Numbered from the stretch's first letter, positions 1-64,000 are shown. The stretch: 64,000 nt of DNA from Candidatus Metalachnospira gallinarum (GCA_904378045.1 CAJFHC010000008.1:1-64000), one strand, 5' to 3'. Notes: generated by a model not told the origin, from the sequence alone. Numbers and translations are program-made.

Positions 1-58
1 CTGAAATCTGCCCACGCTGAACTTTTTTAACGTGGTGTTTAGTCACTTTACAAAATGA

Positions 59-87
59 ATTGTAGCAACTCCTGGAAATTAAGTCAA
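59..87 (-). promoter_or_regulatory. Predicted sigma-A promoter reading out of the window
   Basis: On the minus strand a TTGACT -35 (82-87) is separated by exactly 17 bp from a TACAAT -10 (59-64). Transcription would start near position 52 and run leftwards past the window edge. The first transcribed bases can form a CCACG/CGTGG hairpin (near 12-33). The gene served lies outside the window. The 335-bp stretch 1-335 holds no clear protein gene; its only readable content is this promoter, a second promoter at 208-235 and a doubtful 29-codon ORF between them. Confidence 0.55.
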
Positions 88-173
88 TAGAAATGCATAA
101 TCTGTAACAATACTGTAATACTGAGGGTAATGTCGGGGTGCCCCCTTCTTTCAGGACTGTTCCGGACATGCAT
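84..173 (-). CDS. Doubtful 29-codon small ORF between two promoters
   Basis: An ATG at 173 opens a 29-codon frame ending in TGA at 84-86. The peptide begins MHVRNSPERRGHPDITLSIT and continues with a hydrophobic LLQIMHFY end. An AAGGAG sits about 15 bases upstream of the ATG, too far for a normal ribosome binding site. The stop codon overlaps the -35 box of the promoter at 59-87, and the frame stays open for another dozen codons after the stop. It may be a leader peptide, a decayed gene end or chance. I do not recognise a family with certainty. Confidence 0.2.
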   Translation of the reverse strand: MHVRNSPERRGHPDITLSITVLLQIMHFY

Positions 174-207
174 AACTATGCCCTAAAACTCCTTCATTGC
201 AAATAGA

Positions 208-235
208 ATTATAACAGAATAATAATATATTTCAA
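208..235 (-). promoter_or_regulatory. Predicted sigma-A promoter, downstream of the dnaC-like gene
   Basis: A TTGAAA -35 (230-235) and a perfect TATAAT -10 (208-213) lie 16 bp apart on the minus strand. The transcript would start near 201 and read through the 84-173 small ORF into the second promoter at 59-87. Two tandem promoters in a gene-free gap suggest that a regulated or RNA gene starts beyond the window edge. Confidence 0.5.
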
Positions 236-335
236 GGGCTATGCCAATCTTGTAACAAACTTGTAACAATGTTCGTAATATAAGCAAAAATATAGGAAAA
301 TCAATGGTTTCCCAAAGATTTTCCCTTGTAACAAA

Positions 336-1337
336 TCATCTCTTGAATCTCTTTATCATCCTTATATCCTCGCCGGTCAGCGTCAAAAACTCAAATCCGT
401 CCGTCATTCTTGAAAGAACCCTGTCCGAATACTGTTCCTTTATCCTGTCCGGAGCTAAATTGGTCGATACGACCGTCGGCCTGCGGTTTGTCATTCTCTC
501 GTTTATTATATTGAAAAACTGGGCGTTTACCAGCGTTGTGGAGAATTCCGTGCCAAGGTCGTCGATTATAAGCAGGTCGGCCGTGAGCACGTCGTCATAA
601 AACTGTGTCGCTTCCTCGTCCTCGTTTCTGTTGAATTGCTCATCCTGCAGCGTCTTGAACAGCCTGCCCGCCGAAATATATATGACCGTAAAACCTCTGT
701 CCAGCACCATACGGGCGATGGAATTGCACAAAAACGTCTTGCCGAGCCCCGTTTTGCCCATTATGAGCAGGTTTTTATATTCCTCTCCGAAACGCTCGGC
801 GAACCGCAGGCATGTCTTGAATATCATCCGCATATTTTCGTAGGGCGTGACCCCATGCCTGTCCGTCTCGGTCTTTGAGTAATAGCCCGGGTCGAATGTG
901 TCAAAACGCTCGTCTTCGGACACCTCGTTCAAAAGCGACCTGCCGTATGCCTTCTGGATAAGATACTGGCGGAAACAGGTACACTCCTTCCCGTCCACAA
1001 AGCCCGAATCTTTGCACTTTTTGCACTTATACACGCTGTCGAAATATTCTTCCGTTATTCCAAGCTCCCTGTATATACTTTCTTTTTCCTCGGACAGAGC
1101 CGCCATCCTTTCCTCAAGCCGGCGCTTTATTTCCGCCCGTTTTTCCGGCGTTCCGGCCGTCAGAGTTTTGAGGGCGGCGTCGGCTCCGGATGTGTTTATC
1201 TCCTTCTCAATCTCAAAAAGTCTCGGATTTTCGGCGAATATCCTGTTTTTCAGCTCACGTCTTTTAGCGTCGGAAGCTGTTTTCATCGAATCAAAATCCC
1301 TAAGCGCCGATCTGTATATTTCCGTTTTCATACCCAT
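336..1337 (-). CDS. DnaC/DnaI-type AAA+ helicase loader
   Basis: This 333-residue protein is a replication-fork ATPase of the DnaC/DnaI family, which loads the replicative helicase onto DNA. The N-terminal ~100 residues are charged and probably helical. A Cys cluster follows at about 105-121 (CKKC then CTC), like the zinc site of DnaI. The AAA+ core has Walker A GKTGLGKT near 194-201 and Walker B LLIIDDLG near 255-262. The ATG at 1337 is preceded by GGAGG at good spacing, and that site lies inside the end of the dnaD-like gene, so the two are probably translated in turn from one transcript. Family assignment is firm; the exact partner helicase is outside the window. Confidence 0.9.
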   Translation of the reverse strand: MGMKTEIYRSALRDFDSMKTASDAKRRELKNRIFAENPRLFEIEKEINTSGADAALKTLTAGTPEKRAEIKRRLEERMAALSEEKESIYRELGITEEYFDSVYKCKKCKDSGFVDGKECTCFRQYLIQKAYGRSLLNEVSEDERFDTFDPGYYSKTETDRHGVTPYENMRMIFKTCLRFAERFGEEYKNLLIMGKTGLGKTFLCNSIARMVLDRGFTVIYISAGRLFKTLQDEQFNRNEDEEATQFYDDVLTADLLIIDDLGTEFSTTLVNAQFFNIINERMTNRRPTVVSTNLAPDRIKEQYSDRVLSRMTDGFEFLTLTGEDIRMIKRFKR

Positions 1338-1340
1338 AGC

Positions 1341-2303
1341 TTATTCCTCCAGATTTCTGCGAAGCTCCTCGCGCTTGAGCCTTTCCAGCTCCTCAAAATC
1401 CCAGTTCCTCTGCTCGTAGTTGAATTTATCCCTTTTATCCCGTCTCGCACCGGCGGCGTTCGGATTGTCGCCGTTTCTGCCTGACGCTGACATTCCCCTG
1501 CTTTCGGCGAATTTCAGATCGGCCGCCTTTGCCTTTTCCACGCTGTCTATGCCGTCCTTTTTCCAGTTGGAAAATATCTTGTCGGCGTATGGGAAAGGAT
1601 TGCCGCTGGTGACCGCCAAAGCCGTTTTTTCGCATCCGTACAAGATGAGCTCAAGGGGCATTTCCTCCGTCCAGCGTTTCATATATTCCTTCTGTTTCGC
1701 CACGGGATTTTTGCCGTATATGCCGAGGGATTTCATAATTTTCATATATACCCGGCTGTAATCGCTTACACGTTCCAAAGCGGCGGCCTTGTCCGTCACT
1801 CCGTCCTCCGCCCACGCTATGGCCACCTTTTCGATATATCGCATATTCCTGTGTCCGTTTTCGCAGCAATACGCCAGCAATATCTCGATAACGTCAAGGG
1901 GCAGTCTAAGCCAGTCGTGCAGGCTGTAAAGGGTGCTTATCTCCGACAGGCTCAGGAGCTTTCCCATATAGTTTTCGGCGCTGTTAAGCAGCAGTTTAAA
2001 GCTGTCGTTGTGGCTCATATAGTAGCTTATTTCCTCCGGCGAATAGTCGGGAGCCGTCTTTGATACTCCGGCAAAGCGGCGTCTTATCTTTTCTCCGTTC
2101 TGCTCCCAGTAATCAAGGGCTTTTTTCACGTCGCTCTCTGTCATATTCAGGCTTGAGGCCAGTTCGGCGTCGGTAAAATCCGTCCGCCCCTCCTGTATGA
2201 GCTTCTGAGCGTATATGTATACGACTATGTAGGCCGTTGGAGCCGTGGCCGAGTATTTATTTAAAAAAGCATTGGAAATGCCGGTTATTCCGTTTTCCGC
2301 CAT
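1341..2303 (-). CDS. DnaD-domain replication initiation protein
   Basis: The 320-residue product has the features of Firmicute DnaD-like proteins: an N-terminal winged-helix-like part (roughly 1-75, with the TDAELASSLNMTESDVKKAL helix-turn-helix) and a C-terminal DnaD domain (about 160-225) containing the IMKSLGIYGKNPVAKQKEYM stretch and a downstream helix ending in IFSNWKKDGI. The last 50 residues are charged and low-complexity. DnaD proteins act with DnaB/DnaI in loading the helicase at the origin and at restart sites. The neighbour 3 bp downstream is the DnaC/DnaI-type loader, which supports this role. Confidence 0.88.
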   Translation of the reverse strand: MAENGITGISNAFLNKYSATAPTAYIVVYIYAQKLIQEGRTDFTDAELASSLNMTESDVKKALDYWEQNGEKIRRRFAGVSKTAPDYSPEEISYYMSHNDSFKLLLNSAENYMGKLLSLSEISTLYSLHDWLRLPLDVIEILLAYCCENGHRNMRYIEKVAIAWAEDGVTDKAAALERVSDYSRVYMKIMKSLGIYGKNPVAKQKEYMKRWTEEMPLELILYGCEKTALAVTSGNPFPYADKIFSNWKKDGIDSVEKAKAADLKFAESRGMSASGRNGDNPNAAGARRDKRDKFNYEQRNWDFEELERLKREELRRNLEE

Positions 2304-2402
2304 AATGATCGTTCCTTTTTCTGTTTTGTATTTATCCGGTCATAATAGTATACCATCCGCCAAAAATTATTTCAATCGGAAGAACCGACAGAAAACGAGC
2401 GC

Positions 2403-2433
2403 AAAAAAAGCGAAGGGTTTTACGCCTCCGCTT
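2403..2433 (-). terminator. Rho-independent terminator behind the glycosyltransferase gene
   Basis: On the minus strand an AAGCGgAGG...CCCTTCGCTT hairpin (2410-2433) is followed by seven T residues (2403-2409). It closes the block that ends with the undecaprenyl-phosphate sugar transferase gene and separates it from the dnaD-like gene. Confidence 0.75.
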
Positions 2434-2456
2434 TAAATTATCGAAAAACTAATATT

Positions 2457-3503
2457 TTATTTTTTTCTCTGCTCTTTCAGACGAGTTTTGTTATTAAATA
2501 CAAAAATAACAAAGCTCAGGAGTATCACCATCAGCACCGCAACAGCCAGCGCCCTTGAGTCCTTTATAGCTATTATTATAGCAAGTATGGCCAGCACAAG
2601 GCTTATGCCGTACATAATGAGCACGGCCTGTTTCTGCGTATATCCCCTGTCGATGAGCTTATGGTGGAGATGTCCCCTGTCGGCCTGCATGATTGGCTTA
2701 TGGGTGGCCGCCCTTCTGAGCATGGCGCAGAGGGTGTCAAAAATGGGCAGTCCGATGGAAAGCAGGCATACGACCAGAGCCAGCACGGCGTAGCCCTTGA
2801 ACACGCCCATAATACTCGTTACGGCGAGGACATAGCCCAAAAACGTGGCTCCCGTGTCGCCCATAAATATCTCGGCGGGATTAAAATTCCTCGGCAGGAA
2901 ACCGAGACAGCTTCCGGCAAGAGCCGCCGTAAACACAACCGCCGATTCCGTTCCGGTAAGTATGCAAAGCACCATAAGGCAGATGGAGGCGATGGATGAA
3001 ACTCCGGCCGCCAGACCGTCAAGGCCGTCGATGAGGTTAACGGCGTTGGTTATGCCTATTATCCAAATGAGGGTTATCGGCGCGCTCAGCTTCTGCAAAT
3101 ATGTTGTTACGGGCCACATGACCACGTTTATCCTTATGCCCGAGCCTATTACAAGCAGAGCCGCGATAATCTGGAAAACCAGCTTGACCCTCGCGGGGAG
3201 CTGCCTTGAGTCGTCCACGATGCCGACGCCGACAATGACGATGGCTCCGGCGATAAATCCGCAGAAGTGCTTTATGTTTATGTCGTTAACGAACCTGTAG
3301 AGCACCAGCACCGTTATCATAAAGCCAAGGACGATGGCTATTCCGCCCAGTCTTGGCATAGGCTTTGTATGCATTCCCCTTGCCTTTGGATAATCTATGG
3401 CTCCGAGCTTTTCGGAAACCTTTTTAGCGAAGGGCGTCGCCACCATGGAGATGGCAAAAGCGCTGGCGAACGCCGCTATATATAAAACCCAGTTGTGAAC
3501 CAT
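2457..3503 (-). CDS. Undecaprenyl-phosphate N-acetylhexosamine-1-phosphate transferase (MraY/WecA/TagO family)
   Basis: This 348-residue polytopic membrane enzyme is predicted to move a sugar-1-phosphate from a UDP-sugar onto undecaprenyl phosphate, the first step of wall teichoic acid or other surface polymer synthesis. Family marks are visible: the early KPMPRLGG loop, the GIVDDSRQLPARVKL aspartate pair, the NAVNLIDGLDGLAAG loop and the FMGDTGATFLGY motif, with the HLHHKLIDRG loop near 275-285. About ten hydrophobic segments fill the rest. The gene is last of the Sua5-phosphatase-rpiB-upp block, a layout often seen in Clostridia. The sugar substrate cannot be told from sequence; TagO- or WecA-like use is most likely. 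Confidence 0.9.
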   Translation of the reverse strand: MVHNWVLYIAAFASAFAISMVATPFAKKVSEKLGAIDYPKARGMHTKPMPRLGGIAIVLGFMITVLVLYRFVNDINIKHFCGFIAGAIVIVGVGIVDDSRQLPARVKLVFQIIAALLVIGSGIRINVVMWPVTTYLQKLSAPITLIWIIGITNAVNLIDGLDGLAAGVSSIASICLMVLCILTGTESAVVFTAALAGSCLGFLPRNFNPAEIFMGDTGATFLGYVLAVTSIMGVFKGYAVLALVVCLLSIGLPIFDTLCAMLRRAATHKPIMQADRGHLHHKLIDRGYTQKQAVLIMYGISLVLAILAIIIAIKDSRALAVAVLMVILLSFVIFVFNNKTRLKEQRKK

Positions 3504-3565
3504 TTTTATCTCCTACTTAAATCATTTTGTCAAAATCTAAAGCCGCCGTAACTTTTTTAATAAAC

Positions 3566-3737
3566 TTATTTTGTCCCAAATATTCGGTCTCCCGCGTCGC
3601 TTATCCTAAAAATCTTTTTAAGATTTTTAAAATTTATTTTGTCCCGAATATTCGGTCTTCGGCGTCGCTTATCCTAAAAATCTTTTTAAGATTTTTAAAA
3701 ATTTATTTTGTCCCGAATATTCGATCTCCCGCGTCGC
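3566..3737 (-). repeat. Tandem triplication of the upp 3' end (~68-bp unit)
   Basis: The last 35 bases of upp (3703-3737), which encode [10 protein letters not shown] plus the stop codon, recur almost unchanged at 3634-3668 and 3566-3600. The units are 68-69 bp apart. The spacers (3601-3633 and 3669-3702) are nearly identical to each other and each carries a perfect 9-bp inverted repeat, AAAAATCTT/AAGATTTTT. Both extra copies still read S-D-A-(G/E)-D-R-I-F-G-T-K-stop in one frame. This is a duplicated gene end plus hairpin, not a separate gene. Confidence 0.85.
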
Positions 3738-4329
3738 CTAATCCCGGCACTATATAACCGTGGTCGTTGAGTTTCTCGTCATACGCGGCCGCATATATGT
3801 CAACGTCAGGATGAGCCTCACGGAGCTTTTTGACTCCGTCCGGCGCGGCAAGTATGCAAAGGAAAGTTATCTTTTTGGCTCCCTTTTCCTTGATGAAGTC
3901 GATACCGGCGACTGCCGTTCCTCCCGTGGCAAGCATGGGGTCGGTGACGAACACCTCCATATTTTCGATGCCGTTGGGCAGCTTGCAGTAATATTCCACG
4001 GGCTTGAGCGTCTCGGGGTCACGGTAAAGGCCGATGAAACCGACTTTGGCCGTCGGCATAAGCGTAAGAAGCCCGTCAAGCATACCCATTCCCGCGCGGA
4101 GTATGGGCACGATGGCAAAGCCTCTGTTAATGACGTTTACGTCAGCCTCAGCGATCGGCGTCTCCACCTTGGCGGGGACAAGCTCGATATGCCTTGTGGC
4201 CTCGTAGCACAGGAGCATGGCAACCTCGGAGATTATCTCCTTGAACTCCTTTGTGCATGTATTCTTATTTCTGAGCATTGCCATTTTGTTTTGGATAAGT
4301 GGATGATTTGATACAAAAAACTCGCCCAT
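3703..4329 (-). CDS. upp: Uracil phosphoribosyltransferase
   Basis: The enzyme makes UMP from uracil and PRPP in pyrimidine salvage. The 208-residue length is standard. Visible marks include [21 protein letters not shown] near the N terminus, the [13 protein letters not shown] segment, the PRPP-binding [14 protein letters not shown] loop and the canonical C-terminal [13 protein letters not shown]. An AAAGGAAG ribosome site precedes the ATG. It lies 42 bp downstream of rpiB. The 3' end has been duplicated twice in tandem immediately downstream (see the repeat at 3566-3737), yet the gene itself is intact. Confidence 0.97.
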
Positions 4330-4371
4330 AGCCGACTTCCTTTCCGTAAACCCGTTAACAATAATTTATTT

Positions 4372-4800
4372 TCAGTCCTCGATCTGGCTGATCCTTCTTA
4401 TATGTCTTTCATCGTTGGAGAAAGGCGTTTCAAGGAATATCCTTACTATTTCCGTTGCAAGGCCGGGACCGATGACCCTCGCGCCCATGGTAAGGACGTT
4501 GGCGTCGTTGTGCTCCCTTGTGGCTTTTGCGGAGAAGCAGTCATGAACGAGAGCGGCTCTAATGCCCTTGACCTTGTTTGCGACAATGCTCACGCCGATA
4601 CCTGTTCCGCAGATGATTATACCCTTGTCGCACTTTCCGTCAGCCACGGCATGGGCGACTTTTTTGGCATAAACGGGGTAATCGCAGCTTTCCTCGCTGT
4701 ATGTGCCAAAGTCCTCGTATTCATAGCCCGCGCTCTCAAGGAATTTGATTATTTCTTTTTTGAGCGGGAATCCGCCGTGGTCGCATCCGATAGCTATCAT
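4372..4800 (-). CDS. rpiB: Ribose-5-phosphate isomerase B
   Basis: This 142-residue protein belongs to the RpiB/LacA/LacB family and should interconvert ribose-5-phosphate and ribulose-5-phosphate in the pentose phosphate route. Marks include IGCDHGGFPLKKEI at the start, the GIIICGTGIGVSIVANKVKGIRAAL loop with the catalytic Cys, and HNDANVLTMGARVIG. The ATG at 4800 is preferred over the TTG three codons upstream because AAAGG sits 9 bases before it. It lies between the phosphatase and upp genes. Transketolase and transaldolase, its pathway partners, are encoded at 17-20 kb. Confidence 0.95.
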   Translation of the reverse strand: MIAIGCDHGGFPLKKEIIKFLESAGYEYEDFGTYSEESCDYPVYAKKVAHAVADGKCDKGIIICGTGIGVSIVANKVKGIRAALVHDCFSAKATREHNDANVLTMGARVIGPGLATEIVRIFLETPFSNDERHIRRISQIED

Positions 4801-4838
4801 ATTTTTCAATCCTTTCTTAAATCAAGGCGATTAATTTT

Positions 4839-5291
4839 TTATTTGTCCGTCTTTGCCCCGAGTTTTTCTGCCAGGGCCTCGGCGCATTTTAAAATTTCTT
4901 CGGCGCACTCCATATATACCGATGGGCTTCCGCCAAATGGGTCGGAAATGTCGCCGTCCTCTCCGAGGCTGTATTCTTTGAATGTAAACAGCTTTTCCGC
5001 GGGGCATACGGCAGAAAGCGCCTGCTTTATGGAGCCGGTCATCGTCAGCACTATATCGGCCGAGGCGATGTCCTCCCGGCTGATTGTTTTTGCGGTATGC
5101 TCATCCAGCGAAAGGCCGTAGTTTTTCATGGCGAGCTTCGCGTAGTCGCTGGCAGGCTCTCCGTCATGGGCAAAAAGGCCGCGGCTTGACACCTCAGCCT
5201 CAATGCCGTCTCTTTTGAGCACGGCCCGTGTGACAGCTTCCGCCATTGGGCTCCTGCAGGTGTTGCCGGAGCATATAAACAATATTTTCAC
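4839..5291 (-). CDS. Low-molecular-weight phosphatase, probable protein-arginine phosphatase (YwlE-like)
   Basis: The 150-residue protein starts with the P-loop CSGNTCRSPMAEA (Cys7) and ends its core with ISDPFGGSPSVY, which holds the general-acid Asp of this fold. In the family, a Thr directly before the Cys-Arg pair (the NTCR form) marks protein-arginine phosphatases such as Bacillus YwlE, whereas tyrosine phosphatases usually carry Ile/Leu there; this protein has the Thr. The start is GTG. The place between Sua5 and rpiB is the same as for ywlE in Bacillus. Family certain; the arginine specificity is an inference. Confidence 0.87.
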   Translation of the reverse strand: MKILFICSGNTCRSPMAEAVTRAVLKRDGIEAEVSSRGLFAHDGEPASDYAKLAMKNYGLSLDEHTAKTISREDIASADIVLTMTGSIKQALSAVCPAEKLFTFKEYSLGEDGDISDPFGGSPSVYMECAEEILKCAEALAEKLGAKTDK

Positions 5292-5306
5292 GCTATCACC
5301 GTCTTT

Positions 5307-6359
5307 TCAGCAATAGATATAGTTGAATCCCGCGGCCTTGTTCAGCCTGTTCATAATGGCGGCTCCTTCGCCGGCCTCATCGAACACCTCGGAATAAACC
5401 ACATCCACGCCTATATGATCGAATTTTCTCAATATTTTAAACAGATTCGCCCCGATAGTCTCGGGCTTGTCCCTGTCGCCCACGACAAGGACGCTTGCTC
5501 CCGTATATCTGTTCTTTGTCTGTTCCGTCGCCATAACTCCGACCTTAAGACCCTTGGCGGAATCTTCCGATACTTTTTCATTGATCGTTTTGACGACGTT
5601 TTCCAGATTTCCGGAGACAAGTATTACCTTTGCCGCCGGTGAGTAATGTTTGTACTTCATTCCCGGAGCCTTCGGCACTATGTCCGCCGACGGCTTGGAG
5701 TAAACCGCCGGGTCAACGTCTATTTCCCCGACGATCTCTTCTATCATTTCCTTCGTAACGGCTCCCGGACGCAGTAAAACCGGCCTGTCCACGGACACGT
5801 CCAGTATTGTCGATTCCAGTCCCCAGTCAGCGGGGCCGCCGTCGATTATCATATCTATTTTCCCGTTGAGGTCAAACTCCACATGGGACGCTCTTGTAGG
5901 GCTCGGCTTTCCCGATGAATTGGCGCTTGGAGCGGCCACAGGTATTCCGGCGGTCTTTATGAGCTCCCTCGCCACAGCGTTTGACGGGAATCTGACGGCC
6001 ACCGTATCAAGCCCTCCCGTGACTTCCATCGGCACGCAGTCCGCCTTTGGAAGCACAAGCGTTATGGGGCCGGGCCAAAAGGCGTCGATGATCTTTTCAG
6101 CGTTTTCCGTCACCCTGCCGACGATGGGATACAGCCCGCTTATATCTCCTATTGTAAGTATAAGCGGATTATCGCTCGGCCTGCCCTTTGCCTCGTATAT
6201 CTTTTTGCACGCATTGGCGTCAAGGCCATTGGCGCCCAGGCCGTAAACGGTCTCCGTCGGGAAGGCTACGAGCCCTCCCGCCCTGAGTATCCGGGCGGCC
6301 TCCTCAAGGGCTGACTTGTCCGGTCTCTCGGGGTCGACCTTTATTATTTTCGTTTCCAT
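5307..6359 (-). CDS. Threonylcarbamoyl-AMP synthase (Sua5/TsaC type)
   Basis: The enzyme makes threonylcarbamoyl-AMP from threonine, bicarbonate and ATP for the t6A37 modification of ANN-reading tRNAs. The N-terminal YrdC domain (about 15-200) shows FPTETVYGLG, KGRPSDNPL, FWPGPITLVL, VAVRFPSN and the PSANSSGKPSPT motif. The C-terminal Sua5 domain follows after an APGMKYKHYSP linker. I place the start at the ATG at 6359 (METKIIKV; 350 residues), because the longer frame would overlap the SEC-C gene by 86 bp and GGAG precedes this ATG; only 1 bp then separates the two genes. Confidence 0.93.
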   Translation of the reverse strand: METKIIKVDPERPDKSALEEAARILRAGGLVAFPTETVYGLGANGLDANACKKIYEAKGRPSDNPLILTIGDISGLYPIVGRVTENAEKIIDAFWPGPITLVLPKADCVPMEVTGGLDTVAVRFPSNAVARELIKTAGIPVAAPSANSSGKPSPTRASHVEFDLNGKIDMIIDGGPADWGLESTILDVSVDRPVLLRPGAVTKEMIEEIVGEIDVDPAVYSKPSADIVPKAPGMKYKHYSPAAKVILVSGNLENVVKTINEKVSEDSAKGLKVGVMATEQTKNRYTGASVLVVGDRDKPETIGANLFKILRKFDHIGVDVVYSEVFDEAGEGAAIMNRLNKAAGFNYIYC

Positions 6360-6360
6360 A

Positions 6361-6864
6361 TCACAGATTTGCTCCGCAGCATTTCTTATATTTTTTTCCG
6401 CTTCCGCAGGGGCAGGGGTCGTTTCTTCCGATCTTGGGACCGTCATGGACTACCGTGCGTGACGTTTTCTGCTCCTTATAGAGCTTTTTGCGCTCGTCCT
6501 CGCTGAAAATGCCGTCCCACTGGGGAAGTGTATAAAGATGTTCTGCCTTGTACTCGACCATCTTCTTATAGAGCTTGTCAAACTCGATATGCAGCTTGAC
6601 CTCTGAATCAGCCGTAAGCTCGTTTACGTCGTAGGGCTCGGGAAGCACGTCGTTGATACCGTCAACGAACGCAACGGCCTGTTCGTCCGTCATTGAGAAT
6701 CTTTCGGCGATCTCTGAGATCTTGCAGTCCATATCCTGTACCTTTTCACCGATGATATACTCATATACTTTCTGCTCAAGGGGGAGATAAACGTCCCAAA
6801 CGGCGTCTACGCTCTGTCCCTTCGGTGTAAAAGCTCTTTTCATCCAGTTTTCATATAAGCTCAT
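6361..6864 (-). CDS. SEC-C motif protein of unknown role
   Basis: The 167-residue protein ends with a zinc-binding SEC-C motif, [19 protein letters not shown], the same module found at the C terminus of SecA. The remaining ~140 residues are acidic and mostly helical with no catalytic motif I can name. The motif usually serves protein or nucleic-acid contacts and not catalysis. The gene starts with a good AAGGAGAG site and is the first of the minus-strand block that runs through Sua5, phosphatase, rpiB and upp, so a housekeeping role is likely, but the function is unknown. Confidence 0.8.
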
Positions 6865-6972
6865 TTTATATTCTCTCCTTGCTAAACATAAAATTAAAAG
6901 TTATTCTTTTTAACTACACACTTATGAAATAATAATATATTTTGCGTCTTATTGCAACAGAAATATGTAAAA

Positions 6973-7416
6973 TTAAGCCTCAACGGCCTCCTTTTCCTTC
7001 TGCCTCTTCACTATTATTATTTCCGTGCCGCATTTTTTAAGGATCTTTTCTATTTTGTCAAATTCCGACTCGCCTTTGGACATTTTAGCCGGAGGCTCTC
7101 CAAGCACGATCTTGTTTATTCCGTATTCCTCTATGAAGCCTCCAATGGACGAGGCTACGTCATCGCTGCAAAGCATATGCACCATACCGCCCTTCTCGCT
7201 TCCGTACTCAAAAAGTCTGTCGAGCATGGCCGGAGTGCCCTCGTTGATGAAAATGCTCGAGCCTTTATTGACATGAAGTATGTGCAGCTCCGCGTTAAAT
7301 TTATCCGCCACCTCCGCGGCAGTATCAATAAGTCTTTCGGAATTGTACTGAGCCGTGATGCAGGCGACAACCTTATTCGTGCCCATCGGCGCCGACGCGT
7401 CAAAATCTCTAACCAT
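6973..7416 (-). CDS. Universal-stress-protein-like (UspA/KdpD-USP fold) protein
   Basis: The 147-residue cytosolic protein has a nucleotide-binding alpha/beta pattern: VVACITAQYNSERLIDTAAEVA, AELHILHVN, then INKIVLGEPP and the final strand GTEIIIVKR. This resembles the USP domain of KdpD and stand-alone UspA proteins. The usual ATP loop (G-x2-G-x9-G-S/T) is not preserved, so ATP binding is doubtful. GGAGGA lies at good distance from the ATG. It stands alone between two gaps; its partner is unknown. Confidence 0.7.
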   Translation of the reverse strand: MVRDFDASAPMGTNKVVACITAQYNSERLIDTAAEVADKFNAELHILHVNKGSSIFINEGTPAMLDRLFEYGSEKGGMVHMLCSDDVASSIGGFIEEYGINKIVLGEPPAKMSKGESEFDKIEKILKKCGTEIIIVKRQKEKEAVEA

Positions 7417-7562
7417 AAGCCGTTCCTCCTCTTTAACAAATTTCAGGCTTTTAAATCTATCTATATCAGTTGTTTTTTAGTCTACTCTATTATGTTAGCA
7501 CATTAATTTGAAGTAATGTTGAACGTATGATTAAGAATTTCTTAAATTCAGGTTCCGAAAAC

Positions 7563-7607
7563 GAAAAAGCTCCGTTAAAAAGCGTTAAACCGCCGTCAAA
7601 CGGAGCC
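7563..7607 (-). terminator. Terminator behind the cyclophilin/stalk-remnant unit
   Basis: On the minus strand GCTCCGTT...AACGGAGC forms a stem with a long loop, followed by TTTTTCG. It closes the transcript from the cyclophilin gene and the decayed stalk-domain gene. The rest of the gap up to 7416 shows nothing else clear. Confidence 0.7.
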
Positions 7608-7615
7608 TTGTTTTT

Positions 7616-8095
7616 TCAGCTGTTCATTATCTTTTCGGCCGTATGCAGCGGTATATACACAGCCGAATCATAGAGATAGGCTTCAGCCCCGTTCTCATAG
7701 ACACGTCCGCCTGTAAGCAGGGGACCTCCGCCCATATAGGTAATATCCGTCTTTTCGCCGTTTACGTAAATATCAAAATTTATTTTGTCTATTTACTTTC
7801 CTCCCGGTTCGCCGTAACTCACGTCTGTCTGTTCCGGCAGGCCGGCTCCGCCTTTGACCGTAATATACAGGGCGTTTCCGTCAAAAGTCCACTCCGCGCC
7901 GGTCAAACCAAGTATATCCGTTACAGAAACATAGGCTGTATTATAGTCGTAAGCATACAGTCCTCTTGCTTCGGTTCCTCCGAATCTGTATGCCGCGGGC
8001 AGAGTATTAAAGGCTATGCAGTCGTCCAGAGCCGCCGTAAGCAGCATTCTTTTTTCAAGGCTGTCACCCGTCTTCTCATCCCTCGTAATTCTCAA
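7616..8095 (-). pseudogene. Decayed stalk-domain (copper amine oxidase N-like) gene with in-frame stop
   Basis: A frame starting near TTG 8095 (or ATG 8047) encodes a lobe with AYVSVTDILGLTGAEWTFDG and stops with TAA at 7793-7795. The same frame then continues without a break for 58 codons to TGA at 7616-7618, encoding FDIYVNGEKTDITYMGGG and AVYIPLHTAEKIM. Both halves match the repeated lobes of stalk domains (VNG... P ... V-P-L). No signal peptide is present and the 5' end overlaps the cyclophilin gene by 20 bp. I read this as a 5'-truncated gene broken by one stop codon. Two separate tiny genes or a sequencing error remain possible. Confidence 0.55.
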
Positions 8096-8921
8096 AGGTT
8101 ATGGATTCGATTATAACGTCGTCGGCGGGCTTATCGTTCTCGTCAACGGCCACCATCGCTATAGCGTCCACAACGTCCATTCCCTCGAACACCTGTCCGA
8201 AAACCGTATGGACATAATCAAGATGGGGCGTGCCGCCTCTTTCGTTGTAAATCTCTCGCGCCTCGTCGGAATATTTTATCTTTACAAGTGTTCCCGACTG
8301 GCTGTTATAGAGCACCGTAGAGTCGCCAAACTCGTCTATCAGGCTGTCGACATAGTCCCAGTAGCCGTCTTGAAGATTTGTAGTTTGAACGATAAAAAAC
8401 TGGCTTCCATTAGTATTAGGGCCGGAGTTTGCCATAGAAAGCGCTCCCCTGAAATTATAAAGGTTCGGTGAAAACTCATCCTCAAACGGATTGCCATATA
8501 TGCTTTCTCCGCCAGAACCTGTACCGGTAGGATCCCCCGCCTGAATCATAAAGTCGTTTATTACTCTGTGGAAAGTTATTCCGTCATAATATCCTTCCTT
8601 AGCGAGAGTCTTAAAATTTTCTACAGCCTTAGGAGCTTCTTCAGGGAAAAATTTAACCTTTATATCTCCCATACTCGTATGAATAACGGCTATTTCTTCT
8701 CCCGCTTCCGGAGGATCGAGCTGCGGAAACGCGTCGCCTTCGGACGAAAGGTTTTCAATATATTCCTGATATGCCTTCTGCTCATCCGTAACTTCCGTAT
8801 CCGTCTGTTCTTCCGAGCATTCCGTGTTCTCAGTGGTCTCCCCCGATGAAGAGCAGCCGGCAAGCGCCATCACCGCGCAGAACGACAATACGGCCGCTGT
8901 CTTAAGTATATTCATCTTCAT
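8076..8921 (-). CDS. Cyclophilin-type peptidyl-prolyl isomerase, lipoprotein
   Basis: The 281-residue protein begins with a lipoprotein signal ([20 protein letters not shown] then AGC, the lipobox Cys at about 23) and an acidic Ser/Thr/Glu-rich linker. The cyclophilin domain (about 75-280) has [41 protein letters not shown] and [14 protein letters not shown], all catalytic-core marks. It should act outside the membrane, helping secreted proteins fold. An unusual ~30-residue insert with [20 protein letters not shown] sits late in the domain. The decayed stalk-domain gene follows with a 20-bp overlap. Confidence 0.93.
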
Positions 8922-8937
8922 TTTTCATCATCCTTTC

Positions 8938-10008
8938 TCATTCAACGGACATTCCCGCGGCTTTGTCGATCTCCTTTATTATGAGGTCAACGCCGTTGGA
9001 TACGCCGTTTTTCTCCATGGCATGGATATATGATTCTCTGTTTTTGTAAAGGTCTCGTATCTCTATTTCTATTTTTTCTATCTCATCCTCGTTCAGGACT
9101 TTCGCAAATCCCTGTTTCTCAAAAGACTGAGCGTTAAGTATCTGGTCTCCTCTGCTCGCCTTCGCAGAAAGCGGTATGAGCAGACACGGCTTTCTGAGCG
9201 CAAGAAATTCTGAAATTGAGTTGCTTCCCGCTCTGGATATGATGACGTCCGCTGCGGCGAAAATATCCTTCAGATCCTCGTTGACATACTCGAACTGCTT
9301 ATATCCCTCAAGATTTTCAAGGCTTTTATCAAGATTGCCCTTTCCGCAGAGGTGTACTATCTGAAAATCCTTCAAAAGCGAAGGCAAAGCCGCTCTCAGG
9401 GCGTTGTTTATCTTAACCGCTCCAAGGCTGCCGCCCATGGAAAGTATGACGGGCTTTTCCGTATTAAAACCGCACAGCTCAAGTCCCCTTTCACGGCTGC
9501 TGTCAAAAAGCTCTCTTCTTATGGGCGAGCCCGTATATACGCCCTTTCCGTCCTTTATGAGCTTTACCGTTTCCGGAAATGTCGTGCAGACTGTCTTAGC
9601 GTACGGAATGGCTATTTTGTTGGCAAGTCCCGGCGTCATATCCGACTCATGCGCTACAACGGGTATACCCAGCCGTCCGGCGGCGATAACGACTGGAACG
9701 GCGACAAAACCTCCCTTTGAAAAAACAACGTCGGGCTTTATTTTTTTAAGCGCCTTTTTTGCGTCCGAAATCCCTCCAAGCACCCTGAACGCGTCCTTTA
9801 CGTTCTCCATGGAAAGATATCTTCTCAGCTTGCCGCTTCTTATGGGATAATAGGGTATCCCTTCTCTTTCGATAAGCTCGTGCTCTATTCCCTTTTCCGT
9901 GCCTATATAGCTTATGTCCCAGCCTTCTTCTTTAAGCTTTGGCATAAGCGCGATATTAGGTGTGACATGTCCGGCGGTTCCTCCTCCGGTCAAAACTATC
10001 TTTTTCAC
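8938..10008 (-). CDS. murG: Undecaprenyl-PP-MurNAc-pentapeptide GlcNAc transferase
   Basis: MurG turns lipid I into lipid II by adding GlcNAc on the inner face of the membrane. The 356 residues match the family length. Marks are the N-terminal [16 protein letters not shown] loop, [40 protein letters not shown] and [20 protein letters not shown]. The start is GTG with GAGAGGA upstream. It is separated from other mur genes and lies just upstream of the cyclophilin lipoprotein gene, with a 16-bp gap, so the two may be co-transcribed. Confidence 0.97.
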
Positions 10009-10149
10009 TTTTATCCTCTCCGATCCTATAGTTCAGATATAGATAATAATACCAGAAATCAGTCTGTCCTTCCACAAAAATAAATAAATTTTAAGTAAAT
10101 CGTCAAAATCCAAGCCCTGCGGCATATAGATTAAAAAAGGAGTGATGCT

Positions 10150-10635
10150 ATGCTTACATACAACAACGGAGATAATAACCCGGAGGCTCTGCCTACGGAT
10201 CGGAAAAGTCCGATACTTGACATGCTGACCGACGCTTTGGACGATGAATACAGTGATTACACGAAGTATATGGAACTGTCCGAAAAAATAGACGACACCA
10301 GGGACTCCGGCACCGTGAGGTCCATGGCCTATGACGAGTATAAACACCGCCGTCTTTTTGAGGAAATATACAAGGCTCTCACAGGGTCGGCGCCCGCCGA
10401 AAAAAATATGTCTGAAGAGACGTCCGGCGCCGGCCAGTCTCAAAGTCTTAGGGATAGGCTTACGGAAAGTCTGTTTGAAGAGCTGGACTCCGTGGAATTT
10501 TACCGCGATATTATGTCAAACGTGGAGACTCCTTCGGTCAGGGAAATTTTGTTTGAGATAATAACCGACGAGCAGTCCCACGCCCAGATAATCAACTATC
10601 TTTTATTCAAATACTGCCTCGAAAAACAACAGTAA
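10150..10635 (+). CDS. Ferritin-like diiron protein
   Basis: The 161-residue protein shows the four-helix ferritin-like pattern with two E...ExxH pairs: DDEYSDYTKY with DEYKHRRLFEEIY, and FEELDSVEFYRD with TDEQSHAQIINYL. These are the ligands expected for a rubrerythrin-type diiron centre. No rubredoxin domain is attached. Proteins of this kind serve in peroxide or oxygen defence or in iron handling in anaerobes. An AAGGAG site precedes the ATG. It stands alone, convergent with the histidine kinase gene. The precise activity is unknown. Confidence 0.8.
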   Translation: MLTYNNGDNNPEALPTDRKSPILDMLTDALDDEYSDYTKYMELSEKIDDTRDSGTVRSMAYDEYKHRRLFEEIYKALTGSAPAEKNMSEETSGAGQSQSLRDRLTESLFEELDSVEFYRDIMSNVETPSVREILFEIITDEQSHAQIINYLLFKYCLEKQQ

Positions 10636-10642
10636 AATTTTA

Positions 10643-10661
10643 GGCACGGCTCAGCCGTGCC
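10643..10661. terminator. Perfect hairpin between convergent genes
   Basis: GGCACGGC-TCA-GCCGTGCC is a perfect 8-bp stem placed 7 bp after the ferritin-like gene and 5 bp before the end of the kinase gene. It can end transcripts from both sides, although the flanking T runs are short. Confidence 0.65.
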
Positions 10662-10666
10662 CTCAT

Positions 10667-11323
10667 TTATACGCCGCTTTTAAGCCCAAGTTCCACGGTT
10701 ACCTTTGTTCCCTTCGGCCTGTTTTTTTCTATTTTAAGCCTGCCGCCGTTTTGCTCCGCTATCCTTCTGCACATAAAAAGACCGACTCCGCTTCCGCCCT
10801 TTTTTGTCGTATAAAAAAGATCGGATACCCTTGCCAGCTCCGTGTCCGATATGCCGCATCCGGTATCGGATATTTTTATGACCGCTTTGCCCCGTCTGAC
10901 CCTTATTTCCGCATTTATCTCGTCGCCTTCCTTGGTCGCCTCAACGGCGTTTTTTATAAGATTCTCAAAAAGGCTTTCCAGCAGCTTCCCTTCGCATCGC
11001 ACAGGCACGGTTTCCCTGTCGGTTTTAAAGCCAAAATTTCTTTTTCCCGCTACACTATATTTTCTTAAAACCATTTTCATAATTTTAACAGCGTCAGACC
11101 CGCCTCTTACCGTTTCACTTTTTATGTAATCCATATTTTCGCTTATAAGTTTGTTTATATTATCTATACACTCATAAATAGTCATAAAACTTTTTTTATT
11201 TTCTCCGTTATAATCCGGCTCGATAAGCTGGACATTGGCCTTGAGCACCGCAAGAGGATTTTTTATTTCGTGCGCAAAAAATGCCGCTCTTTCCCTTTGG
11301 TTCTCATCCGTTATCTTTTCCAT
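10667..11323 (-). CDS. Soluble sensor histidine kinase core
   Basis: At 218 residues this is only a kinase core. The dimerisation/phosphoacceptor helix carries FFAHEIKNPLAVLKANVQLI (His near 17), and the HATPase part has ENLIKNAVEATKEGD (N box), ISDTGCGISD (G1) and GGSGVGLFMCRRIAEQNGG (G2). There is no membrane segment, PAS or other input domain and no response regulator next to it, so it is an orphan kinase that must receive its signal from another protein. Domain make-up resembles the Spo0B/KinA-core type sensors involved in sporulation or nitrogen control, but the role is not readable. Confidence 0.85.
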   Translation of the reverse strand: MEKITDENQRERAAFFAHEIKNPLAVLKANVQLIEPDYNGENKKSFMTIYECIDNINKLISENMDYIKSETVRGGSDAVKIMKMVLRKYSVAGKRNFGFKTDRETVPVRCEGKLLESLFENLIKNAVEATKEGDEINAEIRVRRGKAVIKISDTGCGISDTELARVSDLFYTTKKGGSGVGLFMCRRIAEQNGGRLKIEKNRPKGTKVTVELGLKSGV

Positions 11324-11500
11324 ATTTACTCCTCCCTATAATTTCCATTTATATATTATTTTATTGTTTTATATCGTTTCGGACAATATATTTTTGTCCT
11401 CAAAATTCCCTTTGATGCGACAGGTTTAGACGCCTGAGCGACAAATTTTGATATGCTTGGCGATATGAAAACTCTGATATGGGCAAATATAAGCAAATTA

Positions 11501-11530
11501 TTGTTTACCGGGGCTTAATTGTGATATACT
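11501..11530 (+). promoter_or_regulatory. Predicted promoter of the HIT gene
   Basis: TTGTTT (11501-11506) and TATACT (11525-11530) are 18 bp apart. The -10 region reads AATTGTGATATACTT, identical over 15 bases to the -10 region of the CDF transporter gene at 33 kb, and includes a TGTGA extension. Confidence 0.6.
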
Positions 11531-11580
11531 TATATTCAATAAATACGCGCGTAAAACGCAAAAAGAAAGGACTGATATAA

Positions 11581-11988
11581 ATGGATAATTGTATTTTCTG
11601 TAAAATAATAGGCGGAGAGATACCTTCCGCAACCATCTATGAAGACGATAAATTTAAGGTCGTTCTTGACAGGTTCCCCGGAAACATAGGCCACGTTCTC
11701 ATTCTTCCTAAAACACATTACGCCGACATTTTTGAGATAGACGAAGACACGGCTTCCGAGCTCTTCAGGCTTGCCGTTAAGGTCGCGAAAAATATGAAAG
11801 CCGTTCTTGGCTTTGAGGCTATGAATGTTGTTCAGAATAACGGCTCCCTTGCCGGACAGACTATCCATCATTTCCATCTTCATCTTATCCCCAGATATCC
11901 GGACGACAAGGTTAATATCAAATGGGAGCAGCTTGATCTTACCGATGAGCAGATCGAGGATGTAAGGGCAAAACTTGAAATGAAATAA
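11581..11988 (+). CDS. HIT-family nucleotide hydrolase
   Basis: The 135-residue protein is a histidine triad hydrolase. It begins NCIFCKIIGGEIPSATIYED with the paired Cys of the zinc-binding HIT subgroup and ends with QTIHHFHLHLIPRY, where the H-x-H-x-H triad sits (catalytic His near 100). Bacterial members of this type (Hit/HinT-like) hydrolyse nucleoside phosphoramidates or dinucleotides. An AAAGGA ribosome site precedes the ATG. It is a single-gene unit with its own promoter and terminator. Confidence 0.93.
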   Translation: MDNCIFCKIIGGEIPSATIYEDDKFKVVLDRFPGNIGHVLILPKTHYADIFEIDEDTASELFRLAVKVAKNMKAVLGFEAMNVVQNNGSLAGQTIHHFHLHLIPRYPDDKVNIKWEQLDLTDEQIEDVRAKLEMK

Positions 11989-12014
11989 AGTAAAATTTTA
12001 ATACATAAAAACAT

Positions 12015-12046
12015 AAAGCAGACGAATATTTTTCGCCTGCTTTTTT
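12015..12046 (+). terminator. Terminator of the HIT gene
   Basis: AAAGCAG(a)CGAA-TATT-TTCG(c)CTGCTTT forms a stem of about eleven pairs followed directly by a T run (12041-12046). Confidence 0.8.
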
Positions 12047-12083
12047 ACTGTCGATCACATTTTTCTTATTCTTAAAACAAATT

Positions 12084-12115
12084 ATATGACTATATACACA
12101 AATTTAGTCATATCC
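12084..12115. repeat. AT-rich inverted repeat in the gap after the PfkB gene
   Basis: ATATGACTA and TAGTCATAT, 9-bp arms with an AT-rich loop, lie in the 12047-12160 gap. There is no T run on either side, so it is a weak terminator candidate for the PfkB gene at best. Confidence 0.4.
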
Positions 12116-12160
12116 ATTTTAAACCAATTTAATTTTGTGTGACTACTTTATATAATTTAG

Positions 12161-13036
12161 TTATTTATTGATTCTTGCGCCCTCTGTCTGCACAACGAGA
12201 GACGATATCCTGTTTGCTTCTCTAAGAGACTCAGAAATACTTTTTCCAAGCTCTCTCTGAGCTATATATGCTCCTATGTGAGAATCTCCCGCACCAATGG
12301 TGTCAACGACCTCGGCCTTAAAAGCCGGCTCCTCGTACCATATTTTATCTTCAAAGCACAAACAACAGCTTCCCTTATCTCCGTTTGTTATTATAACCGA
12401 ATTATTAGTTTTGGTCATAAGCCTTTCCGCCGCTTCTTTAAGAGTTTTCGCGCCGGAAAATGACATGGCTTCGATGGCGTTAACGTGCAATATCGGCCGG
12501 AGAGAAAATATCCTTTCCATCTTATCTTTCTGTATCTCGTTTATCCTCGGCCCGGGAGCGAAATAAAACGGTATTCCGCTTCTTTCAAGGAAATCTATAA
12601 CTAAATCCCCTGTGTTTTCTTCTATCTCAAGCCCGCATATATAGGCGCAGGAAAACTCCTCGCTGTTCAATCCTTCATACCATTCGGGTTTATATCTGTA
12701 CTCAGCGCCGTGATCGCATATAAACGTCCTTTCGCCGTCGTCCTCAACAAGGCAGTAGCAGCAGCCGTTAGGCTCGTCGGCGTTGAGCTCAGCCCTGTTT
12801 ACGTTCAGCTTTTTAAGCTCGTTTCTTATGTAATCGGCATATATTCCCGTTCCCTCCGGAGAATACAAAACGTATGGAACGCCAAAGTAGTCTATTGCCT
12901 GAGACACGTTGAACGCGCATCCGCCAAGCGACATCTTCTGACCCCTTACATTGACGTCTCCCCCGGTGGTTGGCAGTTTATTCAGCCTTATTATTATATC
13001 CGCTACCGTTGAACCTATTACAAGAACCTTTTTCAT
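12161..13036 (-). CDS. PfkB-family sugar or nucleoside kinase
   Basis: The 291-residue protein is a ribokinase-like kinase. The N-terminal IIIRLNKLPTTGGDVNV and SLGGCAFNVSQAI form the substrate-side GG motif, and the C-terminal VVDTIGAGDSHIGAYIAQRE holds the anion hole and the catalytic Asp. Members phosphorylate ribose, fructose derivatives, nucleosides or pseudouridine; the substrate cannot be told here. The usual Phe after GAGDS is His, a small departure. A GGGGG-type ribosome site precedes the ATG. It has no obvious operon partner. Confidence 0.85.
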   Translation of the reverse strand: MKKVLVIGSTVADIIIRLNKLPTTGGDVNVRGQKMSLGGCAFNVSQAIDYFGVPYVLYSPEGTGIYADYIRNELKKLNVNRAELNADEPNGCCYCLVEDDGERTFICDHGAEYRYKPEWYEGLNSEEFSCAYICGLEIEENTGDLVIDFLERSGIPFYFAPGPRINEIQKDKMERIFSLRPILHVNAIEAMSFSGAKTLKEAAERLMTKTNNSVIITNGDKGSCCLCFEDKIWYEEPAFKAEVVDTIGAGDSHIGAYIAQRELGKSISESLREANRISSLVVQTEGARINK

Positions 13037-13170
13037 AATTACCCCCGCGATAAACTAAAATTTAATTATTCTTCGCATAAACGAATACACGCCGGCACTT
13101 TCCGAAGTATACTCCTTTCCGCGATCCAATGAATTTTTAAATTATAAAAGCTCCCTCCAAAAATTATAAA

Positions 13171-13193
13171 AGCCCCTCCCAAATGGAAGGGGC
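13171..13193 (-). terminator. Terminator of the acd-etfB-etfA operon
   Basis: On the minus strand AGCCCCTTCC-ATT-GGGAGGGGCT forms a strong hairpin followed by TTTTATAATTTTT. It lies 10 bp beyond the etfA stop codon. A related GGAGGGAGC stretch follows. Confidence 0.75.
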
Positions 13194-13203
13194 TGAAATG
13201 TTT

Positions 13204-14226
13204 TTACTGAGCGGCTTTTTCAGCTTTACGTTTTGCGATTGCTTCCGTTAATCTGGGAACAATAGCCTTAACGTCGCCAACGATGCCAAGGTCAGCAACA
13301 TCGAATATAGGAGCTGTATCGTTTGTGTTGATAGCAACTATATACTCTGAGCTTTCCATACCGGCAACGTGCTGAATAGCTCCTGAAATACCGCAGGCAA
13401 CATAGAGGTCAGGACGTACTGTCTTACCTGTCTGTCCAACCTGACGATCCTTCTCGATCCATCCTGCGTCAACGTTTGCTCTTGATGAAGAAACTTCTCC
13501 GCCAAGTACATCGGCAAGTTTCTGGAGTTCTCCAAAGAACTCGGGAGTTCCGATACCACGTCCGCCTGATACAAGAACCTTAGCCTCTGTGATATCAACT
13601 TTCTTCTTGTCCTCTTTAACGATTTCTTTGATCGTTACGTTCATATCAGCGGGTGTAAAGTCAACTTTAAAGTCAACGATCTCGCCTGTTCTTGCATCGT
13701 CTCTTGCGAGAGCTTTCATAACGCCGGGACGTACAGTAGCCATCTGAGGTCTGTGGTCTTTGCAGACGATAGTAGCCATAATGTTTCCGCCAAATGCGGG
13801 ACGTGTCATAAGAAGCAGTTTTGTATCGGGCATTGTGTCGATTGTTCCGATATCAAGCTTCGTGCAGTCTGCCGTAAGTCCTGTATGTACCCTTGCTGAT
13901 ACACGGGGAGCGAGGTCACGTCCGATTGATGTTGCTCCGTAGAGTACGATCTCGGGATCTGAAGCCTTGATAACTTCATATAATGCCTTTGCGTAGGGCT
14001 CCGTTACATACTCTGCAAGGATGGGATCATCAACAACGATAACCTTGTCAGCGCCATGTTTGATAAGAACGTCGGCCTTATCTTTAATGTTGCTTCCTAA
14101 TAATACGGCAACGACATTCTGGCCAAGGTCTGCGGCAAGCTCTGTAGCTTTGCCAATAAGCTCTATACTAACCTTCTGGATATTTCCGTCTCTCTGTTCT
14201 GCTAATACGTATACATCTTTACTCAT
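13204..14226 (-). CDS. etfA: Electron transfer flavoprotein alpha subunit
   Basis: EtfA binds FAD and, with EtfB, passes electrons to or from acyl-CoA dehydrogenase. The 340-residue protein has the N-terminal nucleotide-fold half (to about 190) and the C-terminal FAD domain with LVSGGRGIGTPEFFGELQKL, SSRANVDAGWIEKDRQVGQTGKTVRPDLYVACGISGAIQH (quoted in parts: RANVDAGW and GQTGKTVRPDLY are the family marks) and VAINTNDTAPIFDVAD. It is third in the acd-etfB-etfA operon. In Clostridia such pairs can be electron-bifurcating. Confidence 0.97.
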   Translation of the reverse strand: MSKDVYVLAEQRDGNIQKVSIELIGKATELAADLGQNVVAVLLGSNIKDKADVLIKHGADKVIVVDDPILAEYVTEPYAKALYEVIKASDPEIVLYGATSIGRDLAPRVSARVHTGLTADCTKLDIGTIDTMPDTKLLLMTRPAFGGNIMATIVCKDHRPQMATVRPGVMKALARDDARTGEIVDFKVDFTPADMNVTIKEIVKEDKKKVDITEAKVLVSGGRGIGTPEFFGELQKLADVLGGEVSSSRANVDAGWIEKDRQVGQTGKTVRPDLYVACGISGAIQHVAGMESSEYIVAINTNDTAPIFDVADLGIVGDVKAIVPRLTEAIAKRKAEKAAQ

Positions 14227-14275
14227 TAGCCTACCATTCCTTTCTGCTTATTATAGTTAATCAAGTCAGCTTCTC

Positions 14276-15070
14276 TTAGATAATGTGTCTTTCTTCTAAC
14301 TTAGCTACGATAGTTTCAACAGCCTCTTCGGGTGAAAGGTCTTTGTAGTAAAGTCCTTTGCCTTTAGCCTGTTTTGTGAATGACTGTTTTACGTTTGTAG
14401 GTGATCCCTTAAGACCGATATTAGCCATATCTACTGTATCCTTAAGTTCCTCAAGCGTCCAAACTTTAACTTCTTTTTCTCTGTAAGCGTCGAAGATGCC
14501 ATGTACTGTCATATATCTGGGAGTTGCTAACTCTGATAATGCTGTAATAAGGCAAGGCGTCTTGATCTCAATAACGTGATATCTGTCTTCAAACTGTCTC
14601 TTAACAACAAGTTTGTCCTCGCTGGCCTCTAAGATCTCCTCAGCATATGAAACCTGGGGGATTCCAAGGTGCTCTGCTATCTGGGGACCAACCTGAGCTG
14701 TGTCTCCGTCGATAGCCTGACGGCCTGTGATGATAACATCAAAGTCCAGCTTCTTTAAAGCAGCGGCGATTGTTGAAGATGTAGCCCATGTGTCGGCTCC
14801 ACCGAAGGCTCTGTCAGTTACAAGTATAGCGTCGTCGCATCCCATAGCAAGCGCTTCTCTTAAAGCTGCGTCTGCCTGAGGGGGTCCCATAGAAATAACT
14901 GTAACAGTTCCGCCAACCTTCTCTTTTAACTGTAAAGCGGCCTCAATACCTGCTTTATCGTCGGGATTTATAATACTGGGAACACCATCTCTGATAAGTG
15001 TATTTGTTTTAGGATCAAGCTTAACTTCTGTGGTATCAGGTACCTGTTTTGCACAAACAACTATTTTCAT
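14276..15070 (-). CDS. etfB: Electron transfer flavoprotein beta subunit
   Basis: The 264-residue subunit starts IVVCAKQVPDTTEVKLDP, carries ISMGPPQADAALREALAMGCDDAILV and the DGDTAQVGPQIAEHLGIPQVSY segment (parts DGDTAQVGPQ and AEHLGIP are typical), and ends in LKGSPTNVKQSFTKQ, where the second flavin or AMP is bound. GGAAGGAG precedes the ATG. It lies 49 bp upstream of etfA and 57 bp downstream of the acyl-CoA dehydrogenase gene, so the three form one unit. Confidence 0.97.
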   Translation of the reverse strand: MKIVVCAKQVPDTTEVKLDPKTNTLIRDGVPSIINPDDKAGIEAALQLKEKVGGTVTVISMGPPQADAALREALAMGCDDAILVTDRAFGGADTWATSSTIAAALKKLDFDVIITGRQAIDGDTAQVGPQIAEHLGIPQVSYAEEILEASEDKLVVKRQFEDRYHVIEIKTPCLITALSELATPRYMTVHGIFDAYREKEVKVWTLEELKDTVDMANIGLKGSPTNVKQSFTKQAKGKGLYYKDLSPEEAVETIVAKLEERHII

Positions 15071-15127
15071 TGTCTTACTCCTTCCGCATATTTATATTCA
15101 AACTTCATAAGAATTCATATCGCGAGA

Positions 15128-16273
15128 TTATTTACCAACCTTTAAGTGGCCTGCGATAACCATCTTCTGAATTTCGCTTGTGCCCTCATAGATCTCAACG
15201 ATCTTGGCATCACGCATCATTCTTTCAACATGGTACTCTCTCATGTATCCGTATCCGCCGAAGAGCTGTACGCATCTTCTTGTTATATCGGATCCAACCG
15301 TAGCGCCGTAGTATTTACCCATACAAGCGTACAGTCCGAAAGGAAGGCCGGCATCTTTTGTGCAGGCAGCTCTGTAGATAATGAGCTGAGCGGAGTCAAC
15401 TCTTGTCTTCATATCAGCGATCTCAAACTGTGTATTCTGGAATGAGCCGATGGTCTTTCCAAACTGTTTTCTCTGGCTTACGTATTTAAGAGTCTCTTCA
15501 AGAGCGCCCTCTGCGATACCAAGTCCTACAGCGCCTACACCGATACGTCCGATATCAAGAGTCTGCATGATCATCTTGAATCCGTCGCCCTCTTTACCGA
15601 TAAGGTTTTCCTTGGGAACGATGCAGTTATCGAAGATAAGGTCAGCCGTAGCCGAAGCGCGGATACCCATTTTCTTCTCATGCTTACCAATTGTGAATCC
15701 GGGAGCGTCAGCGGGGATAACGAGGATTGACATACCCTTGTTGCCCTTTGACTTATCCGTCATAACAACCGTTGTGTAGTATTTAGCTTCGCCGGCGTTT
15801 GTGATGAAGCATTTTCTTCCGTTTACTACATAGTGGTCTCCGTCAAGGTATGCTTTTGTCTGCTGTGCAGCTGAGTCGGAACCTGCGCCGGGCTCTGTAA
15901 GTCCCATAGCTCCGATAGCTTTACCGGAAAGCAGCTCAGGAAGGAATCTCATCTTCTGCTCTTCAGTACCAAACTGGTAAATAGGCCAGCAGCAAAGAGA
16001 AGAATGAGCGGCTATACCTGATGTTACGGACGCGCAGTATTTGGAGATCTCTTCTATAGCCATAACATATGCGAGATAGTCTCCGCCCTGTCCGCCGTAT
16101 TTTTTAGGGTACTGGATTCCAAGAAGTCCTGTAGGGCCAAGTTTTTCCCATACTTCCTTGGGGAATCTCTCTTCTTCATCGATGTCCTGCATTATGGGTT
16201 TGATCTCGTTCTCTACGAACTCTCTTACCATTTGTCTGAATAACAGGTGTTCTTTTGATAACGTAAAATCCAT
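15128..16273 (-). CDS. Acyl-CoA dehydrogenase (short/medium-chain, butyryl-CoA dehydrogenase-like)
   Basis: The 381-residue enzyme should reduce an enoyl-CoA to the acyl-CoA, or the reverse, with EtfAB as partner. It shows MGLTEPGAGSDSAAQQTKA, FITNAGEAKYYTTVVMT, RIGVGAVGLGIAEGALEETL, and the catalytic base in IVEIYEGTSEIQKMVIAGHL near the C terminus. The start at 16273 (MDFTLSKEHLLF) follows AAAGGAGGAAG; the longer frame to 16417 is leader. No thiolase, crotonase or hydroxyacyl-CoA dehydrogenase gene is adjacent, so this is not a standard butyrate cluster. It could serve amino-acid-derived or acrylyl-type enoyl-CoA reduction. Confidence 0.95.
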   Translation of the reverse strand: MDFTLSKEHLLFRQMVREFVENEIKPIMQDIDEEERFPKEVWEKLGPTGLLGIQYPKKYGGQGGDYLAYVMAIEEISKYCASVTSGIAAHSSLCCWPIYQFGTEEQKMRFLPELLSGKAIGAMGLTEPGAGSDSAAQQTKAYLDGDHYVVNGRKCFITNAGEAKYYTTVVMTDKSKGNKGMSILVIPADAPGFTIGKHEKKMGIRASATADLIFDNCIVPKENLIGKEGDGFKMIMQTLDIGRIGVGAVGLGIAEGALEETLKYVSQRKQFGKTIGSFQNTQFEIADMKTRVDSAQLIIYRAACTKDAGLPFGLYACMGKYYGATVGSDITRRCVQLFGGYGYMREYHVERMMRDAKIVEIYEGTSEIQKMVIAGHLKVGK

Positions 16274-16443
16274 TAATACTTCCTCCTTTATTTGTAAAAA
16301 AGTAATATCACCAAACAGAGTTGATGTTATAAAACCAGCAGAACAAAATTTCCCCGACTGCGACATTGTCCTGCCTGCTTTCATCTGAGAAAATTTTAAA
16401 AATGCGCATAGAAACACATTATTAATAATCCTCTTTATATCAT

Positions 16444-16472
16444 ATATTATACTATTGTTAATTCTCTGTCAA
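16444..16472 (-). promoter_or_regulatory. Promoter of acd-etfB-etfA overlapping a candidate Rex operator
   Basis: TTGACA (16467-16472) and TAATAT (16444-16449) are 17 bp apart on the minus strand; transcription starts ~160 bases before the dehydrogenase ATG. The plus-strand sequence TTGTTAATTCTCTGTCAA (16455-16472) covers the -35 box and matches 11 of 14 fixed bases of the clostridial Rex consensus TTGTTAA-N4-TTAACAA. Rex represses reductive pathways until NADH rises. The remaining part of the 16274-16629 gap holds only the leader and an AT-rich palindrome (16498-16520). Confidence 0.55.
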
Positions 16473-16497
16473 TGTTTAAGTTATACAAATTTCTGTT

Positions 16498-16520
16498 TTT
16501 TATAAGATACTCTTATAAAA
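16498..16520. repeat. Perfect AT-rich palindrome upstream of the acd promoter
   Basis: TTTTATAAGA-TAC-TCTTATAAAA has perfect 10-bp arms. It lies between the RNA phosphodiesterase gene and the acd promoter, without a T run suited to termination, and could be a protein-binding site or a weak terminator. Confidence 0.45.
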
Positions 16521-16629
16521 TCGAACCGTGATTTTTTATGCAATAATTACATTTATCGTCAAGGATTATATTGATCTATCATCTAATATGTCATCAAATT
16601 TAAAGTTCAAATGGTTTTGCCCCAAATCC

Positions 16630-17172
16630 TTATATGAGTTTTGCTCCGTACAATTTTTTATAGGTGAGCTTGCCGTTTATTCTTTTGCTCTCCATTAAAC
16701 TTATTTCTTTAACAATCATTCCATTCATTTCCGGTTTAAACTTTTCTATAAGCAGTTTTTTGCTGTAAAAAAGCGCGGTTTCCCTCGAAATCGTTATATG
16801 AGGCGAAAAATTTGCCCTGTCTCGCTTAAATCCCTGTTTCCCGAGATTTTTTTCAAGCGTTTCATAAAGTCTGACAAGAGGCTTGCTCCTGTCCACTCCT
16901 ACCCATATAATGCACCTTTCCCCCCTGTCAAAATAACCAATACGGTCAAACGTCAGCTCAAAGGGGTGATTTGTTCCAGCGGTTTCTTCCATCGCTTCCT
17001 GTACTCCCTCAATGTCAGCGGGGTCAATTTCTCCAAGAAATTTCAGCGTAAGGTGCAGATTGTCCTTATATGTGAAATTTCCTTTTTTACAGTCTTCCTT
17101 TATCCTGTTTTGAAGATCATAAATGCTTTCCTTCGTCTCGTTATCAAACTCGACGGCTATAAATATTCTCAT
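16630..17172 (-). CDS. thpR: RNA 2',3'-cyclic phosphodiesterase (ThpR/LigT family)
   Basis: The 180-residue 2H phosphoesterase carries its two H-x-T motifs in LHLTLKFLGEI (near 42-52) and PHITISRE (near 124-131). The family opens 2',3'-cyclic phosphate ends of RNA and is linked to tRNA end processing. The N-terminal RIFIAVEFDNETKESIYDLQ is typical. AAAAGGGAGAG precedes the ATG. It follows transketolase but a terminator stands between them, so it is probably expressed separately. Confidence 0.93.
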   Translation of the reverse strand: MRIFIAVEFDNETKESIYDLQNRIKEDCKKGNFTYKDNLHLTLKFLGEIDPADIEGVQEAMEETAGTNHPFELTFDRIGYFDRGERCIIWVGVDRSKPLVRLYETLEKNLGKQGFKRDRANFSPHITISRETALFYSKKLLIEKFKPEMNGMIVKEISLMESKRINGKLTYKKLYGAKLI

Positions 17173-17190
17173 AAACGCTCTCCCTTTTAC

Positions 17191-17226
17191 TTAAAAAGAC
17201 TGTACCCGCTGGAGGCACAGTCTTTA
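17191..17226 (-). terminator. Terminator of the transaldolase-transketolase operon
   Basis: On the minus strand AAAGACTGT-gcctccagcgggt-ACAGTCTTT is followed by TTAAG, 13 bp after the transketolase stop codon. Confidence 0.75.
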
Positions 17227-17238
17227 ATTTTATTTCGT

Positions 17239-19221
17239 TTATTTCATTAATTCCATTACCGTATTTACTACATTGTCAACGGTAAATCCGAATTTCTCAA
17301 AAAGCTGTCCTGCGGGAGCCGACGCTCCGTATCCATCCATGGCGATGACCTTTCCGTCAAGTCCGACATATTTATGCCAGCCGTATTCGCAGGCCGCCTC
17401 TACCGCTACCCTCTTTCTTACGTCCGTAGGCATTACGCTTTCCTTATACCTATCTGACTGCTCATCAAACACTTCCCATGAAGGCATGCTTATTACTCTT
17501 GCGTCCACGCCCTTCTCCTGAAGAACATCCCACGCCTTATAAATAAGCTCTACCTCCGAGCCTGTTGCCATAAGAAGCACGTCGGGCTTTTTCTTTTTGC
17601 TGTCTCTGAGTATATACGCTCCCTTAAGCGCGTTTTTGCCCGTGCCGTCAAGAAGCGGCAGATTCTGCCTTGAAAGAACTATTCCCGTAGGACCTCCGGT
17701 CCTCGTAAGTCCGAGATACCACGCCGCGGCCGTCTCCCTTGAGTCGCAGGGGCGGATAACCGTATAGTTGGGCATGCTCCTGAGCGCGGCAAGCTGCTCT
17801 ATGGGCTGATGCGTAGGGCCGTCCTCGCCTACGCCGATGCTGTCATGGGTAAATACGCTTATAATAGGAAGTCCCATAAGAGCCGACATTCTCAGTCCGG
17901 CTTTCATATAATCGCTGAATACAAAGAATCCTGCTATATAAGGGCGAAGTCCTCCGTGGAGATACATTCCGTTGGCGATTACCGTCATCGCAAATTCCCT
18001 AATTCCAAAGTGCATATTGGAGCCGCTCCTGTTTTCAGGCGAATAATACTCCCTGTCCTTCATAACGCTCTTGTTTGAGGGAGCAAGGTCAGCGGAGCCG
18101 CCGATAAGATTGGGGATGAGCTTCGAGAGCTTATTGAGCACCTTCTCCGACGAAGCCCTTGTGGCTATATCGCCCTCGTATGTCCAATAATCCTCATCCT
18201 TGAGAAGGTCAACGGGAAGTTTTTTATTGTGCCATACCTTCCACTGAGCCGCGTCCTCGGGATATTCCTTGCCATAAGCCGTAAAGAGTTTTTTCCATTC
18301 TTTTTCGGCCTTAGCGCATTCCTTAGTTATCTGCTCGATATGTTCCTTTACCTGTTTGGGAACATAAAATTCCTTTTTATATTTCCAGCCGAGGTTTTCC
18401 TTTGCAAGCGCTATCTCCTCAACGCCGAGAGGTTCTCCATGGGCTGACGCCTTGCCCTGCTTGTTGGGCGCGCCGTAGCCTATCTGCGTTATCACCTTTA
18501 TGATAGAAGGTCTTTCCGTATCGGCCTTAGCCTCTTTTATGGCGGCGTCGATAGCGTCGACATCGTTTCCGTCCTCAACGGTAAGCGTCTGCCAGCCATA
18601 GGCCTCAAAACGCTTGAGTACATCCTCGTCAAATGACGTCTTTGTGTCTCCCTCGATAGTGATATGGTTGCAGTCGTATAAAAGAACGAGCTTGCCGAGC
18701 TTGAGCGTTCCCGCCAGAGAAGCGGCCTCGGAAGCTACGCCCTCCATAAGGCAGCCGTCTCCGCAAAGCGCGTAGGTGTAATGGTCAACGATATCATATC
18801 CGGGCTTGTTGAACCTTGCCGCGAGCACTGTCTCGGCAATGGCCATTCCTACTGCGGCGGCTATTCCCTGTCCGAGGGGGCCTGAGCTGATCTCTACTCC
18901 ATCGGTAATCTCATACTCCGGATGTCCGGGCGTAACGCTTCCGAGCTGACGGAAATTTTTAAGGTCGTCCAAAGTAACCTTAAATCCGAACAGATGAAGC
19001 AGTGAATATAAAAGCGCCGAACCGTGGCCAGCTGAAAGTATGAATCTGTCCCTGTCAGCCCAGTTTGAATCTGCGGGATTTATCTTTAAGTTTCTTGCCC
19101 AAAGAGCGTATGCCGCGGGAGCCGCTCCCATAGGAAGTCCGGGATGTCCGCTTTTGGCCTTCTGTATAGCCTCCACGGACAAAAATCTTAATGTATTTAC
19201 GCTTAACTGGTCAATATTCAT
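17239..19221 (-). CDS. tkt: Transketolase
   Basis: The thiamine-diphosphate enzyme moves two-carbon units between sugar phosphates. The 660-residue protein has [64 protein letters not shown] (the ThDP/metal motif), HTEDS-like [20 protein letters not shown] and the C-terminal domain ending in [20 protein letters not shown]. The start at 19221 (MNIDQL) follows GGGAGG; the frame extension to 19236 runs through that site. It lies 15 bp after the transaldolase gene and is co-transcribed with it. Confidence 0.97.
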
Positions 19222-19236
19222 AAAAAAACCTCCCAA

Positions 19237-19884
19237 TTATTTCTTAGGTACGCCTTCCCAGTCCTTAAGGAATCTTTCGATACCGATATCCGTAAGCGGA
19301 TGCTTTGTCATCTGAACGATAACATTGTAAGGAACCGTGGCGATGTCACAGCCAAGACGCGCTGCGTGCGTAACATGAAGAGGGTTTCTGATACTTGCGG
19401 CGATTATCTCCGTCTCAATACCCTGAACATTGAAAATGTCAACGATCTCCTCGATAAGTGCCATTCCGTCGTTTCCTACGTCGTCAACTCTTCCGATGAA
19501 GGGGCTTACATAGGTAGCTCCGGCTCTTGCGGCAAGAAGCGCCTGAGCGGCGGAGAAGATAAGAGTTACATTTGTTTTTACTCCTTCGGCGCTGAGTATT
19601 TTAACAGCCTTGAGTCCCTCAAGTGTCATTGGTATTTTAATTACGATATTTTCATGGATTTTAACGAGCTCCCTTGCCTCTTTAACCATACCTTCGTGGT
19701 CAAGGCTTATAACCTCAGCGCTGATAGGTCCGTCGACAATGGTCGTTATTTCCTTTACTACCTCAACAAAGTCTCTGCCTTCCTTGGCGATGAGAGAGGG
19801 GTTAGTCGTAACTCCGCAGATGACTCCAAGCTCGTTGGCCTCTCTGATCTGGTCTACATTGGCAGTATCGATAAATAATTTCAT
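19237..19884 (-). CDS. tal: Transaldolase, small (TalC/fructose-6-phosphate aldolase-like) type
   Basis: The 215-residue protein belongs to the short transaldolase group. Marks are [33 protein letters not shown] (parts: [10 protein letters not shown] and GVTTNPSL), [15 protein letters not shown] with the Schiff-base Lys, [28 protein letters not shown] (parts: [12 protein letters not shown] and YVSPFIGR) and ASIRNPLHV. It joins with transketolase to form the non-oxidative pentose phosphate path. A GGAGGA site precedes the ATG. Confidence 0.94.
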
Positions 19885-19940
19885 GTTATGTCCTCCTGTA
19901 ATTTGAACTTTTTAAGGTTATCGTATCTGTATACAATAAT

Positions 19941-19969
19941 ATTTTAAAACACAGTAAGACATAAATCAA
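19941..19969 (-). promoter_or_regulatory. Predicted promoter of tal-tkt
   Basis: On the minus strand TTGATT (19964-19969) and TAAAAT (19941-19946) are 17 bp apart, about 57 bases before the transaldolase ATG. The rest of the 19885-20174 gap holds the palindromic repeat and a terminator listed separately. Confidence 0.55.
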
Positions 19970-20085
19970 GAACAGTTAATAAAAAAGCGTGAATATTTGT
20001 CCGAAGAAGGCTTGCGTTCCGCGGTCGTGAGCTCCAATATTACGGCAATTTGTATTTTTATGTTGTATTAAATACCATATAATAC

Positions 20086-20129
20086 TTAGTGTGTCAAAAA
20101 GCTCAAAGCTGACTTTTTCGACACACTAA
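20086..20129. repeat. Palindromic repeat sharing ends with the 34.7-kb element
   Basis: TTAGTGTGTC(A/G)AAAAAG and its inverse form a 17-bp-armed palindrome around a short CTCAAAGCTGA centre. The arm TGTCGAAAAAGTC recurs at the left end of the 243-bp structured element at 34667-34909, and TTTTTTGACA at its right end. It may be a minimal (solo) version of the same repeat family. Confidence 0.6.
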
Positions 20130-20153
20130 AGGCACATCAGTCTGGATGTGCCT
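20130..20153 (-). terminator. Hairpin behind the mog gene
   Basis: On the minus strand GGCACATC-cagact-GATGTGCC is followed by TTTAGTG. It lies 21 bp beyond the mog stop codon and probably ends the molybdenum operon, perhaps together with the adjacent palindrome. Confidence 0.55.
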
Positions 20154-20174
20154 CATTATTTTGTATTTGATTTG

Positions 20175-20663
20175 TTATTCTTTAGCGCAGTCCGCCTGAC
20201 CACCCCTAAGCATTTTCAGCCCGTGTTCTATGGGACCGGCGACGGTCTCAAAATTTTCAACAGCCCCTTTCGGGCTTCCCGGAAGATTTATTATAAGCGA
20301 CCGTTTCCGGATGCCGGCCGCGGCTCTTGAAAGTATGGAACGGTCGGTATACTTCATAGACAGCATCCTCATAGCCTCGGGTATGCCCGGCACTATCTTC
20401 TCGCAGACCGCCAGCGTTGCCTCGGGTGTTACGTCCCTCGGGGCAAATCCCGTTCCTCCAGTCGTAACTATGAGCGCTATATCCTTTGAGGCCGCCTTTA
20501 TGAGCGCCTCGGATATTTTTTCTTTCTCATCCGGAACAGTCTCCATGTGTACGACCTCATACCCAAGTTTCTCCAGCATCTCTTTAACGGCGGGACCGCC
20601 TTTGTCTTCCCGCTCTCCTCTGTAGCTTCTGTCGCTCACCGTTATTACAGCAGCTGTATACAT
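20175..20663 (-). CDS. Molybdopterin adenylyltransferase-like protein (MogA/MoaB family)
   Basis: The 162-residue protein should activate molybdopterin by adenylylation before metal insertion. It has AAVITVSDRSYRGEREDKGGP, the LIVTTGGTGFAPRDVTPEAT motif and INLPGSPKGAVENFE, all standard for MogA/MoaB. It is the last gene of the molybdenum operon, 12 bp after modC. MogA and MoaB cannot be separated with certainty on sequence alone. Confidence 0.9.
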   Translation of the reverse strand: MYTAAVITVSDRSYRGEREDKGGPAVKEMLEKLGYEVVHMETVPDEKEKISEALIKAASKDIALIVTTGGTGFAPRDVTPEATLAVCEKIVPGIPEAMRMLSMKYTDRSILSRAAAGIRKRSLIINLPGSPKGAVENFETVAGPIEHGLKMLRGGQADCAKE

Positions 20664-20675
20664 CCGTCATTCCTC

Positions 20676-21698
20676 CTATTCAAGCGGCATTATGTCCTCC
20701 GCTCTCACGCCCACTGTCACTTTCTCGCCCGCGCAAAAGCATGCCGCCCTGTCCTTTTTTATTTCCGCCCTCAAAAGCGCGTCTTTTTCGTTAAGGGGCC
20801 TTAGCATTATTATAGTCGAAAACGCGTCGTCTATGACTCTTTCTATCATACATTCCATTCTATTTTCACGGCAGTCAAAATCAACGGCGCTGTCCCTGAA
20901 CGCTATATGGCTCCGTCCGTCCAAGTTCCCTGAGATCCTTAAATTTATATTCAGCTCCGGTACGAATATCTCTCCGTCGTTTTCCGTTCTCTCAAAAGCG
21001 AATATATTTTTGCATCCCGAAATCCTTGCCGCGCCCACGCTTGACGGAGAATTTATAAAGTCCTCCCTTTCGCTCGTCCCTTGAGTCTTTCCGTTGTCTA
21101 TCGTGCATATCCTGCCGCAGTTCCTATAGGCTTCTCCCATATCGTGGGTGACCATCAGATACATACCGCCGAAATTCCTTATAATATCCGAAAGCGTCAG
21201 CTCAAGCTGCCATCTCATATATCCGTCTATGGCCGAAAGCGGCTCGTCAAGCAGAAGTATTTCCGGCTCGGAGGCTATTATTCTGGCGAGGGCGGTTCTC
21301 TGCTGCTGTCCTCCGGATATTTCCCAAGGGTATTTGTCCTTTACGTCCTCAAGATAAAAGTCATTTATAAGGATGTCTGCCTTTTTTCTTTGTCTTCCCG
21401 CTCCGGCCTCGATATTTTTTCTCACGGTCATATTGGGGAAGAGAGCGTAGTTTTGAAAAAGATATCCGACATTTCTCTTTTGCGGCGAAAGATCGATCTT
21501 TTTCTCCGAGTTAAAAAGCGTCCGTCCGTTTAATATTATATATCCTTCGTCCGGCTTTTCGATTCCCGCTATGCATTTCAGGGTCACGCTTTTACCGCTT
21601 CCCGACGCTCCAAGCAGTGCCAAAGGCCTGTCTGTCTCAAATTCGGCGTCAAGAAAAAAATTCCCAAGACGTTTTTTTATTTTTACTTTCAGCTCCAC
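20676..21698 (-). CDS. modC: Molybdate ABC transporter ATP-binding protein
   Basis: The 340-residue ATPase has Walker A GASGSGKSVTLKC, signature ISGGQQQRTALARI, Walker B LLLDEPLSAID and switch VTHDMGEAYRN. The C-terminal ~110 residues form a TOBE-like domain ending VGVRAEDIMPLE, which binds oxyanion. The start is GTG at 21698, inside a GGAGGG site context, and overlaps modB by 10 bp. It powers molybdate uptake with ModB and ModA; tungstate or sulfate use is less likely given the cofactor genes around it. Confidence 0.92.
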   Translation of the reverse strand: MELKVKIKKRLGNFFLDAEFETDRPLALLGASGSGKSVTLKCIAGIEKPDEGYIILNGRTLFNSEKKIDLSPQKRNVGYLFQNYALFPNMTVRKNIEAGAGRQRKKADILINDFYLEDVKDKYPWEISGGQQQRTALARIIASEPEILLLDEPLSAIDGYMRWQLELTLSDIIRNFGGMYLMVTHDMGEAYRNCGRICTIDNGKTQGTSEREDFINSPSSVGAARISGCKNIFAFERTENDGEIFVPELNINLRISGNLDGRSHIAFRDSAVDFDCRENRMECMIERVIDDAFSTIIMLRPLNEKDALLRAEIKKDRAACFCAGEKVTVGVRAEDIMPLE

Positions 21699-22369
21699 CT
21701 TTCAGCCCTCCTTTTTCCCGAGCGTTTTTCAAAAATGTTCAGCGCCATAAGCACGGCAAAGGATATGGCTATATTCACGAACACCCACTTATAGGCCAGA
21801 GCGTCGCTGCCCTCTCTCCAAAGCTGATAGACGGTTGTCGATATGGTAGCCGTCCTTCCCGGAGTATATCCGCTGACCATGCTCGTGGCGCCGTATTCTC
21901 CCAGCCCTCTGGCGAAAGAAAGTATCGTTCCGGCAATGAGCCCTTCCTTGCAGCAGGGAAGCGTTATCCTGAAAAAAATATACCCGTTGGACAGTCCGAG
22001 TGTCCTTCCCGCATATATGATATTTTTGTCAAAGGCTTCAAAGGAGCTTCTGACCGTCCTGTACATCAGCGGAAACGTGACTATGACAACGGCAAATACC
22101 GAGGCGTACCATGTCATAGTCATCTTTTCTCCCCATATCGAATATACAAGTCTTCCCATTGGGCCGTATACGCCGATGAATTTAAGCAGAAAGAACCCTA
22201 TGACAGTGGGCGGCAGCACCAGAGGCAGGGTAAAAAGGCAGTCCAGTATCCCCTTTGCCGCCCTCGGCAGTCCCGTCACCCACCAGGCGAGAAATATGCC
22301 CAGCACAAATGTTGCCGCCGCCGATATAAGCGCTATCCTTATGGAATTGTAAAGGGGAAACCAGTCCAT
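21689..22369 (-). CDS. modB: Molybdate ABC transporter permease
   Basis: The 226-residue protein has five to six hydrophobic segments and the permease EAA loop, LSFARGLGEYGATSMVSG, that docks on the ATPase. The N-terminal WFPLYNSIRIALISAAATFV and VLPPTVIGFFLLKFIG are typical of ModB. AGAGGTG precedes the ATG. It lies between modA (11 bp) and modC (10-bp overlap). Confidence 0.93.
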   Translation of the reverse strand: MDWFPLYNSIRIALISAAATFVLGIFLAWWVTGLPRAAKGILDCLFTLPLVLPPTVIGFFLLKFIGVYGPMGRLVYSIWGEKMTMTWYASVFAVVIVTFPLMYRTVRSSFEAFDKNIIYAGRTLGLSNGYIFFRITLPCCKEGLIAGTILSFARGLGEYGATSMVSGYTPGRTATISTTVYQLWREGSDALAYKWVFVNIAISFAVLMALNIFEKRSGKRRAERWS

Positions 22370-22380
22370 ATAAGCACCTC

Positions 22381-23205
22381 TTATGCCGGAATGACAAATC
22401 CGGCTTTTTCAAATACTTCCGTACATTCGCCGGTCTTAAGATAATCTATAAAAGCCTTTGCGGCTTCAGGATTTTTGCTCGTTTTAAGCACGGCCGCGGG
22501 ATATGTTACATCCTGATGGCTTCCCTCGGGAGCGGCGGCGGCTATTTCTACTTTATCCGTCGTAGCCGCGTCCGTGCTGTATACTACTCCGCAGTCAACC
22601 GCTCCTTCCTCTACCTGGGCAAGTACCTCTCTTACATTGGAACCAAATGTTATCTTGCCTTCTGAATTGAGCTGATCCCATATCCCTATATAATTGAATA
22701 TTTCTTCGGAATACTGTCCAACAGGTACATCAGAATTGCCCAGAGCGATAAGGCTAACCTTGTCTGTAGCTACATCATCAAAACTTTCCACGCCGGCAGG
22801 GTTTCCTACAGGTGTGATCAGAACAACGCTGTTTGACACAAGATCGAATCTTGTTTCTGAATCGACAAAATCAAGACCTTCCGTATTTTCATCTCCTCCG
22901 TTTATATCAAGCTGGTTCATCTGCTTCTGAGCCGCGGAAATAAAAATATCGCAGTCCGCTCCCTCCTGTATCTGGGTCTTAAGCGTGCCGGAGGAATCAA
23001 AGTTGTAAACGATATTCACATCCGGTTCAACAGCCTTATACATCTCCGCTATCTCATTCATTGTATCCGTCATTGACGCGGCCGCAAAAACGACTATCTC
23101 CGTTTTGCCAGCCTGTTCCGTTGTTTCCGCGCTTTCCTGCGCCGAGCATCCGGCCGCCGTGAAGGCCATAACAGCGGCTATGGCCAAACCGATAAATCTT
23201 TTCAT
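22381..23205 (-). CDS. modA: Molybdate-binding lipoprotein
   Basis: The 274-residue protein starts with a lipoprotein signal (lipobox TAAGC, Cys near 20). The binding fold shows VVFAAASMTDTMNEIAEMY, YNFDSSGTLKTQIQEGADCD (ligand Ser residues), a hinge at VVLITPVGNP, and VEEGAVDCGVVYSTDA. These are ModA marks. It captures molybdate outside the membrane and delivers it to ModBC. Confidence 0.92.
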   Translation of the reverse strand: MKRFIGLAIAAVMAFTAAGCSAQESAETTEQAGKTEIVVFAAASMTDTMNEIAEMYKAVEPDVNIVYNFDSSGTLKTQIQEGADCDIFISAAQKQMNQLDINGGDENTEGLDFVDSETRFDLVSNSVVLITPVGNPAGVESFDDVATDKVSLIALGNSDVPVGQYSEEIFNYIGIWDQLNSEGKITFGSNVREVLAQVEEGAVDCGVVYSTDAATTDKVEIAAAAPEGSHQDVTYPAAVLKTSKNPEAAKAFIDYLKTGECTEVFEKAGFVIPA

Positions 23206-23226
23206 TTTCGTTCCTCCTTATGCTTT

Positions 23227-24249
23227 TTATTTTCCAAAGGGACAGATTGGATATCTGCACTCTTCACATCCAAGACAAAGCCCTCCGTTTCCCATTTTTA
23301 CTATATCCCTTTTGCTTACTCTAATGCCTGCCGAAACCTTTGGAAGCACTATGTCAAACACTGTGGCTTTGGCATACATTACGCATCCCGGAAGTCCCAT
23401 GACCGGCGTTCCGTCGTCAAAATATCCAAGAAGGAACATCGCTCCCGGAAGCACCGGCGCTCCGTAGGTTATTATGCCGGCTCCGGCCGCCTTTATCGCT
23501 CCCGGCGTGTTGTCGTCCGGGTCAACGCTCATTCCGCCCGTGCAAAGTATGAGATCGGGCTTTTCCGCCCTTACTTCATCTATGGCTTTTTTTATGTTTT
23601 CCGTTCCGTCATCGACTACCTTATGCCATTTTGTCTCTATGCCGTAGGCTTTAAGTTTCTCGATTATGACCGGGGTAAATGTGTCCTTTATGAGCCCCTT
23701 ATATACCTCGATTCCCGTTGTAATCACGGCTGCGTTTTTAAGTTTATATGGCGTCAGCTTTAATATGGGCTGTCCCGCGTATATCCTTTCCGCCTCTTTC
23801 AGCTTATCGTCCTTTACGACAAGGGGTATGACCCTCATTCCGGCCAGCTTATCCCCGGCCTTGACTGCCGTTGAGCCGTGTCTTGTGGCTATCATTATCT
23901 CGTCGATGGAATTTATTTCATCCAGCCTGTCCGCGTCAACCTCAAAATATCCGTCACATTCGGCGAAGGCCTCTATTTTTCCTTCTTTTATGGTCTGAGA
24001 CGGCCTTATGTTATCGTTGGCGCAAATATCATAAAGCCTTTTAGCCGCCTCGTTCTCGTGTAGCATGCCCTCCTCCATTTCCCATACATAAAGATGTTCC
24101 TTTCCCATGGAAAGCAGCATTGGTATGTCATCCTCGGTGACTACATGTCCCTTGGTGAACTGTGCTCCTTTAAACTCGTCCTTTACTATCCTTGTCAGGT
24201 CGTGGCACAAAACGTGTCCGACCGCTTTTCTCGTTTCAATAAGTTTCAT
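23227..24249 (-). CDS. MoeA-like molybdopterin-binding protein with Cys-rich C-terminal tail
   Basis: The 340-residue protein has a MoCF-type molybdopterin-binding domain (about 170-310) with AVITTGIEVYKGLIKD, LILCTGGMSVDPDDNTPGAI and VMGLPGCVMYAKATVF. The N-terminal half differs from classical MoeA. The last ~20 residues carry LCLGCEECRYPICPFG, four Cys in a C-x2-C-x2-C-x4-C array that could hold zinc or an iron-sulfur cluster. Proteins of this form accompany clostridial molybdenum hydroxylase systems. It overlaps the MOSC gene by 4 bp (ATGA). Role in metal insertion is an inference. Confidence 0.8.
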   Translation of the reverse strand: MKLIETRKAVGHVLCHDLTRIVKDEFKGAQFTKGHVVTEDDIPMLLSMGKEHLYVWEMEEGMLHENEAAKRLYDICANDNIRPSQTIKEGKIEAFAECDGYFEVDADRLDEINSIDEIMIATRHGSTAVKAGDKLAGMRVIPLVVKDDKLKEAERIYAGQPILKLTPYKLKNAAVITTGIEVYKGLIKDTFTPVIIEKLKAYGIETKWHKVVDDGTENIKKAIDEVRAEKPDLILCTGGMSVDPDDNTPGAIKAAGAGIITYGAPVLPGAMFLLGYFDDGTPVMGLPGCVMYAKATVFDIVLPKVSAGIRVSKRDIVKMGNGGLCLGCEECRYPICPFGK

Positions 24250-24686
24250 TTTTCAGCCTCCACTATGGAGATCAAGTCTCCCTTTCTGACCGTTCCGCCC
24301 TTTTTGACTACGGCGAATATTCCTTCCGTAGGCATTACGCATTTTCCGGTTATCCTCTTGACCTCGCAGTCGTTATGACATTCCTTGCCTATTTGCGTTA
24401 CCGTCAGCACGGCCTCCCCAACCGATATATCCGTTCCTATGGGCAGGCTTTTCAGGTCTATTCCGACTGTATTTATATTTTCGGCAAAAGCTCCATTCTC
24501 AAACTCCACGCCCATTCCGCGCATTTTATCTATGCTCTCCTCCGCAAGGAGACTCACCTGCCTGTGCCAGTTTCCGGCGTGGGCGTCTCCGACTATGCCG
24601 TGTCCAACCTTAAGCACTATACTGTCCGCCTCGTGCTTTACGGTTCCTCTTTTTTCGCTTATATTTACGGAAACTACTTCCGCCAT
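24246..24686 (-). CDS. MOSC-domain protein
   Basis: The 146-residue protein is a stand-alone MOSC domain, a fold related to the C-terminal domain of Moco sulfurases. It has [20 protein letters not shown], the [19 protein letters not shown] strand set, and the [18 protein letters not shown] segment containing the conserved Cys. It probably carries sulfur or binds cofactor for molybdenum enzymes. It overlaps moaC by 13 bp and the MoeA-like gene by 4 bp, so translation is likely coupled. Confidence 0.85.
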
Positions 24687-25147
24687 TTGTAATCACCGCT
24701 CTTTCCGCCGCTTTTCTCCAGCAGCTTTATATCTCCTATAACCATGTCCTTCTGCACGGCTTTGCACATATCGTATATCGTCAGCGCCGCGGCAGACACC
24801 GCCGTCAGCGCTTCCATCTCCACTCCCGTCTCGCCCCTGCATTTTACCTTTGAATATATTTCTACGCTGTCCTTATTGACCGTGAAATTTATGTCTATTC
24901 CGGACGTCATAACAGGGTGGCACATGGGTATGATCTCCGACGTGCGTTTCGCCGCCATTATCCCTCCTACCTGAGCCACGGAAAGCACGTCTCCCTTTTT
25001 TATGCCTCCGCTTTTTATCAGCTCCACTGTTTCCTCCGACATATATATGATCCCGCAGGCCACGGCCTCCCGGAGGGTAACGTCCTTTTCTGAAACGTCA
25101 ACCATTCTGGCCCTTCCCTGCTCGTTTATATGGGTAAAGTCATCCAT
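24674..25147 (-). CDS. moaC: Cyclic pyranopterin monophosphate synthase
   Basis: MoaC makes cyclic pyranopterin monophosphate from the product of MoaA, the first steps of molybdopterin synthesis. The 157-residue protein shows [35 protein letters not shown] (active-site His) and [21 protein letters not shown] start at the ATG at 25147, which follows GGAGG at 8 bases; the GTG upstream lies in that site. It is first in the operon. No moaA gene is present in the window. Confidence 0.95.
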
Positions 25148-25174
25148 ATCCGCCACCTCCACTGCGTTTTAAAT

Positions 25175-25203
25175 ATTTTAGCATTATTCTTTTAAAAAAA
25201 CAA
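25175..25203 (-). promoter_or_regulatory. Predicted promoter of the molybdenum operon
   Basis: On the minus strand TTGTTT (25198-25203) and TAAAAT (25175-25180) are 17 bp apart, with the -10 about 28 bases before the moaC ATG. The leader is too short for a molybdenum-cofactor riboswitch downstream of this start; none was recognised upstream either. Confidence 0.45.
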
Positions 25204-25318
25204 CGCTTTTTAAACAGCAGCCGCTCAAAGAAATAAAAAGGTACATTTTATATCAATTCTTTTAGGCAGCCGAAAATAAAAACTGTCGTTCTATCTAAAT
25301 TAAATTTCGTATTACCGC

Positions 25319-25375
25319 AAAAAAACAGACACGGAAAGCCTGCCCCAAAGGCATTCTCCCGCGCCTGTCATAGGA
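25319..25375 (-). terminator. Terminator of the pyr operon
   Basis: On the minus strand CAGGCGCGG...CCGTGTCTG forms the base of a stem, with GAGAATGCC and GGGCAGGCTTTC pairing above it around TTTG, followed by a run of seven T. It lies about 10 bp after the pyrI stop codon. Confidence 0.7.
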
Positions 25376-25384
25376 TTCGTTATT

Positions 25385-25807
25385 TTACTGTTTCTTAGCC
25401 TTGCTTTCGCAATAAATGCATCTGTAAACGCCCTTCTCCCTGTCGGTGAGCTTGAATATATGGGGAAGCTCCTGCTCGACGGATGTTATGCATCTGGGAT
25501 TCTTGCACTTGATGACGTTTACTACCCTCTCGGGAAGGCTGAGCTTTTTCTTCTCAACGGTCACGCCGTCACGGATAATGTTGACCGTTATGCCGGGATC
25601 AACATATCCAAGCACGTCAAGGTCAAGGTCGATAAGGCTGTCGATCTTTATTATGTCTTTCTTGCCCAGTTTCTGGCTGACGCCGTTTTTGATTATAGCC
25701 ACGGAGCAGTCCAGCTTTTCAAGCCCGAGCACCTCATAGAGATACATGCCCTTTCCGGCCTTTATATGGTCGATAACGATACCGTTTTTAATAGAATCTA
25801 TGGTCAT
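25385..25807 (-). CDS. pyrI: Aspartate carbamoyltransferase regulatory chain
   Basis: The 140-residue chain binds nucleotide effectors and bridges PyrB trimers. The N-terminal IKNGIVIDHIKAGKGMYLYEVLGL forms the allosteric domain (in parts: IKNGIVIDHIKAG is typical), and the C-terminal zinc site has CKNPRCIT and CIYC with four Cys. It starts 2 bp after pyrB and closes the operon. Presence of PyrI implies CTP/ATP control of the enzyme. Confidence 0.96.
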   Translation of the reverse strand: MTIDSIKNGIVIDHIKAGKGMYLYEVLGLEKLDCSVAIIKNGVSQKLGKKDIIKIDSLIDLDLDVLGYVDPGITVNIIRDGVTVEKKKLSLPERVVNVIKCKNPRCITSVEQELPHIFKLTDREKGVYRCIYCESKAKKQ

Positions 25808-25809
25808 TT

Positions 25810-26727
25810 TTATACCTCCATTCCAAGCATTTTAAGTATAAGCGCCATTCTTATATATTTTCCGTTGAGCGCCTGTCTGAAGTAGCTGGCTCTCTCGTCA
25901 TTGTCCACGGCTACGGATATTTCGTTTACCCTGGGAAGGGGATGGAGTATCCTCATGGACTTTTTGGCGTTTACGAGCTTTTCAGGAGTAAGTATATAGC
26001 TGTCTTTAAGTCTTATATAGTCCTGCTCATTGAAAAATCTTTCCCTCTGCACCCTTGTCATATAGAGGATGTCAAGCTCGGGCATTGCCGCCTCAAGATC
26101 TGCGTTCTCCTCATAGGGGATTCCCTTCTTCTCGATCACGTCTACCTTGATGTAATCGGGGAGCTTAAGTTCTTCGGGAGAGATGAGCACGAATTTGATA
26201 TTTTCATATCTTGCCATAGCCTCTATGAGCGAATGTACAGTCCTGCCGAACTTAAGGTCTCCGCAGAGTCCTATTGTAAGTCCGGAAAGCCTTCCCATCT
26301 CCCTGTGGATGGTAAGCAGGTCGGTAAGCGTCTGGGTAGGATGGTTATGTCCTCCGTCTCCGGCGTTGATGATGGGCACGTCGCTCTTCATGGAAGCAAC
26401 AAGGGGAGCTCCCTCCTTCGGATGGCGCATAGCGATGATGTCGGCGTAGCAGCTTACGACCTTAACCGTATCGGCAACGCTTTCCCCTTTGGACGCCGAT
26501 GAGCTTGCCGCCTCTGAAAATCCGAGAACGCTTCCGCCAAGCTCAAGCATAGCCGACTCAAAGGAAAGTCTTGTCCTTGTTGAAGGCTCAAAGAAGAGTG
26601 TGGCAAGTTTTTTTCCGTGGCACACGTCCATATATTTGTCATGGTTTCCGATTATGTCATACGCTCTTTCTATGAGCTCGTCAATTTCCTCGGTTGAAAG
26701 GTCAAGGATATCTATAAGATTTCTCAT
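25810..26727 (-). CDS. pyrB: Aspartate carbamoyltransferase catalytic chain
   Basis: The 305-residue enzyme condenses carbamoyl phosphate and aspartate, the committed step of pyrimidine synthesis. Marks are [52 protein letters not shown] and the C-terminal [12 protein letters not shown]. The start codon overlaps the pyrE stop as ATGA, and GGAGG lies upstream. It pairs with PyrI. Confidence 0.98.
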
Positions 26728-27371
26728 TTTGTACCTCCAATCCAGCTCTCGTCATCGGGATTGTTCCTGAACGCCATAAGTTTTGCCACCGCGTCTTTGG
26801 CGATATATCCTTCTTCGGCCGCCACTTCAACGATAACGTCAAAATTTGTAAGGCTGATGTTTTTCACGTTTGCAGCTGCAAGTCTGTCAAGGCCCTTCTT
26901 CATGCCGTATGTAAATATGCTGGCGATTCCGAGCACTTCGGCTCCTGCCTCTCTGAGAGCCTCAACGACCTCGATGGCGCTTCCGCCGGTTGAAATAAGG
27001 TCCTCGATAACGACTACCTTCTGGCCTTTTTCAAGTTTTCCCTCGATCCTGTTGTTCCTGCCGTGATCCTTTGCTCCGGAGCGGACATATCCCATGGGCA
27101 TATTAAGTATATGGCCTGTAATGGCCGCATGGGCGATGCCGGCCGTGCTTGTTCCCATAAGCACCTCGCACTCGGGATATTCGCTCTTTACTACCTCGGC
27201 AAGGGCATTCTCAACGTCGTCCCTTACCTTAGGCGCCGTAAGAGTAAGTCTGTTGTCGCAGTAAATGGGACTTTTAATTCCGCTGGCCCATGTAAAGGGT
27301 TCCTCAGGTCTTAAAAATACGGCTCCTATAGAAAGCAGATCCTTCGCTATAAGTTTCTGAACATTTTCCAT
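26724..27371 (-). CDS. pyrE: Orotate phosphoribosyltransferase
   Basis: PyrE makes OMP from orotate and PRPP. The 215-residue protein shows [21 protein letters not shown], a [11 protein letters not shown] loop, [13 protein letters not shown] and the PRPP motif [18 protein letters not shown]. It starts after AAGGAGAG, 12 bp from pyrF, and its stop overlaps pyrB. Confidence 0.97.
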
Positions 27372-27383
27372 TTTTATCTCTCC

Positions 27384-28082
27384 TTATCCTATAAATTCCT
27401 CAACGCATCTTTCATAGGCCGTAACCGGGTCATCCGCCTGGGTTATCGGTCTTCCAACAACGATGTAGTCCGAGCCTATCTCCTTTGCCTTTGCCGGAGT
27501 TGTGATCCTTACCTGGTCTCCGGCCTCGCCGTCCGCAAAACGTATTCCCGGAGTCACTGTCACGAAACCGTTTCCGCATACTCCGTGTACCTTTCCTGCC
27601 TCAAGCGGCGAGCAGACTACTCCGTCAAGTCCGGCGTCGGCTGCGTTTTTGGCGTAGTGCATTACCGTTTCCTCAAGGCTCTTATTTATGTAAAGCTCCT
27701 TCTGCATTCTTTCCTCATCGGTGGATGTAAGCTGGGTAACGGCGATAAGCAGGGGGCGTGTGCCGTCTTCCCTTGTAAGCCCCTTTATGGCGGCCTCCAT
27801 CATCGCTATCGTACCGGCGGCGTGGACGTTTACCATATCAACGTCAAGTCCCGAAAGCACCTTCATAGCTTTCATTACCGTATTGGGTATGTCATGGAGC
27901 TTAAGGTCAAGGAATATCTTGTGTCCTCTTTTTTTGATCTCCCTTACGATTTCCGGACCCTCAGCGTAAAAAAGCTCCATTCCTATTTTCACAAATGGCT
28001 TTTTCCCTGTAAATTTGTCAAGGAAAGCGAATGTTTCCTCGGCGCTGTTGAAATCGCAGGCTATAATAACGTCTTTTCCCAT
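27384..28082 (-). CDS. pyrF: Orotidine-5'-phosphate decarboxylase
   Basis: PyrF makes UMP. The 232-residue protein is of the short type: [34 protein letters not shown], the catalytic [31 protein letters not shown] and the closing [15 protein letters not shown]. Its ATG shares one base with the pyrD stop (TGATG), indicating coupled translation. Confidence 0.97.
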
Positions 28083-28993
28083 CAGTGCGCACCTCCTATA
28101 ATGCTCGTCAGGTCGTCTATTTTATACTTTTCCATTGTTTTCGGAAGTTCCTCGATTATATTTTTGCAGGCATAGGGCTCAACGAGGTTGGCGGCTCCAA
28201 CCTGCACTGCCGTCGCGCCGGCAAGCATCATCTCTATGACATCATCGGCGCTTGACACTCCGCCCATGCCGATTATAGGCACCTTTACGGCTTCATACAC
28301 CTGATAAACCATTCTCAGCGCCACTGGGAATATGGCCGCTCCGGAAAAGCCTCCCATCTTGTTGGCGATTACCGGCTTTTTCGTTCTGAGGTCTATCCTC
28401 ATGCCAAGAAGCGTATTTATCATGCTTATTCCGTCGGCTCCGGCGTCCTCGCAGGCTTTAGCTATCTCTACTATATCCGTTACGTTGGGACTGAGCTTTA
28501 TATATACAGGCTTTGTGGTAACTGCCTTCACTGCCTTTGTGACCTCCGCGGCGGCCTTAGCAGATGTTCCGAACGCCATTCCTCCGTTATGCACGTTGGG
28601 ACAGCTTACGTTTACCTCTATCAAGCCGACCTGCTCTTCCTTATCTATTCTCTCGCAGCAATAGGCGTATTCATCCACGGAAAATCCGCTTATGTTCGCT
28701 ATGACTTTTTTATTAAAACACTTTTTCAGCTTTGGAAGTTCCTCGGATATGACCTTATCTATGCCCGGATTCTGAAGTCCGACGGAATTTATCATTCCGT
28801 TGGGGCACTCGGCTATCCTTGGAGTGGGATTTCCGAATCTCGGCTCCCTTGTCGTTCCCTTGAAGGAAAAGCTGCCGAGGATATTTATATCGTAGAGCTC
28901 GGCGAACTCATACCCAAAGCCGAATGTTCCGCTGGCGGGGATAACGGGATTGTCAAGCTCAAGTCCGCTTAACGATACCTTTGTGTTTACCAT
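28082..28993 (-). CDS. pyrD: Dihydroorotate dehydrogenase, class 1B catalytic subunit
   Basis: The 303-residue FMN subunit oxidises dihydroorotate. It has [16 protein letters not shown], the active-site Cys in [28 protein letters not shown] and [27 protein letters not shown] (in parts). The Cys base and the adjacent pyrK place it in class 1B, which passes electrons to NAD. It overlaps pyrK by 7 bp. Confidence 0.97.
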
Positions 28994-29718
28994 ATTATCT
29001 CCTCCTTCTCAAGAACGGGGCCGTCCTTGCATATCCTCTTTCTTCCGTATTTTGTCTCGCAGCTGCATCCCATGCATGCTCCGAAGCCGCAGCCCATTCT
29101 TTCCTCAAAGCTGAACTGTCCGCTTGTATTTATTGAGTTATACACTGCCTTGAGCATGGGCTCAGGTCCGCATGTATAAACGTATGTATAATCCATATCC
29201 TTGATGGCGTCGGTGACGAATCCCTTTACTCCAACGCTGCCGTCCGCCGTGGCGATTATTACGTCCGCTCCGAGCTTTTTAAATTCCTCCTCGCAGAATA
29301 TCTCATCAGCCTTATTGAATCCCATAACGACCGCGGGCTTCTTTCCCTCGGCGATGAGCTTTCTGCAAAGGTAATACATTGGCGGCACGCCGGCTCCTCC
29401 TCCGATAAGCAGGGGCCTGTCCCCGCTCTTTGTCAGGTCATATCCGTTGCCGAGTCCCGTAAGTATGTCAAGCTTCGCTCCTTTTTCAAGGCCTGCCATA
29501 TATTCCGTTCCCTTTCCAACGACTTTATAAATAAGACCGAGCCTTTCTTCGTCACAGTCGTACACGGATATGGGCCTGCGCAGGAAAAATCCGTCCAGCT
29601 TTATATTTACGAACTGTCCCGCGGCCGTAACGTCCGACGTGTCGCCCTCCAGCTCCATCCTGTAAGTGTTAAGGGCGATACATTCGTTTGCCCTAACGGT
29701 AAAAATACTTTGTTTCAT
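28987..29718 (-). CDS. pyrK: Dihydroorotate dehydrogenase electron transfer subunit
   Basis: The 243-residue FAD/2Fe-2S subunit links PyrD to NAD. It has GQFVNIKLDGFFLRRPISVYD (in parts RRPISVYD is the flavin motif), LLIGGGAGVPPMYYLCRKL, and the iron-sulfur Cys set CGFGACMGCSCETKYG with a fourth Cys in RICKDGPV. AGGGTGAG precedes the ATG. It is second in the operon. Confidence 0.96.
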   Translation of the reverse strand: MKQSIFTVRANECIALNTYRMELEGDTSDVTAAGQFVNIKLDGFFLRRPISVYDCDEERLGLIYKVVGKGTEYMAGLEKGAKLDILTGLGNGYDLTKSGDRPLLIGGGAGVPPMYYLCRKLIAEGKKPAVVMGFNKADEIFCEEEFKKLGADVIIATADGSVGVKGFVTDAIKDMDYTYVYTCGPEPMLKAVYNSINTSGQFSFEERMGCGFGACMGCSCETKYGRKRICKDGPVLEKEEIIW

Positions 29719-29722
29719 AATC

Positions 29723-30985
29723 TCACCCTTTATAAACTATCCTGCCGTCAACCATCGTCATAAGGCATTTGCCGTAAACCTTCCAGCCCTCAAAAGGAGT
29801 GCTTCTTCCCTTTGTATGGAATTTCTCCGGATCAACGGTATATTCCTCATCCAGGTCAAAAACCGTAAGATCGGCCTTTTCCCCTTCTTTTATCGAAGCT
29901 CCTATACCAAAACGCTTTTTAGCGTTGACGTTTAACAGCTCCACCGCCTTCTCAAGGGTAATTACTCCCTTCCTCACAAGTTCAGTATATACTATGGGGA
30001 AGGCCGTTTCCAGTCCGACAACGCCCATAAGGCTTTTTTCAAGTCCTTTGCTCTTCTCTTCCTTTGTGTGCGGAGCGTGATCCGTGGCTATGACGTCTAT
30101 CGTTCCGTCCTTTAGTCCCTCGATAAGCGCCTGTCTGTCGCTCTCGTCCCTTATCGGAGGATTCATCTTGAATCTTCCTTCCTCCTGAAGATCCATATCA
30201 TTCATAACAAGATAATGGGGGCCGGTCTCGCAGCTTATGTTTACACCGTCCTTTTTTGCCTGCCTTATGAGCTCTACGCTTTCCTTAGTCGATATATGGC
30301 AGACGTGATAAGCGCATCCTGTCTCCTTAACAAGTTCTATATCCCTTTCTATCTGTTTCCATTCGCTTTCGGAGCAAATGCCTCTGTGCCCATGGAGCGC
30401 GGCGTATTTTCCGTCATGGATATACCCGCCGTTAAGCAGTTCGTTTACCTCACAGTGGGCGGCGATGACCTTTCCGAGCCTTTTGGCCTCCGTCATTGCC
30501 TTTCTCATCATATCATCATTCTGCACTCCATGCCCATCGTCTGAAAAGGCGAAGGCATAGGGTGCCATTCCTTCAAGATCCGCCAGTTTTTCTCCCTTTT
30601 CCCCGACGGTTATGGCTCCATAGGGATAGACATGTACTACCGCCGTTTTTTCTATTATTTCTTCTTCTTTTTTTATGTTCTCAGCGGAATCCGGCACCGG
30701 ATCGAGGTTTGGCATGGCGCATACCGAGGTATATCCTCCGGCCGCGGCCGCCATGGAACCGGTCTCTATCGTCTCCTTACGCAAAAAACCCGGTTCTCTC
30801 AGATGAACATGAACATCTGTAAAACCGGGAAAAATATATTTATTATCAAAATCAAAGGAAACAACGCCCTCATTTGAATGGAAGCCGCTGTCAAAGGAAA
30901 CGATCATACCGTCTTTGATATATATATCGGTTTTCCTGAATCCGCCGTCAATGTATACATTCGCGTTTCTCAATAAATACTCCAT
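29723..30985 (-). CDS. pyrC: Dihydroorotase
   Basis: The 420-residue zinc amidohydrolase closes carbamoyl-aspartate to dihydroorotate. Marks are FTDVHVHLREPGFLRKETIETG (in parts DVHVHLREPG), KVIAAHCEVNELLNGG, CHISTKESVELIRQAK, ATDHAPHTKEEKSKG. This is the long class I type. The start at 30985 (MEYLLRNANVY) follows GGAGGG. It is the first gene of the pyr operon and lies 36-64 bp downstream of a strong promoter. Confidence 0.97.
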   Translation of the reverse strand: MEYLLRNANVYIDGGFRKTDIYIKDGMIVSFDSGFHSNEGVVSFDFDNKYIFPGFTDVHVHLREPGFLRKETIETGSMAAAAGGYTSVCAMPNLDPVPDSAENIKKEEEIIEKTAVVHVYPYGAITVGEKGEKLADLEGMAPYAFAFSDDGHGVQNDDMMRKAMTEAKRLGKVIAAHCEVNELLNGGYIHDGKYAALHGHRGICSESEWKQIERDIELVKETGCAYHVCHISTKESVELIRQAKKDGVNISCETGPHYLVMNDMDLQEEGRFKMNPPIRDESDRQALIEGLKDGTIDVIATDHAPHTKEEKSKGLEKSLMGVVGLETAFPIVYTELVRKGVITLEKAVELLNVNAKKRFGIGASIKEGEKADLTVFDLDEEYTVDPEKFHTKGRSTPFEGWKVYGKCLMTMVDGRIVYKG

Positions 30986-31020
30986 CGATTTCCCTCCGTT
31001 CCCATTATTACACCGCAGAT

Positions 31021-31049
31021 ATTTTATCATCAGGGCTATAACACTGTCA
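31021..31049 (-). promoter_or_regulatory. Promoter of the pyr operon
   Basis: On the minus strand a perfect TTGACA (31044-31049) and TAAAAT (31021-31026) are 18 bp apart. The start point near 31014 leaves a leader of only ~30 bases, too short for a PyrR attenuator. Control must act at initiation, on enzyme activity (PyrI), or by start-site choice; the initiation region on the minus strand reads ATCTGCGGTGT. Confidence 0.7.
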
Positions 31050-31110
31050 AGGGCGAAAAGTATTTTATTTTACAGGGCTTAACAAACATTTTGTTTTTCC
31101 GACGCCGCTT

Positions 31111-32034
31111 TTAAATAACGCTCACGCTCATAACCGTCATAAACAAAAAGTATACTATTGTTATTATCGTCAGAGGTCTTTTAAAAAAGCACTTCACCGT
31201 TTCCGAAGTCGGCTTTTCTGAATTGAAATAGCCTCCTATATTTTTTAGATTAATAACAAGCAGTACGGCTGATACCGCCGCGCAGACATACATAAACAGG
31301 CTGTCGGCTATCCAAAGATACTCTATCCTGTTCATCAGATGTCCCGTGACCTCAACAAAGGCATTGTTTAAAACATGCAGCGCTATGGCCGCCCCAAGGG
31401 AATATTCCACCGCTATATATCCGAAAAGCACGCCCATAAGGAATGTCACGGGAAGCTGAACGATGTTCTGGTGCATAAGCGAAAAGAGCATGGCCGCGAC
31501 GAGTATGGCGAATGTTTTGCCGTATGGCCGCAGTTTTTTCAGAATGAGTCCCCTGAAAAACAGTTCCTCCATCAGCGGAGCTACAGCCACGGAATATAAG
31601 AGGCTTGAAAAATATATCGAAGGGTCGCTTGCCGCCGACGATGCTGCCTCAAAGTTATATCCCGCCTGATAGAACAGCCCTTCCAGCGGCACCAGCATCA
31701 AAGTGCATATAAGCTGTATTCCCTGCATTACTACAAAAAACATAATCAGCCCTTTTATGCCTATGGTTTTTGTTTTCCCAAAGTCCGGCTTTTCTCTTAC
31801 GATGACAAATGACAAAAGCGTCGGAAATGTTGACGCCGCAATCAGCGCGAAGCCCGTGTTGAATACAAGATTTAAAAGCTCCTCATAGTTTATGTCCGGT
31901 CTTGCGCCGACAACATATATAGCGTATCCCATGCTTACGGCCTCGTGTATGAGATAGAAAAGCACGTTATACAATATAAATATAAGGATTATCCCGTTAA
32001 ATGATTTTTTAGCCGTTATTCTGTCAAATTCCAC
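31111..32034 (-). CDS. CPBP-family intramembrane glutamic endopeptidase
   Basis: The 307-residue membrane protein has about eight hydrophobic segments. The Abi/CPBP active-site pattern is visible: MEELFFRGLILKKLRPYG (E-E-x3-R), LFSLMHQNIVQLPVTFLMG with the His, and LHVLNNAFVEVTG with the third motif. Bacterial members cleave or modify membrane peptides and are linked to bacteriocin immunity, but substrate is unknown here. The GTG start follows AGGAG. It is a single gene next to the SASP gene, in the opposite direction. Confidence 0.88.
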   Translation of the reverse strand: MEFDRITAKKSFNGIILIFILYNVLFYLIHEAVSMGYAIYVVGARPDINYEELLNLVFNTGFALIAASTFPTLLSFVIVREKPDFGKTKTIGIKGLIMFFVVMQGIQLICTLMLVPLEGLFYQAGYNFEAASSAASDPSIYFSSLLYSVAVAPLMEELFFRGLILKKLRPYGKTFAILVAAMLFSLMHQNIVQLPVTFLMGVLFGYIAVEYSLGAAIALHVLNNAFVEVTGHLMNRIEYLWIADSLFMYVCAAVSAVLLVINLKNIGGYFNSEKPTSETVKCFFKRPLTIITIVYFLFMTVMSVSVI

Positions 32035-32228
32035 TTCATCATCTCCTGTCGTTTCGTATCAATAAGTATAAATTAAATGTGTCTCAAACATCAACCGAAC
32101 AATTCCCTAATTTTTTACATCATTTCTCCAAAAAATACCTGACATATTTAAAATTCGCCGTGAAATAATACTATCGTAACACAAAAGGTTACAAACATTC
32201 GATATACAAATCAGGAGGTTGATTTTAA

Positions 32229-32441
32229 ATGTCATCTAACAGCAGTTCAAGCAAAGCAAGCGTTCCCGAAGCAAGAGAAGCGCTTGATCAGTTTAAGTAT
32301 GAAGTAGCCCAGGAGCTTAACATTCCTTTAAAAAGAGGATACAACGGAGACCTTACTTCCGCTCAGAACGGTTATGTAGGCGGATATATGGTTAAGAAAA
32401 TGATCGAGGCGCAGGAAAAACAGATGTCAGGAATGCGCTGA
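32229..32441 (+). CDS. Alpha/beta-type small acid-soluble spore protein
   Basis: The 70-residue protein coats and protects DNA in dormant spores. It has the family core EAREALDQFKYEVAQELNIP (with the GPR protease-site-like E-x-A region before it) and GDLTSAQNGYVGGYMVKKMI. A Ser-rich N-terminal tail precedes it. AGGAGG lies before the ATG. Its presence says the organism, or a recent ancestor, forms endospores. Late forespore (sigma-G) expression is expected; a possible -10 like AATACTA lies near 32169-32175 but I could not fix the -35. Confidence 0.95.
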   Translation: MSSNSSSSKASVPEAREALDQFKYEVAQELNIPLKRGYNGDLTSAQNGYVGGYMVKKMIEAQEKQMSGMR

Positions 32442-32474
32442 GCATAACGGATAAACAATCCTATATTCTGTTTC

Positions 32475-32527
32475 AGGAGGGCTTTTCCAAAGCATTGGCT
32501 TGGGAAGGCCCTTCCCTTTATATTTTT
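32475..32527 (+). terminator. Terminator of the SASP gene
   Basis: GGAGGGCTTTTCC and GGGAAGGCCCTTCC pair with minor mismatch, followed by CTTTATATTTTT. The stem overlaps the end of the opposing gene at 32526. Confidence 0.65.
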
Positions 32528-33245
32528 ACCATTCCCAGCCGTCGGGATACTGTATCTCTTCCAATATGCCAAAAAACAGAGATATGTTTCCGTCCTTTGT
32601 ATGCTCCTTCATGGCCTTTTCCTTGGAATAATATTCTTCATCACGCTGAGCCAGCTTTCTGACTGAGTTTAAAAGCTCGGCGTCCCCGCAGCCAGCGTTT
32701 AAATATCTCACGTTTATTATGTCCACCCAGTCTTTGCAGAATCCCCTGTATCTCAGTTCTTTTCCCCGTTCGGCGATTCCTCGTATCTCCGTGAACATAT
32801 CGTCTCCGACATATTTTCTTATGGCGTCATATATCAGCGTCTGGAAAAACTTTATATATGACTTGTAAAGATACTTTCTCTCTTTTATTTTCTGCGCTAC
32901 CAGCGAGCTTCTTCCCGCTGTTTTGTTTATATAAAATTCTTCCCCGTCGGAAAGTTCCATATAGTCGTTAAGCACGTCGGCGATAAAAAACGCCTCCGGA
33001 AAAAGCACGGAAAACTTGTAACAGGGCGTGTCAAAATTCGTTTTATAGCTGTCCCTCTCGGCTCTGTAAGCGTGAAGAAGCTCAAAAACAAACTTCTGCA
33101 CCACGTCATGCACCTCTGAGTAGCCGTCATAGCTTGTCTTGTCTCCGGCAAGGTCGCTGATTGCTTCCCTCAGCGCGAAAAGATCCTCGTAGTCTCCGGA
33201 AATATTTATGCCGGCGTTGTTCTCGGTTATTTCTGCGATAAGCAT
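32526..33245 (-). CDS. Uncharacterised protein (starts MLIAEITENNAGINISGDYEDL)
   Basis: I do not recognise this 239-residue cytosolic protein with certainty. The N-terminal NAGINISGDYEDLFALREAI strand-helix resembles small uncharacterised Firmicute proteins with a 'GDYEDL' motif. The middle has VVQKFVFELLHAYRAERD and a long helical part with YLYKSYIKFFQTLIYDAIRK. There are no membrane segments or catalytic motifs. Codon use and the ribosome site (GAAGGA) look normal. It is convergent with the SASP gene and divergent from the CDF gene. Function unknown. Confidence 0.7.
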   Translation of the reverse strand: MLIAEITENNAGINISGDYEDLFALREAISDLAGDKTSYDGYSEVHDVVQKFVFELLHAYRAERDSYKTNFDTPCYKFSVLFPEAFFIADVLNDYMELSDGEEFYINKTAGRSSLVAQKIKERKYLYKSYIKFFQTLIYDAIRKYVGDDMFTEIRGIAERGKELRYRGFCKDWVDIINVRYLNAGCGDAELLNSVRKLAQRDEEYYSKEKAMKEHTKDGNISLFFGILEEIQYPDGWEW

Positions 33246-33372
33246 TTTCAGTCCTTCTTTCTATCGATTTTTAATATATTGTAACATATCGGCGCCCATT
33301 AATAAATCGCCGCGCCTAAATTTACGCCATTTGTTTTTCCGTTTGATTCTCTTTTATACGAACGGATCGATA

Positions 33373-33400
33373 TTGTGTTTTTCGGAAATTGTGATATACT
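33373..33400 (+). promoter_or_regulatory. Predicted promoter of the CDF transporter gene
   Basis: TTGTGT (33373-33378) and TATACT (33395-33400) lie 16 bp apart with a TGTGA extension. The -10 area AATTGTGATATACTT repeats that of the HIT gene promoter at 11.5 kb. Confidence 0.55.
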
Positions 33401-33433
33401 TGTAAAGATATTCAAAACGGAGGCGTTTTTAAA

Positions 33434-34624
33434 ATGCATAACTGGCTTGTAAAAAAATTTATAAAAGATTATGAAAATACAGGAGATATAAACGTCAGAG
33501 CCGCCTATGGAAAGCTCTCCGGAAAGGTCGGGATATTCTGCAACGCCTTTTTGTTTTTAGGCAAGTTTATTGTGGGAACCGTATCCGGCAGCGTTTCCAT
33601 TACTGCCGACGCGGTAAACAACCTTTCCGACGCCGCCTCAAGCATTATAAGCCTGATAGGTTTCAAAATGGCTGAGAAGCCCGCAGACGCAGACCATCCC
33701 TACGGGCACGCCAGATACGAATATCTTTCCGGCCTTACAGTGGCCGTAATGATAATCCTTATCGGCGTGGAGCTTTTCAAGAGCAGCCTGGACAAGGTAC
33801 TGAATCCTTCTCCGGTCGATTTCAGCGCCGCAGCGGCTGTCGTGCTCATAGGCTCCATAGTCGTAAAGCTGTGGATGTCTCTTTTTAACAGGGCTCTCGG
33901 CAAAAAAATAAATTCCGCCACCCTTGAGGCCACATCGGCAGACAGCAGGAACGATGTCATATCGACTTCCGCCGTGCTTATAGCGGCTCTCATAACGCAT
34001 TTCGCGAAGGTCGACCTGGACGGATATATGGGTGTAGCCGTGGCGGTGTTCATTCTCTACAGCGGCATCGGCCTTGTGAAGGACACTCTTGATCCTCTTC
34101 TTGGCTCGGCTCCCGACCCGGCTCTCGTCGATCATATACAGAAAAAAATATTAAGCTATGACGGCGTTCTCGGGACCCATGACCTTATGATACACGATTA
34201 TGGCCCCGGAAGAAAATTCGCCAGCGTACATGTGGAAATGGCCGCCGAGGACGACGTTATCAAAAGCCATGACGTGATCGACAACATTGAAAGAGACTTT
34301 CTTGAAAACGAGAATCTGAATCTTATCGTGCATTATGATCCGATTATTACCGGAGACGAAAAAATAAACGACCTGAGAAGCTGGCTTTCGGATCAGGTAA
34401 AAGCCATCAACCCTGAGCTAAGCATACACGATCTGAGAGTCGTTCCGGGAAACACCCATACGAATCTTATTTTTGACTGTGTCATGCCCTATGACATAAA
34501 TATGACTGAGTCAGAACTCAAGAGGGAGATACGGAAACGAGTCAATCTGAAATACCCCGATTACTACTGCGTTATGACCATAGACTCAAGCTATGCCGCC
34601 ATGCCGCACACAAGGGAAAACTGA
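33434..34624 (+). CDS. Cation diffusion facilitator (zinc/iron/manganese efflux)
   Basis: The 396-residue protein has six membrane segments and a soluble C-terminal dimer domain. Metal-site residues are visible in SITADAVNNLSDAASS (helix 2, D-x3-D) and ADADHPYGHARYEYLSG, with ATSADSRNDVIST in helix 5. The C-terminal domain begins HIQKKILSYDGVLGTHDLMI. It should export divalent metal using the proton gradient. The last ~100 residues extend beyond the usual length and include LSIHDLRVVPGNTHTNLIFD, a second ferredoxin-like half. A GGAGG site is 12 bases upstream. Confidence 0.92.
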   Translation: MHNWLVKKFIKDYENTGDINVRAAYGKLSGKVGIFCNAFLFLGKFIVGTVSGSVSITADAVNNLSDAASSIISLIGFKMAEKPADADHPYGHARYEYLSGLTVAVMIILIGVELFKSSLDKVLNPSPVDFSAAAAVVLIGSIVVKLWMSLFNRALGKKINSATLEATSADSRNDVISTSAVLIAALITHFAKVDLDGYMGVAVAVFILYSGIGLVKDTLDPLLGSAPDPALVDHIQKKILSYDGVLGTHDLMIHDYGPGRKFASVHVEMAAEDDVIKSHDVIDNIERDFLENENLNLIVHYDPIITGDEKINDLRSWLSDQVKAINPELSIHDLRVVPGNTHTNLIFDCVMPYDINMTESELKREIRKRVNLKYPDYYCVMTIDSSYAAMPHTREN

Positions 34625-34631
34625 AATTTAT

Positions 34632-34663
34632 AAAGGCTTCCGTCTTTTCAGACAGAAGCCTTT
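34632..34663 (+). terminator. Terminator of the CDF gene (left copy)
   Basis: AAAGGCTTCCGTC-tttt-CAGACAGAAGCCTTT is a good stem immediately after the CDF gene, but its T run is interrupted by GCGTG where the 243-bp element begins. An almost identical hairpin with an intact T run lies at 34915-34946 on the far side of the element. Confidence 0.7.
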
Positions 34664-34666
34664 GCG

Positions 34667-34909
34667 TGTCGAAAAAGTCCTTCAGGACTTTTTCGAGTTT
34701 AAATTAAGGCAATAAATCCCTATTTCTGCGAAAAGCCCTGAACTTTGTCAGGGCGCAGAAATACGGGATTTTCCTCGGCGGAAGATTAAACTCGGGAGGG
34801 TCTTACCCTCCAAGTACCGGAAAGATATCCGGACGCCGGAGGCGGCTTTGGCCAAAGGCCAAAGTACTGACCAGTACCCTTCCACTCACAATGGATTAGT
34901 TTTTTGACA
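34667..34909. repeat. 243-bp structured repeat element with terminal inverted repeats
   Basis: The element starts TGTCGAAAAA and ends TTTTTTGACA (imperfect inverted ends). Inside are nested palindromes: GTCC/GGAC with AAAAA arms (34671-34695), CGAGTTTAA/TTAAACTCG (34694-34794) enclosing AAATCCCTATTTCTGCG/CGCAGAAATACGGGATTT around GCCCTGA/TCAGGGC, then GGGAGGGT/ACCCTCC, CCGGA/TCCGG, GCCGGAGGCGGC and TTTGGCCAAAGGCCAAA. It has no ORF. It is flanked by two near-identical 31-bp terminator hairpins. It looks like a MITE- or REP-like element or a large structured RNA. It fills most of the 34625-34978 gap. Confidence 0.75.
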
Positions 34910-34914
34910 GGCTG

Positions 34915-34946
34915 AGGCTTCCGTCTTTTCAGGCAGAAGCCTTTTT
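34915..34946 (+). terminator. Terminator hairpin (right copy, intact T run)
   Basis: AGGCTTCCGTC-tttt-CAGGCAGAAGCCT followed by TTTTTTA. It differs from the left copy by one base in the stem and probably was the original terminator of the CDF gene, or arose by duplication with the inserted element. Confidence 0.7.
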
Positions 34947-34978
34947 TATTATGCATTGATATATTTCAAACATCGCTT

Positions 34979-35920
34979 TTACAGCGTACAGAATCCGGCA
35001 AGCAGTGAAAATACAAACGGCATTGTAAACAGGCAGCCGACGGTAGTCGCCAGAAGCGACGCCACGGCATAATCCGGAGCCGTGTCATATTCCTGCGTAA
35101 GCACCGTTATTATAAGCATAGACGGGAGCATAGCGAATATGGTCGCCGCCAGAAGCATTTCGTCGGACACAAGACCGGTGAACTTTACTACAAAGAAAAA
35201 TACTATGGGCACTATTATCAGCTTGATCGGTATGGTTGTAAATACCTTCGGTTTCTCAAAGAGTTTTTTGAAGCCTCGTCTTCCTATATCGGCTCCTATG
35301 TAAAGAAGGCCTACATATTTCTGTGTGCCTCCTATCCCGGTCAGCGCCTCCCAGACCGTTCCCGATGGTCTTATTCCAGCGAACACGAGTATAAGCCCTA
35401 TGACAAGACCGATGGATGTGGGGCTTATCATTTTTTTGAGACTCACCTGGGCTTTTCCCTTTGACGCCGATAAAATTGCAACGCCCACCGTCCATGTCAT
35501 TACCGTCTCAACTATGAGGTAGGCCGCCATGTAAAGCCCGCTTCTCTCAGGAAAAACGGCCTCAAGTATGGGAAAACCGATAAGCACGCTGTTTATAAAC
35601 GATACCGAGCATGTATGCGCTCCCAGCTCTTCCCTTTTAAGCCCAAGCATTTTTCCGCTTAAAAAACCTATGCCTATGGCAAGGAAAAACATAAAGAACA
35701 TCAGGAATACAAACGGCCATACCTCAAAAAGCTCCTCCCTTGTTCCGCCGTTGGCTATGCTTGTTATAATCAGCAGCGGCACTATTATCTTCATCATAAA
35801 TTTCTGTATATGATCCACGCTTTCGCTGCTCAAAAGCCCTGTGCTTGTGGCCGCGAAGCCTATGATAAGAACTGTGGCGAAAAATATGACCTGCTGTAAA
35901 ACTATTCCCTGAACATTCAT
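34979..35920 (-). CDS. AEC-family transporter (auxin efflux carrier/malate permease-like)
   Basis: The 313-residue protein has about ten hydrophobic segments in two halves, with IIVPLLIITSIANGG early and IIVPIVFFFVVKFTGLVSDE and AMLPSMLIITVLTQEYD late, as in AEC permeases for malate, lactate or other organic acids. GGAGGA precedes the ATG. It is a single gene. Substrate not readable. Confidence 0.88.
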   Translation of the reverse strand: MNVQGIVLQQVIFFATVLIIGFAATSTGLLSSESVDHIQKFMMKIIVPLLIITSIANGGTREELFEVWPFVFLMFFMFFLAIGIGFLSGKMLGLKREELGAHTCSVSFINSVLIGFPILEAVFPERSGLYMAAYLIVETVMTWTVGVAILSASKGKAQVSLKKMISPTSIGLVIGLILVFAGIRPSGTVWEALTGIGGTQKYVGLLYIGADIGRRGFKKLFEKPKVFTTIPIKLIIVPIVFFFVVKFTGLVSDEMLLAATIFAMLPSMLIITVLTQEYDTAPDYAVASLLATTVGCLFTMPFVFSLLAGFCTL

Positions 35921-35938
35921 TTTTGTTTCCTCCGGTGT

Positions 35939-36136
35939 TTAATCTTCTTTTTTGTCAGCCGCGCTGATTATCTTTTTAAAGTTTTTCTCAAACTTTACCC
36001 TCGGCAGCATGACCATATGTCCGCAGCCGCAGCACTTTATCCTGAAATCCATTCCTACCCTCAGTATCTCCCATGAGTCCGAGCCGCAGGGATGCTTCTT
36101 TTTCATCTGAACTATATCTCCGACAGAAAAATCCAT
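35939..36136 (-). CDS. DUF951-type small protein
   Basis: The 65-residue protein reads FSVGDIVQMKKKHPCGSDSW, then RIKCCGCGHMVMLPR, the conserved pattern of the DUF951 family, with four Cys that may bind zinc. The ATG at 36136 is chosen because AGGAGG ends six bases before it, while the ATG at 36142 touches the site. It lies 5 bp after the MscS gene and is probably co-transcribed, as is common in Firmicutes. Role unknown, possibly nucleic-acid binding. Confidence 0.85.
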   Translation of the reverse strand: MDFSVGDIVQMKKKHPCGSDSWEILRVGMDFRIKCCGCGHMVMLPRVKFEKNFKKIISAADKKED

Positions 36137-36147
36137 ATCCATCCTCC

Positions 36148-36942
36148 TCAGCCGTTTATTATGCGCACGGTCCTCTGGGGATATGGTATTGTTATACCCT
36201 CGGCGTCAAATCTCTTTTTGATCCTCAGCCTGAGATCCCTTTCGACCTTATAATTTTCCTTTACCCTGCACTTTACAACTATCCTTATTGTAACGGCCGA
36301 ATCATCCAGTCCCGTTATGCCAAGGACATTAGGTTCCTCCAGCATACCGTCGGATTCGGCATAGGCCTTCGCCATCTCGTCTTTCAAAACCTCTATGGCG
36401 TTGTCGGCGTCGTCCTCGTAGGATATTCCCACGTCTACGACGGCGTTTATAAAGTCCTTACACTTATTGACCACCGTTGATATTGTTCCGTTCGGCACTA
36501 TATATACGGTACCGTCAACGTCCCTTAGTCTTGTTGTCCTCATGGTGACCGACTCCACCGTTCCGGTACAGCCGTTTATTTCCACGATGTCGCCGACATT
36601 GAACTGTTCCTCCACAAGGATAAATATGCCGGCGATAATATCCGAAACGACGTTCTGCGCGCCCAAGCCTATGGCTACGGCCACAGAGCCCGAAACCGCC
36701 GCCAGAGAAGCATCGGACACCCCAAGCTGTGAAAGTATGCTTAAAACGCCTATGAAATAAACAATGAATATGACCACGCTTGTCGTTACCGTTTTAAGCG
36801 TTTTGACCTTTCCCTCGCTTTTTATTATCCCGTTTTTCCCGAATTTGGTCAGCGAAAAAATCTTATCTATTATTTTTCTGCCGAATTTAGCCGCTATATA
36901 GCATATCGCGGCCGTTATAAGGCAGTACAGTATTTTTAGCAT
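36148..36942 (-). CDS. Small-conductance mechanosensitive channel (MscS family)
   Basis: The 264-residue channel has two or three N-terminal membrane helices. The pore helix reads SLAAVSGSVAVAIGLGAQNV, followed by the beta domain with IFILVEEQFNVGDIVEINGCTG and TTRLRDVDGTVYIVPNG. The C-terminal ferredoxin-like domain ends ITIPYPQRTVRI. It releases solutes on hypo-osmotic shock. The ATG at 36942 has GGGGAGG at 7 bases; the start region lies inside the end of the upstream amidotransferase gene (56-bp overlap). Confidence 0.92.
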   Translation of the reverse strand: MLKILYCLITAAICYIAAKFGRKIIDKIFSLTKFGKNGIIKSEGKVKTLKTVTTSVVIFIVYFIGVLSILSQLGVSDASLAAVSGSVAVAIGLGAQNVVSDIIAGIFILVEEQFNVGDIVEINGCTGTVESVTMRTTRLRDVDGTVYIVPNGTISTVVNKCKDFINAVVDVGISYEDDADNAIEVLKDEMAKAYAESDGMLEEPNVLGITGLDDSAVTIRIVVKCRVKENYKVERDLRLRIKKRFDAEGITIPYPQRTVRIING

Positions 36943-37612
36943 CTCCATACCTCCCCGCGGCCTCAACCAAGGCTCTGAATATTCTCATTTGTTTTTCGTC
37001 ACCGCAAAGATATTCCGGGTGCCACTGGACGCCCAGAACAAATCCGTCCCTTCCCTCTACCGCTTCTGCCCATCCGTCATCGGACATAGCCGATACGTTA
37101 AGCCCAGGGCACTCTCCGGCAGACTGATGGTGGAAGGAATTGACCGGTATTCTTTCGGTTTTTACTATATCGTAAAGCAAGCTGTTCTTTTTTATATTTA
37201 CATAATGGGACGTTTCTTGTTTCGGAACACTTTGGCCGTGACCTTCTATGTGCTGGATTATATGCCCTCCGAAAGCCGCGGCTATGACCTGCTCTCCCCG
37301 GCAGATGCCAAGTATCGGTATTCCCTTTTTTGCGGCGCGCTTCACAAGCTCAAGCTCAAATCTGTCCCTCTCAAGGCATATAAATCCCCGATGTTCCCTG
37401 TCCGGCTCATCTCCGCTGAGCGAAGGCTCGATGTCTCCTCCGCCGGAAAGAAGTATGCCGTCCGCCCTTTCGGCCAGTTCATCAGCCCTGAAATAGTCCG
37501 CCGCCAGCGCCAGCCCTCCGGCCGCCTCCACGGCTCTGAAACAGACCCTCGAGAGCTTAATCTCCTCCAAGTCATCCGTTACCGAGGGCGAAACTATTAT
37601 TAACGGTCTCAT
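36887..37612 (-). CDS. Class I glutamine amidotransferase-like peptidase C26 (gamma-glutamyl-GABA hydrolase type)
   Basis: The 241-residue protein has the C26 layout: LLSGGGDIEPSLSGDEPD, the nucleophile in ILGICRGEQVIAAAFGG, and the His/Glu pair in LGVQWHPEY. This matches PuuD-like hydrolases that cleave gamma-glutamyl-gamma-aminobutyrate or related compounds. The last ~25 residues (GDAKNTVLPYNGRDMLYSG) extend past the fold and overlap the MscS gene start by 56 bp, an unusually long overlap. AAGGAG precedes the ATG. Substrate is an inference. Confidence 0.86.
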   Translation of the reverse strand: MRPLIIVSPSVTDDLEEIKLSRVCFRAVEAAGGLALAADYFRADELAERADGILLSGGGDIEPSLSGDEPDREHRGFICLERDRFELELVKRAAKKGIPILGICRGEQVIAAAFGGHIIQHIEGHGQSVPKQETSHYVNIKKNSLLYDIVKTERIPVNSFHHQSAGECPGLNVSAMSDDGWAEAVEGRDGFVLGVQWHPEYLCGDEKQMRIFRALVEAAGRYGDAKNTVLPYNGRDMLYSG

Positions 37613-37801
37613 TTACCTTTCTCCTTATAAAACGCTTTCTTTAGTATTCTATCATATAAATTTCAGAAATACACTATTTTTTTATCCGCCGTAACGGATG
37701 TTTTTAATGATTACAAATCAATTACACCTATTTAAAAATCATTTCAAATATGGTAAGATATGCGTTAAGATGTATTTATTTTGACAACTGGGGGTAAATA
37801 A

Positions 37802-38497
37802 ATGAATAAAATAGGCATAATAGGCGCCATGTCCGAAGAGCTTGCTCTTATAAAAAGCTCTATGAAAGCCGAAAGCTCGTTTAAAAAGGCCGGATATGAG
37901 TTTTTTTCCGGAAGCCTCGGAAACAAGGAAGTTATAGTCGTTCTCTCGGGCATAGGAAAGGTCAACGCCGCCGTCTGCACTCAGATACTTATTGATAAAT
38001 TCGGCGTTGACGCCGTTATCAATACCGGTGTCGCAGGATGTCTCGGAGACGGCATAACCATCGGAGACGTTGTAATATCCATCGACGCCCAGCAGCACGA
38101 TCTGGACTGCTCTCCCTTCGGAGATCCCGTGGGGACGATACCGAGAATGGACGTAAGCGTATTTAAGGCCGATGAAAAACTTATCAAAGCTGCCGTCAAG
38201 GCATCCGAAAAGGTCATAAGAGGCAGGACATTTACGGGGCGGGTTTTGAGCGGCGATCAGGTAATCGCGGACTCGGAGACAAAAAACAGATTGAAGTCCC
38301 TGTTTGGCGGAAGCTGCGCCGAAATGGAAGGAGCCGCCATAGCTCACGTCTGTCATCTTAACGGCGTGCCGTTTGTGATAATAAGAAACATTTCTGATTC
38401 GGCCGATGAAAGCTCGGATATGGATTATCCTGAGTTTGAAAAGGAAGCGGCCCATAATTCCGGCGCTATAGTAATAGAAATGATGAATCTTTTGTAA
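37802..38497 (+). CDS. mtnN: 5'-methylthioadenosine/S-adenosylhomocysteine nucleosidase
   Basis: The enzyme splits MTA and SAH in the activated methyl cycle. The 231-residue protein has IGIIGAMSEELALIKSSM, SGIGKVNAAVCTQILID, INTGVAGCLGDGITIGDVVI, FGGSCAEMEGAAIAHVC with the ribose-binding Glu, and IIRNISDSADESSDMD with the catalytic Asp. GGGGG lies before the ATG. Single gene. Confidence 0.97.
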   Translation: MNKIGIIGAMSEELALIKSSMKAESSFKKAGYEFFSGSLGNKEVIVVLSGIGKVNAAVCTQILIDKFGVDAVINTGVAGCLGDGITIGDVVISIDAQQHDLDCSPFGDPVGTIPRMDVSVFKADEKLIKAAVKASEKVIRGRTFTGRVLSGDQVIADSETKNRLKSLFGGSCAEMEGAAIAHVCHLNGVPFVIIRNISDSADESSDMDYPEFEKEAAHNSGAIVIEMMNLL

Positions 38498-38569
38498 TAT
38501 TACGGCGGTTTTATGTATTCCGTATTTATATTTGCGAAAAAATTTCGTTCGGATTTTTGATATATCTGC

Positions 38570-38575
38570 TATAAT
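38570..38575 (+). promoter_or_regulatory. Extended -10 promoter of the VanW gene
   Basis: TATAAT with the extension TGC directly upstream lies 23 bases before the VanW-family ATG. No good -35 is visible; an extended -10 can work without one. Confidence 0.4.
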
Positions 38576-38598
38576 TCAGAAACAAGGAGTGATCTAAT

Positions 38599-39420
38599 AT
38601 GAACAATTTAATCGGAGCCCTTATCGTATCTCTTTCCCTCGGAAGCGCCGTGCCTCCTTCAGAGGCCGTCGATCCCAACGACTATCTTCCAAGCGTAGAA
38701 GAGGACGGAAGCATAGTGATCGGCCCCACGGAAGCTGAGAAGGCCGCCGAGGAGGAGCGTCTCCGCCTTGAGGAGGAAGCCAGAAAGGCCGAGGAGGAAA
38801 GAAAAAGACAGGAAGAGATGGCTAAGGATCCCGCCAATCTCAATTATGAATACGATATCGCCTCCTACATAACCTATTACAGCCAGCGAGCCAGCGACGC
38901 CAACAGGAACTTCAATATGCAGCTTGCCTGCGACGCAATAAACGGCGAGATAATCGTTCCCGGAGAGGAATTTTCCTATAACGACACCGTTCTCAGCAAG
39001 AGGGATCCCAATAACGATTATAAGCCTGCCGGCGTAATCAGCGGCGGAAAAATGGTAAACGCCATAGGCGGAGGCATCTGCCAGGTTTCAACCACCCTAT
39101 TTGACGCGGCTCTCTATTCCGGAATGACGATCACGGACAGAAGGAACCATTCCCTCAGAGTAGGCTATGTTCCCGCCGGAATGGACGCGACCTGTTCATG
39201 GGGAACAATAGATTTCTGTTTCAGAAACGACCTCCCAATGCCCGTTAAGATTGAGGCTGTAATGAACAACGGCACAATGAAGATCCGTTTCCTCGCTCCG
39301 GAAGATCCCCAGCTTGGCGATATCAAGCTGAACGTGACATATTCCAACGGAGTATACACCCTCACCAGATCCAGAAACGGAGTTGTGGACTATACAACGA
39401 CCAGCGTATACAGGGGCTGA
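38599..39420 (+). CDS. VanW-family secreted protein
   Basis: The 273-residue protein starts with a weak signal-like stretch (NNLIGALIVSLSLGSAVPPSE), then a charged helical segment rich in E, K and R (about 45-78). The VanW domain follows with GEEFSYNDTVLSKRDP, GGGICQVSTTLFDAALYSG, RRNHSLRVGYVPAGMDATCS and FRNDLPMPVKIEAV. VanW proteins occur in vancomycin clusters and widely in Clostridia, probably acting on the cell wall; activity is unknown. AAGGAG precedes the ATG. Single gene with terminator. Confidence 0.88.
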   Translation: MNNLIGALIVSLSLGSAVPPSEAVDPNDYLPSVEEDGSIVIGPTEAEKAAEEERLRLEEEARKAEEERKRQEEMAKDPANLNYEYDIASYITYYSQRASDANRNFNMQLACDAINGEIIVPGEEFSYNDTVLSKRDPNNDYKPAGVISGGKMVNAIGGGICQVSTTLFDAALYSGMTITDRRNHSLRVGYVPAGMDATCSWGTIDFCFRNDLPMPVKIEAVMNNGTMKIRFLAPEDPQLGDIKLNVTYSNGVYTLTRSRNGVVDYTTTSVYRG

Positions 39421-39440
39421 AAAATAAATAAAATATAAAA

Positions 39441-39488
39441 AGGCGGCGGCTCAGAATCGGAATTTCCCATTGAGCGCGCCGTCTTTTT
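39441..39488 (+). terminator. Terminator between the VanW and dehydrogenase genes
   Basis: GGCGGCGGCTCA...TGAGCGCGCCGTC forms the stem, followed by TTTTTTA. It serves the VanW gene and overlaps the end of the opposing dehydrogenase gene. Confidence 0.75.
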
Positions 39489-40420
39489 TATATTATCCTG
39501 TTTTTAAGTTCTTTTCCTTCGGTCAAGGCTTTAAGATTGTCATATACAAGCTCATATACTCTTTTGTTCATATAGTTTGAGCCTGAGCATATATGGGGAG
39601 AAATAAGCAGATTATCCAGCTTCCAGAGCCTGCTGTTCTCCGGCAGGGGCTCTTTTTCAAACACGTCGAGAGCCGCTCCGAGAATTGATCCGTTCTCAAG
39701 CACGTCGGCCAGAGCTTCCGTGTCAACGCTAAGTCCCCTTCCGATGTTGATGAGCACGCTCTTTTTATGCATTTTTTCAAGAATATCTCTGTTTATTATA
39801 TACTTTGAGCCGTCGTTGAGCGGAAGGGCGACAATTATAACGTCAAGTTCACCGGCCATATCTTCAAACTCTCCGATTTTATGGATGCTGTCAAAATACT
39901 CCGCTTCTTTTCCGCTTCTGTTAAAGCCTATGGTCACGGCGTCAAACGCCTTGAGCCTTTTGGCGATCTGAACTCCTATACTGCCCGTGCCGAGTATTCC
40001 GATTTTTTTATCTGTGATCTCCTGAAGCCTGAATTCTCTCTGCCACAGTCCTTCCCTCTGCTGCTTATAATACAGAGGCGCTTTTTTATATATTTCCAGC
40101 AGTCTCATTATGGCGAACTCGGATATCGGAACGCTGTATACGTCCCTCGCGTTGCAGAACATAACTCCATTTTGTCTGAGTTTTTCCAGCGGTATCGTCT
40201 CATATCCCGCGGAAGTGGCCTGAAACAACCTCAGATTAGTGAATTTATCGGGATCGCTGCCCTTGAACGGGTCAAGCCCGACAAGAACGTCGCAGCCATA
40301 CTCTTCTGCTGTAAATTCCTCCGTCTCGGCTCCGTGATCTATTATCTCATAGCCAAGCGACTGTATTTTTTCTCTTATGTCGTCATGAAACTTCTGAGCC
40401 TTTGTCAATACGACCTTCAT
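39488..40420 (-). CDS. D-isomer-specific 2-hydroxyacid dehydrogenase
   Basis: The 310-residue NAD enzyme has the Rossmann motif IGILGTGSIGVQIAKRLKAF, the catalytic Arg in INIGRGLSVDTEALADVL, Glu in FEKEPLPENSRLW and His in LLISPHICSGSN. The start at 40420 (MKVVLTKAQKF) follows GGAGGG. It directly follows a family III CoA transferase (20-bp gap). In amino-acid-fermenting Clostridia (LdhA-HadA) this pair makes 2-hydroxyacids and activates them as CoA esters. That role is a hypothesis here; the dehydratase genes are absent. Confidence 0.9.
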   Translation of the reverse strand: MKVVLTKAQKFHDDIREKIQSLGYEIIDHGAETEEFTAEEYGCDVLVGLDPFKGSDPDKFTNLRLFQATSAGYETIPLEKLRQNGVMFCNARDVYSVPISEFAIMRLLEIYKKAPLYYKQQREGLWQREFRLQEITDKKIGILGTGSIGVQIAKRLKAFDAVTIGFNRSGKEAEYFDSIHKIGEFEDMAGELDVIIVALPLNDGSKYIINRDILEKMHKKSVLINIGRGLSVDTEALADVLENGSILGAALDVFEKEPLPENSRLWKLDNLLISPHICSGSNYMNKRVYELVYDNLKALTEGKELKNRII

Positions 40421-40439
40421 ATTTTCCCTCCGGTACATA

Positions 40440-41666
40440 TCAATCGTGCTGTTTAATTACTCCATCGGCGATCAATTTTGCGATCTCGTCATCGCTGTAT
40501 CCAAGTTCTTTGACTATCTGCGCCGAATGTTCTCCAAGAAGAGGGGCATGATCCGTGTCGGGGGACTGATTATTGTCAAACTGAACGGGCGTTGTGGGAA
40601 GCATGAATGATCTTCCGCTCTTCATTTTAAATTCCTTGACGAAATTATTTGCGATCGCCTGCTCGTCTGTGGCGATATCTTTCCACTGGAGCGTCCTCTC
40701 AAAGGCGATGTCAGCCTCTGTTAGCTTCTGAGCCCAGTATTCCCTGTCATGGAGCTTGAACTGTTCCTCGATCCTTCTGCAGCAGTGCTCAAGTATTTTG
40801 GGATCCGACGTAACAGCCTTGATCGTTCTGTAGTTGGGATCGTTTTTGATGTCATCCAGTCCGAATATGTCGCAGAATACATCCCAGTATCTTTCAAACG
40901 CGAGGACGGTGAGTGTTATCCATTTTCCGTCGCTGCATCTGTATGAGTTGATAAGGGGGTTAGCGGGTTCATAACGCGACTGGGGATATTTTACTCCGAA
41001 CTGCGTTCCAATTATCATAAGGGAGTTTGCCCAGATAGACGTTCCATAAAGGGAAACAACTATCTTTTCGCCGATGCCCGTATTTTTTGCCTTGAGTATT
41101 CCGGCCAGAACTCCGGAAGCGAGGGCAAGACCAGTAGTATGGTCTCCCGTCGCCAAAGGCGCCGTTGCGGGAGCGTTTTCATCGGGAGACATATCAATAA
41201 GCGCGCCGCCCTTAGCCCAGAACGCGACTACGTCGTAACCGGGTCTGGGAGCGTCCTTTCCATATAAGCCGTATCCGGAAATAACGCCGACAACGAGCTT
41301 GGGATATTTTTTATGGAGCGTCTCATAGTCAAGACCAAGTTTCTTAAGAGATCCGGCTCTTACGTTTGAAACAAAGGCGTCGGCCTCTGAAAGGAGCTTC
41401 TGCATTATCTCCATACCTTTTTCGGTCTTAAGATCTATGGAAATATCCCTCTTGTTTCCGTTCTCATATTCCCAGACGGGGTTTTCGTCCTCCGTATAGG
41501 GCGTATCCGCGAGGTTGACGCCGAATCCTCTCATAGGATCTCCGGAAAGCCCTTCGACCTTTATAACGTCCGCTCCCCAGTCAGCAAGCAGCCTTACCGA
41601 TACCGGAGCGGCGGCATATGTCGTAAAGTCAATGATCTTTATTCCTTTTAATAAATCTCCCTGCAT
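40440..41666 (-). CDS. Family III CoA transferase (CaiB/BaiF type)
   Basis: The 408-residue enzyme moves CoA between carboxylic acids. It has IKIIDFTTYAAAPVSVRLLADWGADVIKVE (in parts: ADWGADVIKVE), NKRDISIDLKTEKG, the catalytic Asp in LATGDHTTGLALASGVLAGI, and DGKWITLTVLAFERYWDVFC. GGAGGA precedes the ATG. It lies 28 bp after hisS with no visible terminator, so it may ride on the hemZ-hisS transcript, and is followed by the 2-hydroxyacid dehydrogenase gene. Substrates may include aromatic or branched 2-hydroxyacids; unproven. Confidence 0.93.
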   Translation of the reverse strand: MQGDLLKGIKIIDFTTYAAAPVSVRLLADWGADVIKVEGLSGDPMRGFGVNLADTPYTEDENPVWEYENGNKRDISIDLKTEKGMEIMQKLLSEADAFVSNVRAGSLKKLGLDYETLHKKYPKLVVGVISGYGLYGKDAPRPGYDVVAFWAKGGALIDMSPDENAPATAPLATGDHTTGLALASGVLAGILKAKNTGIGEKIVVSLYGTSIWANSLMIIGTQFGVKYPQSRYEPANPLINSYRCSDGKWITLTVLAFERYWDVFCDIFGLDDIKNDPNYRTIKAVTSDPKILEHCCRRIEEQFKLHDREYWAQKLTEADIAFERTLQWKDIATDEQAIANNFVKEFKMKSGRSFMLPTTPVQFDNNQSPDTDHAPLLGEHSAQIVKELGYSDDEIAKLIADGVIKQHD

Positions 41667-41694
41667 TTATTTTCCTCCTTACAGCTTATTATTT

Positions 41695-42960
41695 TTATCC
41701 CTTTGTCTTTTTCACCATTATATCAAAGAGTTCCGAAACCTTTACGGTCTCCTCCTCTCCGTTTTCCATATTCTTGAGCTTCGCCTCGTCGTTATCTATC
41801 TCGTTGTCCCCGAGTATGACGGAATAAGCCGCTCCGATCTTGTTTGCGTATTTCATCTGAGCCTTGACGCTTCTACCTACGCTGTCGCCCTCGGCTTTTA
41901 TTCCCGCCGAACGCAGGCGGTAGGCCAGAGCCTGTCCCTTTATAAGGCCCTTATTGCCGATCGCTCCGATGTATATGTCTCTTTCCGGCTTTTTCTCGAA
42001 GCTGCCGTTCTGAGCCTCCAGCACAAGAAGCAGCCTTTCTATTCCCACGGCGAATCCGGCCGCTCCCGCGGGCTGTCCTCCGCATTCGGCGATAAGATTG
42101 TCATATCTTCCTCCGCCGCACACCGTTCCCTGTGCTCCTATGCCGTTGGACACAAACTCGAATACCGTCCTTGTATAATAATCAAGACCTCTTACGATCT
42201 TGTCGTCCACCTCGTATTTTATACCCATCTCGTCAAGTATCGCCTTGACCGTCTCAAAATGCTCTCTGCATTCGGGGCCGAGATAATCAAGCACGACGGG
42301 AGCGTCTGCTATTATTTTCTGGCATTTTTCTTCCTTGCAGTCCAGCACCCTGAGAGGGTTCTTCTCAAATCTGGATTTACAGTCATCGCACATCCTGTCA
42401 ATGTTGCCGCCGATGTACTCCCTGAGAGCCTTGTTATATTTCTGCCTACACTCCGGCCCTCCGAGACTGTTTATTTTAAGCGCCACGTCATTTATTCCGA
42501 GTCTTTTCAAAAGCTCGGCGGCCACGGAAATGACCTCAGCGTCAAGGGCGGGGCTGTATGATCCCAGCATTTCCACGCCAAACTGGTGGAACTGTCTCTG
42601 TCTGCCCTTCTGCGTATTTTCATATCTGAACATGGGTCCTATATAATAATATCTCGTGGGCTGAGGATTGTTGTATATTCCGTGCTCTATGTAGCTTCTG
42701 GCTGCTCCGGCTGTTCCCTCGGGTCTTAATGTTACGCTTCTGTCTCCCTTGTCCTTAAACGTGTACATTTCCTTCTGGACAATGTCCGTCGTCTCGCCGA
42801 CGCCTCTTAAAAACAGCTCCGTATGCTCGAACATGGGTGTTCTCAACTCTCCTATGCCGAAGTCGTCGCATATGCCGCGCATAACGGCCTCCACCCTCTG
42901 CCATTCGTCCATATACGCACCGTAAATATCCTTGGTTCCCTTAGGCGCTTCTGTAAGCAT
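41695..42960 (-). CDS. hisS: Histidyl-tRNA synthetase
   Basis: The 421-residue class II synthetase shows PKGTKDIYGAYMDEWQRVE, motif 2 FRYENTQKGRQRQFHQFGVE, the histidine loops VRGLDYYTRTVFEFVS and CGGGRYDNLIAECGG, motif 3 GFAVGIERLLLVLE and a C-terminal anticodon domain. The start at 42960 follows GGGAGG; the frame upstream to 42978 includes that site. It follows hemZ by 18 bp. Confidence 0.97.
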   Translation of the reverse strand: MLTEAPKGTKDIYGAYMDEWQRVEAVMRGICDDFGIGELRTPMFEHTELFLRGVGETTDIVQKEMYTFKDKGDRSVTLRPEGTAGAARSYIEHGIYNNPQPTRYYYIGPMFRYENTQKGRQRQFHQFGVEMLGSYSPALDAEVISVAAELLKRLGINDVALKINSLGGPECRQKYNKALREYIGGNIDRMCDDCKSRFEKNPLRVLDCKEEKCQKIIADAPVVLDYLGPECREHFETVKAILDEMGIKYEVDDKIVRGLDYYTRTVFEFVSNGIGAQGTVCGGGRYDNLIAECGGQPAGAAGFAVGIERLLLVLEAQNGSFEKKPERDIYIGAIGNKGLIKGQALAYRLRSAGIKAEGDSVGRSVKAQMKYANKIGAAYSVILGDNEIDNDEAKLKNMENGEEETVKVSELFDIMVKKTKG

Positions 42961-42978
42961 TTCTTTTCCTCCCGTCAA

Positions 42979-44400
42979 TTACATTCCTTTTCTTTTTCTG
43001 TCTATCATCTCATCGATACGGGCGATATACTCGTCCACGTTTTTTACGTTGAATATCCTGTCTATACGTCCGCTCACCGGGTCACAGAGCTTTGTGGACG
43101 CTCCCGCTCCGGCGGCGAATATCGTCTGTGTCTCTTCCATTATAACCACATTGTAGAAGCTTTCAAAGCCTTTTTTCGCGTATCCCACATTTTCAAAGCT
43201 GCCGAGCATATTTTTCTGCCTGTACATGTAATACGGATGAAGGCCCATATTCCTTGCTCCGAATGAAGAAATGTCTATCATTTTCTCCATAAGCACGGCC
43301 TTTGTAAGATCGTAGTCCCCAAGGTTTTCTCTGAGCCTTGACGCGCGCTTGACAGCCAGAGTATGTACCGTCAGATTTTCCGGCGCCAGCTCGGCTATGT
43401 CCTCCATGGTCTTTGTTACCTCCGCTTCGCCCTCCTCCGGAAGGCCGAGGATAAGATCCATATTTATATTCTCATGTCCGGTTTCTCTTGCCTGATAGTA
43501 TACCCTTCGTATATCCTCCACAGTATGAGCCCTGCCTATGAGTCTCAGAGTCTTTTCGTTCATTGTCTGGGGATTTATGGATATCCTTCCGGCTCCGCCG
43601 TCCTTTATCGCTCTCAGCTTATCCGGCGTTATCGTGTCCGGCCTTCCCGCCTCCACGGTATATTCCATAAGACCCGACAGATCGAATATGTCTCCGATTG
43701 CACCCATAAGTCTTTTAAGCTGTTCCGCGCTCAGGGATGTGGGCGTTCCTCCTCCGATATATATGGAATCCAGGTGCTTTCCCTCGGCCTTTTCTCCCAG
43801 AAATCTCAATTCTTTTATGAGCGCGTCCAGATAAGCGTCCACTCTGTCCCTGTATTTATCCAGCGGATATGACGTAAACGAGCAATATAGGCACCTTGTA
43901 GGGCAGAACGGTATGCCGACATAAAGACTGACTCCGTTTGGATGAGCCTTTTTTAGTATATTCCTTTCCGCCAGAGCGACCTCTACCGCCAGATCGGCCT
44001 TTTCGTGCGACGCCTCATAAAGTCTTGTGAGCTTGCCGGCGCTTTCCTCCGGAGTCAGGCCCTCGTCCATATAGGCGTTGGCCTTTTTAGCCGGCCTTAT
44101 TCCGGTCATCATTCCCCAGGGCGGTATGTATGAACTTCTTTTTTTTAGCATATTATAAACGGCGGCCTTGAGCGCGTAGCCCTCGCCTTCCTCGTTTACT
44201 TCCGCTGTTTCCGAGCATACCGGCGCTCCGTTTTCATAAAGCTCAGCGACGGCGCGATCCCCGTTAAGAAAACTCCTTACGGTTATTCCTTCGTCTTGTA
44301 TGCCGTCCACCGGTTTGTATTTTTCATTGGGCATGAATATCTGAACCGCAGTCTGCACGTCGTTCATCCTGTCATGCCCGTCCATGTAAATGTATATCAT
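42979..44400 (-). CDS. hemZ: HemZ-type coproporphyrinogen dehydrogenase-like radical SAM protein
   Basis: The 473-residue protein has an N-terminal ~150-residue extension with YIPPWGMMTGIRPAK, typical of HemZ, then the radical SAM core with PFCPTRCLYCSFTSYP (C-x3-C-x2-C), SIYIGGGTPTSLSAEQLKRL and MDLILGLPEEGEAE. It belongs to the HemN-like group. Real coproporphyrinogen oxidase activity is uncertain for HemZ; many anaerobes keep it without full haem synthesis. It heads a unit with hisS, and a terminator separates it from dtd. Confidence 0.87.
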   Translation of the reverse strand: MIYIYMDGHDRMNDVQTAVQIFMPNEKYKPVDGIQDEGITVRSFLNGDRAVAELYENGAPVCSETAEVNEEGEGYALKAAVYNMLKKRSSYIPPWGMMTGIRPAKKANAYMDEGLTPEESAGKLTRLYEASHEKADLAVEVALAERNILKKAHPNGVSLYVGIPFCPTRCLYCSFTSYPLDKYRDRVDAYLDALIKELRFLGEKAEGKHLDSIYIGGGTPTSLSAEQLKRLMGAIGDIFDLSGLMEYTVEAGRPDTITPDKLRAIKDGGAGRISINPQTMNEKTLRLIGRAHTVEDIRRVYYQARETGHENINMDLILGLPEEGEAEVTKTMEDIAELAPENLTVHTLAVKRASRLRENLGDYDLTKAVLMEKMIDISSFGARNMGLHPYYMYRQKNMLGSFENVGYAKKGFESFYNVVIMEETQTIFAAGAGASTKLCDPVSGRIDRIFNVKNVDEYIARIDEMIDRKRKGM

Positions 44401-44413
44401 AATTTTACCTCAT

Positions 44414-44440
44414 AAAAAAGGGAACTTTTTGTTCCCTTTT
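44414..44440 (-). terminator. Terminator of the rel-dtd operon
   Basis: On the minus strand AAAAGGGAAC-aaaaa-GTTCCCTTTT followed by TTATG lies 10 bp after the dtd stop codon. Confidence 0.8.
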
Positions 44441-44450
44441 CAGCAAAATA

Positions 44451-44900
44451 TCAAAACAGTCTTTCACTGTCCAGAAGGATCGTTACCGGACCGTCGTTAA
44501 CAAGCTCAACCTTCATATGCGTTCTGAAAACTCCGCTTTCCACCTTAAGCGGATAACCTTTGGCCTTTTCAACGAGCCTTTCAAAAACGCTGTCCGCCTC
44601 ATCGGGAGAAGCCGCGGCGAAGTAACTCGGTCTCCTGCCCTTTCTGGCGTCCCCGTAAAGGGTGAAATTCGGCACAAGCAGCAGTCCTCCTCCGGTATCG
44701 AGCACGGAAAGGTTCAGCTTATCATTCTCGTCCTCATATATTCTCAGATTGACGAGTTTTTCAAGCATATAGTCCATGACCTTTTCATCATCATTTGGCA
44801 GTATGCCCACAAGAACCATAAGGCCGTTCCCTATTTCGCCTCTTATCTCTCCGTCCACGCTTACGCTTGCTCTCTCCACCTTCTGTATGACCATTCTCAT
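44451..44900 (-). CDS. dtd: D-aminoacyl-tRNA deacylase
   Basis: Dtd removes D-amino acids (and glycine from tRNA-Ala) from mischarged tRNAs. The 149-residue protein has MVIQKVERASVSVDGEI, the active-site LLVPNFTLYGDARKGRRPSY and the cross-subunit FRTHMKVELVNDGPVTILLD (both family marks, NxGPxT as NDGPVT). It lies 12 bp after rel, a classical pairing in Firmicutes. Confidence 0.97.
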   Translation of the reverse strand: MRMVIQKVERASVSVDGEIRGEIGNGLMVLVGILPNDDEKVMDYMLEKLVNLRIYEDENDKLNLSVLDTGGGLLLVPNFTLYGDARKGRRPSYFAAASPDEADSVFERLVEKAKGYPLKVESGVFRTHMKVELVNDGPVTILLDSERLF

Positions 44901-44912
44901 AAATCGTACCCC

Positions 44913-47135
44913 TTATGAATTAACTCTTTCTATATCCTCCACGCCTTTGACATTCTTAAGATGGGTGCATACCTTCTCAAGCTGCTCCTTGCTCGTTATC
45001 TCAAGCACGATATTGACAATGGAGAGCATATCCTTCGTCGTTCTGGCGTTGAAAGATTTTACCGGGAGGTTCTCTTCGGCCAAAACCTTGCTAAGATCAA
45101 GTATCATATTATTTCTGTCCACGCAGAGGAGTCTGATCTCGGCCTGGAACGAAAGGGATGGAGCCGTTCCGTCCTTTCTTGTGATCTCCCACTCGGCGTC
45201 AATGAGCCTGTGTCTGTCCTCCTCCGGCAGATTTATTATATTTGAGCAGTCCGTCCTGTGGATGGAAACGCCCCTGCCTCTTGTTACGAATCCGATTATC
45301 TCGTCTCCGGGAACGGGGTTGCAGCATCTTGAAAATCTTACGCTTACGTCTCCTATTCCCTTTACAACGACTCCGCTGTCACTCTTTTTGGAGGATTTCG
45401 CGTTGGCCTTTTCCTCCATCTTTTTGAGCACGTCCTCGGCGCTCTGATTCTTTTTCTGTTCCTTCTTGTATTCCTCAATAAAACGGTTTATGACCTGGCC
45501 TTCCTTTACTCCGCCATGTCCAACGGCAGCGCATAGGGCGTCCCAGTCTTTAAATCCGAATTTGTTTACTACTATCTCTACCCATTCAGGCTTGGCAAGA
45601 TCGGAGAAAGAATAATTCTTCTTCTTGGCGTCGGCTATTATAAGCTCCTTGCCTCTAACAATGTTTTCTTCCTTGAACTCCTTTTTGAACCACTGGTTGA
45701 TTTTTGTTCTCGCCGTGGAGCTCTTTACAAGGGAAAGCCAGTCTCTGCTGGGGCCCCTTGAGTTCTGGGAAGTCAGTATCTCTACGATGTCACCGTTTTG
45801 TATCTTGTAATCGAATGTAACGATCTTGTTGTTTACCCTCGCTCCGACCATCTTGTTTCCTACGGCCGAATGTATGGCGTAGGCGAAGTCAATGGGCGTA
45901 GAGCCGTTGGGAAGGGGTATTACCTTGCCCTGCGGGGTAAAGGCGTATACCGAGTCGTTGAATATGTTAAGGTCCAGCTTGAGGGCGGCCATAAATTCCT
46001 TGTTATCCGACAGATCCCTCTGCCACTCAAGTATCTGTCTCAGCCACGCCATCTTTTCGGCTTCTTTGTCCTTAGACGTATCCCCGGCTTTTCCCTCTTT
46101 ATATTTCCAATGTGCCGCTATACCATATTCGCTTGTACGGTGCATCTCCCATGTTCTTATCTGTACCTCGAAAGGTTCTCCCGTAGGGCCGATAAGAGTA
46201 TTATGGAGAGACTGATACATATTGGGCTTAGGCATGGCTATATAGTCCTTGAAACGTCCCGGAACGGGCTTATACATATCATGGACTATTCCCAGACAGG
46301 CGTAGCAGTCCCTTACGGTATCAACGATTATCCTGACAGCGAAAAGGTCGTATATCTGATCAAGTGTTTTGTTCTGATTGACCATCTTTTTATAAATACT
46401 GAAAAAGTGCTTGCTTCTTCCGTAAACGGTACCTTTGATGCCAGACTCGTCAATTTTGGCTTTGATCTCCTCAACGATCTGGTTTACATACCTTTCCCTC
46501 TCGGATTTCTTTTTCTCTATCTTATGCTTAAGGTCATAATACGCGTCGGGATTAAGATATTTAAAGCAGAGATCTTCCATCTCCGTGCGTATTTTCGATA
46601 TACCGAGCCTGTGAGCCAAAGGAGCGTATATGTCCAATGTCTCCTGAGCCTTCTCCCTCTGCTTTTCCTCGGTCATATAGTTGAGGGTGCGCATATTATG
46701 GAGCCTGTCGGCAAGCTTGATAAGTATTACCCTTATGTCCTTGGCCATGGCCAGAAACATTTTCCTGTAGTTTTCTGCCTGTATTTCTTCCTTTGTCGTA
46801 TAGGAAAGTTTTCCCAGCTTTGTAACACCGTCAACAAGAACCGCCACTTCCTCGCCGAAAAGATTTTTTATGTCGTCATAGGTATACGGCGTATCCTCTA
46901 TTGTGTCGTGGAGTATTCCTGCGACTATGGTCTCCATGTCCAGCTCCAGCTCCGCCAGTATTATTGCCACCTTGAGCGGGTGGATTATATACGGCTCTCC
47001 GGATTTTCTCTTCTGATCCTTATGAGCCTCCTTGGCAAGATCATATGCTTTCTTAAGCATGGAAAAGTTATCCGTAGGATGATATTGTTTAATTTTTTCT
47101 ACTAACTGTTCATATAATTCATCTGGTGTTTCCAC
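44913..47135 (-). CDS. rel: Bifunctional (p)ppGpp synthetase/hydrolase (Rel)
   Basis: The ~740-residue enzyme makes and degrades the stringent-response alarmone. The HD hydrolase domain has VAGILHDTIEDTPYTYDDI; the synthetase domain has VYGRSKHFFSIYKKMVNQ and FRIIVDT-like FAVRIIVDTVRDCY; TGS and ACT domains follow (VIPLPNGSTPIDFAYAIHS). I start at the GTG at 47135 (V-E-T-P-D-E-L-Y), which has GGGGGAG at 9 bases; the longer ATG frame from 47198 has no ribosome site. Both catalytic sites appear intact, so this is the long Rel of Firmicutes. Confidence 0.95.
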   Translation of the reverse strand: METPDELYEQLVEKIKQYHPTDNFSMLKKAYDLAKEAHKDQKRKSGEPYIIHPLKVAIILAELELDMETIVAGILHDTIEDTPYTYDDIKNLFGEEVAVLVDGVTKLGKLSYTTKEEIQAENYRKMFLAMAKDIRVILIKLADRLHNMRTLNYMTEEKQREKAQETLDIYAPLAHRLGISKIRTEMEDLCFKYLNPDAYYDLKHKIEKKKSERERYVNQIVEEIKAKIDESGIKGTVYGRSKHFFSIYKKMVNQNKTLDQIYDLFAVRIIVDTVRDCYACLGIVHDMYKPVPGRFKDYIAMPKPNMYQSLHNTLIGPTGEPFEVQIRTWEMHRTSEYGIAAHWKYKEGKAGDTSKDKEAEKMAWLRQILEWQRDLSDNKEFMAALKLDLNIFNDSVYAFTPQGKVIPLPNGSTPIDFAYAIHSAVGNKMVGARVNNKIVTFDYKIQNGDIVEILTSQNSRGPSRDWLSLVKSSTARTKINQWFKKEFKEENIVRGKELIIADAKKKNYSFSDLAKPEWVEIVVNKFGFKDWDALCAAVGHGGVKEGQVINRFIEEYKKEQKKNQSAEDVLKKMEEKANAKSSKKSDSGVVVKGIGDVSVRFSRCCNPVPGDEIIGFVTRGRGVSIHRTDCSNIINLPEEDRHRLIDAEWEITRKDGTAPSLSFQAEIRLLCVDRNNMILDLSKVLAEENLPVKSFNARTTKDMLSIVNIVLEITSKEQLEKVCTHLKNVKGVEDIERVNS

Positions 47136-47218
47136 AGGCGTCAACTCCCCCACTGGCGGCAGTTTGTTATCTATGTAAAAAAAAGAACACTGCTCCATAT
47201 TAAATATGTTTAAGATGT

Positions 47219-47246
47219 ATTATATATTTTTTTTGATTTTTTTCAA
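47219..47246 (-). promoter_or_regulatory. Predicted promoter of rel-dtd
   Basis: On the minus strand TTGAAA (47241-47246) and a perfect TATAAT (47219-47224) are 16 bp apart, ~75 bases before the preferred GTG start of rel. Confidence 0.6.
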
Positions 47247-47405
47247 GTATACTGCTGAAATTATTGACATTTTTTGTTTAGAAAAATCATTTTTTATCCT
47301 TTCCGGCGCAAATTTTTTATAATTTCTTTAAAAGTCTTTTTGTGTTATAATTTATATCAGTAATTATATCCTATGAAATACATCGTTAAACGGAGAATAA
47401 AATCT

Positions 47406-48125
47406 ATGAAGATCCAGAAACTCCTCAGCTACACAAGACAGGCGGTAAATGACTATAATATGATATCGGCTGGCGACAGAATCGCCGTCGGCGTTTCCGG
47501 AGGAAAAGACAGTATATGCCTTCTGACGGCGCTGGCGCAGATGAGACGCTTTTTCCCCCTGCCTTTTGAGGTAGAGGCAATAACCGTCTGTCTCGGCTTT
47601 GAGGGGGCTGATTACAGCGGTATAGCCCAATACTGCCGGGAGCTTGGCGTAAGATATACCGTTGTTGAAACGTCCATCGGCGAGATAGTGTTTGAACGCA
47701 AAAAGGAGGACAATCCCTGCTCTCTCTGCGCTAAAATGCGAAAAGGCGCCCTTAACTCCGCCGCCGAGGAGCTTGGCTGCAATAAGATCGCCCTCGGCCA
47801 CAACAAGGACGACGTAATAGAAACATTTTTGATGTCGCTCATTTACGAAGGCAGGATAAACTGCTTCTCGCCCGTCAGCTTTCTTGAGCGCAAAAAGCTC
47901 TACTCCATACGTCCGCTTATATATGTTTCCGAATATGAGACCGAAAGCCTTGTAAAAAGCCTTGGGGTCGCTCCCGTAAAAAATCCCTGCCCGGCCGACG
48001 GAAACACTAAGCGTCAGGAAATAAAAGAGCTTATAAAAAGTCTTTCAAAGACCTACCCAACCATTAGGGAAAATATATTCGGCGCTGTCTCAAGGGGACT
48101 TGACGACTGGAAAAGAGGTAATTGA
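47406..48125 (+). CDS. TtcA-like PP-loop tRNA thiolation protein
   Basis: The 239-residue protein has the PP-loop AVGVSGGKDSICLLTAL, a C-x2-C in NPCSLCAKMRKGALNSAAEE, ALGHNKDDVIETFLMSLIYEG and a third Cys in PVKNPCPADGNTKRQEIKEL, the layout of TtcA, which uses a [4Fe-4S] cluster to make 2-thiocytidine-32 in tRNA. In Firmicutes the target of these proteins is less clear. I start at 47406 (MKIQKLL), which has GGAG upstream. It shares a transcript with the recombinase and NUDIX genes. Confidence 0.87.
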   Translation: MKIQKLLSYTRQAVNDYNMISAGDRIAVGVSGGKDSICLLTALAQMRRFFPLPFEVEAITVCLGFEGADYSGIAQYCRELGVRYTVVETSIGEIVFERKKEDNPCSLCAKMRKGALNSAAEELGCNKIALGHNKDDVIETFLMSLIYEGRINCFSPVSFLERKKLYSIRPLIYVSEYETESLVKSLGVAPVKNPCPADGNTKRQEIKELIKSLSKTYPTIRENIFGAVSRGLDDWKRGN

Positions 48126-48126
48126 T

Positions 48127-49203
48127 ATGGAAAACAATATGAGCTATGCCGATGAGGAAAAAATTAAAAATACGGCTCATCTGAAGGGGCTGCTGGAGCA
48201 GCTTCCTCCCTTCTGTTATACCTATTTCAGGGGCATTGCCCAGACAACGTCCGTGAAAACAAGGATGGGCTATGCCTATGACCTGAAAATATTTTTCGGT
48301 TTTCTATGTGAAAGGCACAAACATTTCAAAGGCATAAAATTTGAGGACATCCGCCCGGAGGATCTGGACTATGTCAAATCAACGGACATTGAGGAATTTC
48401 TGGATTATGTATCCATATATGTTCCATATGACGATGAAAGCGGCAAAAACAAAGGGCCTAAGATACTTAACAACGAGTGCGCCAAGTCAAGAAAACTGGC
48501 CGCCGTCAGAGGAATGTATAAATATTATCTGCGAAAGGGTCTTATAACAAAGGATCCCGCCGCACTTGTGGAAGCGCCGAAAATCCACGACAAAAACATA
48601 ATCCGGCTTGAGGCCAACGAGGTGGCCAATCTCCTTGACGAGGTGGAAAACGGCGATAATCTTACGGACAGACAGCAGAAATTCCATGAAAAAACAAAAA
48701 TAAGGGATCTCGCCATCATATCGACCCTTGTCGGCACAGGAATACGAGTGTCCGAATGTGTGGGGCTCAATGTGGACGACATAGATTTTGACAGTTACTC
48801 ATTTATGATAACAAGGAAGGGCGGCAAGCAGGCACAGATATATTTCGGCGATGAGGTGGCTGAAGCCCTCGCGGACTATATAGGCTACAGAAAGGAGCAT
48901 CCCCCTGCCGACGAGAACGACAAAGCGCTTTTTCTGTCCAACAGGGGCAAACGCATATCCGTAAGGCAGGTTGAGCTTATGGTCAAAAAATACGCCCAAA
49001 CGGCCGTAAAACTCAAAAAAATAACGCCCCATAAACTCAGGAGCACCTTCGGCACAAATCTCTATCTTGAGACAGGAGACATATATCTGGTGGCGGATGT
49101 TCTCGGCCACGCCGACGTCAATACCACAAGAAAGCATTATACGGCAACTGAAATAGAGCTCAAGCGAAAGGCCGCAAGAAAGATCAATCTCAGAAAGGAC
49201 TGA
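48127..49203 (+). CDS. Tyrosine recombinase (XerC/D-like)
   Basis: The 358-residue protein has an N-terminal SAM-like DNA-binding part (TRMGYAYDLKIFFGFLCERH) and the catalytic domain with R207 (GTGIRVSE), K234 (RKGGKQAQ), H302 and R305 (PHKLRSTFG), H328 (LGHADVNTTRKHY) and the nucleophile Y338. All six residues are present. It is ~60 residues longer than XerC or XerD, through an insert near 95-115 (YDDESGKNKGPK). The start follows the TtcA-like gene by one base, and no phage genes are near, so it may be a housekeeping Xer protein and not an integrase. Confidence 0.9.
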   Translation: MENNMSYADEEKIKNTAHLKGLLEQLPPFCYTYFRGIAQTTSVKTRMGYAYDLKIFFGFLCERHKHFKGIKFEDIRPEDLDYVKSTDIEEFLDYVSIYVPYDDESGKNKGPKILNNECAKSRKLAAVRGMYKYYLRKGLITKDPAALVEAPKIHDKNIIRLEANEVANLLDEVENGDNLTDRQQKFHEKTKIRDLAIISTLVGTGIRVSECVGLNVDDIDFDSYSFMITRKGGKQAQIYFGDEVAEALADYIGYRKEHPPADENDKALFLSNRGKRISVRQVELMVKKYAQTAVKLKKITPHKLRSTFGTNLYLETGDIYLVADVLGHADVNTTRKHYTATEIELKRKAARKINLRKD

Positions 49204-49207
49204 TACC

Positions 49208-49831
49208 ATGCCCGATATTAATTCCGATTATATATCTCAAAAACTCAAAGCCCACACTCCGGCTCCGGAAGGCGTATTCCGCCACAGCGCCGTGCTTATA
49301 CCAATATTTGAAACTGAGAGAGGCTATGAGCTTTTGTTTTGCAAGCGTTCTATGACATTAAGGCGCCAGCCCGGCGACGTTTGTTTCCCCGGCGGAGGAC
49401 GCGACGGAGACGAAACAAATCTTGAGACCGCCCTCAGAGAAACTTGGGAGGAAACGGGAATACCCGCGGAAAACATTGAGATACTCGGTCAGACAGACTA
49501 TGTGATAACATCCTACGGCGCGGTCATAACGCCTTTTGTCGGCCTTATAAAAAACACCTCTCCCGACCGTCTGAGGATAAATCCCGACGAGGTTGAGGAG
49601 ACATTTCTCGTGCCGCTTAGTTTCTTTTTGAACCGTGAGCCCGAGACCCATTATGTTTATATAAACATCGAGGTCCCTGACGACTTCCCCTTCGAGCATA
49701 TCGTCGGAGGCAGAAATTACGGCTGGAGCAAGGGCAGACAGCCCGAGTTGTTTTACTTCTACCGCCATCAGGTAATCTGGGGCTTTACGGCAAGGGTCGT
49801 GAAAAATTTATGTTCCATACTTAAGCAGTGA
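49208..49831 (+). CDS. NUDIX hydrolase, CoA pyrophosphatase-like
   Basis: The 207-residue protein has a full NUDIX box, GGGRDGDETNLETALRETWE then ETGI, and the preceding RRQPGDVCFPGG motif that marks the NudL/YeaB group acting on CoA and its derivatives. It follows the recombinase gene by 4 bp and ends the unit before a strong terminator. Substrate assignment is from motif similarity. Confidence 0.9.
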   Translation: MPDINSDYISQKLKAHTPAPEGVFRHSAVLIPIFETERGYELLFCKRSMTLRRQPGDVCFPGGGRDGDETNLETALRETWEETGIPAENIEILGQTDYVITSYGAVITPFVGLIKNTSPDRLRINPDEVEETFLVPLSFFLNREPETHYVYINIEVPDDFPFEHIVGGRNYGWSKGRQPELFYFYRHQVIWGFTARVVKNLCSILKQ

Positions 49832-49834
49832 CAC

Positions 49835-49859
49835 ATCCCCTCCTATTCGGAGGGGATTT
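49835..49859 (+). terminator. Terminator of the ttcA-like/recombinase/NUDIX unit
   Basis: ATCCCCTCC-tatt-CGGAGGGGAT followed by TTT, 4 bp after the NUDIX stop codon. Confidence 0.8.
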
Positions 49860-49891
49860 TCTCAAAATATAGGAAAGCAATAGGAAAAATA

Positions 49892-49920
49892 TTGTTCCTT
49901 TCCATTATATATTGTATAAT
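49892..49920 (+). promoter_or_regulatory. Predicted promoter of the 50-kb lipoprotein gene
   Basis: TTGTTC (49892-49897) and TATAAT (49915-49920) are 17 bp apart. The leader is ~118 bases. A GGAAA...TTTCC inverted repeat (49872-49903) overlaps the -35. Confidence 0.55.
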
Positions 49921-50044
49921 ATAGTAAAAGTATTCTATTATATCAAAATTTTTGAAATAAAATATCGTTATTGTTACCCTGAATCCGAAGATCTGCGGTT
50001 CGCTGTGTATAACAGTATGCAGCTATTAAGGAGGAGTGCGATGT

Positions 50045-50908
50045 ATGAAAAAAATTCTATTTCTTCTTATACTACTGACAGCGGTAAATTTATCATCCTG
50101 TTCAGGCAAACCGAACAGTAATAGCGACCTTGTCCCGAATGTTGAAGACGTTGAGATTGGTTCATTCACCGAATATGATCTGATAAAAGAGCTTCAGACG
50201 ATGGATAACGATAGGCTTTCGGAACTTGGCTATACGGATAATGAAATCAGCGAAATATACTCCATTGATTTTAAAAAAATCGTTGAGGCTGCAAAAGAAA
50301 AACGATATGAAACCTTAAAAAACAGCGGATATACGGATGAGGACATTAAAGTCATTTACGGTGATGACATTGACGCGGCAGCCAGGATCTTATCGGCAGA
50401 GTTGATTTGTCGTTGTGAAATAACCGGCCTCAGCTACAGTCCCCTGATGGACAGGACATACGCTGACGTTGAATTTGCGTGGAAATGGAACAAGTGCCCT
50501 ATGATCACATTTACCGACATTATAGGCGTCTATGTTTCAAACCGGATGTATATAGATAAATCAAAAGTTTTTGTAAGATATTATGAGGATGGCGACTGGG
50601 ACTCATACTCTCAGACCAAAACATATTGTTTTGAGCCTGCCGGCGTTACAAGCCTTGCGGAATGCTCATTTGATATTAATCTATTCAAGTTCCCAAGCGT
50701 TCAAAAATCGGAGGTCGCTCTGGAAGGCAAGGCGTTATGCCGCTGGAAACTTGATGAAAAATTACAGGACATTTATGTCGTAGCCAAATACGGTCACTCC
50801 GTAATTCCATGTTCCCCGGATTTGGCGGTGTCTGACGGTAATTTAGTATTTGCTCCATATATCGGTGTGTCGGAGGCAGGAATGGATTTAGATTACATAA
50901 AAAAATAA
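50045..50908 (+). CDS. Uncharacterised lipoprotein with a duplicated GYTD motif
   Basis: The 287-residue protein has a lipoprotein signal (MKKILFLLILLTAVNLSSCS, Cys at 19). Residues ~54-107 hold a 33-residue tandem repeat: DNDRLSELGYTDNEISEIYS and RYETLKNSGYTDEDIKVIYG, each a helix-turn-helix-like L..GYTD..I..IY unit. The rest (about 115-285) is beta-rich with many Tyr/Trp. No known domain is recognised. AAGGAGGA lies 9 bases before the ATG at 50045. It has its own promoter and terminator and borders the stalk-protein/protease region, to which it may belong by function. Confidence 0.75.
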   Translation: MKKILFLLILLTAVNLSSCSGKPNSNSDLVPNVEDVEIGSFTEYDLIKELQTMDNDRLSELGYTDNEISEIYSIDFKKIVEAAKEKRYETLKNSGYTDEDIKVIYGDDIDAAARILSAELICRCEITGLSYSPLMDRTYADVEFAWKWNKCPMITFTDIIGVYVSNRMYIDKSKVFVRYYEDGDWDSYSQTKTYCFEPAGVTSLAECSFDINLFKFPSVQKSEVALEGKALCRWKLDEKLQDIYVVAKYGHSVIPCSPDLAVSDGNLVFAPYIGVSEAGMDLDYIKK

Positions 50909-50936
50909 ATTCTATTTTCACATTTTAAATTAGCAA

Positions 50937-50979
50937 AACCGAGGTCAAGCATCCACAGCGGATTCCGGCCTCGGTTATT
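50937..50979 (+). terminator. Terminator of the lipoprotein gene
   Basis: AACCGAGG...CCTCGGTT forms a stem with a long loop, followed by ATTTTTTAATTTTT. Confidence 0.75.
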
Positions 50980-51055
50980 TTTTAATTTTTATATGAAATT
51001 CACTTTATTTTGTACGCAGATTTTTTCATACAGTTTATTAACTTTTCAGTCTATA

Positions 51056-52015
51056 TCATTTTATAATGTATCGGTTCAGCGTCTCATAAACGATATCTCC
51101 GTTTGCGTATACGGTCGTTACGTCAAACATTTCCCTGCCGACAACCGGAACAAAATGCCGGTCAACTCTCTGGCTTATGACCTCACGGCTTGAGCCGTCA
51201 GCCTCGAGCGCCATTTTCTTGAGTTCATCCTCGGTAATGTTTCCATCGACTACAGCTTCACCGGCGGTATTGTAAATTTCTCCGCCGATGGCCGTTATTT
51301 CCACCCGATCATTGTATACGGCCGCGAAATATCCCAAATTCGTCTCTATTTCGTCCACCGTATATTTATAAATAACAAACCGTTCAGCATCGGAGTTATC
51401 ATCCGTCTCCACTATCTTTTTAGTAAAATTATCCGCCGAAAACTCCGCGTCCATCGTTTTTATGCAGTTTTCCACATATTTATCGTCAGCGCATCCTTCC
51501 GTTTGGAAAACATCCGATTTTTCCTTTGAAATGTTCAAAATCACGTTTCCCTCGGCAAATGATACACCGATATTTTCAACGCCGTAATATTTCAGCGCTG
51601 TCTCAACGGGGATATAAAGCCTGTCGCCGATTATTACATTTCTTGCTTCCTGCGCTTCTCTTTTGCCGTTTACGTCGGAGAAGCTCTCGCCGGCGGCCGA
51701 CGATATGGTAAATGCTTTGCCGTCCTCGTTTCGCGCGGCGGTAAACAGCTTTCTTTCGCCATCCCAGGAAATATCGGATTCGTCATAGTTTCCGCCGGCA
51801 TACAAGTCTATATATCTGGCCGGTATAAGGACATTTCCGTTTTCATCGGTCACAGCTCCTTCTCCATCGTGACCCATATATATCCCGTCAACATATATGC
51901 CCGCCATACCGGGAACTATGGTCGTTCCACGCTCGGCGATATATGCCGCGTAGGCGCTGAACGGCGTAAGCGAAGCCAAAGTTAAGGCGATGGCTATAAC
52001 TTTTAACCGTCTCAT
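51056..52015 (-). CDS. Secreted stalk-domain protein with PepSY-like C-terminal region
   Basis: The 319-residue protein has a signal peptide (cleavage near AYA, ~23), then a stalk domain similar to the N-terminal domain of copper amine oxidases: IYVDGIYMGHDGEGAVTDEN, LIPARYIDLYAGG and the second lobe RNVIIGDRLYIPVETALKYYG. The C-terminal half (about 190-319) has FVIYKYTVDEIETNLGYFAAVYNDRVEITA (in parts) and DGNITEDELKKMALEADG, a PepSY-like pattern that recalls the C terminus of the protease at 54 kb. It follows the lipoprotein gene at 52 kb by 12 bp. Confidence 0.78.
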   Translation of the reverse strand: MRRLKVIAIALTLASLTPFSAYAAYIAERGTTIVPGMAGIYVDGIYMGHDGEGAVTDENGNVLIPARYIDLYAGGNYDESDISWDGERKLFTAARNEDGKAFTISSAAGESFSDVNGKREAQEARNVIIGDRLYIPVETALKYYGVENIGVSFAEGNVILNISKEKSDVFQTEGCADDKYVENCIKTMDAEFSADNFTKKIVETDDNSDAERFVIYKYTVDEIETNLGYFAAVYNDRVEITAIGGEIYNTAGEAVVDGNITEDELKKMALEADGSSREVISQRVDRHFVPVVGREMFDVTTVYANGDIVYETLNRYIIK

Positions 52016-52027
52016 ATCCGTCCTCCT

Positions 52028-52804
52028 TTACAGAGCAAAGGTCTGTCCCATTATCTCTACGCTGTCAATATTGTTTATATCGACCATATCGTCGAAATTG
52101 ATTATCGTAACAGCTGATCCGTCGCTTTCAGCTGAAGTTGACTTGTCCGTTGTCTGCGAAACCTCGTCTCTGCCGCCGTCCTTATAGTTAAGGGCTACGC
52201 TTCCGAGATCAGCGCCATTCTCGCGGTTATATTTTAAAACTATGGAAGTCTGGCCTACAACGCACTCCGTAAGCTCTATACCGTCTATCTTCGTGCCGTC
52301 AACATTTACCGCTGCCGCCGTCTTATCGCTTCCGACAACGCAGTTGAGCATCCAGCTTCCCTCGGCGCAGCTTACAAATTCTTCGCCCTCAAAATATCCG
52401 TAGTTCTCAAGCTCAAGCCAGTAATTGCCCGCCGGAACACCTCCGTCAAAGCTGTACTCCAGCTTCCAAACATCGTCCTGGCCGTTGGACGAATAAAGCT
52501 CGGAACCGATAAATTCGCATCCGGCGTCCCCTCCGTCGGCGCTCAGAAGAGATACTTTCTCAAACTCCATATCCGACGCCGGTCTTTCGGGCTCGGGAAG
52601 GCTGACCTGATACATGATCACCATTTCATCATCTTCTATGCCCGCGCCGGTTACTTTAACATTGAAATTTATCGGCACGTTTGAAACAGCCTCCTGCGTC
52701 TCCAAGTCTGTTTTTTCGGTGTCTCCGTTAGTCCCGGAGCATCCTGAAAGGCATAACGCCGCGGAAAATCCGATTATCGCCGCTGTGTTTAAAAATTTCT
52801 TCAT
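52028..52804 (-). CDS. Uncharacterised lipoprotein
   Basis: The 258-residue protein has a lipoprotein signal (KKFLNTAAIIGFSAALCLSG then C, near residue 21). The mature part is acidic, beta-rich and Ig-like, with NFNVKVTGAGIEDDEMVIMY and YSFDGGVPAGNYWLELENYG. No catalytic motif or known family is recognised. The ATG at 52804 follows AAGGAG. It heads a two-gene unit with the stalk-domain protein, driven by the matched promoter(s) at 52875-52903 and 53037-53065. Confidence 0.72.
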   Translation of the reverse strand: MKKFLNTAAIIGFSAALCLSGCSGTNGDTEKTDLETQEAVSNVPINFNVKVTGAGIEDDEMVIMYQVSLPEPERPASDMEFEKVSLLSADGGDAGCEFIGSELYSSNGQDDVWKLEYSFDGGVPAGNYWLELENYGYFEGEEFVSCAEGSWMLNCVVGSDKTAAAVNVDGTKIDGIELTECVVGQTSIVLKYNRENGADLGSVALNYKDGGRDEVSQTTDKSTSAESDGSAVTIINFDDMVDINNIDSVEIMGQTFAL

Positions 52805-52874
52805 AGCTAACACTCCTTGATCTGAAATATTATATGATTTTCACGTTAAAAGTTCAGTAATATTACTTGATTTA

Positions 52875-52934
52875 ATTATCTCACAACAATATTTTGATTT
52901 CAATATTTTCCAGATAATCTTAATAATTATTTAA
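52875..52934 (-). promoter_or_regulatory. Matched promoter, copy 1 (52-kb lipoprotein unit)
   Basis: On the minus strand TTGAAA (52898-52903) and GATAAT (52875-52880) are exactly 17 bp apart. The block directly upstream (52904-52934, plus strand TATTTTCCAGATAATCTTAA then TAATTATTTAAA) is conserved with copies at 53037 and 56133. The 52805-53151 gap holds this promoter, copy 2, a small hairpin with T8 (about 52981-53010) and a terminator at its right end. Confidence 0.7.
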
Positions 52935-52975
52935 AATATTTGTCAGAATTTTAAATAATTTACACAATAATCAGC

Positions 52976-53012
52976 CAAAAAAAACAGCTTTCCAAAGCGG
53001 CTCCGCCGACAT
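52976..53012 (-). terminator. Small hairpin plus T8 between two matched promoters
   Basis: On the minus strand GCCGCTTT-GG-AAAGCTG is followed by eight T. With copy 2 of the matched promoter starting near 53030, it would give a ~50-base RNA that also contains a 13-codon frame (M-S-A-E-P-L-W). It may be a small RNA, an attenuator or a leftover of a deleted gene. Confidence 0.4.
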
Positions 53013-53036
53013 TCTTATACTATTTCCTTTGCCGAG

Positions 53037-53096
53037 ATTATCGCATGGAAAGACAGGAGTTTCAATATTTTTCGGATGATTTTAATAAATATTTAA
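53037..53096 (-). promoter_or_regulatory. Matched promoter, copy 2
   Basis: On the minus strand TTGAAA (53060-53065) and GATAAT (53037-53042) are 17 bp apart. The spacer (CTCCTGTCTTTCCATGC) resembles that of copy 3 (TTCCTGCTTTTTCGTGC), and the upstream block TATTTTTCGGATGATTTTAA then TAAATATTTAAA matches copies 1 and 3 with a few changes. Confidence 0.65.
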
Positions 53097-53106
53097 AAAG
53101 CTGCTT

Positions 53107-53142
53107 ATAAAAATACAGCGCCCTGTTATTAAGCAGGACGCC
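53107..53142 (-). terminator. Terminator of the protease/stalk-domain operon
   Basis: On the minus strand GGCGtCCTG-cttaataa-CAGGgCGCT is followed by GTATTTTTAT, 10 bp after the stop codon of the stalk-domain gene at 53152. Confidence 0.7.
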
Positions 53143-53151
53143 TTATTACTG

Positions 53152-54018
53152 TTATTTACTTTGGATTTCTTCCTCCGGAAGCACTTCAAAAATTATTGCT
53201 TTGCCAAATGATATATCAAGTTGGTCCATACCTACTGTTACATCAATGTAATCCTTTCCTTTGTATGAAAAAGTCGAAGAGCTTGTATCATCGTAATGAT
53301 GCGGCTGGGAATAATAGTTCCACGCCCGCCGTTCCGCCTCAGTCATAAGCTCCCTGCTGAATATTGGCCTGTGAATATTGAGTTCTACCGATTCTTCGTA
53401 CGGCAGGTTTCCTTTATACTCCATATATTCTTCATACACTTCTGTTCCTTCTTTAATGGGCAGCATTTTGAGCCTTTCGCTTACGTCCGAGATATGAAGC
53501 TGCATATTTTCATCGTAATAGCTGTAATATCCGATGGCATCGGTCAAATCTTTCAGTCTTATATACAGCGTCCCTTCACAGTTAAAACCGCTTTCAAAAT
53601 ATTCGCTGTTTTTAAGCGCCGTAATCTCCTTATCGCCAAGATAGACCGGCGTTTTATTTTGGTTTACCGTAACGTCTCTCGCGCCGAATCTTATTACATC
53701 GGCTTTATTTTCCGTCTCCGTTCCGATTATGGAAATAACGTTTTTCCCGCCGTCATAGATCACCGTTCTGCCAAGCATTTCCGCCACATTCCTCAGGGGA
53801 ACATATATCTTTTCTTTGCTGTAGAACACATCGCAGTTTATTCTGTCCTCGCCGTACCATATAGTCAGAGGGATCATATTTACGACTGAACTCCTCTGCA
53901 CTGAATACTTTTCATATTGCTCCATGGAAAGGCCATAGGTCTGTTCCTCGGCCTGCGCCGTATAGGCTGAGCCAATGAGCATAATTGATATTAACAGGGC
54001 GCATTTTAATGCCTTCAT
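53152..54018 (-). CDS. Secreted stalk-domain protein (copper amine oxidase N-like)
   Basis: The 288-residue protein has a signal peptide (KALKCALLISIMLIGSAYTA, cleavage near AQA). A stalk domain follows: WYGEDRINCDVFYSKEKIYV then PLRNVAEMLGRTVIYDGG and ISIIGTE; a second set has VYLGDKEITALKNSEYFESG, GTLYIRLKDLTDAIGYYSYY. The C-terminal ~90 residues are hydrophilic and include NIHRPIFSRELMTEAERRAW. Such domains usually anchor or present other modules on the cell surface. AGAAGGT lies 6 bases before the ATG at 54018. It is 8-14 bp after the clan CD protease gene and co-transcribed. Confidence 0.8.
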   Translation of the reverse strand: MKALKCALLISIMLIGSAYTAQAEEQTYGLSMEQYEKYSVQRSSVVNMIPLTIWYGEDRINCDVFYSKEKIYVPLRNVAEMLGRTVIYDGGKNVISIIGTETENKADVIRFGARDVTVNQNKTPVYLGDKEITALKNSEYFESGFNCEGTLYIRLKDLTDAIGYYSYYDENMQLHISDVSERLKMLPIKEGTEVYEEYMEYKGNLPYEESVELNIHRPIFSRELMTEAERRAWNYYSQPHHYDDTSSSTFSYKGKDYIDVTVGMDQLDISFGKAIIFEVLPEEEIQSK

Positions 54019-54031
54019 TCTCATACCTTCT

Positions 54032-56077
54032 TTATGATTTTAATATAAGGCGGTCTATCCGATAAACGTATTCTTTGCATCCGTAAACCTCGTTATCAGT
54101 GCCCGGGTCTATGGTATAATCAGTTTTGACAACAAGGCTGTATCTTCCGTTGACTACTTCCTTCGAGATCTCCTGTTCCGTTATCTCATAACCGGCAAGG
54201 ATTTCATCCGCAGCCTCTTCCTTAGCCTTTTCAATATCCTCATCCGAAACGGGTACTGTATATTTTTCTAAATAGCTGAAATCATTGTCGATATTTTCAT
54301 TTTCGTTGAAATAAATAACTTCTCCGTCTCTTACTATCGCGTAAAATCCTTCTCTCGCGTCAAATCCGTTTACATATCTTTCATAGTAAACCTGAAGTAC
54401 ATTATTGTCTCTTTCTTTAGTGATTATTTCATAATCATTCAAATCAACGGCGTAGTTATCAACTATATACTTGTTTATCTGTGATAAATCATTCTTCGAC
54501 GCCTTGATACCTGTATAGTTTTTGCTCACTGCTTCCGCATCTATATTAATGGGCATTGCCGCGCTCCTTGATATGGGAGTTCCGTTTCCCGGCCATATAA
54601 CGCAATCCTCATTACCGTAAATTTCCCAGCTTGTAACCTCATCACCCGGATATTTTTTATCGGCATAAAGAGCTGACTCATATACGGTATATCCGTCTAA
54701 TAAACGCTCAAAAAAATCCTCATTCCACCCTGTAAGAGCTCCTGTTTCCACGTTTTCAACCCAGCCTATCGCGCACTCAGCTCCATTGTCCGTTGCGTAT
54801 TCAGGAAGGTTTTTGTTAGATAAACTCTTTGGTTCGTCCGCAGTACGGCAAGCCGCAAAAACCATCAGTCTGCTTTCAACTTCTTTTCCGCTAAGTTTGA
54901 CAAAATTAAATTCTTCCGAATCATGTTCTACATTCCTTACATTAGTGCTCACGCCGCATACTATCGGTTCGTCATCGTTATTATTAAAGTAAAATTTTAT
55001 GTGAGTTGGCGCTCCGTGTCCGTCCAAAAAAACTACTGAGCTTCCAAGCCTGTCCGTGCCGTCATCATTGGTGTCATCCAACTCATCATAAGTAGGCTCA
55101 TCAATATATGTGGCATTATAATAATCCGTATTCTTAAGCAAATTCCTGATATATTTTGCCACTCCGGTTGTATCAATGTCGTTAATGTCCAGATATTTAT
55201 TCGAATTTCCGGGATCATAACTTATAAAATCGGCTCCGACCGAAAGAGCGTATTCTTCCTCATTATAAAATCTTACTTTGATTTTATATTCTTCCGTATC
55301 GTCATAGTCGGAACTTCCCGCGCCTTCAACTCTGATATAATAATACTCATCCGGATTTACAAAAGCGTATATTCTTTCAGTTTCGCCATCTGAGCCGTCT
55401 GTACTTTCGTCTATCACAGTTTTTGACGGGCTGATCAAATAAAAATCATAGTCTTCGGTATCGGGAACTGACAATCTAAAATATGCCTGTCCCATCTCGG
55501 AAAACTTGATTTTATAGTAATCCACATCGTCTCTGTCTTCTATGGTTCCATACACATATTCGTCTAAATAGAGTTTGTCCGCGTTTTTTATTGTATCGTT
55601 CGGTTCATACTCATCATAAATAACCTGAGTTTCTATTTCATTTTCCTCATCCTCAAGCACCGACTTGGGCACGCTAAGTTTGGGCTTTACATATCCGGCT
55701 TCTTTATTTTTCTTCGACTCCTTGATATACTCGTCGATTTTTGCTTCCAGCTCATAAAGTTCCTCATCTGTAAGTCCGCTGTCATCAATTTTTTCAACCT
55801 CAGCTGTCCCGGATATATCGTTTTTACTGCCTGCCGCATTATTAGAACGCATTGCCGACCATTTCTTTGAAAAGTCTTCTGATATCGCTATTTTTTCTTC
55901 TCTGGTATATGAATCTCCATTTCCGATAGTCCAGACTCTCATACCATTATTTATTGTTTCCTCAACCTCGTATTTAGGTAATTCAGGTAAACTATAAGCG
56001 AAAGCGGTCAAGTTCATAGAATTTAAACATAAGCACGCTAACGCTGCCGCAGCAAAAAATTTTTTATTAACCCGCAT
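54032..56077 (-). CDS. Secreted pre-peptidase-domain protein with clan CD (caspase/gingipain-like) His-Cys pair
   Basis: The 681-residue protein has a signal peptide (to ~27), an acidic helical linker (85-150), and a bacterial pre-peptidase C-terminal (PPC) domain at ~155-270 (YEPNDTIKNADKLYL, DVDYYKIKF, YYYIRVEGAGSSDYDD). A following domain (~275-500) has the clan CD pattern: a hydrophobic strand ending in His354-Gly (SSVVFLDGHGAPTHI) and a second ending in Ala-Cys410 (SRLMVFAACRTADE), with DGYTVYESAL after it. The last ~155 residues are PepSY-like. I infer a secreted cysteine protease. A PPC domain on the N-terminal side is unusual. Confidence 0.72.
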   Translation of the reverse strand: MRVNKKFFAAAALACLCLNSMNLTAFAYSLPELPKYEVEETINNGMRVWTIGNGDSYTREEKIAISEDFSKKWSAMRSNNAAGSKNDISGTAEVEKIDDSGLTDEELYELEAKIDEYIKESKKNKEAGYVKPKLSVPKSVLEDEENEIETQVIYDEYEPNDTIKNADKLYLDEYVYGTIEDRDDVDYYKIKFSEMGQAYFRLSVPDTEDYDFYLISPSKTVIDESTDGSDGETERIYAFVNPDEYYYIRVEGAGSSDYDDTEEYKIKVRFYNEEEYALSVGADFISYDPGNSNKYLDINDIDTTGVAKYIRNLLKNTDYYNATYIDEPTYDELDDTNDDGTDRLGSSVVFLDGHGAPTHIKFYFNNNDDEPIVCGVSTNVRNVEHDSEEFNFVKLSGKEVESRLMVFAACRTADEPKSLSNKNLPEYATDNGAECAIGWVENVETGALTGWNEDFFERLLDGYTVYESALYADKKYPGDEVTSWEIYGNEDCVIWPGNGTPISRSAAMPINIDAEAVSKNYTGIKASKNDLSQINKYIVDNYAVDLNDYEIITKERDNNVLQVYYERYVNGFDAREGFYAIVRDGEVIYFNENENIDNDFSYLEKYTVPVSDEDIEKAKEEAADEILAGYEITEQEISKEVVNGRYSLVVKTDYTIDPGTDNEVYGCKEYVYRIDRLILKS

Positions 56078-56132
56078 ATTTATTCCCTACCTTAATTTAA
56101 TGTATAGTCCTATAGCTGCTTTCTATATCCAG

Positions 56133-56196
56133 ATTATTGCACGAAAAAGCAGGAATTTCAATATTTTCCATATAATCTTAACGATTATTTAAAATA
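56133..56196 (-). promoter_or_regulatory. Matched promoter, copy 3 (protease operon)
   Basis: On the minus strand TTGAAA (56156-56161) and AATAAT (56133-56138) are 17 bp apart, ~55 bases before the protease ATG. The block upstream reads TATTTTCCATATAATCTTAA then CGATTATTTAAA on the plus strand, nearly the same as copies 1 and 2. No BlaI-type site is visible here. Confidence 0.7.
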
Positions 56197-56240
56197 TTTA
56201 AAAAAAATATATCCTGATTATATTCTATATGCGATCTATC

Positions 56241-56654
56241 CTATTTCTTTGAATATTTTGACATCAAAACAAGATTTCTTATGCCGTTAAAAGCATTCAC
56301 TCCGATATAAACCGTTCCAAAATTCAGCATATATTCAATATAAGTAAACTGCAAAGCCGTTGGCTTTTCCATAAAAAATGCTGATAAGATATATATAGCT
56401 GAGAGCACGGCGATTATAAGATTTACTATGCAAATTATCACACAGCTCTTTTTTGTGTCTCCTTTATTAAGGATCACCGCTCCTATGGCCGCTCCGAAAA
56501 ATATGGCGCTTACATGCTGGAGCACGAGCATTTTAATGTCATATCCCATAAAGTTTTCCATCTCGAGTTCAAATCTTTTAGCGAAATATGCAGACAACAT
56601 AATAAAGATAAATGGCAAAATTTCAGATATGATAAGCAAGATTATTTTTTTCAT
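56241..56654 (-). CDS. Small four-helix membrane protein
   Basis: The 137-residue protein has four hydrophobic segments (IILLIISEILPFIFIMLSAY, then AIFFGAAIGAVILN, VIICIVNLIIAVLSAIYILS and a last near GTVYIGVNAFNGIRN). No family is recognised. The ATG at 56654 overlaps the BlaR1-like stop codon as ATGA and has AAGGAGG upstream, so it is translated with BlaR1. By position it may be a partner or immunity/inhibitor subunit of the sensor, but this is only context. Confidence 0.75.
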   Translation of the reverse strand: MKKIILLIISEILPFIFIMLSAYFAKRFELEMENFMGYDIKMLVLQHVSAIFFGAAIGAVILNKGDTKKSCVIICIVNLIIAVLSAIYILSAFFMEKPTALQFTYIEYMLNFGTVYIGVNAFNGIRNLVLMSKYSKK

Positions 56655-57940
56655 ATTATAGCCTCCTTGTGAGGGCATACGCTAAAAGTTTCTACATCGA
56701 AAATATCTTTTGTCTGTGTCTTTCCACAGTCTTCACAAACTTTTGAATTGTAATATATCATAATACATCCGCCATTATCGAGTTTTTCATGCTCTGTTAT
56801 AATTACGTCTATCCATGTATGGATATGTTTTGGTTCCGTCTCACTATAGCCGCTGTTATTATCAATATTTCTCGTTTCCATCAGTTCTTCAGCTTCATCA
56901 ACTGTAAGAACATCAAATTCTCCTTCTCTTACAATATTCTTATCACTCCCAAACACCCCATAAACGGCATAATCAGCCTCTTTAGCCGCGTACCCTGCTC
57001 CGCAGAATACGCAAAGCGCCATAAAAGACATTGCCACCGTCGCCATCTTTGTTCCTTTTTTCTTGTTTTTCATAATCAATTCCTCCCTTCTTGTCATACT
57101 GTTCTTTCGCTTTAAAGCCAAAAAGGACGCCAAAACATTCTTGTATTTGATATTTATTTCGGCCACCTTTATAAGCAGGTTCGCGTAGAGCCTTCTTGTT
57201 TCCTCGTCAAAGTCCTGGTTGAGCGTTTCGTCGCAGTCGGCCTCCGTCCAGAAACAATAGCCCTTTTTGATTTTATAAAAAAATGGATTGAACCAGTTTA
57301 TACCGTTCAATATTTCAATGAAGATTTTTAAAAAAGCGTCGTTTTTTTCTATATGCGTCAGCTCGTGCATCAGGATAAGCCTTATCTCTTTATCGCTTAG
57401 AATATTCTCGAGTATAACCGGAAATACTATGTATTTTCTTCTTACCCCTATGGTATATGGCTGTGCAGTGCTCTTGCTCATCAAAAGTATGACTCTTTCG
57501 CTCTTTTCAATGAACTTAAATATTTCCGCCGTTTTTCCCACAGCAGGCGTGGAATATTTTTTTATAGCTCGTATAGTTTTTATATAGTTGATAATTAAAC
57601 ATACAATATATATAACTATACCTGTCGCCCATACTGCCGTAAGTATTCTGCCTATGTTTATCCTGTCCAAAAAATTATAAATATCTTCCGTCAAATTGCT
57701 GTTTACTACTATCAAAGGAACTCCATCGCCTATTATAAAGCTGGTTTCCGCTTCTTCCATCAAAAAATATATCATATATGAAGGAAGAACGAATGAAATG
57801 AGTCCAAATCCCATAAGATATTTCATAAAAGCCGCCGACGTGCGATTATATACTATTTTTTTGATCAACAATATGATCGCGCAGGTAATGCTTCCGGTAA
57901 TGACCGAATATGCCGCGAAGATGAAAATATTTTCCGTCAT
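56651..57940 (-). CDS. BlaR1-like M56 membrane metalloprotease with Cys/His-rich outer domain
   Basis: The 429-residue protein has three to four N-terminal membrane helices, the M56 zinc site HELTH (192-196) with Glu233 in WTEADCDETL, and a last membrane helix near 298-318. In BlaR1/MecR1 the C-terminal outer part is a ~250-residue penicillin-binding sensor; here only ~110 residues follow, with no S-x-x-K, and with His372, His374, His384, Cys392, Cys402, Cys405, Cys422 and His424. This suggests a metal- or redox-sensing ectodomain. It overlaps blaI by 4 bp (ATGA). Confidence 0.87.
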   Translation of the reverse strand: MTENIFIFAAYSVITGSITCAIILLIKKIVYNRTSAAFMKYLMGFGLISFVLPSYMIYFLMEEAETSFIIGDGVPLIVVNSNLTEDIYNFLDRINIGRILTAVWATGIVIYIVCLIINYIKTIRAIKKYSTPAVGKTAEIFKFIEKSERVILLMSKSTAQPYTIGVRRKYIVFPVILENILSDKEIRLILMHELTHIEKNDAFLKIFIEILNGINWFNPFFYKIKKGYCFWTEADCDETLNQDFDEETRRLYANLLIKVAEINIKYKNVLASFLALKRKNSMTRREELIMKNKKKGTKMATVAMSFMALCVFCGAGYAAKEADYAVYGVFGSDKNIVREGEFDVLTVDEAEELMETRNIDNNSGYSETEPKHIHTWIDVIITEHEKLDNGGCIMIYYNSKVCEDCGKTQTKDIFDVETFSVCPHKEAII

Positions 57941-58326
57941 TTGTTTTTATTCACCCATTCTTTTAATTCATCAAGGTCTTTTTCGCTTAATTCATCATCC
58001 TTGGCAAAGGCGGAAACAAAGTCTTTGATGGAACTGCCAAAGAATGTTTCAAGAAATCTTTTTCCCTCCTCTACTCCGTATTTTTCCCTGTCAACGGTAG
58101 GGTAATAGTAATTTGTTATCCCCTTTTTCTCGTGGGTCGCAAAGCCCTTTTCCTCAAGTCTGTCCAAAAATGTGGAAACTGTCCTTGTCGCCCACTTGGT
58201 TCCCTTCGCCTCAAGGATGGAACAGGCTTCTCTGACGGTAAGGCCTTCGTCGCCCTTATCAAGTAAGATGCCTAATACTTTCTCCTCTGATTTTGACGCT
58301 GTTTTAACTTCGCTTTTTTTTCTCAT
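57937..58326 (-). CDS. BlaI/MecI/CopY-family repressor
   Basis: The 129-residue winged-helix repressor has GLTVREACSILEAKGTKWATRTVSTFLDRLEEKGFATHEKKG (in parts: KWATRTVSTFLDRLEEKG is the recognition helix and family mark), and a C-terminal dimer/cleavage region. In this family the partner BlaR1 protease triggers repressor cleavage. It is first in a three-gene operon with the BlaR1-like and membrane protein genes, and two TGTACCGA boxes lie in its promoter. Confidence 0.93.
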   Translation of the reverse strand: MRKKSEVKTASKSEEKVLGILLDKGDEGLTVREACSILEAKGTKWATRTVSTFLDRLEEKGFATHEKKGITNYYYPTVDREKYGVEEGKRFLETFFGSSIKDFVSAFAKDDELSEKDLDELKEWVNKNK

Positions 58327-58368
58327 AATTCATTCTCCATTCTTTTATAATTTATTTTTTAGTCATTT

Positions 58369-58416
58369 TTGTACTCGGTACAATTATAGTTTATATCTTT
58401 TCGGTACATTTGTCAA
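58369..58416 (-). promoter_or_regulatory. Promoter and operators of the blaI-blaR1-like operon
   Basis: On the minus strand TTGACA (58411-58416) is followed after 15 bp by TATAAA (58390-58395). TCGGTACATT (58401-58410) and TCGGTACAAT (58375-58384), plus-strand sense, are direct repeats 26 bp apart; the second is part of the palindrome TTGTAC-tcg-GTACAA (58369-58383). One box lies in the spacer and one just after the start point, a layout suited to autorepression by BlaI, whose family sites have TACA/TGTA cores. Confidence 0.6.
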
Positions 58417-58436
58417 TGAATTTATTAAAAATCCTA

Positions 58437-58478
58437 CAAAAATACCGGCCCCGTCAAATCTGACCGAGGGGCCGGCAT
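58437..58478 (-). terminator. Terminator of the enoate reductase gene
   Basis: On the minus strand ATGCCGGCCCC-tcggtcagatttgac-GGGGCCGGTAT is followed by TTTTTG, 20 bp after the stop codon. Confidence 0.8.
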
Positions 58479-58498
58479 ACCGTAAATTATTAATTATA

Positions 58499-60421
58499 TT
58501 AGAAAGCGTTTGCCTTTGTGAAAGCGTCTTTTGTCGCGTTATGGATTCTTCCGCCCTTATTGGCGTCTCCAATTACAATGACTCTGTCAAACTCTTTTTC
58601 ATAGCTTTCAACAAGACCCTTCTCAGGTGCTACGCCGAGGGAAAGAACCACACTGTCACACTTGATTTCCTTAGTCTCGCCGGAAGCGATGTCCTCAACC
58701 TTTATGAAGCCGTCACCAACCTCAAGGAGTTTTGTGGCTGTGTGTACCTCAGGCTTATGCGACATAATGTCGTTTACGATGTATTTTCTTATCGGAGGGA
58801 ATACTCCGGGACCCACATCGCCAAGCATCTCCACAAGAACCATCTGACAGCCCTCATCTCCAAGCTTTTCGGCAACCTCAAGACCTGTGAGTCCGGTGCC
58901 CACTATGGCTACTTTTCCGCTGAGTTTAACCTTTCCGAGTATTACATCCTCGGGAAGATATGCCTTTTCTACGCCGGGTATGGGAGGATTTACGGGTTTT
59001 GCTCCCGTGGCGATGAATACTCCGACAGGGTTATAGCTCTTTACCTTTTCAGGCGTAGCCTCAGTATTGAGCGCAACATTAACGCCCGCCTTTTCTACCA
59101 GCTTTTTCATTGTATTAACGTATTCCGTTATGACATATTTGCCTTTAGCCTTGTCAGCGACATTAAGCGTTCCGCCGAGCTCTCCGTTCTTTTCCATAAG
59201 TGTAACATTGAAGCCTCTCTTCGCTAAAACGATGGCGGCCTCCATTCCTCCGGGGCCTCCGCCGACAACTACAACTGATTTGCCGTCTCCGTCCTCAACG
59301 GGTTCCTTATAGAGGAATTCATATCCAAGGCGGGGATTTATGGAACACTCGATAGGCATATCGGCCATAAGTCTTTCACGACAGTACATACATCCGATAC
59401 ATTTTACAATCTCGTCCGCTCTGCCTTCCTTAGTCTTTTTAACAAACTCCGGATCAGCGAACTGCGAACGTCCAAGACCAACGAAATCGCTGATACCTTC
59501 CTCAAGAAGCTCCTCCGCCCAATCGGGATTTTTGATTGTGTTTGTAGCGATAACGGGAATTGAAAGAGCGTCTTTGAAAGCCTTTGCCACATGCTTTTTC
59601 CATCCGGGCTGGAATGAATAGGGATCGCAGTTAGCATCTCCGTTCTGGGCGCAGCCATTTGAAATATTGATATAGTCAAGACGGTTCTCAAGGAATTTAG
59701 CTATTTCAAGTCCGTCATCGAGCGTCATCTGTCCGGGAACCATCTCGTCCCCGCTTATTCTTATTCCGACAACAAAATCGGGTCTGACAGCCTTTCTGAT
59801 CTCGTCGATGATCTCCGTGACAAATCTTGTTCTGCCCTCAACGTCTCCGCCGTACTCATCCGTGCGTTTGTTGTAATATTTGCTGAAGAACTGGGCTATA
59901 AGATACGAATGGGCTCCGTGGAGCTCAACTCCGTCATATCCGGCTTTCTGACATCTTACTGCCGCGTCGACAAATTTTTTCTGTACTGCCTTGATCTCAT
60001 CTACCGTCATTTCTCTGGGAACGGGAGCTCCGGGCGCCGCCGGAACACCGCTGGGAGAAAGGGACTGCCTTCCCGTAAGGGCGGGCTTAGACGTCATTCC
60101 GCCATGATGTATCTGAGCGAATATTTTGCAGTCATATTTATGTACCGCGTTTGTAAGAAGCTCAAGTGAGCTTAAGTTATAGTCGCTTGCAGCTCTCAGG
60201 TTGCCAACCGTAGGTATGCTGTCGATCTCATCAACGCCGGTATACTCATTGATAATAAGTCCAATTCCGCCCTTTGCTCTTTCAGCGTAATAATCGATCA
60301 GTCTTTCAGTAGCATTACCGTGTCTGTCAGCATAGACTGTGCCCATCGGCATCATAACGCATCTGTTTTTAATAGTCAGTCTGCCGATTTTACCCTTTTC
60401 AAAAAGTTTTTCGTAAGCCAT
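58499..60421 (-). CDS. Old-yellow-enzyme-type NADH:flavin oxidoreductase (2-enoate/2,4-dienoyl-CoA reductase family)
   Basis: The 640-residue enzyme has an FMN TIM-barrel (1-~340) with IKNRCVMMPMGTVYADRHG and VELHGAHSYLIAQFFSKYYN, a [4Fe-4S] Cys set (C-x2-C-x2-C-x12-C in KCIGCMYCRERLMADMPIEC, spacing as in trimethylamine dehydrogenase), and an FAD/NAD half starting VVVVGGGPGGMEAAIVLAKRG. It should reduce C=C bonds of enoates or enoyl-CoAs. Relatives include BaiCD and FldZ. GGAGGA precedes the ATG. An HxlR regulator gene lies directly upstream in the same direction. Substrate unknown. Confidence 0.92.
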   Translation of the reverse strand: MAYEKLFEKGKIGRLTIKNRCVMMPMGTVYADRHGNATERLIDYYAERAKGGIGLIINEYTGVDEIDSIPTVGNLRAASDYNLSSLELLTNAVHKYDCKIFAQIHHGGMTSKPALTGRQSLSPSGVPAAPGAPVPREMTVDEIKAVQKKFVDAAVRCQKAGYDGVELHGAHSYLIAQFFSKYYNKRTDEYGGDVEGRTRFVTEIIDEIRKAVRPDFVVGIRISGDEMVPGQMTLDDGLEIAKFLENRLDYINISNGCAQNGDANCDPYSFQPGWKKHVAKAFKDALSIPVIATNTIKNPDWAEELLEEGISDFVGLGRSQFADPEFVKKTKEGRADEIVKCIGCMYCRERLMADMPIECSINPRLGYEFLYKEPVEDGDGKSVVVVGGGPGGMEAAIVLAKRGFNVTLMEKNGELGGTLNVADKAKGKYVITEYVNTMKKLVEKAGVNVALNTEATPEKVKSYNPVGVFIATGAKPVNPPIPGVEKAYLPEDVILGKVKLSGKVAIVGTGLTGLEVAEKLGDEGCQMVLVEMLGDVGPGVFPPIRKYIVNDIMSHKPEVHTATKLLEVGDGFIKVEDIASGETKEIKCDSVVLSLGVAPEKGLVESYEKEFDRVIVIGDANKGGRIHNATKDAFTKANAF

Positions 60422-60558
60422 TTTCTCTCCTCCTTAAAAATCATATATCAATAAAAAATAATCAAATATCCACAGATATATTTTACTTCATACTCTATAT
60501 TTTTAGCAAGAACGCACTTTTAATATATATAGTATACTTTTTGATAGTTTGGAGGAGT

Positions 60559-60909
60559 TTATCTATGGGGAATTTCGACTCCGGCTCTCTCAAAGTACAT
60601 AACTCCCCATTCTCTTATGGAAGTAATCACCGGTATAAGCGTTTCACCCAGCTCGGAAAGCGAGTATTCCGTTTTCGGAGGAACAACGGGATAGAGCACC
60701 TTATTTATTATGCCGTTGGCCTCGAGCTCCTTTAGCTGACTGCTGAGCATTTTTGGCGTTGCCTGAGGGATTAACCTCTGTATCTCGCTGAATCTAAGCG
60801 TTCCGTTTTTTATTAAATGCCAAAGTATTATTACTTTATATTTTCCGCCGATTATATCCATTGTGGCCTCAACAGTACAGTTATATTTTCCAAGATCAAT
60901 CTTTTCCAT
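60559..60909 (-). CDS. HxlR-family transcriptional regulator
   Basis: The 116-residue winged-helix protein has CTVEATMDIIGGKYKVIILW, FSEIQRLIPQATPKMLSSQL and YSLSELGETLIPVI, family marks of HxlR regulators that often respond to electrophiles or redox stress. One Cys is near residue 11. I start at 60909; an ATG at 60927 has no ribosome site. It lies upstream of the enoate reductase and in the same direction (137-bp gap), so it probably controls that gene. Confidence 0.9.
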   Translation of the reverse strand: MEKIDLGKYNCTVEATMDIIGGKYKVIILWHLIKNGTLRFSEIQRLIPQATPKMLSSQLKELEANGIINKVLYPVVPPKTEYSLSELGETLIPVITSIREWGVMYFERAGVEIPHR

Positions 60910-61049
60910 ATTTTTCACCCGCTTCATATAAAATAGGCAATATACAGCCTTTTTATAATATTAACACAAGGCGATTGTTTGGGCAAATGGTAAAAATAAA
61001 AATGAGTTTCTACCTTTATATATGTATCGAAATATCTGCCTTAAATATA

Positions 61050-61086
61050 TAAAAAAGAAGACAGATAACCTTATAGCTATCTGTCT
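61050..61086 (-). terminator. Terminator of the alcohol dehydrogenase gene
   Basis: On the minus strand AGACAGATA-gctataaggt-TATCTGTCT is followed by TCTTTTTTA, ~45 bp after the stop codon. Confidence 0.8.
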
Positions 61087-61129
61087 CCCTTTTATATGGC
61101 ATTATGTGAGTTAATATAACGAAAAAGGC

Positions 61130-62224
61130 TTATTTGAATTTTTTGCCTCTTTCATCACATTCTTTAATAGCTGCGATGAATTTCTCCTTTGTTACCTCAT
61201 AGGGTACGCAGGTCCATTCTTTTGTAACCGAAGATCTTTCAGCGACAGCGGGAAGATCCTCCTCAGTAAGTCCGATGTCAGCCATTGTTAAGGGCAGTCC
61301 CATTTCTTTGTGGAACGCCATTATTCTGTCACATTCGTCATAGTTTTTATCATATGTCAGCAATACAAGGCTTCCGAAGGAAACGATTTCTCCGTGAAGG
61401 TGGTGCTGGATGCAGTTGGGAATAACCGAAGTTCCGTTATAGAATCCATGCGCAAGCGAGCTGTTGTAATAATAATCGTTTTCGGTTGTCATAAAGTTTG
61501 AAACAAGTCCTGTTGTAACGATGATGTCAAGAACGACCTGTTCAAGCTCAAATGAATCCACATTGTTTTTGCAGTCTTCGTATGCCTTTTTGCCGTACTC
61601 GATAAGAGGATCGATACAAATAAGGCTAAGCTGATTTCCCATAAGGGGCGTATGCGAAACCTTATGTCCTCTTATTGATAACTGAGCCTCAAGCTCCTTG
61701 GAGATGGCATCGCCTATGCCTGCCCAGAAAAGGTTTTCGGGTGACTCAGCGATTATTTTTGTATTGATGAAAATATGCTCCGCGGGTGTCTTTGAGTAAA
61801 AATAGTTGTTTACTCTTCCGTCAGGATGATAAATAACAGCTATTGATGTTGTAGCCGCGCAGTTTGAGCCGATCGTAGGGAATGTGAACATGGGTTTATC
61901 AAGTTTTTCCTTAACGACCTTGCATGTGTCCATTACTCTTCCGCCGCCTACGGCAAAGATCATATCCGCGTCTTTAACCGCGTCCATTTTCATAAGTTCC
62001 TCAGCATTCTCATAGGAAGCCTCTCCGCCGTACCATACAAAATCAGTTATCTCAACGTCTGAACCATCTATACCATCCAATAGTGCATCTTTAGCCTTTG
62101 ACATAGCAGTCTTTCCACCGATTACGACAGCTTTTTTGCCGTATTTTCTCGTTACCCAGGGTATTTCTTTATAACAGTCTGTTCCTATAGTGTAGTTGGG
62201 AATATAAATGTGGTATCCTTTCAT
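61130..62224 (-). CDS. Iron-type alcohol dehydrogenase, glycerol dehydrogenase-like
   Basis: The 364-residue NAD enzyme has IFAVGGGRVMDTCKVVKEKL, TFPTIGSNCAATTSIAVIYH, the metal ligands Asp in WAGIGDAISKELEAQLSIRG, His in SSLAHGFYNGTSVI and His in HHLHGEIVSFGSLVLL. This is the GldA branch of group III dehydrogenases. AAAGGAGAG precedes the ATG. It may be co-transcribed with ilvE (96-bp gap). Substrate could be glycerol, a diol or a hydroxyketone. Confidence 0.9.
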   Translation of the reverse strand: MKGYHIYIPNYTIGTDCYKEIPWVTRKYGKKAVVIGGKTAMSKAKDALLDGIDGSDVEITDFVWYGGEASYENAEELMKMDAVKDADMIFAVGGGRVMDTCKVVKEKLDKPMFTFPTIGSNCAATTSIAVIYHPDGRVNNYFYSKTPAEHIFINTKIIAESPENLFWAGIGDAISKELEAQLSIRGHKVSHTPLMGNQLSLICIDPLIEYGKKAYEDCKNNVDSFELEQVVLDIIVTTGLVSNFMTTENDYYYNSSLAHGFYNGTSVIPNCIQHHLHGEIVSFGSLVLLTYDKNYDECDRIMAFHKEMGLPLTMADIGLTEEDLPAVAERSSVTKEWTCVPYEVTKEKFIAAIKECDERGKKFK

Positions 62225-62252
62225 ATTGATGCACTCTCCTTTTGATAAATTG

Positions 62253-62270
62253 TTGGTATAGTTGGTATAG
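62253..62270. repeat. Tandem 9-bp repeat before the glycerol dehydrogenase-like gene
   Basis: TTGGTATAG occurs twice in direct succession (62253-62261 and 62262-62270), about 30 bases before the ATG. It may be an operator, and the TATACC on the minus strand could be part of a -10 box. Confidence 0.45.
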
Positions 62271-62320
62271 TTTTATGTTTTTTTATTTTTGATTGCCTTT
62301 AAAAAGTTTTTAAAAAGCAA

Positions 62321-63415
62321 TTATTTGTCTGCGTCTTCCTTAGCGGCTACGGGAACTGTCCATCCGAATGTGTCTTCTGCGCGTCCCCACTGGATATCCG
62401 TTATGCCTTTGTAAAGCTCATCGCAAACGGGTCCGATCTCGTTGTTGTTGATGTGGTAGTCAACGCCTTCATAGTGAAGGATTCCGATGGGAGATACAAC
62501 CGCCGCTGTTCCTGTTCCCCATGCTTCCTCAAGAGTTCCTTTCTTTACGGCATCGATAACTTCTTCCGCCGTTATAAGTCTTTCTGTTACTTTGTATCCC
62601 TTTGACTTAAGATACTCGATAGCGCTCATTCTTGTTACTCCAGGAAGAACCGAGCCTGTAAGCATGGGTGTTAAGATTTCTCCGTTGATCTTGAACATTA
62701 CGTTCATTGATCCAACTTCCTCGATATATTTCTGATGAACACCGTCAAGCCAGAGAACCTGTGTAAATCCGTTTTCCTCAGCTACGGCCTCTGCTCTGTT
62801 GCTGGCAGCGTAGTTTCCGCCGACCTTGCAGTCTCCCGTGCCTCCTCTGACGGCACGGACATCATGTTCCTCGATAGCGATTTTAACAGGTTTAAGTCCT
62901 TCCTTATAGTAGTTTCCTACAGGACAAGTGATTATCATAAATTTAGCTTTTTTGATTGAATGAAGTCCGATGGGCTCGTCGCATCCAAACTCAAAAGGTC
63001 TGATGTAAAGAGACTCGCCTTTTTCAGCGGGAACCCAGTCCTGCTCGAACGCTACAAATCTTTCGATAAGGTCAAGTATCGTGTCGGCGTCAAGATGGGG
63101 AAGGCAAAGTCTGTCAATGGATTTCTCCATACGTTTTGCGTTCTCTGAAGGTCTGAAAAGCTGACATTTTCCATCGGGTCTTCTGTATGCTTTCATTCCC
63201 TCGAAAGCGCCTGCGCCGTAGTGAAGGATTGTTGAGCCGGGATGCATAAGGATGGGTCCGAAAGGAACGATCCTTGCGTCGTGCCAGCCCTGGTCAGCGT
63301 CATAGTCCATAATGAACATATGATCCGTAAAATATGTTCCGAATCCGATTTCCTGACCCTTCTGGGGTTTTGCCTTAGGTGTCTGTGTTCTCTCCACTCT
63401 GATGTTCATTTTCAT
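62321..63415 (-). CDS. ilvE: Branched-chain amino acid aminotransferase
   Basis: The 364-residue PLP enzyme (fold type IV) joins 2-oxo acids and Glu to form Ile, Leu and Val, or the reverse. It has STILHYGAGAFEGMKAYRRP, GGTGDCKVGGNYAASNRAEA with the PLP Lys, QVLWLDGVHQKYIEEVGSMN and EAWGTGTAAVVSPIG. This is the longer eukaryote-like type found in many Clostridia. AGGAG lies 9 bases before the ATG. A terminator, an Ile-rich leader ORF and a promoter lie upstream in the same direction. Confidence 0.96.
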   Translation of the reverse strand: MKMNIRVERTQTPKAKPQKGQEIGFGTYFTDHMFIMDYDADQGWHDARIVPFGPILMHPGSTILHYGAGAFEGMKAYRRPDGKCQLFRPSENAKRMEKSIDRLCLPHLDADTILDLIERFVAFEQDWVPAEKGESLYIRPFEFGCDEPIGLHSIKKAKFMIITCPVGNYYKEGLKPVKIAIEEHDVRAVRGGTGDCKVGGNYAASNRAEAVAEENGFTQVLWLDGVHQKYIEEVGSMNVMFKINGEILTPMLTGSVLPGVTRMSAIEYLKSKGYKVTERLITAEEVIDAVKKGTLEEAWGTGTAAVVSPIGILHYEGVDYHINNNEIGPVCDELYKGITDIQWGRAEDTFGWTVPVAAKEDADK

Positions 63416-63465
63416 AACAATTATCTCCTCTCACAAAATGCCTTAATAAAATATAAACTTTAATA

Positions 63466-63496
63466 AAAAAGCCTGCGGCTATGTAGCCGCAGGCTT
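63466..63496 (-). terminator. Leader terminator (attenuator) before ilvE
   Basis: On the minus strand AAGCCTGCGGCT-ACAT-AGCCGCAGGCTT is a perfect 12-bp stem followed by TTTTATTAA. It stands between the leader ORF and ilvE, 50 bases before the ilvE ATG. No good promoter lies between it and ilvE, so ilvE expression probably depends on read-through. Confidence 0.75.
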
Positions 63497-63532
63497 GAAA
63501 AAACTTAAATCAAAAACATCATACACTGGTTT

Positions 63533-63549
63533 GTGTCATATTATGACAC
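63533..63549 (-). promoter_or_regulatory. Hairpin directly after the leader ORF
   Basis: GTGTCAT-AAT-ATGACAC is a perfect 7-bp stem that begins one base after the leader ORF stop codon and ends 36 bases before the terminator stem. It may be a pause or anti-terminator element. Confidence 0.5.
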
Positions 63550-63690
63550 TTATATATATAGAAAACTCGTATGTCTGTTATCAACTGTTTTTTCTGCACG
63601 ACTCATAGCACTAATACTTCTAATAATAATAATTAGTGAGCAAATAGCGCTAATAGATAGTGTGCAAATGTATAATCCAGTTGACATCAT
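63550..63690 (-). CDS. Ile-rich 46-codon leader ORF upstream of ilvE
   Basis: An ATG at 63690 with AGAAAGGAG at 10 bases opens a 46-codon frame ending TAA at 63550-63552. It has nine Ile and four Leu codons, including CTA-ATT-ATT-ATT-ATT (peptide ...CSLIIIIRSISAM...), with a hydrophobic middle and a charged tail (SRAEKTVDNRH). It lies between a promoter and a terminator that precede ilvE. This fits a regulatory leader peptide for attenuation by charged tRNA-Ile. A small membrane protein or type I toxin-like peptide is the main alternative. Confidence 0.6.
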   Translation of the reverse strand: MMSTGLYICTLSISAICSLIIIIRSISAMSRAEKTVDNRHTSFLYI

Positions 63691-63722
63691 ATCGAATTTT
63701 CTCCTTTCTTCAATAATTTTTA

Positions 63723-63754
63723 ATTATAGTAACACCTATCACAGTTTTTGTCAA
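63723..63754 (-). promoter_or_regulatory. Promoter of the ilvE leader
   Basis: On the minus strand a perfect TTGACA (63749-63754) is followed by TACTAT after 17 bp and by TATAAT (63723-63728) after 20 bp. Transcription would begin ~30 bases before the leader ORF and ~300 bases before ilvE. The 63416-63799 gap is filled by this promoter, the leader ORF, a small hairpin and the terminator. Confidence 0.6.
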
Positions 63755-63799
63755 TAGGTTTTGGAATAAAATTTACGTCATTCCCGAAGGGCTTATATT

Positions 63800-64000
63800 T
63801 CAAAGATTTTCCAAAAACATGGCTATTCTTCTGAAAGCCTCATGCCTGCCCTCCGTAAGCACGATATTATGCTCCCCGTGCTCCGGCGTGTATATCTGCT
63901 TGTTTTCCGACGATATCCTGTTATATATTATTTCGGCGCTTCCCGGATCAGCCACGGCGTCATCCTTAGCCTGCACGATGATTGCCGGGCATTTTATCTG
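63800..64000 (-). CDS. Alpha/beta hydrolase (carboxylesterase/serine aminopeptidase type), C-terminal part
   Basis: The window ends inside this gene; the last 66 codons and the stop are visible. The end of the fold is clear: CPAIIVQAKDDAVADPGSAE holds the catalytic Asp with the strand before it, and TPEHGEHNIVLTEGRHEAFR the catalytic His region, ending in a helix RRIAMFLENL. This resembles monoglyceride lipase/carboxylesterase Est proteins. The nucleophile Ser and the start lie outside the window. Confidence 0.75.
   Translation of the reverse strand, partial: QIKCPAIIVQAKDDAVADPGSAEIIYNRISSENKQIYTPEHGEHNIVLTEGRHEAFRRIAMFLENL

Follow-up and report, generated by a model that had tools for sequence, protein, structure and literature searches.

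Genes of the locus

The window, the whole 64,000-nucleotide stretch of Candidatus Metalachnospira gallinarum DNA that was analysed, contains a locus encoding a BlaI repressor, an M56 protease, a small membrane protein, a 681-residue secreted protein, two stalk-domain proteins, and lipoproteins. Eight genes were named here in the original prediction, and all of them were found on the strands that it gave. BlaI and the M56 protein, the latter described as lacking a penicillin-binding domain, are both supported by Pfam profiles (in round figures, Penicillinase_R E 1e-25 and M56 E 1e-31), and both of the proposed stalk-domain proteins exceed the Cu_amine_oxidN1 cut-off. The ATGA couplings are present at 57937-57940 (blaI and the M56 gene) and 56651-56654 (the M56 gene and the gene of the four-helix membrane protein, TM4), and signal peptides and lipoboxes can be read in the translations by a heuristic check. 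The start of the TM4 gene is more likely at 56654, giving 137 residues and correcting the earlier start. The lipoproteins, the four-helix protein, and the 681-residue protein have no significant family of their own in Pfam or NCBIfam, and neither Rfam elements nor tRNAs were found within the window. The features are as follows, with the strand given as minus or plus:

50036/50045-50908, plus: lipoprotein, which need not belong to the locus
51056..52015, minus: stalk-domain exported protein 2, 319 residues, with a C-terminal domain (CTD) (Cu_amine_oxidN1 27.3 bits; CTD E 2.8e-7)
52028..52804, minus: lipoprotein (lipobox LSGC, from the sequence)
52862..52936, minus: 75-nt element, copy 3, upstream of the lipoprotein gene
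53024..53098, minus: 75-nt element, copy 2, with no gene directly behind it
53117..53142, minus: intrinsic-terminator-like hairpin after stalk protein 1 (9 pairs, 6 of them G-C, then T-rich)
53152..54024, minus: stalk-domain exported protein 1, 290 residues (Cu_amine_oxidN1 26.2 bits, cut-off 24.2)
54032..56077, minus: secreted protein, 681 residues, with PPC, CHAT (caspase-like), and C-terminal domains (profile and fold matches to CHAT; signal peptide)
54053..54520, minus: its CTD, approximately residues 520-675 (also on stalk-domain proteins; no Pfam family)
54563..55252, minus: its CHAT domain, approximately residues 276-505 (His354 at 55016-55018, Cys410 at 54848-54850)
55262..55606, minus: its PPC (pre-peptidase C-terminal) domain, approximately residues 158-272 (Foldseek matches to PPC/collagenase domains 5SV5, 1NQJ, 3AFG)
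56120..56194, minus: 75-nt element, copy 1, upstream of the CHAT gene (TTAA repeats, then TTGAAA-N17-AATAAT)
56241..56654, minus: TM4, small multi-helix membrane protein, 137 residues (ATGA-coupled to the M56 gene)
56651..57940, minus: BlaR1-like M56 membrane metalloprotease, 429 residues, no penicillin-binding domain (PF05569, E 1.2e-31)
56669..56821, minus: its extracytoplasmic tail domain, residues 374-424 (H374, H384, C392, C402, C405, C422, H424)
57353..57367, minus: its HExxH zinc-protease motif (HELTH, residues 192-196), invariant in 21 tailed M56 proteins
57937..58326, minus: blaI, winged-helix repressor of BlaI/MecI type, 129 residues (Penicillinase_R PF03965, E 9.7e-26, over the cut-off)
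58369..58383, no strand: perfect palindrome TTGTACCGAGTACAA, predicted BlaI operator at the blaI promoter (sequence match)
58388..58416, minus: predicted sigma-A-type promoter of the blaI operon (TTGACA-17-TAAACT, consensus match only)

The M56 protein and its outer tail

The active-site motifs of the M56 protein, HELTH and EADCD, are intact, and a fold search with its predicted structure gave S. aureus BlaR1 (PDB: 8EXQ, 8EXS, 8EXT, 8EXP) as the best matches. BlaR1 and MecR1 have a beta-lactamase-like sensor domain (PMC7593790, PMC9834060), whereas Pfam and NCBIfam profiles detected no transpeptidase-like sensor domain in the 429-residue protein. It ends instead in a roughly 50-residue tail, in which three histidines and four cysteines are invariant among 21 aligned proteins. 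By analogy with the topology of BlaR1, the tail is placed outside the cell. It is modeled as a three-stranded sheet with a pLDDT of 67-77 for the block, and it probably binds zinc, with a redox switch as an alternative role of the tail. The tail belongs to no Pfam family, a sequence search of the PDB returned zinc-finger matches of marginal significance only, and we found no description of it in a literature search with most subscription journals outside its scope. These properties fit a membrane receptor-type protease, the conserved outer domain of which is compatible with extracellular sensing.

About 45 M56 proteins with this tail were identified in at least three families of the bacterial order. 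Across 58 genomes of the family, approximately 30 M56 copies have the tail, which occurs in several copies per genome. When 392 genomes from the order were searched, 25 contained it, and no match outside the order turned up among 391 genomes drawn from the class. In a phylogeny of the M56 core, from which the tail was left out, 19 of the 22 tailed proteins included, the one from the window among them, form a set together with one truncated protein with a support of 100/100, and the remaining three group beside it. The branch of the window protein is long, which leaves its exact position inside the tailed set unsure.

The arrangement is similar to BlaI/BlaR1 and MecI/MecR1 of Staphylococcus and Bacillus licheniformis in having a BlaI-type repressor, an M56 protease with HExxH and ExxCD motifs that matches the fold of BlaR1 (PDB: 8EXQ), overlapping genes, and a palindromic operator at the promoter. 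It differs in that the 50-residue His/Cys tail replaces the beta-lactamase-like sensor and in that the cargo consists of exported proteins rather than a beta-lactamase or PBP2a. The parts in common with BlaR1, together with the use of BlaI-type regulators mostly in beta-lactam resistance (PMC7593790), would suit an ordinary response to beta-lactams or cell-wall damage, with the exported set serving in envelope stress. We consider such a response highly improbable, given that the penicillin-binding domain is missing, that no beta-lactamase or PBP gene was found in the locus, and that a canonical BlaI/BlaR1 pair with a transpeptidase domain (a second M56 protein, G000:C4) is encoded elsewhere in the same genome. 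Judged by sequence, the locus is BlaI/BlaR1-like in its inner half and is not a beta-lactam sensor, because the defining outer domain is missing.

The secreted CHAT protein

Since Pfam and NCBIfam gave no direct match to the 681-residue protein, a family profile was built, and the domain make-up was read from this profile of its relatives. A scan of genome contigs with the single protein yielded no matches, and the alignment of the whole family was too divergent for such a scan; a close subset recovered four loci. One relative exceeds the Pfam cut-off for CHAT (28.4 against 24), and the family profile matches SAVED-CHAT (PDB: 8TL0) with an E-value of 0.0025, in an alignment that pairs the Gly-His-Gly and Cys positions. 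The predicted structure has a mean pLDDT of 74, reaching 84-94 in most of the CHAT region; its top PDB match is again 8TL0 (Foldseek E 1.5e-6), followed by PPC domains. A PPC protein with protease-like His and Cys residues had been proposed here, and a caspase-like fold was set beforehand as a check; the relatives match CHAT, the model matches SAVED-CHAT and PPC domains, and the fold is caspase-like by prediction with the His/Cys dyad aligned.

The protein could alternatively be a surface-binding or adhesive protein built on a caspase-like scaffold, devoid of protease activity and maintained for the sake of its PPC and C-terminal domains. The CTD is mostly found on stalk proteins that have no protease domain, and the match in sequence to known CHAT proteases is weak (the E-value of 0.0025), both of which suit a binding role, but the Gly-His and Cys residues are invariant in 11 relatives with a mutual identity of just about 20-30%, and we regard the adhesive role as distinctly unlikely. 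From the profile, the predicted fold, and the invariant dyad, the 681-residue protein is very probably a secreted CHAT protease.

The protein is related to CRISPR-linked CHAT proteases (PMC9729208, PMC11417357). It shares the caspase-like fold and the His/Cys dyad with SAVED-CHAT (8TL0), a type III CRISPR protease, and with TPR-CHAT/Craspase (PMC9729208). These are intracellular parts of CRISPR systems, whereas the protein of the window has a signal peptide and PPC and CTD domains, and has no SAVED, TPR, or CRISPR partner. The PPC fold and secretion are common to clostridial collagenases and the Tk-SP subtilisin; here, however, the catalytic domain is CHAT instead of a metalloprotease or subtilisin. 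We found no literature on a secreted CHAT system in a search that excluded most subscription journals.

In many genomes of the family, the CTD of about 160 residues occurs on exported stalk-domain proteins, in most cases with no CHAT domain; in this genome it is found on stalk protein 2 and three further proteins. In the CHAT protein, it most likely serves to retain the protease at the surface or to regulate it. The occurrence of the CTD on both the CHAT protein and adjacent stalk proteins would also suit an antagonism module, in which the protease is directed against neighbouring bacteria or proteins that they secrete, while the CTD-bearing stalk proteins inhibit it in trans. The proximity of such modules to mobilisation genes and their varied exported cargo agree with antagonism, but no delivery system or toxin-immunity pairing was seen, and CTD stalk proteins also occur with no CHAT gene nearby, so that this role appears improbable.

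Conservation and control of the exported genes

Conservation of the neighbourhood was likewise a check fixed in advance, and the neighbourhood recurs in other genera. Three species, of which two belong to a single genus, have CHAT genes beside tailed M56 genes. Ca. Coprocola pullicola (L022) has the order BlaI, tailed M56, CHAT, stalk, and Clostridium sp. MD294/ASF356 (L064, L071) has twice the order BlaI, tailed M56, C39-like protein, stalk, CHAT. In another genome (L027), CHAT and stalk genes lie beside a tail-less BlaI-M56 pair. Four CHAT genes were observed downstream of a tailed M56 gene on the same strand versus 0.018 expected; counting two independent lineages, the adjacency has a P of about 2e-4. 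About 8 of the 13 CHAT-CTD genes in the family do not adjoin a tailed M56 gene; apart from the loci named, the CHAT-CTD loci have no M56 neighbour or lie at contig ends. The CHAT gene of Ca. Coprocola appears to have a frameshift close to its start, and one of the ASF356 copies is broken; intact copies exist.

The nearest downstream gene is on the same strand and encodes an exported product for 19 of the 23 tailed M56 genes versus 9 of the 25 untailed ones (Fisher p 0.0014), where export was called by a simple hydrophobicity rule rather than a trained predictor, the sets are not phylogenetically independent, and the untailed set includes some canonical BlaR1s placed ahead of PBP-like genes. 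The proteases that recur downstream of tailed M56 genes are CHAT, papain-like cysteine, and trypsin-like proteases, with a subtilisin in another family, and the other products are stalk proteins and small secreted proteins of no assigned kind. Relaxase, integrase, and recombinase genes are located near several tailed loci.

The palindrome TTGTACCGAGTACAA lies just downstream of the TTGACA-N17-TAAACT promoter, has no second perfect match across the 2.05-Mb genome, and is predicted from sequence to be the BlaI operator. Palindromes likewise precede blaI in the related loci. At the exported genes of the window no match to the operator was found with up to two mismatches, and the cargo genes of about 20 related loci gave only weak A+T-rich matches, none of them convincing. 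The exported genes share another element of 75 nt, in which TTAA repeats precede a TTGAAA-N17-(A/G)ATAAT promoter with an extended -10. Its three copies in the genome are all in the locus, and its core was not found elsewhere in the genome with up to three mismatches. The proposal that BlaI directly represses the exported set is therefore unsupported, since these genes have no operator.

Stalk protein 1 starts 7 bp past the CHAT gene. The hairpin behind it is the best of 8 found versus 6.9 expected, and is weak on its own. Ahead of this hairpin, and thus also in the stretch from the M56/TM4 genes to the CHAT gene, the search gave no convincing terminator-like site, so that transcription from the blaI promoter may run through into the CHAT gene. 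With the BlaI palindrome at blaI alone and the other element at the exported genes, BlaI control of the CHAT gene would thus be exerted via read-through, and the simplest addition is a second regulator acting on the shared 75-nt element.

These observations can be combined into a mechanism to which we give an even chance. The beta-lactam-binding domain of BlaR1 would be replaced by the short, probably zinc-binding outer tail acting as the receptor. As in BlaR1, a signal would switch on the M56 protease at the inner face and lead to the destruction of BlaI, which would leave its single predicted operator at the blaI promoter. Transcription through blaI, M56, and TM4 would continue into the CHAT gene and stalk protein 1, and a second regulator would act on the promoter element common to the CHAT unit and the unit of the lipoprotein and stalk protein 2. 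The output would be an exported caspase-like protease, most likely retained at the surface or controlled in its activity by the CTD. The intact M56 site, the fold match to BlaR1, the invariant tail detected only in the order, and the clustering of tailed proteins with the tail left out all favour this mechanism, as do the recurrence of tail and CHAT, the excess of exported neighbours (19/23 versus 9/25), the recurring secreted proteases, the CHAT fold and dyad, the operator, and the promoter element confined to the locus. Against it stand the lack of a convincing operator at exported or cargo genes, the roughly 8 of 13 CHAT-CTD genes apart from tailed M56 genes, the frameshifted Ca. Coprocola gene, and the broken ASF356 copy.

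It may instead be that BlaI governs its own operon only, that the exported genes constitute a separate regulon of the 75-nt element, and that the modules travel and reshuffle together. The sole perfect BlaI palindrome at blaI, the 75-nt element preceding the CHAT and lipoprotein genes and absent elsewhere in the genome, and the relaxase, integrase, and recombinase genes near tailed loci all agree with separate regulation. However, exported genes come after tailed M56 genes much more frequently than after untailed ones, CHAT genes accompany tailed M56 genes in separate lineages, and no terminator-like site separates M56/TM4 from CHAT; separate regulation is in our judgement unlikely.

The locus is a variant of BlaI/M56 signalling that is conserved. 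The data point to a feature wider than first seen, in which BlaR1-like receptors of one branch have a new outer domain and are encoded ahead of exported proteins. This branch possibly senses an extracellular cue such as a metal, redox state, or peptide, and controls surface or secreted proteins, chiefly proteases, in gut Clostridia, with the exported CHAT protein as the case in the window, although we lean slightly against so general a role. To our knowledge, BlaR1 has been studied almost solely as an antibiotic sensor, and the CHAT proteases known to date are intracellular. If the general role is true, the BlaR1 signalling design would be an outside-in switch of broad use in gut bacteria, and with an exported caspase-like protease the CHAT enzymes would no longer be confined to the cell interior. 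The idea is open to testing because one of the carriers, Clostridium sp. MD294 (ASF356), has been cultured and belongs to a defined mouse flora.

Membership in anti-phage defence was considered and rejected, as PADLOC gave only marginal matches (E 0.0003 or weaker) and none for the CHAT and stalk proteins of the window. Single-sequence profiles detected no relatives of the four-helix protein in the neighbouring loci scanned. The same holds for the plus-strand lipoprotein, which had been counted as a member of the locus and has no detected counterpart in related loci. The LSGC lipoprotein has a short local match to a protein encoded beside another tailed M56 gene (L195).

Mobility genes and duplication at tailed M56 loci

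The tailed M56 proteins are BlaR1-like metalloproteases in which a His/Cys extracytoplasmic tail replaces the penicillin-binding domain, and several of their loci have relaxase, integrase, and serine recombinase genes nearby.

Relaxase, integrase, and serine recombinase genes near tailed M56 genes
L064, 794-2167
L189, 946-2328
L186, 1710-2792
L195, 937-2007
L190, 2847-4400

The M56 genes of loci L189 and L191, which come from two different genomes, are almost identical, suggesting mobility. In one chromosome, that of Clostridium sp. MD294 (NZ_CP097810), the C39-like-stalk-CHAT part is present in two near-identical copies (L064 and L071), each located behind a BlaI-M56 pair; the CHAT gene of L071 is broken and is followed by a recombinase fragment. 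The M56 proteins of L134 and L126 (604-640 aa) lack the tail and branch beside the tailed set.

Related elements in the window genome

Of the three copies of the 75-nt promoter element, the middle one (window 53024-53098) has no gene immediately downstream, and may be the remnant of a lost gene. Three additional exported proteins bearing the CTD, the C-terminal domain common to CHAT and stalk proteins, are dispersed over the genome (G000:C58, C66, and C3; L068, L069, and L070) with no CHAT gene close by. The M56 protein of this genome's second BlaI/M56 pair (G000:C4:57130-57942, L031) is a canonical BlaR1 with a transpeptidase domain.

CHAT-like regions in other architectures

CHAT-like regions also occur in other exported proteins, the architectures of which are very different.

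Exported proteins with a CHAT-like region
L111 5961-7949 (G153), 662 aa
L021 2212-8634 (G096), 2140 aa
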